Assembly (NCBI GenBank): GCA_017525475.1
Contig: JAFXST010000077.1
Location: 1-37,443, forward strand
Direction of reading: 5' to 3'
Source: Kiritimatiellia bacterium
GTDB lineage: Bacteria > Verrucomicrobiota > Kiritimatiellia > RFP12 > UBA1067
Length of the DNA: 37,443 bases
Positions within the stretch are counted from its first letter, which is position 1. Each line of letters opens with the position of its first letter. The notes beneath the pieces are model-generated. The model saw nothing but the letters and a program-made list of their open reading frames with translations. It had not been told where the DNA came from and did no database searches. Below are positions 1 through 37,443 of this stretch, in pieces. The translations under genes were made by a program, and so were the position numbers.

Positions 1-549
1 ACCGCAAAGTGGAAAGCGGCCGAAGACATCGACTACTCGCTCTACGGCACGCCGCTCGAGTCCACCACCTACAAGTTCGCCAAGTGCCTGCAGGCGCGTT
101 TCGGGACGGTGAAGGGCGTGACGGACAAGAACTACATCACCAATTCCTACCACATCCACGTGACCGAGCCCATCGACGCCTTCAAGAAGCTGGAGATCGA
201 AAGCCGCTTCCAGAAGCTCTCGCCCGGCGGCGCCATCAGCTACGTGGAAGTGCCGAACATGCAGAACAACATTCCGGCGGTGCTGGCGCTCATGCAGTTC
301 ATCTACGAGAACATCATGTACGCCGAGCTCAACACCAAGAGCGACTACTGCCAGGAATGCGGTTTCGACGGCGAGATCGAAATCGTCAAGGACGAGAGCG
401 GCAAGCTCGTGTGGCGCTGCCCCAAGGGCGGCAACACCGACGAGTCCAAGCTCAACGTGGCGCGGCGCACCTGCGGCTATATCGGCAGCCAGTTCTGGAA
501 CCAGGGCCGCACGCAGGAAATCAAAGAGCGCGTACTGCACGTTTCGTGA
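1..549 (+). CDS. nrdD: Anaerobic ribonucleoside-triphosphate reductase, C-terminal part (5' cut by window edge)
   Basis: This is the last 182 residues of the class III ribonucleotide reductase, which makes dNTPs from NTPs without oxygen using a glycyl radical. The frame is open from base 1, so the true start lies upstream. The glycyl-radical motif RRTCGYIGS is present, with the radical glycine codon at 475-477, and the ending resembles the family C-terminus. The preceding zinc site normally has four cysteines in two CxxC pairs. Here CQECG supplies two (codons 349 and 358), but the second pair reads CPKGG, with Cys at 418 and Gly (GGC) at 427-429 in place of the fourth Cys. The stop overlaps the start of nrdG (GTGA), its activase. 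The family call is secure; the effect of the missing ligand is unknown. Confidence 0.96.
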   Translation, partial: TAKWKAAEDIDYSLYGTPLESTTYKFAKCLQARFGTVKGVTDKNYITNSYHIHVTEPIDAFKKLEIESRFQKLSPGGAISYVEVPNMQNNIPAVLALMQFIYENIMYAELNTKSDYCQECGFDGEIEIVKDESGKLVWRCPKGGNTDESKLNVARRTCGYIGSQFWNQGRTQEIKERVLHVS

Positions 550-1031
550 AGTACGCCTCGATACGCACCTGCGATATCGCCAACGGAGACGGAGTGCGCG
601 TGTCGCTCTTCGTCTCCGGTTGTACACACCATTGCCCCGGCTGCTTCAACCAGGAGGCGCAGAGCTTCGATTACGGCGCGCCGTTCACGCCGGCCGTGGA
701 GGACGAAATCCTCGACGCCTGCGACAAGCCGTTCATCGCGGGGCTTACGGTATTGGGGGGCGAGCCGATGGAGCCCGTGAACCAGCGCGGGCTCTTGACG
801 CTCTTGAGGCGTTTCCGCGCGCGCTTCGGCGAAGCGAAGACGATCTGGATCTACACCGGGTGCGTGCTCGAGGATTTGCGGCGCGAGGGCAGCCGCTGGC
901 GCACCGAAGTAACCGACGAGATCCTCTCCATCATCAACGTATTGGTGGACGGGCCGTTCGTGATGGCGCTCAGGGACCCTTCGCTCAGGTTCCGCGGCTC
1001 CTCCAACCAGCGGATTCTGGAATTCAAGTGA
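546..1031 (+). CDS. nrdG: Anaerobic ribonucleotide reductase activating protein (radical SAM)
   Basis: A radical-SAM activase that makes the glycyl radical on NrdD. The 161-residue product begins VKYASIRTCDIANGDGVRVS and carries CTHHCPGC, the Cx3Cx2C motif that ligates the [4Fe-4S] cluster, followed by a GGEPM segment typical of the SAM-binding region. The length fits the small NrdG family (about 155-180 aa). I chose GTG at 546 because it overlaps the nrdD stop as GTGA and sits directly before the conserved N-terminus; the frame stays open further upstream, but that part only shadows nrdD. The 4-nt overlap suggests translational coupling, sensible for an enzyme and its activase. Its own stop overlaps the ispH start. 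Confidence 0.95.
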   Translation: MKYASIRTCDIANGDGVRVSLFVSGCTHHCPGCFNQEAQSFDYGAPFTPAVEDEILDACDKPFIAGLTVLGGEPMEPVNQRGLLTLLRRFRARFGEAKTIWIYTGCVLEDLRREGSRWRTEVTDEILSIINVLVDGPFVMALRDPSLRFRGSSNQRILEFK

Positions 1032-1804
1032 AAATCGTCAAGATAACTCCGCACGGCTTTTGCGCCGGGGTTATCGGCGCCCTGAAAACGGCGTTGAGCC
1101 TGGAAGGGCGGGTCTATTGCCTCCACGAACTCGTGCACAACGAACTGGTGGTGGCCGACCTCAAGAAGCGCGGCTTCAGGTTCGTGGAGAACGTTGACGA
1201 AGTGCCCGAGGGCGAGACGGTGCTCTTTTCGGCCCACGGGGTGGCGCCGCAAGTGCGCGAGCGCGCTTTGGCGCGCAAACTCAAGGTGGTGGACGCCACC
1301 TGCCCCTTCGTGCGCAAGGTGCACGAAGACGCGAGGCGCTATGCCCAGGCGGGCAAGTTCGTCTACGTCATCGGCAAGCCCGATCACGTGGAGGTAAAGG
1401 GGATTCTGGGCGAGATAAACAACCCCCAGTCGCCGCTCCCCAAAGCGATCGCGGTCGTTTCGCAGACCACCATGAATTCCGATCGGGTGGCCGAGATTGT
1501 GGCGGAACTCAAAAAGACGCACGAGGTGGAAACGGCCGCGCAGGTCTGCAACGCCACCAAGCTCCGCCAGGATGCGGTAAGGAATTTCGAGGGCGACGCC
1601 CTTTTGGTGCTGGGGTCGGCCAACAGTTCGAACACGCGCGAACTGGGGGAGGTGGCCAAGTGCGCCAAAGTTTTCCGGGCCGGCACCATCGAAGAGGTAA
1701 AGGCGCTCGATTTGACCGGCGTCGAAGTGTTGGGGGTGACCTCGGGCGCATCCACGCCCGAAAATTTCTACGAGGAGGCAATCAATGTTCTTGCTGATCG
1801 CTAG
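1028..1804 (+). CDS. ispH: 4-hydroxy-3-methylbut-2-enyl diphosphate reductase
   Basis: Last enzyme of the MEP isoprenoid pathway; a [4Fe-4S] protein that converts HMBPP to IPP and DMAPP. The 258-residue product contains the three cluster cysteines in their usual contexts: HGFCAGV (Cys12), DATCPFV (Cys92) and VCNATKLRQ (Cys174). It also has SAHGV, SQTT, GSANSSNT and the C-terminal SGASTPE motif. The GTG start at 1028 overlaps the nrdG stop (GTGA) and places Cys12 where the family has it. The 3' end overlaps the next gene by 20 nt. The product is slightly shorter than the E. coli enzyme (316 aa) but complete in motifs. No promoter is visible between nrdD and ispH, so they are probably co-transcribed. 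Confidence 0.96.
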   Translation: MKIVKITPHGFCAGVIGALKTALSLEGRVYCLHELVHNELVVADLKKRGFRFVENVDEVPEGETVLFSAHGVAPQVRERALARKLKVVDATCPFVRKVHEDARRYAQAGKFVYVIGKPDHVEVKGILGEINNPQSPLPKAIAVVSQTTMNSDRVAEIVAELKKTHEVETAAQVCNATKLRQDAVRNFEGDALLVLGSANSSNTRELGEVAKCAKVFRAGTIEEVKALDLTGVEVLGVTSGASTPENFYEEAINVLADR

Positions 1805-2924
1805 TTTGCTGTTTGCGGATATCCAGATCATCAACGGCGTCGCCTACGAATGCAAAGACGGCATGTGCGTGCCGGTCGAGGAGACGCAAGCCGATTTTGC
1901 GCTTGGCTACGGGCGTACGCCGCTGGATTTGTCCGGCGGCGAAGAGGAGAGCGAGGCGGTGGAGGTGCCGCGCCTCAAGATGGGTTATATGGACAAGGCC
2001 GAGTTCCTCGCGTTCCTGAACGGCGAAGAGGCCGAGGACAATCCGCTCGCAGGCCGGTCGATCTGGGTGGTGCTGGCGCTCGCGATCGTGGGCGGGCTCC
2101 TCATGAACCTTACGCCGTGCGTGCTGCCGATGATTCCCATCAACCTCATGATCATCGGCAAGTCCGCGAAGAACGGGGCGATGTACGGCCTGGGAATTAC
2201 CCTCGCCTACGGGGTTTTGGGCCTGCTCGCGGCGTTGGGCGGCGTGGCGTTCGGCGCCATCCAGTCGTCGCCGTGGTTCAATTTGGCGGTGGCGGCGGTA
2301 TTCGTGGCCTTGGCGCTCTCGATGTTCGGGGTGTTTTTCATCGATTTGTCCAAGTATCGCGTCAAGTCGTCGAGCGCGCTTATGATGGGCGTGTTGGCGG
2401 CGGTGCTCGCGGGGGCGTGCGTGGCGCCGATCTTGATTTCGGTATTGCTGCTCACGGCCGACTGGGTGGCGGGCGGCAATTATCTCGCGCTGGCGTTGCC
2501 GTTCGTGCTGGGGTTGGGGATGGCGTTGCCGTGGCCGCTGTTGGGGGCGGGCTTGCAGGTGCTGCCCAAGCCGGGAGCGTGGATGGGCAAGGTCAACAAG
2601 TGCTTTGGCGTGGCGGTGCTGGCGTTCGCGGCGTGGTACGGCTACCTGGCCTACCTCGGCTTTAGGGGCGTTGGCGACTACGAGGGCATGACGGTGGACG
2701 ATTTCGTTCTCCCCGAGGAGCGGCCGGTGCTCGTGGATTGCTGGGCCACTTGGTGCAAGAACTGCACGGCCATGGAACATACGACGCTCGCCGACCCCGA
2801 AGTGCGTCAGGCTTTGGAAGGGTATACGGTAATCCGCCTCCAAGCCGAGGATCTCGGCAAACTCAAAGCCATCCCGGGCTTCGAGGAGGTAAAGGGCCTG
2901 CCCGCCTTCGCGATTTTCGACTGA
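1785..2924 (+). CDS. DsbD/CcdA-like thiol:disulfide interchange membrane protein with short C-terminal thioredoxin domain
   Basis: Likely carries reducing power across the inner membrane to periplasmic thiols. The 379-residue protein has an N-terminal hydrophobic segment, a short periplasmic region with two Cys (ECKDGMC), and about eight membrane helices with the paired redox cysteines NLTPCVLP (Cys112) and GACVAP (Cys212). A thioredoxin-like domain follows with WCKNC (Cys324/Cys327) and the cis-proline loop GLPAF (Pro373). It lacks the large N-terminal DsbD-alpha domain. The thioredoxin part stops right after the cis-Pro strand, so the last strand and helix of the fold are missing; this may be natural or a truncation. 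ATG 1785 has a good Shine-Dalgarno (AGGAGG, 1773-1778) inside ispH. Confidence 0.87.
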   Translation: MFLLIASLLFADIQIINGVAYECKDGMCVPVEETQADFALGYGRTPLDLSGGEEESEAVEVPRLKMGYMDKAEFLAFLNGEEAEDNPLAGRSIWVVLALAIVGGLLMNLTPCVLPMIPINLMIIGKSAKNGAMYGLGITLAYGVLGLLAALGGVAFGAIQSSPWFNLAVAAVFVALALSMFGVFFIDLSKYRVKSSSALMMGVLAAVLAGACVAPILISVLLLTADWVAGGNYLALALPFVLGLGMALPWPLLGAGLQVLPKPGAWMGKVNKCFGVAVLAFAAWYGYLAYLGFRGVGDYEGMTVDDFVLPEERPVLVDCWATWCKNCTAMEHTTLADPEVRQALEGYTVIRLQAEDLGKLKAIPGFEEVKGLPAFAIFD

Positions 2925-2938
2925 TCGGGCGCGGGATC

Positions 2939-2951
2939 AAAGCGACGCTTT
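2939..2951. repeat. Short palindrome downstream of the dsbD-like gene
   Basis: AAAGCG and CGCTTT surround a single central A, with GGG (2933-2935) and CCC (2953-2955) outside. It could be part of a weak hairpin ending the upstream operon, but no run of T follows, so I do not call it a Rho-independent terminator. Confidence 0.35.
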
Positions 2952-2980
2952 ACCCGGGCGTTGCTGACAGAAAGAAAGAA

Positions 2981-3004
2981 TTTGTCAAAAACCCTATTGA
3001 CAAA
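2981..3004. promoter_or_regulatory. Perfect inverted repeat TTTGTCAA-N8-TTGACAAA, likely operator
   Basis: The left arm (2981-2988) and right arm (2997-3004) are exact reverse complements across 8 bp. The right arm contains the -35 hexamer of the fadL-like gene, so a bound protein would block RNA polymerase. A TetR-family regulator is encoded in the same operon and is the obvious candidate binder. A second inverted pair of the same hexamer lies at 3038-3062. Confidence 0.6.
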
Positions 3005-3026
3005 TGTCGACCGGGTATGATACAAT
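2997..3026 (+). promoter_or_regulatory. Sigma-70-type promoter of the fadL-tetR operon
   Basis: The -35 is TTGACA (2997-3002), a consensus match; the -10 is TACAAT (3021-3026), with an 18-bp spacer. TG at 3018-3019 gives an extended -10. The ATG at 3064 is about 37 nt below the -10. The -35 lies inside a perfect palindrome. Confidence 0.75.
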
Positions 3027-3037
3027 ATTAGGCAACT

Positions 3038-3062
3038 TTGACAAAAACAAGGATACTGTCAA
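3038..3062. promoter_or_regulatory. Second TTGACA...TGTCAA inverted pair in the fadL leader
   Basis: TTGACA at 3038-3043 and its reverse complement TGTCAA at 3057-3062 are separated by 13 bp, immediately before the ATG at 3064. It repeats the half-site of the upstream palindrome in the opposite arrangement. It could be a second regulator site or a weak leader hairpin over the ribosome binding region. Confidence 0.4.
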
Positions 3063-3063
3063 C

Positions 3064-4302
3064 ATGAAAAAGAGCTTGCTCGCAGTCGTAACGGTACTGG
3101 CCGCCACCGCAGGATTTGGCGCTGGATTCGGGCTTTACGAAGCTTCCTCGCGCGGTAACGCGATGGGCGGAGCGCTGGTGGGCAAGCCGGGCGACGCCAC
3201 CGCCAACTACTACAACCCCGCCGCTTTGACAGATATGACCAATATGTCAGTCTACGCCGGGTTTACGTATATCAATCCGTTCTGCGACTCCAAGGTGGAC
3301 CGGCAGAGCCAGCCCAAGATGAACGCCGGCTGGTTCTTTGCGCCGACTTTCTATCTCTCGGCGCCCATTACCGATGATCTTTCGGTTGGCTGGGGCAACT
3401 ATGCGGAATATGGCCTGGGCACCAAGTACAAGCGCGACTGGGCGCTTGCGTACGACACTACCGAGACGACGATCGAGCAGTATACGCTCAATCCCAATAT
3501 CGCCTACAAGCTTACCGATTGGTGGTCGATTTCGGCCGGTTTGCGCGTAAGCTACATCACCTTCGAAAACCGCGGCAGCCCGCTGGCCGGGCTCCCGATC
3601 CCCGGGACCGGTTTGCGTAGCCATCTTAAAGGCACCGACTGGGGTATGGGCTATATGCTGGGCACCAAGTTCAAAATCACCGAACGTCTGCACGCCGGCG
3701 TGGTGTACCGCTCGCGCATCGACCATACCATCAAGGGCGATTTCGACATGTACGGTACGACTATGGGCATTCCGACCGATGTGAGGGGGCCGGCTTCGGC
3801 CAAGCTGGCGCTGCCTGCCTCGGTGACCACCGGTATCAACTGGGATATTACCGACGACTGGCGCGTGGGCGCGACTATCATCTGGACGGAATGGCGTTCG
3901 ATCGACACCATCAATTTCTGCCTTCCCAGTACCTACAGCTACCCCGAGAAGCTCAAATTCGACAATGCTTTCCGTTACGGTATGGGTACCGAGTACGACT
4001 TTACCGATTGGCTGCAGGGCCGCCTCGGCTACGTTTACGACCTTGATCCCAGCCACGAGAAGCACGGCACCACCATGCTCCCCGCGGGTGACCGCCACAT
4101 TGCGGCTTCGGGCCTCGGCTTCAAGCTCTCGGACAATCTGCGCCTCGACGTGGGACTTAGCTTCATCTTCATGGAGCGTTCCTCGCGCGATATTCACGAC
4201 CGCAACGCCGCCAAGATGGGCATCGCCCGCAAGAGCAACCACTGGGAATGCCGCAACTCGTTCTCGTATCTCGTCTCGGCGGGGGTGACGTACAACTTCT
4301 GA
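3064..4302 (+). CDS. OmpP1/FadL-family outer-membrane transporter
   Basis: A predicted outer-membrane beta-barrel for uptake of hydrophobic compounds such as long-chain fatty acids or aromatics. The 412-residue precursor starts with a signal peptide (MKKSLLAVVTVLAATAGFGA). The FadL-type N-terminal plug signature follows: GFGLYEASSRGNAMGGA, then GDATANYYNPAAL. The rest alternates in the way expected of barrel strands (repeated GWG, GMGY and LRLDVGLSF-like segments) and ends with an aromatic residue, YNF, as outer-membrane proteins usually do. ATG 3064 is chosen because it begins the signal peptide; the frame is open slightly upstream but lies within the promoter. It has its own promoter with operator-like repeats and overlaps the tetR-type gene by one base. 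The substrate is not evident. Confidence 0.9.
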   Translation: MKKSLLAVVTVLAATAGFGAGFGLYEASSRGNAMGGALVGKPGDATANYYNPAALTDMTNMSVYAGFTYINPFCDSKVDRQSQPKMNAGWFFAPTFYLSAPITDDLSVGWGNYAEYGLGTKYKRDWALAYDTTETTIEQYTLNPNIAYKLTDWWSISAGLRVSYITFENRGSPLAGLPIPGTGLRSHLKGTDWGMGYMLGTKFKITERLHAGVVYRSRIDHTIKGDFDMYGTTMGIPTDVRGPASAKLALPASVTTGINWDITDDWRVGATIIWTEWRSIDTINFCLPSTYSYPEKLKFDNAFRYGMGTEYDFTDWLQGRLGYVYDLDPSHEKHGTTMLPAGDRHIAASGLGFKLSDNLRLDVGLSFIFMERSSRDIHDRNAAKMGIARKSNHWECRNSFSYLVSAGVTYNF

Positions 4303-4898
4303 TGGCGCGGAAGATCGACCATAAGACGCGCAGAAGCGAAATCGTGGCGGCGAGCATTAAATTGTTCGCCGTCCATGGTTATAGCGGGGTGAGCCTAGGG
4401 ATGATCGCCGATGCGTGCAAGATCTCGCGCCCGCTCCTCTACACCTACTTCAAGGACAAGCGCGACATCTTCAACGATGCCATCGCCGGGGTGACCCGCC
4501 GCGTGGCCGCCAAGTACCACGAGGTGATCCACACCCACCACAGCGCCGACGCCAAACTGCGGCAGATTTGCATAACCGCATTTGCCATGCTGTTCGACAA
4601 CCGCGACTTCGTGTGTGTCATCAGCGACTTCTTGGCGGAACTGCGGCGCCAGGGGAACCCCGTGCCGCAGTCGCACATCACGCGGCACACTTTCGGCTTG
4701 AGACGCATAATCCATTCGCTGATCATCGAGGCCATGGGCAACGGCGAATACCGCGCCAGCATCGACCCCGACCGCATCACCACCGTGCTTTATTCCCAGT
4801 TCGAGGCAGCGGCCCTGCGCATAGTGGTCACCGGCAACGCGGAACTGTCGGAATCCATCGATCAGCTCGATGGGATACTGTTTTCGCTCCGGGCTTGA
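4302..4898 (+). CDS. TetR/AcrR-family transcriptional regulator
   Basis: A 198-residue one-component repressor. Residues about 8-55 form the TetR DNA-binding domain: RRSEIVAASIKLFAVHGYSGVS, then MIADACKISRPLLYTYFKDKRDIF, the classic helix-turn-helix and following helix. The C-terminal ligand-binding part is divergent and gives no ligand clue. The start ATG shares its A with the stop of the fadL-like gene (TGATG), so translation is probably coupled. This placement suggests it controls its own operon, perhaps binding the TTTGTCAA/TTGACAAA palindrome at 2981-3004 and releasing it when the transported hydrophobic compound binds. The regulatory link is inference. Confidence 0.9.
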   Translation: MARKIDHKTRRSEIVAASIKLFAVHGYSGVSLGMIADACKISRPLLYTYFKDKRDIFNDAIAGVTRRVAAKYHEVIHTHHSADAKLRQICITAFAMLFDNRDFVCVISDFLAELRRQGNPVPQSHITRHTFGLRRIIHSLIIEAMGNGEYRASIDPDRITTVLYSQFEAAALRIVVTGNAELSESIDQLDGILFSLRA

Positions 4899-4931
4899 AT
4901 TTTGCGCGGTTGGGGCTTGAATTTTGCGCGG
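4891..4931. repeat. 19-bp direct repeat (two copies, 22-bp period)
   Basis: GGGCTTGAATTTTGCGCGG occurs at 4891-4909 and again at 4913-4931 with a 3-bp gap. The first copy contains the stop codon of the TetR gene (4896-4898). The second supplies the -35 hexamer TTGAAT of the next promoter, and the first copy repeats that hexamer 22 bp upstream. It may be a local duplication or two same-face protein sites. Confidence 0.85.
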
Positions 4932-4945
4932 ATTTTTGGTATAAT
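4917..4945 (+). promoter_or_regulatory. Promoter of the HTH-PtsN gene; predicts a leaderless mRNA
   Basis: The -35 is TTGAAT (4917-4922) and the -10 is TATAAT (4940-4945), with a 17-bp spacer and an extended -10 TGG at 4937-4939. Only 8 nt separate the -10 from the ATG at 4954, so transcription should begin at or within two bases of the start codon. The -10 lies inside a perfect inverted repeat GGTATA-A-TATACC (4938-4950), a possible operator. Confidence 0.75.
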
Positions 4946-4953
4946 ATACCCAA

Positions 4954-5670
4954 ATGTCTCATCAGATACTTTCCCTGGCTCAGGCGGCGGAACATGTCCA
5001 TGTTCTACCGAACGGGCTCAAGCATGCGGCGCAGCGCGGCGAAATACCCGCGGTCGAGCGCGGCGGGGATTGGTATTTCGATCACGTCGATCTCGACGAA
5101 TGGGCGCAGCGCAATCTGCTGGCGGCTGGGCACAAGGAGCAGCTCAGGCAGCTAAAGTCGATGCGGCAGAAGGAATGCCGTGAGCATCGCGGCGCCTGGC
5201 GCATGAAGCCGATGTTCAGGTTGACGGGGGTAAATCTGTCGCTCCCGGGCAAAACCAAGGCGGGGATCGTGCGCGACATGGCCGACCTCGCCAACGCCAC
5301 CGGGCTCGTGTACGACCAGGAAGGGCTCTTCCGCGAACTGATGGAGCGCGAGGAGATCGCGGCCACTGCCGTAGGCGAGGGGGCGGCGTTCCTGCACCCG
5401 CGCTACCACGACCCCTATATTTTCGCCGAATCGTTCATTGCCTACGGGCGCGCTTTGCGGCCGGTTTTCTTCGGGTCGCTGAACGGCGAGCCCACGCGGC
5501 ACTTCTTCCTCATCGCCGCCACCGACCACGAGATGCACCTGTCGATGCTGGCGCGGCTTTCGGTGATGGCCCACGCCACGGAATTCCTGCAAATCTTGGA
5601 CAACGTGATGACGGTGGACGACGCCCTGGGGGTGATCGGCGCCGCCGAGGAAGGGCTGCTCAGGCTGTGA
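4954..5670 (+). CDS. PTS EIIA (PtsN/fructose-type) domain protein with N-terminal excisionase-like HTH
   Basis: The 238-residue protein joins two parts. Residues about 1-60 (SLAQAAEHVHVLPNGLKHAAQRGEI, then YFDHVDLDEWAQRNL) look like a MerR/excisionase-type helix-turn-helix. Residues about 88-238 match EIIA-Ntr/Fru domains: LPGKTKAGIVRDMADL, an EEIAATAVGEGAAFLHPR segment in which His148 is the expected phosphorylation site, and a C-terminal VDDALGVIGAAEEG helix. It could be a phosphorylation-controlled DNA-binding regulator linking PTS state to transcription. No sugar-specific EIIB/EIIC genes are nearby. ATG 4954 sits directly below a -10, so its mRNA is probably leaderless. It overlaps the HAD gene by 4 nt. 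Confidence 0.85.
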   Translation: MSHQILSLAQAAEHVHVLPNGLKHAAQRGEIPAVERGGDWYFDHVDLDEWAQRNLLAAGHKEQLRQLKSMRQKECREHRGAWRMKPMFRLTGVNLSLPGKTKAGIVRDMADLANATGLVYDQEGLFRELMEREEIAATAVGEGAAFLHPRYHDPYIFAESFIAYGRALRPVFFGSLNGEPTRHFFLIAATDHEMHLSMLARLSVMAHATEFLQILDNVMTVDDALGVIGAAEEGLLRL

Positions 5671-6284
5671 AGAAGGCGTACTTTTTCGATCTGGACGGCA
5701 CTTTGGCCGATACCGACCGCGACATCCGCGAGGCGTGGAAGGCGGCGATGGCGGATCTAGGGTTGGAGTGCGCCGACTTCGACGAGCGGTTCGTGGCCGG
5801 CCCGCCCATCGACGTGATGCTCCAGCAGCTGTTCCCGGGCGAGTACACGCCGGAACTCGCTTCGAGGATGCGCGAGGCGTTCGGCCGCCACTACGACCAC
5901 GACGGTTTTCCCAACACGCGCGAATACCCCGGAGTCCTCGCCAAGGTGCGCGAGCTCAAGTTGCGGGGCGCGCGGGTGTTCATCGCTACCAACAAGCGCC
6001 ACGCCGGGGCCAGCATCATGGCCCGGAAGTTCGGCTGGGACGAGGTGTTCGAAAAGCTCTACACCGGCGACATGTACAGGGTCAAGAAGCCGGAGCTTTT
6101 GTCGATCATCCTCAAGGAGCAGCGGCTTGATCCCGCCGACTGCGCCATGGTGGGAGACACTGCCAACGATTTTGCCGCCGCCAAGGCTAACGGGCTCGAA
6201 GCGGTGGGCGTGACCTGGGGGTATGGCACCCCCGAGGAGCTACAAACCGCAACCCGAACCATCGAAAGGCCTGAAGAAATATGA
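5667..6284 (+). CDS. HAD-superfamily hydrolase, phosphoglycolate phosphatase-like
   Basis: A 205-residue haloacid dehalogenase-type phosphatase. Motif I is YFFDLDGTLADTD, with the nucleophile and acid Asp pair; motif II is the Thr in FIATNK; motif III is the Lys in VKKPEL; motif IV is VGDTANDFAAAKANG. A helical cap (about residues 15-80) follows motif I, the C1 cap layout of Gph/PGP phosphatases. The substrate cannot be fixed from sequence. GTG at 5667 overlaps the upstream stop as GTGA and places motif I at the N-terminus as usual. The 3' end overlaps the DUF3472 gene (ATGA). Confidence 0.9.
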   Translation: MKKAYFFDLDGTLADTDRDIREAWKAAMADLGLECADFDERFVAGPPIDVMLQQLFPGEYTPELASRMREAFGRHYDHDGFPNTREYPGVLAKVRELKLRGARVFIATNKRHAGASIMARKFGWDEVFEKLYTGDMYRVKKPELLSIILKEQRLDPADCAMVGDTANDFAAAKANGLEAVGVTWGYGTPEELQTATRTIERPEEI

Positions 6285-7114
6285 AAAAACTCATATCCGC
6301 CGTTGCCGCCGCCGTCGCCATGACGGGTTTTGCCACTGCCCAAGGCGAGCAGGCCGACCTTGCCCGGCGCCAGGCGCGCAGCGTGCACCTTTGCTATGCC
6401 ACCACCAACGATTTCACCGCTGCGCAGGCCTCGGTGACGGTTACCGAAAGCCGCAAGTATACCTATTTTTCGATTCTCGGCTGGCAGCACGGGTATTGCG
6501 GCATCCAGGATTGGGGAGACCAGCGGGTGTTCATCTTTTCGGTGTGGGATCCCACCGACCCCACCGACCATGCCGCCAGGCCCGAGGACGTGGTCGAGGA
6601 GCAGCGCGCGCGCATCCTCTATCACCACCCGCTCGTCAAGGCCTCCCGTTTCGGCGGCGAGGGCAGCGGCGCCAAGACGCTGACGGGGCTGTCGTGGAAA
6701 GAGGGTGAGGCGGTTGCGGCCAAGGTCGAAACCGCACCCGACGGCGACGACCGCATCGCCTTTACGTGCTTCGTCAAGGCGGGCGACGACGGCGATTGGA
6801 CCAAGATCGCCACCATTTCGACGATCCGCGATCCCAAAGTCAAGAATGGGCTTGGTCACATCGCCTCGTTCGTGGAGGACTTCAGGCGCGACTACCAGTC
6901 GGCCAAGGAATCGCGCAGGGCTGAGTTTAGCGATGTGCAGGTGCGGTTGCCGGACAGCGGCGAGTGGGTGAAGGTGGACAAGGCCATGTTCTCGGCCGAT
7001 TCCAACCCCGCAACCAACATCGACGCCGGGCTGGTGGCGCCGGGACGCTGGTTTTTGAAGACGGGCGGCGACACGCCCCACAATCACGAAAAGCTTTGGC
7101 ACTGGATGGGCTGA
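6281..7114 (+). CDS. Secreted DUF3472-domain protein
   Basis: A 277-residue exported protein with a signal peptide (MKKLISAVAAAVAMTGFATAQ). The mature part contains TYFSILGWQHGYCGIQDWGDQRVFIFSVWDP, cited here only as TYFSILGW...GYCGIQ...FSVWDP, which resembles the DUF3472 family found in Bacteroidota, Planctomycetota and Verrucomicrobiota, often beside glycan-degrading proteins. The C-terminal half is predicted beta-rich and has W/F-rich strands. No catalytic residues can be named, and the function is unknown. The start ATG overlaps the HAD stop (ATGA). Confidence 0.78.
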   Translation: MKKLISAVAAAVAMTGFATAQGEQADLARRQARSVHLCYATTNDFTAAQASVTVTESRKYTYFSILGWQHGYCGIQDWGDQRVFIFSVWDPTDPTDHAARPEDVVEEQRARILYHHPLVKASRFGGEGSGAKTLTGLSWKEGEAVAAKVETAPDGDDRIAFTCFVKAGDDGDWTKIATISTIRDPKVKNGLGHIASFVEDFRRDYQSAKESRRAEFSDVQVRLPDSGEWVKVDKAMFSADSNPATNIDAGLVAPGRWFLKTGGDTPHNHEKLWHWMG

Positions 7115-7140
7115 GGCGGACACAAGGACAGTTTGGCAAG

Positions 7141-8457
7141 ATGAAGCAGATAGGCGTAGGCATTCTGGGATTCGGTACGGTGGGCGCCGGCGTGGCCGAC
7201 GGGCTCTTGCGTAACCGCGAGACGTTCGCCAAGCGGCTGGGCGTGGACGTGGTGCTGCGCAAAGTGGCCGATCTGGATATCGAGCGCGACCGCGGCGTGG
7301 CGGTGCCCCGGGAGATCCTGACCACCGACGCCATGGCGGCCATCGACGATCCCGAAGTGCAGATCGTGGTGGAGCTGATCGGCGGCACCGGAATCGCCAA
7401 GAAACTGATCTTGGCGGCCATCGAACGCGGCAAGAACGTGGTTACCGCCAACAAGAAGCTGTTGTCGGAGTCGGGGCGCGAAATCTTCGAGGCGGCCGCC
7501 AAGGCGGGCGTGGATATCTACTTCGGCGCGGCGGTGGGCGGCGGTATCCCGATCATCCGGAGCTTGCGCGAGGGTCTCGCGGGCAACGAGATCGAGTCGA
7601 TGAAGGGCATTTTGAACGGCACCTGCAACTATATCCTGACGCGCATGATCAAGGAAGGCGCGGCGTTCGCCGACGTGCTCAAGGATGCGCAGAAGCTCGG
7701 TTTCGCCGAGGCCGACCCCACGCTCGACATCGACGGCTGGGATACGGCGCACAAGGCGAGCATTCTGGCGAGTTTGGCATATTCGATCCCGGTCGATCCC
7801 CATGCGATCGAGGTCAAGGGCATCCGCAACCTGTCGAGCGTGGACGTGGTCTATGCCGACAAGCTCGGCTATTCGGTGAAGCTCCTAGCGCAGATCGACC
7901 GCGTGGGCTCGCAGGTGGCGGTGGGCGTGCATCCGACCTTGATCCCCAAAGGCCACATGCTAGCGGCGGTGAACGGCGTATTCAACGCGGTGATGGTGCA
8001 TGGCGACCTCTCGGGCGATCTCCTGTTCTACGGCCGGGGCGCCGGGCGCGCCCCCACGGCCTCGACGGTGGTGGGCGACATCGGCGACATCGCGCGCAAT
8101 CTGACGGGCGGCGGCGCCCGGTACAAGAGCGCCATCCGCTACGACAACGAGCAGACGCTTTCGGTGATGCCGGTCGGCGAGGTGCGGAGCGAATTCTACG
8201 TGCGCTGCATGGTACAGGATCGCTGCGGCGCGTTCGGGCGGATCGGCGTGATGTTCGGCCAGCACGACGTTTCGATCAAGATGGCCACGTCCCACGAGTT
8301 CCTCAAGGGCTACGAGGAGGAAGGCGTGATTCCGGTGGTCATACGCACCCACATGGCCAAGACCGGCGACGTGGAGGCGGCGGTCAGCGACATCGAGCAG
8401 CTCGATATCGTCAAGGGCCGGCCGGTGGTGATGCGAATGGTAAAGGAGCAGGGCTAA
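7141..8457 (+). CDS. hom: Homoserine dehydrogenase
   Basis: Reduces aspartate semialdehyde to homoserine, toward threonine and methionine. The 438-residue protein starts with a Rossmann fold (GVGILGFGTVGAGVADGLL) and contains NVVTANKKLLSESG, the catalytic-region signature GGGIPIIRSLREGLAGNEI, ILNGTCNYILTRM, and FAEADPTLDIDGWDTAHK with the substrate-binding and catalytic residues. The final 90 or so residues (YVRCMVQDRCGAFGRIGVMF and onward) form an ACT domain, so feedback control by threonine is likely. ATG 7141 is the first start giving the correct Rossmann N-terminus. It is followed after 1 nt by lysC, forming an aspartate-family pair. Confidence 0.96.
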   Translation: MKQIGVGILGFGTVGAGVADGLLRNRETFAKRLGVDVVLRKVADLDIERDRGVAVPREILTTDAMAAIDDPEVQIVVELIGGTGIAKKLILAAIERGKNVVTANKKLLSESGREIFEAAAKAGVDIYFGAAVGGGIPIIRSLREGLAGNEIESMKGILNGTCNYILTRMIKEGAAFADVLKDAQKLGFAEADPTLDIDGWDTAHKASILASLAYSIPVDPHAIEVKGIRNLSSVDVVYADKLGYSVKLLAQIDRVGSQVAVGVHPTLIPKGHMLAAVNGVFNAVMVHGDLSGDLLFYGRGAGRAPTASTVVGDIGDIARNLTGGGARYKSAIRYDNEQTLSVMPVGEVRSEFYVRCMVQDRCGAFGRIGVMFGQHDVSIKMATSHEFLKGYEEEGVIPVVIRTHMAKTGDVEAAVSDIEQLDIVKGRPVVMRMVKEQG

Positions 8458-8458
8458 G

Positions 8459-9823
8459 ATGAAAGTCTGCAAATTTGGCGGGAGCAGCCTGGCGAACGCC
8501 GCTCAGGTCAACAAGGTTATCGAAATCGTCCTGGCCGATCCTTCGCGGCGGCTGGTGGTGGTGTCGGCGCCGGGCAAGCGCCATCAGGGCGACACCAAGG
8601 TTACGGATCTCTTGATCGAACTCGCCAAAACGGCGATGAAGGGCGAGAACACCGACCGCCAGTTCGGCGCGGTGGTGGAGCGTTACGCCGAAATCGCCCA
8701 GCAGCTCCGGCTGGGCGACGAAATCATCCGCCAGATCGAAATGGATCTGATGGACCGGCTCGCCCAGGTGGGCAAGCTTACCGGACCCGAGTTCCTGGAT
8801 CTCCTCAAGGCGGCCGGCGAAGACAATTGCGCGCGGCTGGTGGCGGTGGCGTTTTCGGCGCGCGGCAAGAAGTGCCGCTACGCGGGCCCCAAGGAGACCG
8901 GCATGGTCTTGACCGGCGAGCATGGCGATGCGCAGCTCGACCCCGCGAGCTACGATACTTTGAGCCGGGCGTTTTCCAACTTCGAGGGGATCGTGGTCTA
9001 CCCCGGGTTCTTCGGCTACACCCGCGAGGGCAAGGTAGCCACGTTCCCGCGCGGCGGCAGCGACATCACCGGCTCGATCCTCGCGGCGGCGGTGTGCGCC
9101 GACGTGTACGAGAACTTCACCGACGTGGACAGCGTCTTCCCGTGCGATCCGCGCGTGGTGCCCGAAGTGGCCGAGGGCGAGGGCATACCCACCATGACCT
9201 ACCGCGAAATGCGCGAGCTCGCCTACGCGGGCTTCGGCGTGTTCAACGACGATGCGGTGATCCCCGCCGTCAAGGCGCGCATCCCGATCAACATCCGCAA
9301 CACCAACCATCCGGGCGAGCCGGGCACCATGATCCAGCAGTCGCGACGGGTGGTGCCGGGCACGGTGGTGGGCATCGCGGCCATGGACCACTGCTGCAAC
9401 CTGGTGGTCGAAAAATACCTGATGAACCGCGAGATCGGCTTCGGGCGCCGGCTCTTGACGACGCTCGAGAACGAAGGCGTTAGCTACGAGCACATGCCCT
9501 CGGGCGTGGACAGCCAGTGCATCATCGTCAAGGACATGTATCTCCCGCGCGAAAAGGAATCGCGGGTCCTCGCGGCCATCCGGCGCGAGCTCAAGCCCGA
9601 CTACATGAGCGTGGAACGCGATCTCACGATGGTGATGGTGGTGGGCGAGGGTATGTGCTACACGCCCGGCATGCTGGCCAAGGCGTGCGCGGCGCTGGCC
9701 CAAGAAGGCATCAACATTTCGATGGTCAACCAGGCCTCCAACGAGGTGAGTTTCATGATCGCCATCCGCAGCGCCGACAGCGACAAGGCGCTGAGGGCGC
9801 TTTACCGGACGTTCTTCAAGTAA
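8459..9823 (+). CDS. lysC: Aspartate kinase
   Basis: Phosphorylates aspartate, the first step to lysine, threonine and methionine. The 454-residue protein begins with the kinase signature VCKFGGSSLANAAQV and carries FPRGGSDITGSILAAAV and FTDVDSVFPCDPR in the amino-acid kinase domain (about 1-290). Two ACT domains follow (about 300-454; MVMVVGEGMCYTPGMLAKAC and INISMVNQASNEVSFMIAI), expected to bind lysine or threonine for feedback inhibition. A Shine-Dalgarno AAGGAG precedes the ATG within the end of hom. Hom and LysC are separate here rather than fused as in E. coli ThrA. Confidence 0.96.
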   Translation: MKVCKFGGSSLANAAQVNKVIEIVLADPSRRLVVVSAPGKRHQGDTKVTDLLIELAKTAMKGENTDRQFGAVVERYAEIAQQLRLGDEIIRQIEMDLMDRLAQVGKLTGPEFLDLLKAAGEDNCARLVAVAFSARGKKCRYAGPKETGMVLTGEHGDAQLDPASYDTLSRAFSNFEGIVVYPGFFGYTREGKVATFPRGGSDITGSILAAAVCADVYENFTDVDSVFPCDPRVVPEVAEGEGIPTMTYREMRELAYAGFGVFNDDAVIPAVKARIPINIRNTNHPGEPGTMIQQSRRVVPGTVVGIAAMDHCCNLVVEKYLMNREIGFGRRLLTTLENEGVSYEHMPSGVDSQCIIVKDMYLPREKESRVLAAIRRELKPDYMSVERDLTMVMVVGEGMCYTPGMLAKACAALAQEGINISMVNQASNEVSFMIAIRSADSDKALRALYRTFFK

Positions 9824-9827
9824 ACCG

Positions 9828-11021
9828 ATGGTTGCTGCGTTCGAGGACGGCAAGCTCAAGTTCCTGGCGGGCGAGGAAAAATCGCGCGAGGCGGTGCTGG
9901 CGTTGCCGCTTTCGCGGCTCTTGCTGAAGATGGTGAAGGTCCGCGAGGGCGAAGATCCGGTGGCCGCGGCCGCCCCGGTGCTGGCGGCGATGAGCCCCTA
10001 TCCGGACGAACCGTTGACCGTGAGCTGCGAGGAAGTGCAGCCGCAGGTGTATATCGCCGCCGCGCTCCCCGAGAGCGCCACCGAAGATATCGCCGCCGCT
10101 TTGGACGCGGCGAAAGTCGAGATCACCGCCATCGACGCCCTGGTGTTCGGCGAGATCCGCGCGCTGTGGGACGAGTTGGGCGCCGAGGGGCGCAAGCTGG
10201 TGCTGCTGCGGGGCGTGGAGGGGGTGTCGCTTTTGGTGCTGGACGGCGGCGTGCCCGTGGCGATACGCGCTCTCGACGGCAACAGCGACCTCAAGCGCGA
10301 GGTGTTCTTGAGTTTGCTGGAGGCGGAGGATTTCGGCGGGGTCAAGCCGCTCTCCGAAATCGTGGTGCGCGGCGAAGTGGACGTTTCGGCGCTCGAGCGC
10401 CTGGCGCCGGTGCGCAGGCTCGCGGCCCGGGGCGACATTCTGGACGGCGCGCTTAAGGGCATCCGCGACCGTGCCGCCGAAGCGGGCACGCTCAACGTCT
10501 TGCCGGAGTCGTGGCGGCAGATGCTCGAAGACAGCCGCTTCAAGCGCAAACTCTGCCGCGGGTTGGCCGTGGCGGGGGCCGTGTGGGCGCTGGCGATGGC
10601 GACGCTGTTGGGGGTGCCGGCCGCTTACGGGTGGATGACCGATTACCAGAAGGGTCTTTCCAAGGCGCACCAGCGCGAGTACCGGCAGGTAGTCCAGATG
10701 CGCGACAAGGTAAAACTGGTGCGCAAGTATTCCGACCACGCGCGCGGAGCGCTGGAGATCATGAAGGCCGTGAGCGACCGCCTGCCGCAGGGCATCGAGC
10801 TCAACAGCTGGAATTTCAAGCGCGAAGAAGGGGTCAGGGTTTCCGGCGAAGGCACCGGCAACGAAGCCATCTACCGCTTCAAGGACAATATGGCGGAAAT
10901 GGCCGAGGAAGACGGGCAGGAGCCGATCTTCCCCACGGTCAGCCTCAAGGGCCCGTCGGCCGTCAAGGGCGGCAAGTACAAGTTCGACCTCGACTGCACC
11001 TACGAGACGGAGGACGAGTGA
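9828..11021 (+). CDS. PilM/PilN-like (GspL-like) bitopic inner-membrane assembly protein
   Basis: A 397-residue protein whose cytoplasmic N-terminal part (about 1-235) looks like a degenerate PilM/GspL actin-like domain (KLVLLRGVEGVSLLVLDGG, then IVVRGEV). NVLPESWR precedes one membrane helix (about 241-262), and a periplasmic coiled segment and small alpha/beta domain like PilN follow (RLPQGIELNSWNFKREEGVRV). PilM and PilN therefore appear joined, as in GspL. It starts 4 nt after lysC and overlaps the PilO-like gene (TGATG). Sequence similarity to named families is weak, so the call rests on architecture and on the order of the neighbours (PilO-like, secretin). Confidence 0.7.
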   Translation: MVAAFEDGKLKFLAGEEKSREAVLALPLSRLLLKMVKVREGEDPVAAAAPVLAAMSPYPDEPLTVSCEEVQPQVYIAAALPESATEDIAAALDAAKVEITAIDALVFGEIRALWDELGAEGRKLVLLRGVEGVSLLVLDGGVPVAIRALDGNSDLKREVFLSLLEAEDFGGVKPLSEIVVRGEVDVSALERLAPVRRLAARGDILDGALKGIRDRAAEAGTLNVLPESWRQMLEDSRFKRKLCRGLAVAGAVWALAMATLLGVPAAYGWMTDYQKGLSKAHQREYRQVVQMRDKVKLVRKYSDHARGALEIMKAVSDRLPQGIELNSWNFKREEGVRVSGEGTGNEAIYRFKDNMAEMAEEDGQEPIFPTVSLKGPSAVKGGKYKFDLDCTYETEDE

Positions 11022-11557
11022 TGGCCGGGATGAAACTCAAGGAACAGGCCGTGGCGGCGGTGTTGGGCATGGTGGCGCTGTACGCGCTGGCGGCGGGGTT
11101 GTGGTTCATGCATTCCGAAGCCGCCTGGAAGAAGTCGCGCCGGCAGTACGACAAGGCGGTGGAGACTTACGACCGGGAGTGCCGGCTGATCGCCGAAAAG
11201 CGCAAGTGGACCGACGCCTACGACGCCGAAAAGGCCGCCATGCCCACGTTCGAGGCGGGCAAGGCCACCGACACCACCTGGCTCAAGAAGATGGACGAAC
11301 TCGCCGAGAAGCACCATATCGCCATCAGCCAGCGCCAGAGCGGCAAAGAGGTGGAGTCGGGGGACGTGCTGGAGCTGCCCATCGACGTGAAGACCTGGGA
11401 GGGGAGTTTGGAGAGTCTCGTCAAGTTCATGCACGAACTCGAGAACACCAACGAAGGGATGTTCGACATCCGGAGCCTCAGTTTCAAGCCCAGCAGCAAA
11501 AAGGGCTATCTAAAGGGCTCGTTCACTTTGACTTGCGCATATATGAGGGAGGATTGA
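11021..11557 (+). CDS. PilO/GspM-like inner-membrane protein
   Basis: A 178-residue protein with a short cytoplasmic start, one membrane helix (about 8-28, AVAAVLGMVALYALAAGLWF), a charged coiled-coil (about 30-75) and a C-terminal domain with ESLVKFMHELENTNEGMFDIRSL, cited as LVKFMHELEN and FDIRSLSF. This is the pattern of PilO, which pairs with PilN in the inner-membrane ring of type IV pili and type II secretion systems. The start overlaps the previous stop by one base. It ends 1 nt before the secretin gene, whose SD (GGGAGG) lies in its last codons. Confidence 0.75.
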   Translation: MAGMKLKEQAVAAVLGMVALYALAAGLWFMHSEAAWKKSRRQYDKAVETYDRECRLIAEKRKWTDAYDAEKAAMPTFEAGKATDTTWLKKMDELAEKHHIAISQRQSGKEVESGDVLELPIDVKTWEGSLESLVKFMHELENTNEGMFDIRSLSFKPSSKKGYLKGSFTLTCAYMRED

Positions 11558-11558
11558 C

Positions 11559-14072
11559 ATGATCAAGCACATGGTTGCGGCAATGGCGGCGGCGGTCGCT
11601 TTGGCGCTGTCGGCGCAGGAGGCCGAGAAGGCCGCGCCGCCGCTCAACTGGGATGCGGCGCCGGTGGATATCGTCTTGCAGGCCTACGCCGAGAGCATCG
11701 ACAAGATCGTCCTCAAGGATCCGGGCGTGCCCAACGCCACCATCAGCCTCAAGGCGCGCGACGGCCAGCAGCTGACGCTGGAGGAATATCTCGAGGCCAT
11801 CGAAGTGGTGCTGGAGATGAACGGCGTGCACATCGAGCCCTACGGCGAAAAGTTCATCCGCGCCATCCCGCGCAACAAGGCGCGCAAGGAAGGCATCCCC
11901 CTCATCCTCGACCCCGATACGGAACTCAGGGATTCGGGCAAGGTGGTGTCGATGATGATCCCCTTCAAGAACATCGCGGTGGCCGAAGCGCAGAAACTGC
12001 TGGAAGGGCTCAAGAGCGACACCGGCATCCTCCTCGTGTTCGAGCGCACCAACGCGATTTTGGTGACCGACACCGAGCAGAACATCAACCGCATGATCGA
12101 AATCGCCAAGACGGTGGACGTGGCGAGCCCCGTGCTCGAGAACGTGTTCGTGCGGCAGATCAAGTACGCGAGCGTTTCGGATGTCAAGACCATCCTCGAG
12201 AACATCGTCAAGGAGAGCCAGGCGGCGCAGGAGAAGGAGAACGGCAAGGGCGCCGCCACCCCCGCCGCCCAGAACGCCGACCGGTCGGCCGACCGTCGGC
12301 TCCTCGGGCGCCGTCCCGCCGCCAACAACGCCCCCGAGGCGCAGCCGGCCGCCAACGTCAACGAAAGCGTGGTGATGAGCGTGAGCGACGCCGACCGCGG
12401 GATGATCCGCGGCAAGGTGATAATGATGAGCGACGAGCGGAGCAACAAGCTCATCGTGATCACGCAGAAGGCCAACATGGATTTCTTCGACAAGATCATC
12501 GAACAGATGGACGTGGAGACGACGCCCGACGTCAAGGTGGAGGTGATCCGCCTCAAGTACGCCGACGCCGAAGAGGTGAGCGACATGATCAACGACCTCA
12601 TCGGCAACGCGAGCGGCAACAAGAACTCGTCGAAGAACAACACCAACCAGAACGCGCAGAAAGGTACCAGCGCCAACGTGACGAGCGGCACCACGCGCCC
12701 GGCCAATACGCGCACGGCCGGCGCGGCGGGCGAGTCGAAGGCCGGCGAGCTCAGCAAGGACAACGTGGTGGTGCTGGCCGACAAGCGCATCAACGGCCTG
12801 GTGATCATGGCGCGTACGCAGGATATCCCCGTACTCCACCAGATAATCGAGTCGATGGACGTCAAATTGAGCCAGGTGCTGATCGAGACGGTAATCATCG
12901 AAGTGGGTCTCAGCGACACCATCAAGACCGGCATCGACTGGGTATATCAGATCGAGAACCAGCGCCAGTCGCTGATGGGCGGCGGCGGTTCGTCCGATGC
13001 GGTATCCGGCACGCTCGGCGCTATTGCGAACGACGGCGCTTCGGCGGCCGGCGTCGGCGCGGTTCCGTCCGGGCTCCACTACATGGGGCTTTCCAAGAAG
13101 CTGAATTTCGGAGCGGTGGTTTCTGCCGCCAAGACTGATTCGCGCACCAAGTATCTCGCCAGCCCCATCATCATGACGGTTGACAACAAAGAGGCAACGA
13201 TCGAGGCCACGCAGATGCGCTACATGCTCACCGGCTTCACTTCGTCGGGCACGAGCTATTCGACGATCGCGGTGCCCAACTACGAACAGAAGCAGATCGG
13301 CATCACCATCAAGACTACGCCCAAGATCAATCCCAACGGCACCGTGATGCTTACGGTCGAGGAGGAGTACTCGCAACTGGGCAATTCGCAGACCATTCAG
13401 ACGGCCGGTGGCATGAGTGGCACCTCTGGTGACTCCAAGGGCCTGATCAATGTCAACGTTGATACCACGGTCACCCGCAAGATGTCGGCCGACATCAGTC
13501 TCGAGGACGGCCAGTCGGTTGTAATCGGCGGGCTTACCGAAACCACGATCGAGAAGAAAGAGAACGGCATTCCTCTGTTGAAGGACATCCCGTGGGTCGG
13601 GCGCTATCTGTTCGGTTCTACCGAGGACGAGGAACACCGCAAGGAACTTCTGGTGTTCATGACCCCCTATGTGCTCAAGGACGGCGACGAGGCCGAAGCC
13701 GAGGCGGCTAGGCGCAAGAGTTCGCTCGGCGATGCACGGCCATGGGAAGATCACGGCTGGAGCAAGTCGAAGCTAGCCGATCCCGTGGGCAACAAGGAGC
13801 AGTTGCGTCGCCAGCAGGACGAATGGGAGCGCGAGGACGAGGAACATGCCAACGAACTGGCGCTGGAAAAGGCGCGGATGGACCGGGTCGTGGAACTCGA
13901 AAAGAAAGCGCTCGACGAGCAGAAGATGACGATCGACGAAGCCCAAGAGCGCATCGACAAGCTGAACAAGCTCGAAGAGGAGAAGGCGGCGTTGCGCGGC
14001 GAGGCCGATCTGGTCGAGCGCGAAAGCAACGATCTCCTCAAGCTTCTCCAGGAAGAGGCGGCGGCGGAATGA
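11559..14072 (+). CDS. Type II/IV secretin (GspD/PilQ-like) with C-terminal coiled-coil extension
   Basis: An outer-membrane ring channel of 837 residues. A signal peptide (about 1-19) is followed by N0/N1-type periplasmic domains. A hydrophilic Ala/Asn/Arg-rich linker lies at about 225-270 and a second Asn/Thr/Gly-rich linker at about 350-390. The secretin domain spans about 440-706, with IETVIIEVGLSD, the strands around FTSSGTSYST, DGQSVVIGGL, and the closing signature IPLLKDIPWVGRYLFG followed by KELLVFMTPYVL. The last 90 or so residues form a highly charged coiled coil (EREDEEHANELALEKARMDR), unlike the usual short pilotin-binding tail. The extension may contact the coiled-coil protein encoded next, whose start overlaps this stop (ATGA). 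Confidence 0.93.
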   Translation: MIKHMVAAMAAAVALALSAQEAEKAAPPLNWDAAPVDIVLQAYAESIDKIVLKDPGVPNATISLKARDGQQLTLEEYLEAIEVVLEMNGVHIEPYGEKFIRAIPRNKARKEGIPLILDPDTELRDSGKVVSMMIPFKNIAVAEAQKLLEGLKSDTGILLVFERTNAILVTDTEQNINRMIEIAKTVDVASPVLENVFVRQIKYASVSDVKTILENIVKESQAAQEKENGKGAATPAAQNADRSADRRLLGRRPAANNAPEAQPAANVNESVVMSVSDADRGMIRGKVIMMSDERSNKLIVITQKANMDFFDKIIEQMDVETTPDVKVEVIRLKYADAEEVSDMINDLIGNASGNKNSSKNNTNQNAQKGTSANVTSGTTRPANTRTAGAAGESKAGELSKDNVVVLADKRINGLVIMARTQDIPVLHQIIESMDVKLSQVLIETVIIEVGLSDTIKTGIDWVYQIENQRQSLMGGGGSSDAVSGTLGAIANDGASAAGVGAVPSGLHYMGLSKKLNFGAVVSAAKTDSRTKYLASPIIMTVDNKEATIEATQMRYMLTGFTSSGTSYSTIAVPNYEQKQIGITIKTTPKINPNGTVMLTVEEEYSQLGNSQTIQTAGGMSGTSGDSKGLINVNVDTTVTRKMSADISLEDGQSVVIGGLTETTIEKKENGIPLLKDIPWVGRYLFGSTEDEEHRKELLVFMTPYVLKDGDEAEAEAARRKSSLGDARPWEDHGWSKSKLADPVGNKEQLRRQQDEWEREDEEHANELALEKARMDRVVELEKKALDEQKMTIDEAQERIDKLNKLEEEKAALRGEADLVERESNDLLKLLQEEAAAE

Positions 14073-14986
14073 AAGCGTGGCTTGCGGTAGTACTTGCGGC
14101 CTTGGCGGTGGTTGCCGCTTCCTATGCCGTCATTTGCCGCTATCGCGACCGGGCGGCCATCGCCCGCGACGAAGCGGCCAAAGCGGCCAGCCAGGAGGAG
14201 ACGCAACTCGCCAGGACGCGCGAAGCCAAGGAACTCTCGGCGGCGGCGCGTGCCAAGGAAAGCGCGGCGCAAGCCGAGCGCGAGGCCAAGGAGGCCGAAC
14301 GCAAGGCCAAGGAAGCCGCCCGCGACCAGGCGCGTATCGACAACGAGACGCAGAAGCTCAAGACCCGCGAGGCCGAAGCCCTGGCGAGCGAAGCGGCGGC
14401 CACGGCCAAAGCCCGCCAGAACGAGCGGCAGGCAAAAGAAACCGAACTCAAGGCGCGCCAGGCCGAGCAGGCTGCGGCCGAGGCGCAGGCCAAGATGCGC
14501 GAGGCCGAGGCGCTGCGCGCCGATGCCGCCGCCCGCAAGTCCGAGGCCGACGCCTTCCGCACGCGTACCTCGCTCGCCGAAGCGGAGGCGCTGCGGGAAG
14601 AATACGCCAGCCTGCTCGCGGAACTCGACGATTACCGCCGCGAGTTGGACGAGCGCGAGGAGGCGCTGCGCGTGGACAAGACGGCCGACGATTTGCTGAC
14701 CTTGGGCGACGACGGTATCGATCCCGGCGCGGATACGACGCTTCCCGAAAACGACCGGCGGCTTACCAAGGGCGAGCGGGAGCTGGCGCGGATCGCACGG
14801 CTCCGGCGGGAAGCGGCGGAACAGTCGGCCGCCGCCACGCGCGAGACCATCACGGCCAAACTGACGGCGCTGATGGAGGCGGCCGTCAGGGAAGATCGCG
14901 TAACCGACGCCAAGTTCTACTACAACACCATCAAGAGTTTCTATCCCGACTGGGAATACAACAAGGCTGAAGGGGCAAAGGAATGA
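14069..14986 (+). CDS. Membrane-anchored Ala/Glu-rich coiled-coil protein of the secretin cluster
   Basis: A 305-residue protein with an N-terminal membrane anchor (MKAWLAVVLAALAVVAASYA) followed by about 190 residues of near-continuous Ala/Glu/Lys/Arg coiled coil (repeats of KEAERKAKEAAR type). After an Asp/Gly hinge (GDDGIDPGADT, near 217), a C-terminal helical domain ends in KFYYNTIKSFYPDWEYN. I recognise no named family. Position after the secretin and the anchored coiled-coil layout recall proteins of the Akkermansia Amuc_1098-1101 region, but I cannot show homology. It may be a periplasm-spanning partner of the secretin's coiled-coil tail. It overlaps both the secretin and ychF by 4 nt. 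Confidence 0.72.
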   Translation: MKAWLAVVLAALAVVAASYAVICRYRDRAAIARDEAAKAASQEETQLARTREAKELSAAARAKESAAQAEREAKEAERKAKEAARDQARIDNETQKLKTREAEALASEAAATAKARQNERQAKETELKARQAEQAAAEAQAKMREAEALRADAAARKSEADAFRTRTSLAEAEALREEYASLLAELDDYRRELDEREEALRVDKTADDLLTLGDDGIDPGADTTLPENDRRLTKGERELARIARLRREAAEQSAAATRETITAKLTALMEAAVREDRVTDAKFYYNTIKSFYPDWEYNKAEGAKE

Positions 14987-16101
14987 GTCTGGCAGTGGGC
15001 ATCGTGGGCCTTCCCAACGTGGGCAAGTCCACGCTTTTCAACGCGCTTACCAAAAAACAGCAGGCGGCGGCCGAGAATTATCCGTTCTGCACCATCGAAC
15101 CCAATACGGCGGTGGTGGAGGTGGAGGATCGGCGGCTCGCCGAACTCGCCAAAATCGTCAACCCCGCGCAAATCGTCAAGGCCACGGTCGATTTCACCGA
15201 TATCGCCGGGCTCGTCAAGGGCGCGTCGAAGGGCGAGGGTTTGGGCAACAAGTTCCTCGCCAATATCCGCGAATGCGACGCCATCCTCCATGTGGTCAGA
15301 TGCTTCGAGAACGACGATATCATCCATGTGCAGGAGGGCGGCAACAAATCGGCGCCGATCGATCCCGTGGGCGATGCGGAGGTGATCGAGACGGAACTTA
15401 TCCTCGCCGACATGGAACAGCTTCAGCGCCGCTACGACAAGGTCAAGAAGGAGGCGCAGGCCAAACCGCCTTTGCGCCCCGAGGCGGAAGCGTGCGCGGC
15501 GCTCTTGAAGCACCTGGAGGAAGGCCGGCCGGTGCGCGCCTTCCCGCGCCAGGAGGGCGATGCGATCTTGCCGGTCCTCAGGGAACTCCATTTCCTCACC
15601 GACAAGCCGGTCATCTTCTGCGCCAACGTGGCCGACGACAACGTGACCGGCGAGGGCAATCCCCACGTGGCGGCGCTACGCGACTACGCAGCCAAGGGCG
15701 GGAGCGAGTTGGTGGTCGTGTGCGCGCAGATGGAGGCGGATCTCGCGGGCCTGAGCGATGCCGAGGCCAAGGAGTTCCTCGAAAGCTACGGGCTCGAGGA
15801 ATCGTCGCTCGATCGCACCATCAAGCTCGCCTACCATACTTTGGGTCTGGCCAGCTATTTCACCGCCGGCCCCAAGGAAGTGCGGGCGTGGACTTTCCGG
15901 CGCGGCTGGAAGGCGCCCAAGTGCGCGGGGGTGATCCATACCGATTTCGAAAAGGGCTTCATCCGGGCCGAAGTCGTGGCTTTTGACGACTACGTCAAAA
16001 ACGGCGGCGTGGCCGGCGCGCGCAGCGCCGGGGCGTTGAGGCCCGAGGGCAAGGAATACGAAATGAAAGACGGGGACGTAGTGGAGTTCCTGTTCAATTG
16101 A
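14983..16101 (+). CDS. ychF: Ribosome-binding ATPase YchF (Obg-family)
   Basis: A 372-residue P-loop protein with GIVGLPNVGKSTLFNALT (Walker A), the switch region FCTIEPN, DIAGLVKGASKGEGLGNKFL (Walker B/G3 and following) and IFCANVADDN, the NxxE/NVxD-type G4 replacement that marks ATP- rather than GTP-specific YchF. The C-terminal TGS domain contains TFFT-like YFTAGPKEVRAWTFRRGWKAPKCAGVIHTDFE, cited as YFTAGPKEVRAWTF and GVIHTDFEKGFIRAEV, and ends in DGDVVEFLFN. It is a conserved housekeeping gene; overlap with the upstream coiled-coil gene (ATGA) is probably incidental packing. Confidence 0.96.
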   Translation: MSLAVGIVGLPNVGKSTLFNALTKKQQAAAENYPFCTIEPNTAVVEVEDRRLAELAKIVNPAQIVKATVDFTDIAGLVKGASKGEGLGNKFLANIRECDAILHVVRCFENDDIIHVQEGGNKSAPIDPVGDAEVIETELILADMEQLQRRYDKVKKEAQAKPPLRPEAEACAALLKHLEEGRPVRAFPRQEGDAILPVLRELHFLTDKPVIFCANVADDNVTGEGNPHVAALRDYAAKGGSELVVVCAQMEADLAGLSDAEAKEFLESYGLEESSLDRTIKLAYHTLGLASYFTAGPKEVRAWTFRRGWKAPKCAGVIHTDFEKGFIRAEVVAFDDYVKNGGVAGARSAGALRPEGKEYEMKDGDVVEFLFN

Positions 16102-16117
16102 CGCCGGGAGCAGCAAA

Positions 16118-16693
16118 GTGAAAAAAGCCATAGTCAACGGCCGCGAAATACCGCAGGAGGCGGTGCAGTTCGAACTGGATCGCCTCGTCCGCTTCTACAT
16201 GAACCACGGCATGACCGTGGAGGAAGTAAAGACCAACCTCGCCAAGTTGCAGGACAAGGCGCTGGAGCAGGCTATCGGCGCCCGGCTCTTGCTGGACCGG
16301 GCGATGCAAATCGACTTGCCGGTTACGGCCAAGGATATCGACGCCGAGGTCGAAAAGGTGGTGGCCCAAGTTGGCGGGCGCGACAATTACGAAAAGGCGC
16401 TGGCCGCCCAAGGCATAACCGACGCCGCCTTCCGCAAGGAACTGGAGAAGGGCGCCAAGGTCAACATGCTCGTCAACCAGGCGTGCGCCCACGTGGCCGA
16501 GCCTACCGAAGAGGAAGTGACCGCCTTCTACACGGCCAACAAGGCGGAGTACGGAGCAAAGACGATTGTGGACGTGCACGATCAGATCAAGGATCTGCTC
16601 CGGCACGAGGCGCGCGGCCGGGCCATGGACATTTACGTGGAGGAACTGCGCGAATCTGCGCAAATAGAATACAAGGAGGGAAAACATGCTTAA
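16118..16693 (+). CDS. SurA-like N-terminal domain protein lacking the PPIase domain
   Basis: A 191-residue protein. Residues about 1-125 match the SurA/PrsA/NifM-type N-terminal chaperone domain (VNGREIPQEAVQFELDRLV, LEQAIGARLLLDRA, ITDAAFRKELEKGAKV). Residues about 130-140 are the usual lead-in to a parvulin domain (PTEEEVTAFYTANKAEY). The roughly 90-residue parvulin fold is absent: the chain goes straight into the closing helix (VDVHDQIKDLLRHEARGRAM, then YVEELRESAQIEYKEG). No signal peptide is visible, so it may be cytoplasmic. GTG 16118 gives the expected KKAIVNGREI start. The end overlaps the esterase gene by 8 nt. Likely a holdase-type chaperone. Confidence 0.75.
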   Translation: MKKAIVNGREIPQEAVQFELDRLVRFYMNHGMTVEEVKTNLAKLQDKALEQAIGARLLLDRAMQIDLPVTAKDIDAEVEKVVAQVGGRDNYEKALAAQGITDAAFRKELEKGAKVNMLVNQACAHVAEPTEEEVTAFYTANKAEYGAKTIVDVHDQIKDLLRHEARGRAMDIYVEELRESAQIEYKEGKHA

Positions 16694-17066
16694 TCAGGTT
16701 TTGTTGCTGGCGGTGCTCAAGCTGGGCGCGCCGTTTTCCGACGGCATGGTGCTGCAGCGGCAGATGCCCATCAAGGTATGGGGCAGCGCCGCCCCCAAAT
16801 GCGAAATCCGCGTCAAGCTCGACGGCGACAGCGCCAGGACCATGTCCGACGCCAACGGCCGCTGGCTGGTGGAACTGCCGCCGCGCGGCGCCAGCAAAAA
16901 GCCGGTGACGATGACGGTCAAGGAGATCGCTATCAACGTCCTGCCCAAGCAGACCGACGAGGTGGAGGTCAAGGACATCCTGGTCGGCGAAGTGTGGTTC
17001 GCCTCGGGCCAGTCCAACATGGAATGCCCAATCTGGGGCAAGGAGCCTCGTTACCGCGACGAGTAA
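16686..17066 (+). pseudogene. Sialate O-acetylesterase, N-terminal fragment (ends at in-frame TAA)
   Basis: Residues 1-126 of a sialate 9-O-acetylesterase-like protein, which removes acetyl groups from sialic acids or other sugars. It has a short hydrophobic N-terminus (LNQVLLLAVLK), the family's first block APFSDGMVLQRQMPIKVWG, a small beta domain, and the catalytic-serine block FASGQSNMECPIWG (Ser110, codon 17013-17015). A TAA at 17064-17066 ends it 16 codons after the Ser. The same frame resumes at 17067 with GAMMVAMTQLPNVRF, exactly the continuation expected in the family. Read through the stop, the gene would be 484 codons, the normal length. Either a recent nonsense mutation, a sequencing error, or a two-part gene. 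Confidence 0.85.
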
Positions 17067-17072
17067 GGCGCC

Positions 17073-18140
17073 ATGATGGTGGCCATGACGCAATTGCCGA
17101 ACGTGCGGTTTGTGGTGAATCAGCGCGAAATCGACGGCCAGCCCCAGGCTTCGCTGGTGCAGTTGCCGATCAAAGCGCAGTGGCGCAAGTTCACCCCCGA
17201 AGAGCTGGCTCCGCGCCCGGGCGACCTCTATACGCTTTCGGCGGTGGCTTTTTATTTTGCGCGTGAAATCTACCTGGCCACCGATGTTCCGGTGGGTATC
17301 GTGCAGTCGGCGTGGAGCGGCACGCCGATCGAACCGTGGCTACCGCCTTGCGCGACGCCGGTCAAGGAATTGGAAGGTTTTCTCGCCGCCAACGAAAACC
17401 GGGTGGATTCGAACACGCCGACGGCCCTGTTCAATGGTCTAGTGGCCGACTACTGCCCCATGGCGATGCGCGGCGTGATCTGGTATCAGGGCTGCAACAA
17501 CAAGTACGATTCGGCCGACAAGTATCGCGAGAAGATGCATGCGCTCTACGACGGCTGGTCTAAGATGTTCGAGAACCCCGACCTCAAGCTGTACTTTGCG
17601 CAGCTCGCCCCCTACCGCACCAACTGGATGAACATCTGCATGGCGCAGGCGCAATTCGCCGCCGAGGAGAAGAACGCCGCGCTGGTGGTGCTGGCGGATG
17701 CCGGCAATTTCGTGGATATCCACCCCAACCGCAAGGATATCGTGGGCCAGCGCCTCGCCATGCACGCGCTCAAGCGCGATTACGGTTTCGAGATGCCCGG
17801 CGACGAATCGCCGGTGTTGACCAATGCGGTCTTCGCCGCCGGCACGGCCACGCTGGAATTCGCCAACGCGAGCGAGTGGTACATATATTCCGCCGATCTC
17901 AATCTGGCGCCGGCGTTCGAACTGTGCGGCGACGACGGCGAGTGGAAGGCGGCGACGCTGGTCAACGAGATCGCGACCGGCGGCTATCGCCGGGGCATCG
18001 TGTCCGGCGGACCGGAGCTCGTGCTCAAGGCCGAGGGCGTGGCCGATCCCAAGCGCGTGCGCTATCTGGGCCGCGCCGGCACCGCGGGCATCCTCTACAA
18101 CGAGCTGTCGCTGCCGCTCGGGCCCTTCGAGACCAAGTGA
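17073..18140 (+). pseudogene. Sialate O-acetylesterase, C-terminal fragment
   Basis: The remaining 355 residues of the esterase, in the same frame as the N-terminal fragment, with an ATG 6 nt after the TAA. It contains VGIVQSAWSGTPIEPWLP, FNGLVADYCPMAMRGVIWYQGCNN, and the catalytic Asp/His block NFVDIHPNRKDIVGQRLA (Asp at 17715, His at 17721). The catalytic Ser is on the other fragment, so this part alone should be inactive. Reinitiation at ATG 17073 after the stop could yield two chains, and the frame downstream has no other lesion, which argues for a very recent or not real break. The stop overlaps the TrmH-type gene (TGATG). Confidence 0.83.
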
Positions 18141-18997
18141 TGGACATAACCTCCACCGCCAATCCCAAACTCAAGCACGTGGTCAAGCTCCGCACCTGCT
18201 CGGTGCGAGAAGAGTCCGGCGAGATGATTGTGGAGGGTTACCGGGAGTGCCGGCGCGCGCTCAACCACGGCTACCGGCCGCACGCCATCTTCCACTGCCC
18301 CGAGTTCTACCTAAAGAACGAGAACGAACCCGCCGTGGTGGAGGAGTGCCGTCTGGCGGGGGCCGAAGTCTATACCTGCTCGCGCGCGTGTTTCGCCAAG
18401 ATTGCCTACAAGGAGCGGCCGGACGGGCTGTTGATGGTGGGTCCGCACGTCAGCATCAAGCTTGCCGATCTCGCGCTTCCGCCCAATGCGCTCGTCATCG
18501 TCACCGAAGCCATCGAAAAACCCGGCAACCTCGGCACGATTCTGCGCAGCGCCGATGCGGCCAAGGTGGCGGCGGTGATAGTTTGCGACCGCACTACCGA
18601 TATCCACAACCCCAACGTGGTCCGGGCCTCCACGGGCACGATGTTCTCGGTGCCGGTCGTCGAAGCCACTTCCGACGAGGCGCTCGCCTTCCTCAAGGCG
18701 CGCGGTTTCAGCATCCTCGCGGCCACGCCCCATGCCGAGAAACTGCATTTCGAGGTGGATTTGACCGGTAACGTGGCCATTGCGCTGGGGGCGGAGCAAT
18801 ACGGCCTTACCGCCAAGTGGATGGACGGGGCGGATCTGCGCGTTCGCATCCCCATGCTGGGCCTCGCCGACAGCCTCAACGTAAGCGCCGCCGCCACCAT
18901 TCTCGTCTACGAGGCGGTGCGCCAGCGTTTGGCCAAGGGTATCGCCAAGGTGCCCGATTTCGTGCCGTGGCACGGCGAAGGCACCATCGACCACTAA
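18140..18997 (+). CDS. TrmH/SpoU-family RNA 2'-O-methyltransferase
   Basis: A 285-residue SPOUT methyltransferase acting on tRNA or rRNA with S-adenosylmethionine. The N-terminal substrate-binding domain (TSTANPKLKHVVKLRTCSVRE) is followed by the three SpoU motifs: motif 1 EKPGNLGTILRSADA, motif 2 IALGAEQYGL, and motif 3 IPMLGLADSLNVSAAATILVYEA, which builds the trefoil knot and SAM pocket. NVVRASTGTMFSVPV is also typical. The target nucleotide cannot be assigned. ATG 18140 overlaps the esterase stop; the next gene begins directly after this stop. Confidence 0.93.
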   Translation: MDITSTANPKLKHVVKLRTCSVREESGEMIVEGYRECRRALNHGYRPHAIFHCPEFYLKNENEPAVVEECRLAGAEVYTCSRACFAKIAYKERPDGLLMVGPHVSIKLADLALPPNALVIVTEAIEKPGNLGTILRSADAAKVAAVIVCDRTTDIHNPNVVRASTGTMFSVPVVEATSDEALAFLKARGFSILAATPHAEKLHFEVDLTGNVAIALGAEQYGLTAKWMDGADLRVRIPMLGLADSLNVSAAATILVYEAVRQRLAKGIAKVPDFVPWHGEGTIDH

Positions 18998-19987
18998 ATG
19001 CGTTTTTGCCACCCATTGTTCCTGATTGCCGCGTTGGCGGTTCCGTTATTGGGGCTGTACTGGACTTTTCTTCGGGCCGGCCGCGAAAAGGCGCTGGCAA
19101 GGTTTTCCCGGCATGGGCTACCGCGCAAGCCGCGTTTTTCGTCGTTGCAGATGCCGCTCGTGCTGGTAGGGCTCTTTCTGGTGATGGTGGCGGCCGCCCG
19201 GCCCCAATGGGGCAAGGACGCCACTGCTTCCATCAAGCGTTCGCGCAATCTGGTGGTGGCGCTGGACGTCAGCAATTCCATGCTCGCCCCCGACGTGCGC
19301 CCCAACCGGCTGGGCCGCGCCAAGGCCGACATCGCCGACCTTATCGATTCGCTCAACGACGACCGTTGCGCACTGGTGGCGTTCAGGCGCACGGGGGTGG
19401 TGATCTGTCCGCTCACGTCCGACCATGCGTTTTTGCGCAGCGCCCTCGAGAAAATGGACGGCGACAGCGCCCCGCGCGGCGAAACCGATTTGGGCAGCGC
19501 CATCCGCGCCGCGCTCGACGCGCTCGATCCGGCGGCCGACGACCACAACGCCATTATCGTAGTTTCCGACGGCGGCGACCTGCGCGGCGAAGCGTTGCCG
19601 GCGGCGCAACTGGCCAAGCAGCGCGGCATTCCGGTGTTTACGGTCGGCATTGGCGACCCGGCGCACGATACGCCGATTCCGGGCGTAACCTACAACCAAT
19701 CGCCGGTCGGAGTGCGGCTCGAAGAAACCGCGCTCAAGGCCATCGCCGAAGCGAGCAACGGGCGCTACGTGCCGCTCGCGACCGCCGGCACCGCCGAAAC
19801 CACTTTGGGCGCCATCTACCGCCGCTTCATCCGCCAAGTGGCCGAAAAGGAGCAACGCGAGGAGGACGAACGCGCGGGCGAGCGGTATCTCATCTTTCTC
19901 TTGCCGGGCATCCTGGCGCTCATGGGCGCCGCCGCGCTGTCGTCCGGGCGGTTGGCGCAACGGCAGGCAAACAAGGCTAGCTTATGA
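18998..19987 (+). CDS. BatA/BatB-like von Willebrand factor A membrane protein
   Basis: A 329-residue protein with two N-terminal membrane helices (about 5-24 and 50-68), a vWA domain (about 80-275) and a C-terminal helix (about 300-318). The metal-binding MIDAS site is complete: DVSNSM (DxSxS), the Thr in GETDLGSAI, and the Asp in VVSDGGDLRGE. This layout is that of Bacteroides Bat proteins and aerotolerance-type vWA proteins, usually found with a MoxR AAA+ ATPase and a DUF58 protein; none is nearby. The start follows the upstream stop with no gap, and the end overlaps queD (ATGA). Confidence 0.88.
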   Translation: MRFCHPLFLIAALAVPLLGLYWTFLRAGREKALARFSRHGLPRKPRFSSLQMPLVLVGLFLVMVAAARPQWGKDATASIKRSRNLVVALDVSNSMLAPDVRPNRLGRAKADIADLIDSLNDDRCALVAFRRTGVVICPLTSDHAFLRSALEKMDGDSAPRGETDLGSAIRAALDALDPAADDHNAIIVVSDGGDLRGEALPAAQLAKQRGIPVFTVGIGDPAHDTPIPGVTYNQSPVGVRLEETALKAIAEASNGRYVPLATAGTAETTLGAIYRRFIRQVAEKEQREEDERAGERYLIFLLPGILALMGAAALSSGRLAQRQANKASL

Positions 19988-20406
19988 CCAAAGTCACCAA
20001 AACCATCAAGTTCGACGCCGCGCATATCCTCACCAACCACCAGGGGCTGTGCAAGAATCTGCACGGGCACACTTACCGGGTGGACATAACCGCCCGTGCC
20101 GAGCTGGAGCGGGCCGACGACATGGTAATCGACTTCAAGGACCTTAAAGCCATCGCCACCGCCAAAATCGCCAATCGTTTCGACCACGCTTTCATCTACA
20201 ATACCGCTTCGCCCGGCGAATGCGAAATCGCCGCGGTGGTGGAGCGTAACGGTATGCGCACGGTGCCGTTGCCGTTCAGGTCTACGGCGGAAAATCTCGC
20301 CCGGTATTTCTATGGCGAACTGGAAGCGGAAATCCCGAGTCTGTGCGCGGTGACCGTGTGGGAAACCGCCGAGAGCTCGGCAACCTACACCAAGATCGGG
20401 GGCTAA
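19984..20406 (+). CDS. queD: 6-carboxytetrahydropterin synthase / 6-pyruvoyl-tetrahydropterin synthase family
   Basis: A 140-residue T-fold enzyme, probably QueD of queuosine/7-deazaguanine synthesis. Zinc ligands are visible as FDAAHIL (first His) and the HGH of NLHGHTYRVDI, with the catalytic Cys in GLCKNLHGH. FDHAFIYN and WETAESSATY (pterin-anchoring Glu) are also present. Other que genes (queC, queE, queF) are not in the window, so a PTPS-type role cannot be excluded. The ATG overlaps the vWA stop. Confidence 0.9.
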   Translation: MTKVTKTIKFDAAHILTNHQGLCKNLHGHTYRVDITARAELERADDMVIDFKDLKAIATAKIANRFDHAFIYNTASPGECEIAAVVERNGMRTVPLPFRSTAENLARYFYGELEAEIPSLCAVTVWETAESSATYTKIGG

Positions 20407-20408
20407 GC

Positions 20409-21110
20409 ATGCATTTGGCGATGATATTGGCGGCGATGCTGGCGGTTACGGGGACAAGCCGCGAGCGGGAACTTGGCGGGCGCTGGTCGTGGGAGGAGCG
20501 TCACCGCCAGTTAGTATCGAAAATCGCCGAGAATCCGGAAGCTACATACGACATCGTATTTATCGGCGACGGGCTCACAGAACTTATGGCCAATGTCCGG
20601 CAAGGCAACGACGCCGTCTTCGCGGAGTATTTCGGCAAATACCGCACGTTCAATCTGGGCATCCAGGGCGACCGCCTCGAAAACCTCGTCTGGCGGCTGG
20701 AGAACGGCGCTTTGGACGGTTATCGCGCCAAGGTCTTCAGGATTATGGCCGGGAGCAACAACCTGCCGCAGAAATGGCCGCCGGCCATGCTGGCTGAGGG
20801 GGTGGGGCGGCTGGTGGAGCTGATCTGCGCCAAGCATCCGGAGGCCAAAATCGAAATCGTCGCCATCCTGCCGCGCGCCGATCGCCGCATGCCCAAGGGC
20901 GGGATGGATCGGCTGCAAGCCGCCAATACGCTTATCGCACATCTGGCCGACGGCGATAGCGTAACGGTGGTCGATCCGGGTAGCGCTTTTCTCGAAGCGG
21001 ACGGGTCGCTCAAACGGCAGTACTACCGCGACGGGCTGCATCTTTCTCCGGATGGTTACCGCGCGCTCTTTGCGGCGGAGCAATCGGCAATCGGCAAATT
21101 ATTGGAGTAG
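20409..21110 (+). CDS. SGNH/GDSL-fold protein lacking the catalytic serine
   Basis: A 233-residue exported protein (short hydrophobic start MHLAMILAAMLAVTGTS) resembling PAF-acetylhydrolase beta/gamma-like SGNH hydrolases. The blocks are recognisable: block I IVFIGDGLTE, the region FNLGIQGDRLENLVWRL, block III AGSNNLP, and block V DGLHLSPDGY with the Asp-His pair. In block I the family has GDS, but codon 55 (20571-20573) is GGG, giving GDG, so the nucleophile Ser is missing while block V is intact. It may be a binding protein or an inactive remnant. The following gene encodes a secreted LamG protein, so a role in polysaccharide binding is possible. Confidence 0.83.
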   Translation: MHLAMILAAMLAVTGTSRERELGGRWSWEERHRQLVSKIAENPEATYDIVFIGDGLTELMANVRQGNDAVFAEYFGKYRTFNLGIQGDRLENLVWRLENGALDGYRAKVFRIMAGSNNLPQKWPPAMLAEGVGRLVELICAKHPEAKIEIVAILPRADRRMPKGGMDRLQAANTLIAHLADGDSVTVVDPGSAFLEADGSLKRQYYRDGLHLSPDGYRALFAAEQSAIGKLLE

Positions 21111-21116
21111 ACACTA

Positions 21117-22463
21117 ATGGCAAATATCACCAAGTGGCTGGCGTTGGGCATGGCGGCGGCGTGTTTTGCGGCCGGCGCGCAGGATTTCGGCGAGATTCTC
21201 GAACCCGACGCGGACGAATTCGGGGTGGTGCCCCAATTCCGGGTTGCGTTCAACGGGGGGCTCAAGTCGTCGGGCCAAACCGCGCCCCATTGGTCGCAGA
21301 AGTTCAAGCGCGGCAAGGTCGAGTGGGAGGCTTCGCCATTGGGCGAAAAAGGCGCCATGAAGCTCCAGGACGGGTGCTACCCAGGTTTTGACAACTGCAA
21401 GTTCAACGGCGGCTGGACGATCGCCGCCATGATCAAGGGGGTTGACGACAATGGCGCGGTATTGCTGGCGGCGGGTGATGCCGGCGGCAAATTCCTGGCG
21501 CTGGTCGGCAATGGCCGCGGCGGAGTCAAACTGGTCGCCAGCGACGGCAAATCCGGTGAGCTCAAGCTCCTCGCGATCCAGGAGAATATCCCCTACTACG
21601 ACCGGCAGTTCCACCTCTACGCGCTGGTGCATCCGGCCGGCAGCACCACGGTGGATTTGTACGTCGACGGCGAAGCGGCCGCCGGTTACGGCAAGTTCGG
21701 GCCTTCCGGCTGTTCGTCCGATCTCTTGCTGGGCACTTGCCATGGCGGCGCCAAGGAGCCGCTTAAAGGCGCGTCGGGCGCGGCCATCGCGGAACTTAGG
21801 GTTTACGATGCCGCCTACGGCGAAGACACCATGGCCCAGCTCGCGAGCTACAACAACCCCTGGCCCTCCGAGCTCCCCGAGCCCAAGGCGGTGCAGGGTA
21901 TCGCCGACACCAATGCGGTGTTGCGCCTCGGCTTCGACCTGCCGGAAACGATGACCGTCGGCGGCGACGGCGAAAAGCGGCTGGCTGCCAAGGGCGTGCT
22001 CGTCGCTTCCGGCAATGCGTCGCTAAGGCTCGAGAAGGGCGGGAGTCTGGCGCTCGGCCCCGAAGGGATCGTGGTCGAGCGCGCCGAAGGCGAGGAGCCG
22101 CCGGTTTGTCTCGCGGGCGGCACCGTCCTAACCTACGCCAAGGCGCCCTCGCAGATCAAGTCGGCGTCGCCGGTGCGGCTCGAAGGCCGCGTCAAGTTCG
22201 GCAACAACTCCACCCTCGCCATCCGCGCCGCGCTCGAGGGTGACGGCGAAATCGTCAAGGAGGGATCCGGCACGCTGGGTTTGCAGTTCCCTTGCGACAA
22301 CGCCACCGGCAAGCTTACGGTCAAGAAGGGCATGCTCGTATTGGGGCCCGACGCCACCTGGGGCGGCACGGTTACGCTGATGCCCGGCGCCACGCTCAAA
22401 TGCGCCAATCCCGGCGTCATCAAGAATCTCCAAAACAAAGGCGGCAAAATCGTCGCCAAGTAA
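21117..22463 (+). CDS. Secreted LamG-like protein with autotransporter-associated beta-repeat
   Basis: A 448-residue exported protein (signal peptide about 1-21, ending in GAQ). Residues about 70-235 look like a LamG/concanavalin-type jelly roll (GWTIAAMIKGVDDNG, RQFHLYALVHPAGSTTVDLYVDGE, AIAELRVYDAAYGEDTMAQL). The C-terminal half is beta-rich and includes LEGDGEIVKEGSGTLGL followed by GKLTVKKGMLVLG, one copy of the passenger-associated transport repeat. No autotransporter barrel, PEP-CTERM or sorting signal is seen; the chain ends GGKIVAK. Such LamG/PATR proteins are numerous in Verrucomicrobiota, Kiritimatiellota and Lentisphaerota and probably bind glycans or coat the surface. Confidence 0.82.
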   Translation: MANITKWLALGMAAACFAAGAQDFGEILEPDADEFGVVPQFRVAFNGGLKSSGQTAPHWSQKFKRGKVEWEASPLGEKGAMKLQDGCYPGFDNCKFNGGWTIAAMIKGVDDNGAVLLAAGDAGGKFLALVGNGRGGVKLVASDGKSGELKLLAIQENIPYYDRQFHLYALVHPAGSTTVDLYVDGEAAAGYGKFGPSGCSSDLLLGTCHGGAKEPLKGASGAAIAELRVYDAAYGEDTMAQLASYNNPWPSELPEPKAVQGIADTNAVLRLGFDLPETMTVGGDGEKRLAAKGVLVASGNASLRLEKGGSLALGPEGIVVERAEGEEPPVCLAGGTVLTYAKAPSQIKSASPVRLEGRVKFGNNSTLAIRAALEGDGEIVKEGSGTLGLQFPCDNATGKLTVKKGMLVLGPDATWGGTVTLMPGATLKCANPGVIKNLQNKGGKIVAK

Positions 22464-22467
22464 GCTT

Positions 22468-23370
22468 ATGGATATTTCCCAAGAAATCGCCGAACTCAAA
22501 CGCCGCCGCAACGCGGTGATCCTCGCGCACAATTACGAGCGCGGCGAAGTGCAGGATGTGGCGGACTACACCGGCGACTCGCTGGAACTCGCGCGCCGCG
22601 CCGCCGGGGTGGAAGCGGACGTGATCGTCTTCTGCGGCGTCTACTTCATGGCGGAGACGGCCGCCATCCTCAATCCGGGCAAGACCGTGCTCATCCCCGA
22701 TGAGTCAGCCGGTTGCCCCATGGCCGACATGATCACCGGCGAACAATTGCGCAAGCTCAAGGCGGAGCATCCCGGCGCCAAGGCGGTATGCTACGTAAAC
22801 TCCACCGCCGAGGTCAAGGCCGAGTGCGACATTTGCGTAACCTCCGGCAACGCCGAGCGGGTGATGCGCACTTTCGCCCCCGATGAGGAAATCATCTTCG
22901 TGCCCGACCAGCATCTCGGCTCGCACGTCGCCGGGATTCTCGGAGCCAAGTATATCCTGTGGCCCGGCTACTGCCCCACCCACGCCAAGCTCACCCCCGG
23001 CATGATCGAGCAGGCGCGGCTCGCCCACCCCGGCGCCCCGGTGATGGTCCACCCCGAATGCCCCAAGGCGGTGCGCGATATCGCCGATCAGGTGCTGAGT
23101 ACGGGCGGCATGTGCAAATGGGCGCGCGAGACGGACGCCAAGACCATCCTCGTGGGCACGGAACTCGGGATTTGCCATCGCCTCGCCAAAGAAAACCCGG
23201 GCAAGACTTTTATCCCCGTCGCCGAGCATCTTATCTGCCCCAATATGAAAAAGACGACGCTCGAGAAGCTGCGCGACTGCCTCGTCAATCTGTCGCCGCA
23301 AGTCACGGTGCCGCCTGCAATCGCCATTCCGGCCAAGCGGGCGATCGATCGCATGCTGGAGGTGTCGTGA
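22468..23370 (+). CDS. nadA: Quinolinate synthase
   Basis: A [4Fe-4S] enzyme that condenses iminoaspartate with DHAP to quinolinate for NAD synthesis. The 300-residue protein has the NadA signatures VILAHNYERGEVQDVADYTGDS, cited as VILAHNYERGEVQD, then FCGVYFMAETA (first cluster Cys), PDQHLGSHVA, VHPECPKAV (second Cys) and AEHLICPNMKKTTLEKL (third Cys). No nadB or nadC is present in the window. NadB can use fumarate as electron acceptor in anaerobes, and the next two genes encode fumarase, which may explain the pairing; that link is inference. The stop overlaps the fumarase alpha start (GTGA). Confidence 0.95.
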   Translation: MDISQEIAELKRRRNAVILAHNYERGEVQDVADYTGDSLELARRAAGVEADVIVFCGVYFMAETAAILNPGKTVLIPDESAGCPMADMITGEQLRKLKAEHPGAKAVCYVNSTAEVKAECDICVTSGNAERVMRTFAPDEEIIFVPDQHLGSHVAGILGAKYILWPGYCPTHAKLTPGMIEQARLAHPGAPVMVHPECPKAVRDIADQVLSTGGMCKWARETDAKTILVGTELGICHRLAKENPGKTFIPVAEHLICPNMKKTTLEKLRDCLVNLSPQVTVPPAIAIPAKRAIDRMLEVS

Positions 23371-24188
23371 AAACGTCCGCCACGCTCGAGGAATTGACGG
23401 GGCTCATCGTCGACACCAGCTCGTCGCTCGCGAGCGACGTGGAAAAGGCGCTCAAGTCGGCGTGCCGCCGGGAAGCTGCGGGTTCGGCGGCCAAAACGGT
23501 GCTCAAGACCATCCTCGCCAATATCCGCCTCGCCCGGCGCCAGCGCACGCCGCTTTGCCAGGATACCGGCACGTTGACCTTTTTCGTGGCCGAGGAATGC
23601 CGCAAAACCATCACCCCAAAGCTTCTCAAGGCGGCGGTCGCCAAGGCCACGGCCATGGGGGCGCTAAGACGCAATACGCTCGCGGCGCTTTCGGGCAAAT
23701 CCTACGACGACAACGTCTGCGAGGGCGCGCCGGTGGTGCATTACGTCAAGGGCGACGGCAAAACCAGGGTCACTTTACTGATGAAAGGCGGCGGCAGCGA
23801 GAACATGTCGCGCCAGTATTCCCTGCCCGATGCGGAGCTGAACGCCGCCCGGGACTTGCCGGGGGTGGAAAAATGCATTCTCGACGCCGTTTACCGGGCG
23901 CAGGGCTACGGGTGCGCGCCCGGGATTTTGGGCGTGTGCATCGGCGGCGACCGGGCGAGCGGGTACGAAACCGCCAAGGAGCAGCTCTTGAGGCCCCTCG
24001 ACGAAAAGCCCTCGCCGCTCGAGGCCAGGCTGCTCGCCAAGGCCAACACGCTCGGCATCGGCCCCATGGGGCTGGGCGGCAAAACCACGCTCCTCGGGCT
24101 CAAGATCGCCGAACGGCCGCGCGTGCCGGCCAGTTTCTTCGTCACCGTCGCCTACATGTGCTGGGCCGCCAGGAGGCGCAGCATATGA
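23367..24188 (+). CDS. Class I fumarate hydratase (or related hydro-lyase), alpha subunit
   Basis: The 273-residue alpha subunit of the two-subunit, oxygen-sensitive [4Fe-4S] fumarase/tartrate dehydratase family. Typical motifs are LCQDTGTLTFF (cluster Cys), NVCEGAPVVHY, LLMKGGGSENMS, and GYGCAPGILGVCIGGDRASGYETAKEQLL (cited as GCAPGILGVCIGGDR), which supplies the other Cys ligands, and GIGPMGLGGKTTLLG. GTG 23367 overlaps the nadA stop. The beta subunit follows with a 4-nt overlap, so the two are translationally coupled. Substrate could be fumarate/malate or tartrate; fumarase is the more general call. Confidence 0.93.
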   Translation: MKTSATLEELTGLIVDTSSSLASDVEKALKSACRREAAGSAAKTVLKTILANIRLARRQRTPLCQDTGTLTFFVAEECRKTITPKLLKAAVAKATAMGALRRNTLAALSGKSYDDNVCEGAPVVHYVKGDGKTRVTLLMKGGGSENMSRQYSLPDAELNAARDLPGVEKCILDAVYRAQGYGCAPGILGVCIGGDRASGYETAKEQLLRPLDEKPSPLEARLLAKANTLGIGPMGLGGKTTLLGLKIAERPRVPASFFVTVAYMCWAARRRSI

Positions 24189-24748
24189 CCAAACTCCAAT
24201 ATCCCTTTACCGAGGACAAAGTCCGCGCGCTCAAGGCGGGCGAGGCGGTGGAGATCTCGGGTCTCGTCTACACCGGGCGCGACAAGCTCCACAAATATTT
24301 CGCCGACGGCGGCGTTTTGCCGGTCGACTTCCGCGACGGCGCCTTGTACCATTGCGGCCCGGTGATGCTCGCGCAAGGCGGCACTTGGCGCGTCATGGCG
24401 GCCGGGCCCACCACCTCGGTGCGCGAAAACCCCTACGAGCCCGATTTCATCGCCGGTACGGGAGTTCGGCTCGTCATCGGCAAGGGCGGCATGGATGCGG
24501 CCACGCTTGCGGCCATGCAACAGCATGGCTGCGTCTATATCCAGGCCGTGGGCGGGGCGGCGGCGGTCACGGCGGCGGCGGTCAAGCGCGTACTCGGGGT
24601 GAGTCTGCTCGAGGAGTTCGGCGCGGCCGAGGCGGTATGGCATCTGGAAGTAAAGGGTCTTGCCGGGGTGGTCGCCATGGACGCCCACGGCGTCTCGCTG
24701 TTCGATACGGTGCGCGAGGCCTCCCGGCGGGCGCTGGCGCGCGCATAG
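24185..24748 (+). CDS. Class I fumarate hydratase (or related hydro-lyase), beta subunit
   Basis: The 187-residue beta subunit pairing with the preceding alpha subunit. It contains ISGLVYTGRDKLHKYF, LYHCGPVM, AAGPTTSVRENPYEPDFI, IGKGGMDAATLAAMQQHGCVY and YIQAVGGAAAV, followed by WHLEVKGLAGVVAMDAHGVSLFD, the usual C-terminal substrate-binding block. Its ATG overlaps the alpha stop (ATGA). It is the last gene of a long rightward run; a GC hairpin and then the rpsP promoter follow. Confidence 0.93.
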   Translation: MTKLQYPFTEDKVRALKAGEAVEISGLVYTGRDKLHKYFADGGVLPVDFRDGALYHCGPVMLAQGGTWRVMAAGPTTSVRENPYEPDFIAGTGVRLVIGKGGMDAATLAAMQQHGCVYIQAVGGAAAVTAAAVKRVLGVSLLEEFGAAEAVWHLEVKGLAGVVAMDAHGVSLFDTVREASRRALARA

Positions 24749-24783
24749 CCGCGCACGGTCGCGCCAAGGTTCCGGAGCCCGGG

Positions 24784-24812
24784 CGGCCGGGAAAAGGCCG
24801 GATTTTGCTTTT
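24784..24812 (+). terminator. Possible Rho-independent terminator after fumarase
   Basis: CGGCC (24784-24788) pairs with GGCCG (24796-24800) around a GGGAAAA loop, and a T-rich stretch GATTTTGCTTTT follows. The stem is short (5 bp) and the T-run is broken, so this is tentative. Confidence 0.45.
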
Positions 24813-24870
24813 GCCCGCCTGAATACGGGGTTTTCTTGCTTTCTCCGGCTTTCGTTTATCTTTTTTTCCA

Positions 24871-24899
24871 TTGCCAACGGCTGCGAAATATGCTATAAT
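24871..24899 (+). promoter_or_regulatory. Promoter of the rpsP operon
   Basis: The -35 is TTGCCA (24871-24876), spacer 17 bp, and the -10 is TATAAT (24894-24899) extended by TGC at 24891-24893. The ATG of rpsP is 39 nt below the -10, and the leader contains AAAGGAAAG as ribosome binding site. The rest of the 24749-24938 gap is only a T-rich stretch ahead of this promoter. Confidence 0.82.
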
Positions 24900-24938
24900 A
24901 CCCCATCAAATTCATCCATCAAAGGAAAGAACAAGCAA

Positions 24939-25232
24939 ATGGTAAAGATCAGAATGCGCAGGACCGGTTGCACCAACCATGCAACCTACCGTATCGTCGC
25001 CGCCGACGAGCGTTCGCCGCGCGACGGCAAGTTCCTGGAGATCCTGGGGTCGTACGACACCCACGTGAAGGAGAACAACTTCAAGCTCGATCTCGAGCGC
25101 GTGGACTACTGGCTGAGCAAGGGCGCCAAGCCCTCGACCACGGTCGCCAGCCTCATCCGCCGCGCCAAGAACCCCAACCTCAAGCCCCATCACGCCGCCA
25201 AGGCCAAGGGTGAAGCCAAGAAGGAGGGCTAA
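24939..25232 (+). CDS. rpsP: 30S ribosomal protein bS16
   Basis: A 97-residue ribosomal protein: MVKIRMRRTGCTNHATYRIV at the start, then ADERSPRDGKFLEILGSYD and LERVDYWLSKGAKPSTTV, the S16 core, with a short Lys/Ala tail. ATG 24939 follows the promoter and SD; earlier in-frame codons belong to the leader. First gene of rpsP-rplS-trmD; rimM, usually inserted after rpsP, is absent here. Confidence 0.97.
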   Translation: MVKIRMRRTGCTNHATYRIVAADERSPRDGKFLEILGSYDTHVKENNFKLDLERVDYWLSKGAKPSTTVASLIRRAKNPNLKPHHAAKAKGEAKKEG

Positions 25233-25235
25233 GCC

Positions 25236-25598
25236 ATGGGTATTCTCGATAAGATCAACGCCGAGCAGACCGCCGAGGCCGCCAAGAAGAATTTCCCCGA
25301 ATTCCGCACGGGCGATATCGTGCGCGTGTCCATCAAGATCAAGGAAGGCGACAAGTTCCGCATCCAGGATTTCGAGGGCAAGGTGCTCGCGATCGACAAC
25401 GGCCGCAAGAATGTTGCGGGCAACTTCACCGTCAGCCGCGAAAGCTACGGCGTGCGCGTGGAGAAGCTCTTCCCGTTCTGCAGCCCCTGGATCCAGGGCA
25501 TCAAGCTCGTCAAGAAGTCCGCTTCCTGGCGCAGCAAGCTCTACACCGAGCGTACGTTCTGCTCGCACAAGGCGGTGCGCAAGCTCGTCAAGAAGTAA
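25236..25598 (+). CDS. rplS: 50S ribosomal protein bL19
   Basis: A 120-residue ribosomal protein located at the 30S-50S interface. It shows FRTGDIVRVSIKIKEGDKFR, RIQDFEGKVLAI, the typical SYGVRVEKLFPF, and SAS WRSKLY with the closing C-terminal basic stretch (CSHKAVRKLVKK). A strong SD (AAGGAGGG, 25221-25228) lies in the end of rpsP, 3 nt before the start. In E. coli rplS follows trmD; here it precedes it. Confidence 0.96.
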   Translation: MGILDKINAEQTAEAAKKNFPEFRTGDIVRVSIKIKEGDKFRIQDFEGKVLAIDNGRKNVAGNFTVSRESYGVRVEKLFPFCSPWIQGIKLVKKSASWRSKLYTERTFCSHKAVRKLVKK

Positions 25599-25613
25599 GA
25601 GCCCGTATGATGG

Positions 25614-26291
25614 ATGAAGATCGACATCGTTAGCGTTCAGCCGAAGATGTTCGAGGGATTCCTCACGGAGTCCATAGTCGCACGCGCCCAGAAGAAGGGC
25701 GCGTGCGAAATCTTTATCCGCGACCTTCGGGATTTCGCGCACGACAAGCGCCGTACGGTGGACGACAAACCCTACGGCGGCGGTCCCGGCATGCTGATGA
25801 TGTGCGCTCCCTGGTTCGAGGCGGTGGAAACCGTCTGCCCCGAGCGTACGCCGGGTACGCGCATAATCATGACGACGCCGGCCGGCCGCAAGTTCACCCA
25901 GGCGGACGCGCGCGAGCTCGCAAAAGCCGAACATCTCGTTTTCATGTGCGGCCATTATGAAGGTTTCGACGCGCGCATCCGCACGCTCGCCACCTACGAG
26001 TTCTCGATAGGCGATTTCGTGATGACGGGCGGGGAACTCGCGGCGGCGGCCATGACCGACGCGATCGTAAGGCTGCTCCCGGGGGTGCTCGGCGGGGGAC
26101 TCGCCGCCACCGCGAGCGAAAGCTTTACCGACAATCTTTTGGAAGCGCCGCAATATACGCATCCGGCCGAGTTCCGCGGCATGAAGGTGCCCCAGGAATT
26201 GATCGACGGCGACCATCGCAAGGCCGAGGCCTGGAAGCGGGGCGAAGCCATAAAGCTCACCCGCGAAGTGCGCCCGGATCTCCTTAAATGA
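25614..26291 (+). CDS. trmD: tRNA (guanine-N1)-methyltransferase
   Basis: A 225-residue SPOUT enzyme that makes m1G37 in tRNA and prevents frameshifts. Motifs: MKIDIVSVQPKMFEGFLTES, RTVDDKPYGGGPGMLM, FMCGHYEGFDARI (SAM knot), FSIGDFVMTGGELAAA, and the C-terminal PQYTHPAEFRGMKVPQELIDGDH. The start ATG 25614 gives the canonical N-terminus; overlapping ATGs just upstream are out of frame. It overlaps the next gene by 4 nt (ATGA). Confidence 0.96.
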   Translation: MKIDIVSVQPKMFEGFLTESIVARAQKKGACEIFIRDLRDFAHDKRRTVDDKPYGGGPGMLMMCAPWFEAVETVCPERTPGTRIIMTTPAGRKFTQADARELAKAEHLVFMCGHYEGFDARIRTLATYEFSIGDFVMTGGELAAAAMTDAIVRLLPGVLGGGLAATASESFTDNLLEAPQYTHPAEFRGMKVPQELIDGDHRKAEAWKRGEAIKLTREVRPDLLK

Positions 26292-27862
26292 TCAAAGCGC
26301 TCCTGGCCGCCGTGATGATCGTAGCCCACGAACCGGGCTACTACACTTCGCTTTCGCGCCACCTGCAGCGGTGGCTCGCCTCGACGGGAGTCGCGGCTGA
26401 GGTGATCGCGCCCGCCGACATGGGGAAGAAGCTCCCCCAGGCCCCGGTCGCGTTCCTCGTCGGCTTCCACGAGCCCGGAGACCAGGAACTTAAGGAACTT
26501 GCCGGCTATCTCGGGAAGGGCGGCAAACTCGTAGTGTTCCATTCCGCCTCCGCCAAGCTCGGCGCGCTCATGGGGGTGAAGCCCACCGGCTACCGCACGG
26601 CCAACTATCCCGGGCGCTGGAGCCGCATGGATTTCGCCGCCGCCCCCAAGGGCTTCCCGGCGCAGATTCTCCAGGCTTCCACGGTCATGCAAAGCGCCGT
26701 GCCGCTGGCGGGCAAAAGCCGGGTGCTCGCCACCTGGAGCGACCGCGCCGGCAAGCCCACGGGCGACGCCGCCTGGCTCGTCTCTGCCCAAGGCTATTGG
26801 ATGACGCACGTACTTTTGCCCGACGGCGACGAAGAGCTCAAGGCCCAGTTGGCGGCGGCCATTTGCGGGAGCCTAGATCCCCGGCTCTGGGATGCCGAAA
26901 AGTTCCTTGAAAGCCGGGCTTTGCGCGACGCCCAAATCCGCGCGTTCGCCAAAAAGCAAGTGCCCCGCAAGGGCGAGATCCATGCCGTCTGGGATCATAC
27001 GGGATGCGGGCTCTATCCCGGCAACTGGGCCAAGACCATCAAGGTGCTGGAGGAGGCGCGGGTCACCGATCTTTTCGTCAACGTGGCGGGCGCGGGGTTT
27101 GCCCATTACGATTCCAGGGTCTTGCCCAAGAGCCAGACGTTCCGCAACGATGGCGATCAGCTCGCCGCCTGCCTCAAGGCGGCCAAGGGGCACGGCGTCC
27201 GCGTGCACGCGTGGATCCTCTGTTTCAACGCCACGCGCGGGAGTTCCGCCACCATCCAAACCCTGCAGCAAAAAGGCTGGGCGCTCAAGACGCGCGAGGG
27301 CCAGGCGACCGAATACTTGAATCCCGCCCATCCCGACGTCCAGCAATATCTCCTCGCGGCCATCCGCGAAATCGGCGAGCGCTATCCGGTGGACGGCATC
27401 CATCTCGACTTCGTGCGCTGGTACGAGCGTGCGGTCAAGCCCTCCGACGCCGGCGCCGTCATCACCGCCTTCGTGGCCAAATGCCGGCGCGAGGTACGGA
27501 GCCCCAAATGGCTTACCACGGCGGTGTTGGGCAAGTACCCCGCGTGCATCGCTTCGGTGGGGCAAGACTGGCCCCGTTGGCTCGATATGAATCTCGTCGA
27601 TTACGTGGTGCCCATGGATTATACCGAAGACCTCGGCAAACTGGAGTCGTTTTTCGCCCAGCATGCCGCCGTGCGCGGCCACGCCGGGCGTACGATCGCG
27701 GGGCTCGGGGTTACCGCCAACGAGTCGCGGCTCGACGCCTTGGGGACGATCCGCGAGATCAACCTCGCGCGCAAATACCGCCTGGCCGGCGTCTCGCTCT
27801 TCGATCTCGATACTTACCTCGAAAAGTCCATCCTCCCATACCTCAAACTCGGAATCTGGTAA
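26288..27862 (+). CDS. GH10-like (GHL10, YngK-type) family 10 glycosylhydrolase-like protein
   Basis: A 524-residue protein with a hydrophobic start (MIKALLAAVMIVA) suggesting export. Residues about 10-215 resemble a ThuA/glutamine-amidotransferase-like alpha/beta domain (ELKELAGYLGKGGKLVVFHS). From about 225 a TIM-barrel of the GHL10 family follows: GEIHAVWDHTGCG, VTDLFVNVAGAGFAHY, HGVRVHAWILCFNA, EYLNPAHPDVQQYLLAAIREI, YPVDGIHLDFVRWYER and DYVVPMDYTED. The Asp/Arg of HLDFVRW and the conserved Asp are at expected barrel positions, though catalysis is not proven for this family. Likely acts on peptidoglycan or polysaccharide outside the cytoplasm. It shares the rpsP transcript by packing rather than by function. 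Confidence 0.85.
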   Translation: MIKALLAAVMIVAHEPGYYTSLSRHLQRWLASTGVAAEVIAPADMGKKLPQAPVAFLVGFHEPGDQELKELAGYLGKGGKLVVFHSASAKLGALMGVKPTGYRTANYPGRWSRMDFAAAPKGFPAQILQASTVMQSAVPLAGKSRVLATWSDRAGKPTGDAAWLVSAQGYWMTHVLLPDGDEELKAQLAAAICGSLDPRLWDAEKFLESRALRDAQIRAFAKKQVPRKGEIHAVWDHTGCGLYPGNWAKTIKVLEEARVTDLFVNVAGAGFAHYDSRVLPKSQTFRNDGDQLAACLKAAKGHGVRVHAWILCFNATRGSSATIQTLQQKGWALKTREGQATEYLNPAHPDVQQYLLAAIREIGERYPVDGIHLDFVRWYERAVKPSDAGAVITAFVAKCRREVRSPKWLTTAVLGKYPACIASVGQDWPRWLDMNLVDYVVPMDYTEDLGKLESFFAQHAAVRGHAGRTIAGLGVTANESRLDALGTIREINLARKYRLAGVSLFDLDTYLEKSILPYLKLGIW

Positions 27863-27863
27863 T

Positions 27864-28442
27864 ATGCAAACTTTGTCCGTCGGCGCTTTCGAAGAAAACT
27901 GCTCGCTCCACCGCGGCTATATCGTCGACCCCGGCGCGGAGGCCGGGCGCATCGTCGCCGCGCTCGCGGGCGCAACGCCCAAGGCCATTCTCCTCACCCA
28001 CGCGCACTTCGACCATATCGGCGCCGTCGGCGCATTGCAATCGCGCTTCCCCGGCCTCAAGGTGTTCGTGCATCCCGAGGACGCCAAGGTGATAACCCAT
28101 CCCTTGAACAACTTCCCGCCCGACTATCCGCCGGTCGCGATGCCCGGCAATATCGTTTGGGACACTTCGCTCCTCGAAGGGTGCGAGGTCATCGAGACGC
28201 CCGGCCACACCCCGGGCGGCGTTTGCTACTATTTTCCCGCCGACAAGCTCCTCTTTTCGGGCGATACCTTGTTCAATTTTTCGGTGGGGCGGACGGATCT
28301 CCCGGGCGGCGATATGGCTACGCTAATGGACTCGCTCGAAAAACTGCTCGTGCTGCCCGACGACGTCCGGGTTATCCCCGGCCACGGGCCCGCTACCACC
28401 ATCGGCGCGGAAAAGCGGGGCAATCCCTTCTTGCAGCGGTAA
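27864..28442 (+). CDS. MBL-fold metallo-hydrolase (glyoxalase II-like)
   Basis: A 192-residue metallo-beta-lactamase-fold hydrolase. Metal-binding motifs are LLTHAHFDHIGAV (HxHxDH), TPGHTPGGVCYY (His), FSGDTLFNFSVGRTDLPGGD (bridging Asp) and VIPGHGPATTIGAEK (last His). The short length, lack of the glyoxalase-II C-terminal helical domain, and the GRTD motif place it with the YcbL-type group, which can hydrolyse thioesters such as S-lactoylglutathione-like compounds. Substrate unproven. It starts 1 nt after the GHL10 stop and ends flush with the next gene. Confidence 0.92.
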   Translation: MQTLSVGAFEENCSLHRGYIVDPGAEAGRIVAALAGATPKAILLTHAHFDHIGAVGALQSRFPGLKVFVHPEDAKVITHPLNNFPPDYPPVAMPGNIVWDTSLLEGCEVIETPGHTPGGVCYYFPADKLLFSGDTLFNFSVGRTDLPGGDMATLMDSLEKLLVLPDDVRVIPGHGPATTIGAEKRGNPFLQR

Positions 28443-29387
28443 ATGCAAAATCTCGTTCTTGTCGCCGGGCAGGTAGCCATACTCTTCGCCCTCATGGGCG
28501 TGGGCGCGCTTTGCCGCCGCCTCAAGTGGGTGGACGACGCTGCCGCCAAGGGCATGGTCGAAGTGCTGGTGGCCGTGGTCACGCCGTGCCTCGTGGTGGA
28601 GGCGTTCCAGCGGCCGTTCGAAAGTGCGCTCATGCGCCAGCTGGCGCTCGCGTTTCCGGTGGTGGCGGCGGCGCATCTGGTGGCGATCGCGCTCGCCTGT
28701 CTCTTTATCCGCGGCGGCCGCCCCGAGACGCGCGGCGTCCTCAGGGTGGCGGCGGCCTTCGGCAACGCGGGGTTCATGGGTCTCCCGCTCGAAGCGGCGA
28801 TCCTCGGGAGCGAGGGCGTGTTTTTCGGCATCGTCTACGTGGCGGTGTTCAACGTCTTTATCTGGTCGTGGGGGCTTATGCAGATCCGGGGCAGCTCCTT
28901 GCGGGCGATGTCGCGCGGCGAAGTCGTAAAGACGCTCTTCAACCCCGGCTTTATCGGTCTCGCGCTCGGCGTGCCGCTCTTTTGCCTGTCCATCGCCTTG
29001 CCGGGCGTAGTGCGCGAGCCGGTCAAAATGCTCGCCGACCTCAATACGCCGCTTGCGATGATCGTAATCGGCTTTTACCTCGCGGGGGCCCGGTTCCGCC
29101 CGCTCTTCGGCAATCCCGATGCCTACCTTAGCGCCTTCGTGCGGCTCGTCGTCTTCCCGCTTGCCGTCATCGCGCTCATGTATCCTTTCAAAGCCTGGCT
29201 GATGCCCGGCATGATGATCGCCATCGCCATTGCCGCCTGCGCCCCGGCCGCGGCGCTCAACAGCATGTTCGCGGCCAAATACGGCAAAGACGTGGATACG
29301 GCGGTAGGGATCGTGAGCGGCACGACGCTCCTCAGCATCCTCACCATGCCTCCCATGATTGCGCTCGCCATGGAGGTGTTGCGATGA
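28443..29387 (+). CDS. AEC-family (auxin efflux carrier-like) transporter
   Basis: A 314-residue membrane protein with about ten predicted helices, starting QNLVLVAGQVAILFALMGVGALCRR. Family-type segments include VVTPCLVVEAFQRPF, FGNAGFMGLPL (the broken-helix crossover with a conserved Asn), NTPLAMIVIGFYLAG, and a second half with CAPAAALNSMFAAKYG. Members export or import small carboxylates such as malate or malonate; the substrate here is unknown. It overlaps the U32 peptidase gene (ATGA). Confidence 0.87.
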   Translation: MQNLVLVAGQVAILFALMGVGALCRRLKWVDDAAAKGMVEVLVAVVTPCLVVEAFQRPFESALMRQLALAFPVVAAAHLVAIALACLFIRGGRPETRGVLRVAAAFGNAGFMGLPLEAAILGSEGVFFGIVYVAVFNVFIWSWGLMQIRGSSLRAMSRGEVVKTLFNPGFIGLALGVPLFCLSIALPGVVREPVKMLADLNTPLAMIVIGFYLAGARFRPLFGNPDAYLSAFVRLVVFPLAVIALMYPFKAWLMPGMMIAIAIAACAPAAALNSMFAAKYGKDVDTAVGIVSGTTLLSILTMPPMIALAMEVLR

Positions 29388-30622
29388 CCCGCCCCGAAAT
29401 CCTCGCCCCCGCGGGCGACTTTACCTGCCTCCAGGCCGCGCTCGACTCCGGGGCCGACGCCGTCTATTTCGGGCTCGGCACCCTCAATATGCGCGCTCGG
29501 AGCGGCATCAACTTCAAGGTCGAGGACCTGAGCGAAATCCGCCGCCGCTGCGACGAAAAGGGCGTTAAGGCGTACTTGGCGCTCAACGCCATCGCCTTCG
29601 AGGGGGAGTTGGACCCGATCGAAAAGCTGATTGTCGCGGCCAAGCCTTACGTGGACGCGTTTATCGTGGCCGACTGGGGCGTGATCGGCCTTTGCCGCAA
29701 GCATGGCTGCACGGTGCACGTTTCCACCCAGATGTCCACCTCCAATTCGGCGGCGGTGGAGTTCTTGAAATCCCAGGGGGTGGAGCGCGTGGTGCTCGCG
29801 CGCGAATGTACGCTCGAGGAAGTCGCCGAGATTATTGAAAAAACCGGCATGGAGATCGAGACTTTCGTCCATGGCGCGCAATGCGTGGCCGAAAGCGGCC
29901 GGTGCCTGATGAGCCACGAGGCGTTCGGCAAGAGCGCCTGCCGCGGCGAATGCCGCCAGCCTTGCCGCCGGCGCTTTTTGGTGCAGGCGGTGGACCTTTA
30001 CGAAGACGACGAGGGCCGTCCCATCCACCAGAGCGACACGCGCTTTATCGTGGAGCCGCATACGGTACTGTCGGCGCGCGACTTGTGCAGCCTCGGCTTT
30101 GTCGACAAGCTCATGGCCGCCGGCATCGCCTCGTTCAAGATCGAAGGCCGCGCGCGCAACGCCGAGTACGTCAAGACCACGGTCGAATGCTATCGCCGCG
30201 CGGTGGAGGCGGTGCTGGCGGGGAGATATACGCCCGAACTCGTGGAGGAGCTGACGCGCGAGGTCAAAAAAGTATTCCACCGCGAGTTCGGCCCCGGCAT
30301 GTACTACGGGCGTCCGGGCCACGACCAGTTCGCCGACAGCGAAGATTCGCTCGCCACCACCGTCAAGCGCCACGTGGGGATCGTCATCGACTACTTCACC
30401 AAAGCCGGCATCGCGCAGGTCAAGATCCAGGACCATCCGCTTAAAGTCGGCGACCTCGTGCAGATCCACGGCCAGACCACCGGGGTCAAGGAGTTTACGG
30501 TTACGGAACTCAAGCGCGACGGCGAAACGCCCGCCGTGGCCGAAAAGGGCACCTGGGTCACGCTCCCCGCCCCGCGCTGCCGCGTGGGCGACAAGGTTTT
30601 CTACATCGAAACGCGCAACTGA
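29384..30622 (+). CDS. Peptidase U32 family protein (TrhP/YegQ-like)
   Basis: A 412-residue protein with EILAPAGDFTCLQAALDSGADAVYFG, cited as EILAPAGDFTCLQAAL, then VSTQMSTSNSAAVEFLKSQG, VVLARECTLEEVAEI and the family signature ETFVHGAQCVAESGRCLMS. Four further Cys in SACRGECRQPCRR could bind an Fe-S cluster. YegQ/TrhP-type members help form 5-hydroxyuridine or related modifications in tRNA using prephenate, and RlhA acts on 23S rRNA; 'peptidase' is a historical name. The C-terminal beta-barrel domain (about 325-412) is present. The start overlaps the AEC stop. Confidence 0.93.
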   Translation: MTRPEILAPAGDFTCLQAALDSGADAVYFGLGTLNMRARSGINFKVEDLSEIRRRCDEKGVKAYLALNAIAFEGELDPIEKLIVAAKPYVDAFIVADWGVIGLCRKHGCTVHVSTQMSTSNSAAVEFLKSQGVERVVLARECTLEEVAEIIEKTGMEIETFVHGAQCVAESGRCLMSHEAFGKSACRGECRQPCRRRFLVQAVDLYEDDEGRPIHQSDTRFIVEPHTVLSARDLCSLGFVDKLMAAGIASFKIEGRARNAEYVKTTVECYRRAVEAVLAGRYTPELVEELTREVKKVFHREFGPGMYYGRPGHDQFADSEDSLATTVKRHVGIVIDYFTKAGIAQVKIQDHPLKVGDLVQIHGQTTGVKEFTVTELKRDGETPAVAEKGTWVTLPAPRCRVGDKVFYIETRN

Positions 30623-30630
30623 GCGCCGCC

Positions 30631-31779
30631 ATGGACCGGATCATCCTCCATGTGGACATGGACGCCTTCTTCGCGGCGGTGGAGGCGCGCGAACATCCGG
30701 AGTACCGGGGCAAGCCGCTGATCGTGGGCTCGGGCCCGCACGAGCGCGGGGTAGTTTCCACCTGCAGCTACGAGGCGCGCAAGTTCGGCGTCCGCTCGGC
30801 CATGCCCAGCCGCACCGCCTACCAGCGCTGTCCCCACGCCATTTTCGTCCGGCCCGACATGGCGCTCTACCGCCGCGCCAGCGCCGAGGTGTTTGCCGTG
30901 TTCGCCCGCTACACGCCGTATGTGGAACCGGTTTCGGTGGACGAGGCGTTCCTCGACATTTCCGGCAGCGCCCATCTCTTCGGCGGCGCCCGGGCGTTGG
31001 GCGAGAGTTTGCGCGCGGCGGTGCGCCGCGAGTGCGGTCTTACCTGCTCGGTGGGCATCGCCCCCAACCGGCTGTTGGCCAAAATCGCCTCCGAGGTGCA
31101 TAAGCCCGACGGGCTTTTCGTGATGCCGTTTGCGCCGGCGGAGATCGCGGGTTTTCTCGCGCCGCGGCCGATCGGGATCCTCTGGGGCGTGGGCAAAACC
31201 ACCCAGGATGCGCTTGTCCGCTACGGGCTCAAGACTTGCGGCGACCTCCAAAAACTCGACGAAGCGTCGCTCGTGCGCATTCTGGGCGAGGCCGCCGGGC
31301 GGAGCATCCATCGCCATGCCTTCGGCCTCGATTCGACGCCGGTCGCGAGCGAAGCGCGCGCGGAAGAGTCGGTCTCGCGCGAACATACCTTCCCGGAGGA
31401 TTGCGGCAACCGCGAGGAAGTGCGGCAAACGCTCCTCGCGCTCGTGCCCGAGGTGGGCGAGCGTGTGCGCCGCGAACGGCGCTGGGCCGCGGTGGCCAGG
31501 CTCAAGCTCCGGGATTCCGCCTTCAACACGATTACCCGCCAGATTCGGCTCGATCCGCCCGCCTGCGACGACATCGCGTTTCGCCGGGCGCTTTTGCGGC
31601 TCTTTGCCCGCGAATGGCCGCCCAACGCCGGTCTCAAGATCCGGCTCGCGGGGTTTGGCGTCTCCAATTTCGTCGACGAACCGCCCGCGGATCTCTTTGG
31701 CGACGGCGAGCGGAAAAAGCGCGAACGCCTGTCGCAGACGCTCGACGACTTAAGGCGCCGCTTCGGCTTGGGCGCCTAG
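30631..31779 (+). CDS. dinB: DNA polymerase IV (Y-family)
   Basis: A 382-residue translesion polymerase. Catalytic motifs: ILHVDMDAFFAAVEAREHPE (first Asp), CSYEARKFGVRSAMPS, and YVEPVSVDEAFLDISGS (Asp-Glu pair). SVGIAPNRLLAKIASEVHKPDG (thumb contact) and the little-finger domain (SREHTFPEDC and onward) are typical. ADLFGD near the C-terminus could be a weak beta-clamp-binding motif. The gene is 9 nt from the U32 gene. Its TAG stop shares the bases CTAG with the sir2 stop on the other strand. No LexA-type promoter is seen; it is probably expressed from upstream. Confidence 0.96.
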   Translation: MDRIILHVDMDAFFAAVEAREHPEYRGKPLIVGSGPHERGVVSTCSYEARKFGVRSAMPSRTAYQRCPHAIFVRPDMALYRRASAEVFAVFARYTPYVEPVSVDEAFLDISGSAHLFGGARALGESLRAAVRRECGLTCSVGIAPNRLLAKIASEVHKPDGLFVMPFAPAEIAGFLAPRPIGILWGVGKTTQDALVRYGLKTCGDLQKLDEASLVRILGEAAGRSIHRHAFGLDSTPVASEARAEESVSREHTFPEDCGNREEVRQTLLALVPEVGERVRRERRWAAVARLKLRDSAFNTITRQIRLDPPACDDIAFRRALLRLFAREWPPNAGLKIRLAGFGVSNFVDEPPADLFGDGERKKRERLSQTLDDLRRRFGLGA

Positions 31780-32498
31780 AGCGCGAGGATGGCGTCGGCG
31801 AACGCTTTGAGGTCGCCGTAGCGCCCGGCGGCAAAGCGGTCGAGCTGGGTGGGCTGGGCGTTGACGATAAACACCTTGCCGCCCGCCTTTAGCGTGAGAT
31901 TGGGGAGTCCCGCCGCCGGAAAGACGGTAAGCGAAGTGCCCAAGACCAGCATCGCGTCGGCGCGGATGGCGGCCGATTGGGCGGCCAAAAAAGCTTCCTC
32001 GGGCAGCGACTCGCCGAAAAAGGTGATATCGGGCTTGTAGGCGCCGCCGCAGGGGCAGCGCGCCACCTCGGCGCCTTGCGCGAGCATCTTGCACACTTCC
32101 TCGAAGGTGGCGACCCGGCCGCAATGGCGGCAGTGGTGGAAAAGGGGCGAGCCATGCAGTTCCCACACGTTGGCGGAGCCGGCTTTTTGGTGGAGCATGT
32201 CGATATTCTGGGTGGCGATACCCTTCATAAGCCCTAAGTCCTCGAGCTTCTTGAGCGCCAGGTGCACGGGGCCGGGCCGGAACTTTTCGAGCCCGTAGAC
32301 GAGTTCGCGGCAACCGCGGTAGTAGACGGCCGGATCGCGATCGAACCAGTCGATGTCGAAGATGCGCTCGGCATCGGGATTTTTGTAGAGGCCTTGGGGC
32401 CCGCGGAAATCGGGGATGCCCGAGAAGGTGGAAACGCCCGCGCCGGTGAGCGCTACCAGGCTTTTGGCGCTTTGGATGGCCGAGATAAGTCGTTGCAT
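31776..32498 (-). CDS. NAD-dependent protein deacylase, Sir2 family
   Basis: A 240-residue sirtuin, the only minus-strand gene. It removes acyl groups from lysines using NAD. Motifs: LVALTGAGVSTFSGIPDFRG (NAD binding), GIATQNIDMLHQKAG, the catalytic His in WELHGSPLF, zinc cysteines CRHC and CPC, then YKPDITFFGESLPEE and LVLGTSLTVFPAAGLP. The second zinc pair is spaced CxC. The frame stays open upstream past the divergent promoter, but ATG at 32498 matches the family N-terminus and follows the -10 by only 7 nt, so the mRNA is probably leaderless. It converges on dinB, sharing stop-codon bases. Confidence 0.94.
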   Translation of the reverse strand: MQRLISAIQSAKSLVALTGAGVSTFSGIPDFRGPQGLYKNPDAERIFDIDWFDRDPAVYYRGCRELVYGLEKFRPGPVHLALKKLEDLGLMKGIATQNIDMLHQKAGSANVWELHGSPLFHHCRHCGRVATFEEVCKMLAQGAEVARCPCGGAYKPDITFFGESLPEEAFLAAQSAAIRADAMLVLGTSLTVFPAAGLPNLTLKAGGKVFIVNAQPTQLDRFAAGRYGDLKAFADAILAL

Positions 32499-32505
32499 GG
32501 CGGAT

Positions 32506-32534
32506 ATTATACCATATTCCCCCGCCAAATGCAA
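32506..32534 (-). promoter_or_regulatory. Promoter of sir2; predicts a leaderless mRNA
   Basis: Read on the minus strand: -35 TTGCAT (32534-32529), 17-bp spacer, -10 TATAAT (32511-32506), extended by TGG. Seven bases separate the -10 from the start ATG at 32498, so transcription should begin at or next to the A of the ATG. Confidence 0.75.
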
Positions 32535-32557
32535 GTGCCTCGGCGATAACTTTCCGC

Positions 32558-32586
32558 TTGCGTTTGGGGCGGAAATTTGGTATAAT
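32558..32586 (+). promoter_or_regulatory. Promoter of the VIT/vWA gene
   Basis: The -35 is TTGCGT (32558-32563), spacer 17 bp, -10 TATAAT (32581-32586), extended by TGG at 32578-32580. The ATG at 32617 has a strong Shine-Dalgarno AGGAGG (32605-32610). Its -35 starts 23 bp from that of the divergent sir2 promoter. Confidence 0.75.
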
Positions 32587-32616
32587 ACTTGAAGGTAGCG
32601 GAAAAGGAGGGGTAAG

Positions 32617-35142
32617 ATGAACCATAGATGCATAGTGGCGGCGGTCGCATTGGCGGTGGTGCAGGGCGCGGCGGCGCAGGCGCTGGAGCCGGTGCAGCCG
32701 ACGATCGCCATCGGGGATCGGCGCGCGGACGAAAAGCCGGTGGCGATCGAAACTTCCGAGCAGGAGCTGGAGCATAACGGGCTCTTCCGCCGCGTCAAGA
32801 CTTCGCTCGTCTTCACCAACCCCAACCGTCGCGTCATGGGCGGCGAATTGGAGTTTCCCCTGCCCGAAGGCGCGGTGGTGTGCGGCTATGCGCTGGAGGT
32901 GGGCGGCGTCATGGTGCCGGGCGTCGTGACCGCCAAGGACAAGGCGCGCGTGGCGTTCGAAAGCGAAAAGGCCAAGGGGGTGGATCCGGGGCTAGTCGAG
33001 CAGGTGAAGGGCAATCGGTGGAAGACGCGGATTTTCCCGCTGGAGCCAGGTCGTCCACGCCGGGCGGAAATCGAGTGGATTGCGCAGGTTGAGGGAGGAG
33101 AGGTAACAGGTAACAGGGAAGAGGGAACAGGGGAGGTGTATGAGCGCGATGGCGACGAGATTTTCGCGGGGCGGAGAGGCGACAAGCTTAACGACGAGGC
33201 GGCGGACGCGATCGGGAATTTCCGGCAAGGCGTAATCCTTTGGGACGGTAGCCGTAGCGCCGAGGGCAAGGCGGATAAGTGGCTGGCGAAGCTCGCGCAA
33301 TTGCCGGAAACGGGCGACTGGCGGCTCATTGTCTTCAGGAACGATACGGAAGCGCTTGCGGTTAGTTCGCGGGCGGAATTGTTGGCGGCGCTCGCCCAAG
33401 TAGTTTATGATGGCGGCACCGATATCGGCCAGGCGCTAACGGCGGCGGGCGATGCGCCTACGCTCCTTTTTACCGACGAAATCGATACTCTGGGCCTTGT
33501 CCGTCCCCGCTACGAGTCGCTAGCCAATATTACGATCGCTTCGCGTGAATCGGTGCGGCGGGCGATTGCGGTCCGTAAGCTTAATGAAGGCGAAGCGGTG
33601 CCGGCAGGGGCGGAGGTTCGCGAGTCGCGGCTTTTGGCCACAGTCTGGGCGGCCGAGCGCATGGCCGATTTGGCCGAACAGGCGGAGGATCGCCGTGACG
33701 AATTTTTGGCGCTGGGGCGCAGGTACGGCGTAGTTGGCGCCGGCACGAGCCTCATCGTACTCGAAAACCTCGAGCAATACCTCGAGCACCAGATCGAACC
33801 GCCCGAGTCGCTCTCGTTCCATGGCGAGTGGGTGCGGCGCATGCAGGCGCGGGACGCCGAGATCGAAAAGTCGCGCAACGACTTGGAGCACCTGGCGGCG
33901 CTGTTGGAACTTTGGGAAGCGCGCGTAAGCTGGTGGAACGATCCTATCCCGCCTCGGGCCACGCCCAGCAGCGGACTTTTCGATAATGAAGATGCGAATG
34001 AAGATACGGCGGCTACCGGCGCCGTGCCGGTGCGCAATGCGATGGAGATGCGTCGGTCGCGGAGGCACGAGGAGAGCGCGATGGCTAGCGACGAAATGGA
34101 AGAAATGGAGCCGGAGCCTACCATACATTGCGCCTCGATGCCCGCGGCGGAACCGGTGGAGCCTCGTAAAAAGACTTCCCAGGCGGGTGGCGGCGGGGCC
34201 ACTATCGCCATCAAGCCCTGGACGAGCGATGCGCCGTATTTGCGCACGATCGAAGCGGCGGACGACAAGTATGCGGCGTATCTCAAGGAGCGCCTCGATT
34301 ACGGCACTTCGCCCGCGTTCTATATGGATGTCGCGAGCCTCTTTTTGCGGCAGGGCGACCACCGCCTCGCGAAGCGCATCCTCTCCAATATGGCGGAGTT
34401 CAAGCTGGAGGATGCGGCCGTTTGGCGCGCGATGGGCTGGCGGCTCAGGGAAGCTGGCGAATACGAGGCGGCCATCCGGTGCTTTGCGCAGGCGCTGCGC
34501 CTAAGGAGCGAAGAAGGGCAGGCGCGGCGCGATTTGGCGCTCGTCTTGTCCGAGCACGGCAAAAAGACGTGTGACGCGGCGGAGCTTACGCAGGCGATGG
34601 CGCTTTTGAAGGAGGCGGCGTTCGTCAACTGGCCGCGGCGCAGCTCGCGGCGGTCGAACGACCGGCAAGTCGCGATTATCGCGCTCGAAGAACTTAACGC
34701 GCTTGTCTCCTGGTGCCAAAAACACGTGCCCGAGGCGCAGGCGCCCCAACTCGCCCCCGAGTTTAGGCGGGATCTCCCCGTAAAAATCCGGATCGCGCTT
34801 TCGTGGGACGCCGACGAAACCGATATCGATATCCATGTTCTCGAGCCCGATGGCGAGGAGGCGTTCTACCGCCACCGCCGCACTTCGACGGGCGGCTTCG
34901 TGGGCGAGGACGTGACGACCGGCTACGGCCCCGAGGAATATCTGCGCAAGGAGGGTACGGGCAAGTTCCGGATCCTTGCAAACTATTTCGCCTCGCACCA
35001 AACCGAACTTACGGGGGCGGTTGTCGCCACCGCCACGGTCTATACCGACTGGGGCACCGACCAGGAGCAGATGCAGATGCTGACGATGCGCCTCGATAGC
35101 CCCAAGGAGAAGGTGGAAATCGGCGCGGTCGAAATCAAGTAG
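32617..35142 (+). CDS. Secreted VIT / vWA-like / TPR / DUF2135 multidomain protein
   Basis: An 841-residue exported protein (signal peptide about 1-21). Residues about 35-160 match the VIT domain (LEHNGLFRRVKTSLVFTNPN, then GGELEFPLPEGAVVCGYALE). A compact vWA-like region follows with ILWDGSRSAEG (DxSxS), the Thr of DGGTDIGQAL and the Asp of LLFTDEID, so a metal site is plausible. At about 560-650 TPR-like helices occur (YLKERLDYG, DVASLFLRQGDHRLAKRIL, AIRCFAQALRL). From about 720 the C-terminus is DUF2135/YfaP-like: IRIALSWDADETDIDIHVLEPDGE, cited as WDADETDIDIHVLEP, and TGYGPEEYL. It may be a surface or periplasmic adhesion or scaffold protein. A low-complexity purine-rich stretch is at 33091-33140. 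Confidence 0.87.
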   Translation: MNHRCIVAAVALAVVQGAAAQALEPVQPTIAIGDRRADEKPVAIETSEQELEHNGLFRRVKTSLVFTNPNRRVMGGELEFPLPEGAVVCGYALEVGGVMVPGVVTAKDKARVAFESEKAKGVDPGLVEQVKGNRWKTRIFPLEPGRPRRAEIEWIAQVEGGEVTGNREEGTGEVYERDGDEIFAGRRGDKLNDEAADAIGNFRQGVILWDGSRSAEGKADKWLAKLAQLPETGDWRLIVFRNDTEALAVSSRAELLAALAQVVYDGGTDIGQALTAAGDAPTLLFTDEIDTLGLVRPRYESLANITIASRESVRRAIAVRKLNEGEAVPAGAEVRESRLLATVWAAERMADLAEQAEDRRDEFLALGRRYGVVGAGTSLIVLENLEQYLEHQIEPPESLSFHGEWVRRMQARDAEIEKSRNDLEHLAALLELWEARVSWWNDPIPPRATPSSGLFDNEDANEDTAATGAVPVRNAMEMRRSRRHEESAMASDEMEEMEPEPTIHCASMPAAEPVEPRKKTSQAGGGGATIAIKPWTSDAPYLRTIEAADDKYAAYLKERLDYGTSPAFYMDVASLFLRQGDHRLAKRILSNMAEFKLEDAAVWRAMGWRLREAGEYEAAIRCFAQALRLRSEEGQARRDLALVLSEHGKKTCDAAELTQAMALLKEAAFVNWPRRSSRRSNDRQVAIIALEELNALVSWCQKHVPEAQAPQLAPEFRRDLPVKIRIALSWDADETDIDIHVLEPDGEEAFYRHRRTSTGGFVGEDVTTGYGPEEYLRKEGTGKFRILANYFASHQTELTGAVVATATVYTDWGTDQEQMQMLTMRLDSPKEKVEIGAVEIK
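33091..33140. repeat. Purine-rich imperfect repeat inside the VIT/vWA gene
   Basis: The stretch contains GGTAACA twice in tandem, then GGGAAGA, GGGAACA and GGGGAGG units, a roughly 7-base imperfect array, almost free of C. It is translated as a Gly/Glu-rich linker (VEGGEVTGNREEGTGEVYE) between VIT and vWA parts. Composition differs clearly from the surrounding GC-rich codons, which suggests an inserted or expanded repeat. Confidence 0.6.
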
Positions 35143-35159
35143 CGTTGGCTTGGGGCGGC

Positions 35160-36512
35160 ATGGGCGGCGAGGACAACCGGTTTGGCGTTTGGCGGGTGAC
35201 GCGGTTTTACGTGCCGCTCATGCTGCAGGCGTTCTCGCAGTCGATCTCCTACCCGCTCGTCGCCAGCATCGTGACCCACGGCCCCTTGGGCGTCAACGCG
35301 CTCACCGGCTTTGCGCAAGGCCAGGCGGTGATGTTCATGATCGGCCTCTTGGGCGGCGGGCTCGTCACCACCGGCATGGTGCATGCGCACGACTGGAGCG
35401 GCTACCGCGCCTTCCGGCGGCTCAATACCTGGATGATGGTGTCGCTCCTCTTGCTCCAGTGCGTGCCGGCCATCCATCCCTTCGACAAGCTCGTGTTCCG
35501 CGGCGCCTTGAGCCTGAGCCCGGAACTCGCGGAGATCGCGCGCTGGACGCTCTTGGGCGGCGTCGTCATGAACGGCGGCTTCTTCTTGCGCAACTTGCCG
35601 CTCGTGGTCCTTTTCAACAATCTCGAAAGCGGCAAGGCCAACAACGCTACGCTCGTGAGGATCGCGCTTACGCTCCTTTGCGCGCTTGTCTTTCCGCGCC
35701 TCGGGCTCGTGGGGCCCTGGTGGGGACTTGCCGCCATGTCGGCGGGCGTGTTGGTGGAGTGGCTCGTCACTTGGCGGTACGCGCGGCCCTACGTGCGCGC
35801 GCTTAAAACGGCCAAGGGCGATTTGCCCTGGAAGCGCCACCGCCCCGACGACATCCTCGCGGCCAAGCGACGCTGGCTGTTGGTGGCCGGGCAATTCCGC
35901 TTTATGTTGCCGCTGTCGCTGGGCGCTTTCGTGCTCGCCATTTCGCCGCTGGCGATCGCCGGTTTCGTGGGGCGCGCCGCCTTCAGCCCCGAGGTGATGC
36001 TGGCCACCCATTACGTGACGATCGGCGTGGCCAACCCCGTAGGGTTTGCCGCGCTGCGGATGCAGGCCGTGGCCATTGCCTTCCCGCCTGCATATCCGGG
36101 CGATCGCCGCACGCTCTGGTATGCGCTGTTGGCGGGCGCGGTGTATGGCGGGGCGCTCCTGGTCTTTTCGATGCCGGCCGTGGCGGATGCGTATTTCGGC
36201 GTTTACCAGAACGTGAAGCCCGAGCATCTCGGCTATGCGCGCTCGGCGATCGCCGCCTATTGCCTATGGCCGGTGCTGCAAGCGGTGCGGGCGAGGGCCG
36301 AAGGCCTGGCCGCAGTACGCAAGCGCCCGTCGGCGGTGATGGCGGGGCAATTCGCTTATCTCTTGTCGCTCGTCGCGGCATTGGCCGCGATGCTCTACTT
36401 GGGCGTAGTAGGGTGGAAGATGGCCGTCTTCGGCACCTACGCCGCCACTTTGGCGACTATCGCCGTAATCTATGCCGCGCTTGCCGGCCACAGGACAACC
36501 TTAAAACTATGA
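35160..36512 (+). CDS. MOP-superfamily (MATE/flippase-like) multi-pass membrane protein
   Basis: A 450-residue protein with about twelve predicted membrane helices. Features: FYVPLMLQAFSQSISYPLVAS in the first helix, ALTGFAQGQAVMFMIGLLGGG, RNLPLVVLFNNLESGKANNATLVRIAL, and a second half starting FRFMLPLSLGAFVLAISPLAIAGF. This suggests a MATE or polysaccharide/lipid flippase-like exporter, but I cannot place it in a defined subfamily. ATG 35160 is preferred over TTG 35145, 15 nt earlier in the same frame; neither has a good SD. The stop overlaps the BASS gene (ATGA). Confidence 0.72.
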   Translation: MGGEDNRFGVWRVTRFYVPLMLQAFSQSISYPLVASIVTHGPLGVNALTGFAQGQAVMFMIGLLGGGLVTTGMVHAHDWSGYRAFRRLNTWMMVSLLLLQCVPAIHPFDKLVFRGALSLSPELAEIARWTLLGGVVMNGGFFLRNLPLVVLFNNLESGKANNATLVRIALTLLCALVFPRLGLVGPWWGLAAMSAGVLVEWLVTWRYARPYVRALKTAKGDLPWKRHRPDDILAAKRRWLLVAGQFRFMLPLSLGAFVLAISPLAIAGFVGRAAFSPEVMLATHYVTIGVANPVGFAALRMQAVAIAFPPAYPGDRRTLWYALLAGAVYGGALLVFSMPAVADAYFGVYQNVKPEHLGYARSAIAAYCLWPVLQAVRARAEGLAAVRKRPSAVMAGQFAYLLSLVAALAAMLYLGVVGWKMAVFGTYAATLATIAVIYAALAGHRTTLKL

Positions 36513-37327
36513 TTATCAGCATTCTCTTGGGCGTCGTGATGTTCGGGATGGGACTTGCGACCAAACTCGAAGACTTCAAGGTGGTGTTTAGCCGCCCCAA
36601 AGATATCGCCATCGGCTGCGCGGCGCAGTATACGGTAATGCCGGCGCTCGCGTGGGTGCTGGCGCGGCTCTTCAATCTCGACGAGGCGCTGACGGTGGGC
36701 GTCATTCTCGTGGGGTGCTGCCCCGGCGGCACCGCCTCGAACGTGATGACGTATCTCGCCAAAGGCGATTTGGCGCTGTCGGTGGGGATGACGGGCGTCT
36801 CCACGCTCCTCTCGCCGATCCTCACGCCGGCCTTGACGCTCCTCTTGGCGGGCAAGACGGTGGAGGTCGACGCCGCCGGGATGTTCGTGGGCATTTTGTG
36901 GGTGGTCATCTTGCCCATCGCCCTGGGCTGTGCGGCCAAGCGGTTTTTTCCCAAGGCGACCGGGCGCATCGTGCGCTTTATGCCCATCGTCTCTTCGGCC
37001 GCCATCGCCATCATCTTGGCGCTGGTCGTCTCCGCCAATTTTAGCCGGCTTGCTACCGGCGGCCTCGCCGTCGTGGCCGTCGTCGTCCTGCACAACGGCT
37101 GCGGCCTCGCGATCGGGTATCTCCTCGCCGCCGCGCTGCGCCTTGCCGAACCCAAGCGCCGGGCGCTTGCGATCGAAGTAGGCATGCAGAACTCGGGCCT
37201 CGCCGCCAGTCTCGCCGCCGCCCACTTCGCCGCCTATCCCATGGCCGCGGTGCCTGGCGCCATCTTCAGCGTGTGGCACAACGTGAGCGGCGCCATCGTC
37301 GCCCGCCGCTTCGCCCAAGCCCAGTAG
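36509..37327 (+). CDS. Bile acid:sodium symporter (BASS) family transporter
   Basis: A 272-residue membrane protein with about nine to ten helices. It begins IISILLGVVMFGMGLATKLEDF and carries the BASS signatures VILVGCCPGGTASNVMTYLAKGD and IEVGMQNSGLAASLAAAHF (the two crossing motifs that bind sodium and substrate). Family members import bile acids, pantoate, pyruvate or other organic anions; the specificity here is unknown. ATG 36509 overlaps the upstream stop by 4 nt. Confidence 0.92.
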   Translation: MIISILLGVVMFGMGLATKLEDFKVVFSRPKDIAIGCAAQYTVMPALAWVLARLFNLDEALTVGVILVGCCPGGTASNVMTYLAKGDLALSVGMTGVSTLLSPILTPALTLLLAGKTVEVDAAGMFVGILWVVILPIALGCAAKRFFPKATGRIVRFMPIVSSAAIAIILALVVSANFSRLATGGLAVVAVVVLHNGCGLAIGYLLAAALRLAEPKRRALAIEVGMQNSGLAASLAAAHFAAYPMAAVPGAIFSVWHNVSGAIVARRFAQAQ

Positions 37328-37361
37328 CCGCTTGGCGATTGTGCCGGTTTGAGGCCTGGAA

Positions 37362-37395
37362 AAGGGGGATGAAAAATTTCTTAAAATACCCCCTT
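37362..37395. repeat. Inverted repeat AAGGGGG...CCCCCTT
   Basis: The arms AAGGGGG (37362-37368) and CCCCCTT (37389-37395) are exact complements across a 20-bp AT-rich loop. The right arm ends in the -35 of the next promoter, so it may be an operator or a hairpin at the end of the upstream operon. Confidence 0.55.
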
Positions 37396-37423
37396 GACAG
37401 GCGAACGGAATTTTTGCTATAAT
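37394..37423 (+). promoter_or_regulatory. Consensus promoter at the window's end
   Basis: The -35 is TTGACA (37394-37399), spacer 18 bp, and the -10 is TATAAT (37418-37423) extended by TGC at 37415-37417. It is the closest match to consensus in the window. The gene it drives lies beyond base 37443. Confidence 0.85.
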
Positions 37424-37438
37424 ATGCGACCGTTCGCC
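37400..37438. promoter_or_regulatory. Inverted repeat GGCGAACGG...CCGTTCGCC flanking the -10
   Basis: The arms (37400-37408 and 37430-37438) are perfect 9-bp complements separated by 21 bp that include the -10. The right arm falls at the predicted transcription start. It could be a repressor site in which both half-sites flank the -10. Confidence 0.6.
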
Positions 37439-37443
37439 CGAAA

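Follow-up and report, generated by a model that had tools for sequence, protein, structure and literature searches.

The stretch of DNA analysed here, which we call the window, comprises 37,443 nucleotides of contig JAFXST010000077.1 from the assembly of a Kiritimatiellia bacterium (GCA_017525475.1; G000 below). It carries a gene of the sialate O-acetylesterase (SASA) family whose reading frame is split by one TAA codon. The esterase gene lies between the genes for a SurA-N-like protein and a SpoU-family RNA methyltransferase, and all three follow one another closely on the same strand. The features of the locus are as follows:

16118..16693, + strand: SurA-N-like protein gene (PF13624, 44.3 bits); its 3' end shares 8 nt with the start of the esterase ORF
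16673..16679, + strand: AAGGAGG, a strong Shine-Dalgarno-like sequence of the esterase start (duplex -11.9 kcal/mol)
16686..17066, + strand: upstream esterase part, 126 aa, closed by the premature TAA; contains the nucleophile Ser110
17007..17021, + strand: GQSNM, SGNH block I, residues 108-112, with Ser110
17064..17066, + strand: in-frame TAA; 16 of 24 distinct relatives have a codon for lysine here
17073..18140, + strand: downstream esterase part, 355 aa; its in-frame ATG follows the TAA after 6 nt
17715..17729, + strand: DIHPN, SGNH block V, residues 344-348, with Asp344 and His346
18140..18997, + strand: SpoU-family RNA 2'-O-methyltransferase gene (PF00588, 123.2 bits); shares 1 nt (TGATG) with the stop of the esterase

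The two esterase ORFs share one frame, and the sole break between them is the TAA, followed by GGCGCC and then by the ATG at 17073. Across the 485 codons there is no other stop except the terminal TGA, and reading through the TAA gives a complete product of 484 residues, with a YQGCNN motif at residues 267-272. The stop lies 17 codons after Ser110; neither part alone holds both the Ser and the His. The sequence-only reading had described two halves in one frame, jointly full length and otherwise undamaged, with an ATG 6 nt after the stop, Ser110 on the first half and the Asp/His pair on the second. The ORF coordinates, the single TAA, the ATG at 17073 and the positions of GQSNM before and DIHPN after the break bear out this description. 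A chance pair of neighboring ORFs is ruled out, as an open frame crosses the site in all 24 aligned distinct relatives.

The read-through protein matches the Pfam SASA model with 53.9 bits and the downstream part alone with 50.1 bits (cut-off 24.8); the upstream part alone has no Pfam match at E<=0.001. Both SASA/CE20 catalytic blocks are there, block I with the GQSN serine (S110) and block V with the DxH pair (D344, H346). The GQSNM and DxH motifs are those given for CE20 in PMC12313940, which also describes an ancillary domain in some CE20 enzymes. The one continuous coding frame of CE20/SASA members is interrupted here at 17064-17066; judged by its sequence, the gene is a member of the family by descent, not an intact member. 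Seven distinct solved CE20/SIAE sequences match it, namely the CE20 enzymes XacXaeA (7KMM), PpCE20_II (9EGA) and Fl8CE20_II (9H4U) and mammalian SIAE (8F9O-8F9R), with E values from 1.5e-44 (7KMM) to 6.9e-21 (8F9R). A structure model of moderate confidence, built with 6 sequences (mean pLDDT 72.2, pTM 0.73), was used only to locate the break and to match the fold; an earlier model with 4 sequences (mean pLDDT 48) was set aside. Solved CE20/SIAE structures make up the top nine Foldseek rows for the model, with 7KMM at E 1.1e-39 and a TM score of 0.62 over the query. In the alignment to 7KMM, the target jumps from 209 to 398 between query residues 223 and 242; therefore, the ancillary domain inserted in 7KMM is missing from the window esterase, as it is from SIAE. 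The gene thus appears to encode a carbohydrate esterase of the usual CE20 type (SASA/sialate O-acetylesterase family) that lacks the ancillary insert, its activity being predicted; unlike CE20 enzymes and SIAE, it is broken 17 codons past the serine. No title listed in our literature searches of one open-access library, which were directed at other subjects, reports a split CE20 esterase. The model places the break in a mostly coil stretch between the strand of residues 91-108 and the short helix of residues 131-134, a region that is itself of low confidence (below 50 at residues 110-112 and 124-129).

We surveyed 61 genomes of the genus, including the window's own, and 49 of them had an esterase match at E<=1e-30. 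The match table contains 87 rows, some being pieces of one gene, and a stop occurs only in the window's own row: the other 86, drawn from 48 congeneric genomes, contain none, and 80 of these rows extend across residue 127. Stops were scored in this table independently of the alignments, in which the frames of relatives were taken from stop to stop and are stop-free by construction, the observation there being that the frame crosses the break. The codon alignment took 22 of 29 relative loci, leaving out seven more distant ones (L024-L030), and in its 24 distinct relatives (a count without L033, which is identical to L011) the TAA column holds Lys in 16, Asn in 3, Glu in 2 and Gln, Trp and His in 1 each. 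The same codon in close relatives had been proposed as a check, and it proved to be a sense codon for lysine in the closest three: AAA in L031 and L032, and AAG in G017. TAA is one substitution away from AAA and two from AAG. A scan of genome contigs for the esterase recovered L031, L032 and L033 along with two distant loci (L034 and L035). The nearest loci come from records named as uncultured Verrucomicrobia (L031) and as Kiritimatiellae from sheep rumen and rectum (L032 and L033); L031 and L032 have a verbatim kilobase in common with loci of G076 and G052. Among viral contigs, 30 stretches fitted a pattern, and none of them coded for an esterase relative.

No clear sign of relaxed constraint was seen in either part of the gene in dN/dS, branch lengths or relative rates. 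Between the window and the three close relatives, the upstream part gives dN/dS values of 0.40, 0.29 and 0.41 (0.22-0.31 among the relatives themselves) and the downstream part 0.21, 0.30 and 0.36 (0.31-0.33 among the relatives), all of these values being rough because synonymous divergence is high (dS 0.67-1.37). Two of the three upstream values (0.40 and 0.41) exceed the relatives' own range, and this may point to some relaxation before the stop. In trees of the two parts, for which 15 of 26 rows were used, the window branch is 0.22 upstream, exceeding the L031 and L032 branches (0.11 and 0.18), and 0.26 downstream, about the same as theirs (0.25 and 0.28); the branch of G017 is longer in both (0.39 and 0.40). 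In all 10 relative-rate comparisons, amino-acid changes confined to the window were fewer than those of the relative. Taken together with the constraint data, this makes the stop look recent. Either it arose too recently, or does too little harm, for a clear trace to have been left, or the organism does not carry it; the missing decay fits a recent stop and a still functional gene alike.

Presence of the esterase gene between its neighbors was surveyed in 23 congeners, 13 of which were informative in that a single contig carries both flanking genes. The slot contains the esterase in three of these (G017, G011 and G002) and lacks it in ten (G001, G005, G008, G010, G012, G014, G015, G016, G018 and G022), where gaps of at most about 110 nt separate the flank matches. 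In G007 the esterase lies beside SpoU and the second flanking gene is on a different contig; nine congeners were uninformative. L031 and L032 likewise have the esterase in this slot. Eight of the ten congeners without it there carry a homologue elsewhere (E<=1e-30), G015 and G022 having none, and across the genus a match at this threshold is missing from 12 of 60 congeners, including the drafts G047 (90% complete) and G050 (93%). SpoU was present in 38 of 40 genomes, own included; its start in the window has a Shine-Dalgarno duplex of only -3.0 kcal/mol. The esterase gene is therefore variable in the genus, and for this reason its loss is probably tolerated: the enzyme is probably dispensable, and we infer that this extends to the species of the window. 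The window's genome has only one close copy of the gene. It also has a second SASA-family gene (L108/L109, G000:C63:3444-4214), a 581-aa open frame that is uninterrupted and distant from the window esterase. The SurA-like gene upstream (191 aa) has a structure of its own: it aligns in two pieces to homologues of about 300 aa in many congeners, and the intervening stretch that it lacks is probably the PPIase domain. Six congeners (G004, G007, G012, G016, G018 and G023) match it in one piece, with a TAG inside in G004.

The interruption might be apparent only, with the TAA being read as a sense codon through programmed readthrough or recoding, or being a wrong base in the consensus. How stops behave elsewhere in this genome bears on both possibilities. 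We compared 283,583 of the 1,315,052 bases of G000 (about one-fifth) with 704,787 bases of G017; greedy selection left 113 alignments (108,810 bases), 98 of them with an identity of at least 45% (90,879 bases), and the scan reaches only those genes that have a homologue within the compared G017 bases. Stops occur inside five of the 113 alignments, and the esterase is the sole one without another explanation: two lie, by their coordinates, just before presumed gene starts in the window (6281 and 26288), one is an out-of-frame stretch over the preceding gene in L062 (inspected), and one is, by its coordinates, on the strand opposite to the + strand ORF 4248-4898. Among 75 genes with ends matching G017, 72 had a stop within 30 codons, and these stops are TGA in 44, TAA in 21 and TAG in 7. 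TAA is therefore an ordinary stop here, not a recoded one, as the sequence-only reading had expected from other genes of the window. Although the frame is open and conserved on both sides of the TAA, no congener match keeps a stop at the site, and we regard readthrough or recoding as barely credible and reject a recoded TAA. A sequencing, assembly or strain-mixture error, with an intact gene in the organism, is unlikely on balance and still a serious contender. It fits the sequence as well as a real nonsense mutation does: the genome is a fragmented 98-contig draft that is 83% complete, the rest of the gene is undamaged, and the congener matches are stop-free. One more gene is interrupted in the sampled fifth of the genome, with a frame change relative to its G017 homologue at about 15640-15655 of L061 (G000:C15; inspected), in what we take to be a Na/phosphate-cotransporter-like gene. 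On the other hand, the change in the esterase is a substitution rather than a homopolymer indel, and real-looking interruptions are rare, these two being the only ones among the 113 alignments.

If the TAA is a genuine stop, ribosomes could terminate there and begin anew at the ATG 6 nt further along, producing two chains that together form an active esterase. The common frame and the short spacing speak for this, as does the position of the break in the predicted, low-confidence coil between the strand ending at 108 and the helix at 131-134. In the coverage of coupling distances in PMC10666635, H. volcanii pairs spaced from -8 to +6 nt count among those with efficient coupling, whereas in three E. 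coli pairs a spacing of +2 nt costs 5, 20 and 70% of coupling and +14 nt costs 40-80%; 6 nt falls between distances with measured coupling, and by analogy some restarting at 17073 is plausible. The same authors conclude, however, that coupling is far stronger in overlapping pairs than across gaps, even short ones. The Shine-Dalgarno duplex at ATG 17073 (-3.9 kcal/mol, computed, like the others, with an assumed anti-Shine-Dalgarno sequence) is far weaker than that of the esterase's own start. Among 164 internal in-frame ATGs of the window, 44.5% pair at least this strongly, and at 12 of the 24 presumed gene starts the pairing is no stronger. A better duplex forms at a third Met, 17085 (-6.3 kcal/mol). 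The +3 column holds Met in 12 of the 24 relatives, so the ATG is most likely older than the stop, and an in-frame ATG falls within the next three codons at 148 of 2160 possible nonsense sites (6.9%) in 25 chosen ORFs of the window. Compared with reinitiation pairs, then, the spacing agrees, the Shine-Dalgarno sequence does not rise above background, and a split is seen in none of the 86 rows from relatives. Neither the Shine-Dalgarno sequence, the Met column nor the congener matches gave a sign of selection for restarting, and a site evolved for reinitiation is unsupported because Met is common in stop-free relatives and the Shine-Dalgarno sequence is average. The pairs described in PMC10666635 resemble the window in their short stop-start spacing within one apparent operon; unlike them, the window's parts come from one ancestral protein, with no sign that either was selected as a subunit, and the strand bearing the serine would part from the rest of the SGNH domain. 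An active two-chain enzyme is thus decidedly improbable. A further idea, suggested by the layout and likewise improbable, is that a real TAA is buffered by a restart at the older Met; ribosomes would then stay on the operon and the weakly initiated, overlapping SpoU gene would still be translated, with or without residual two-chain activity.

Pseudogenes arising from nonsense alleles in bacteria typically show a single in-frame stop, intact relatives and a gene that is variable in the genus. The window esterase differs from typical cases in having no further decay and an in-frame ATG 6 nt past the stop. Our best reading, which we consider reasonably probable, is that it is a recent nonsense allele in early decay and that the esterase is most likely inactive. 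One substitution in the sampled lineage would have changed the lysine codon to TAA, and translation from 16686 would halt after 126 residues, that is, after the N-terminal beta-rich part and Ser110. Asp344 and His346 would be left untranslated or, at best, be placed on a separate chain after a restart at 17073. With the part bearing Ser110 cut off from that bearing Asp344 and His346, the enzyme is most likely inactive; the gene may be at a very early stage of decay, its loss probably being tolerated. The stop-free orthologues (24 of 24 aligned relatives and 86 of 86 non-self rows) argue for a recent nonsense mutation, as do the absence of the gene from the slot in 10 of 13 congeners and from 12 of 60 genomes altogether. 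Against tolerated loss, this is the sole close copy in its genome, while most congeners with an empty slot keep a homologue elsewhere; against simple inactivation, there is the nearby restart codon. The options initially considered were a very recent nonsense mutation, a sequencing or assembly error, and reinitiation yielding a two-chain enzyme. The first fits best, given AAA or AAG in relatives and no clear relaxation, and the last gained no support beyond the spacing.

As it stands, the finding is of little weight: it concerns one nonsense allele, in a known esterase family and in one draft genome. If the TAA is real, it may show the first step of gene loss, in a slot that is empty in most informative congeners. 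If a restart buffers the stop, the run of Met codons makes the break one of the few sites (about 7%) where the esterase could be inactivated without polarity. Should reinitiation prove true, the locus would offer a natural test of whether nonsense alleles persist preferentially where a restart codon shields downstream genes from polarity.
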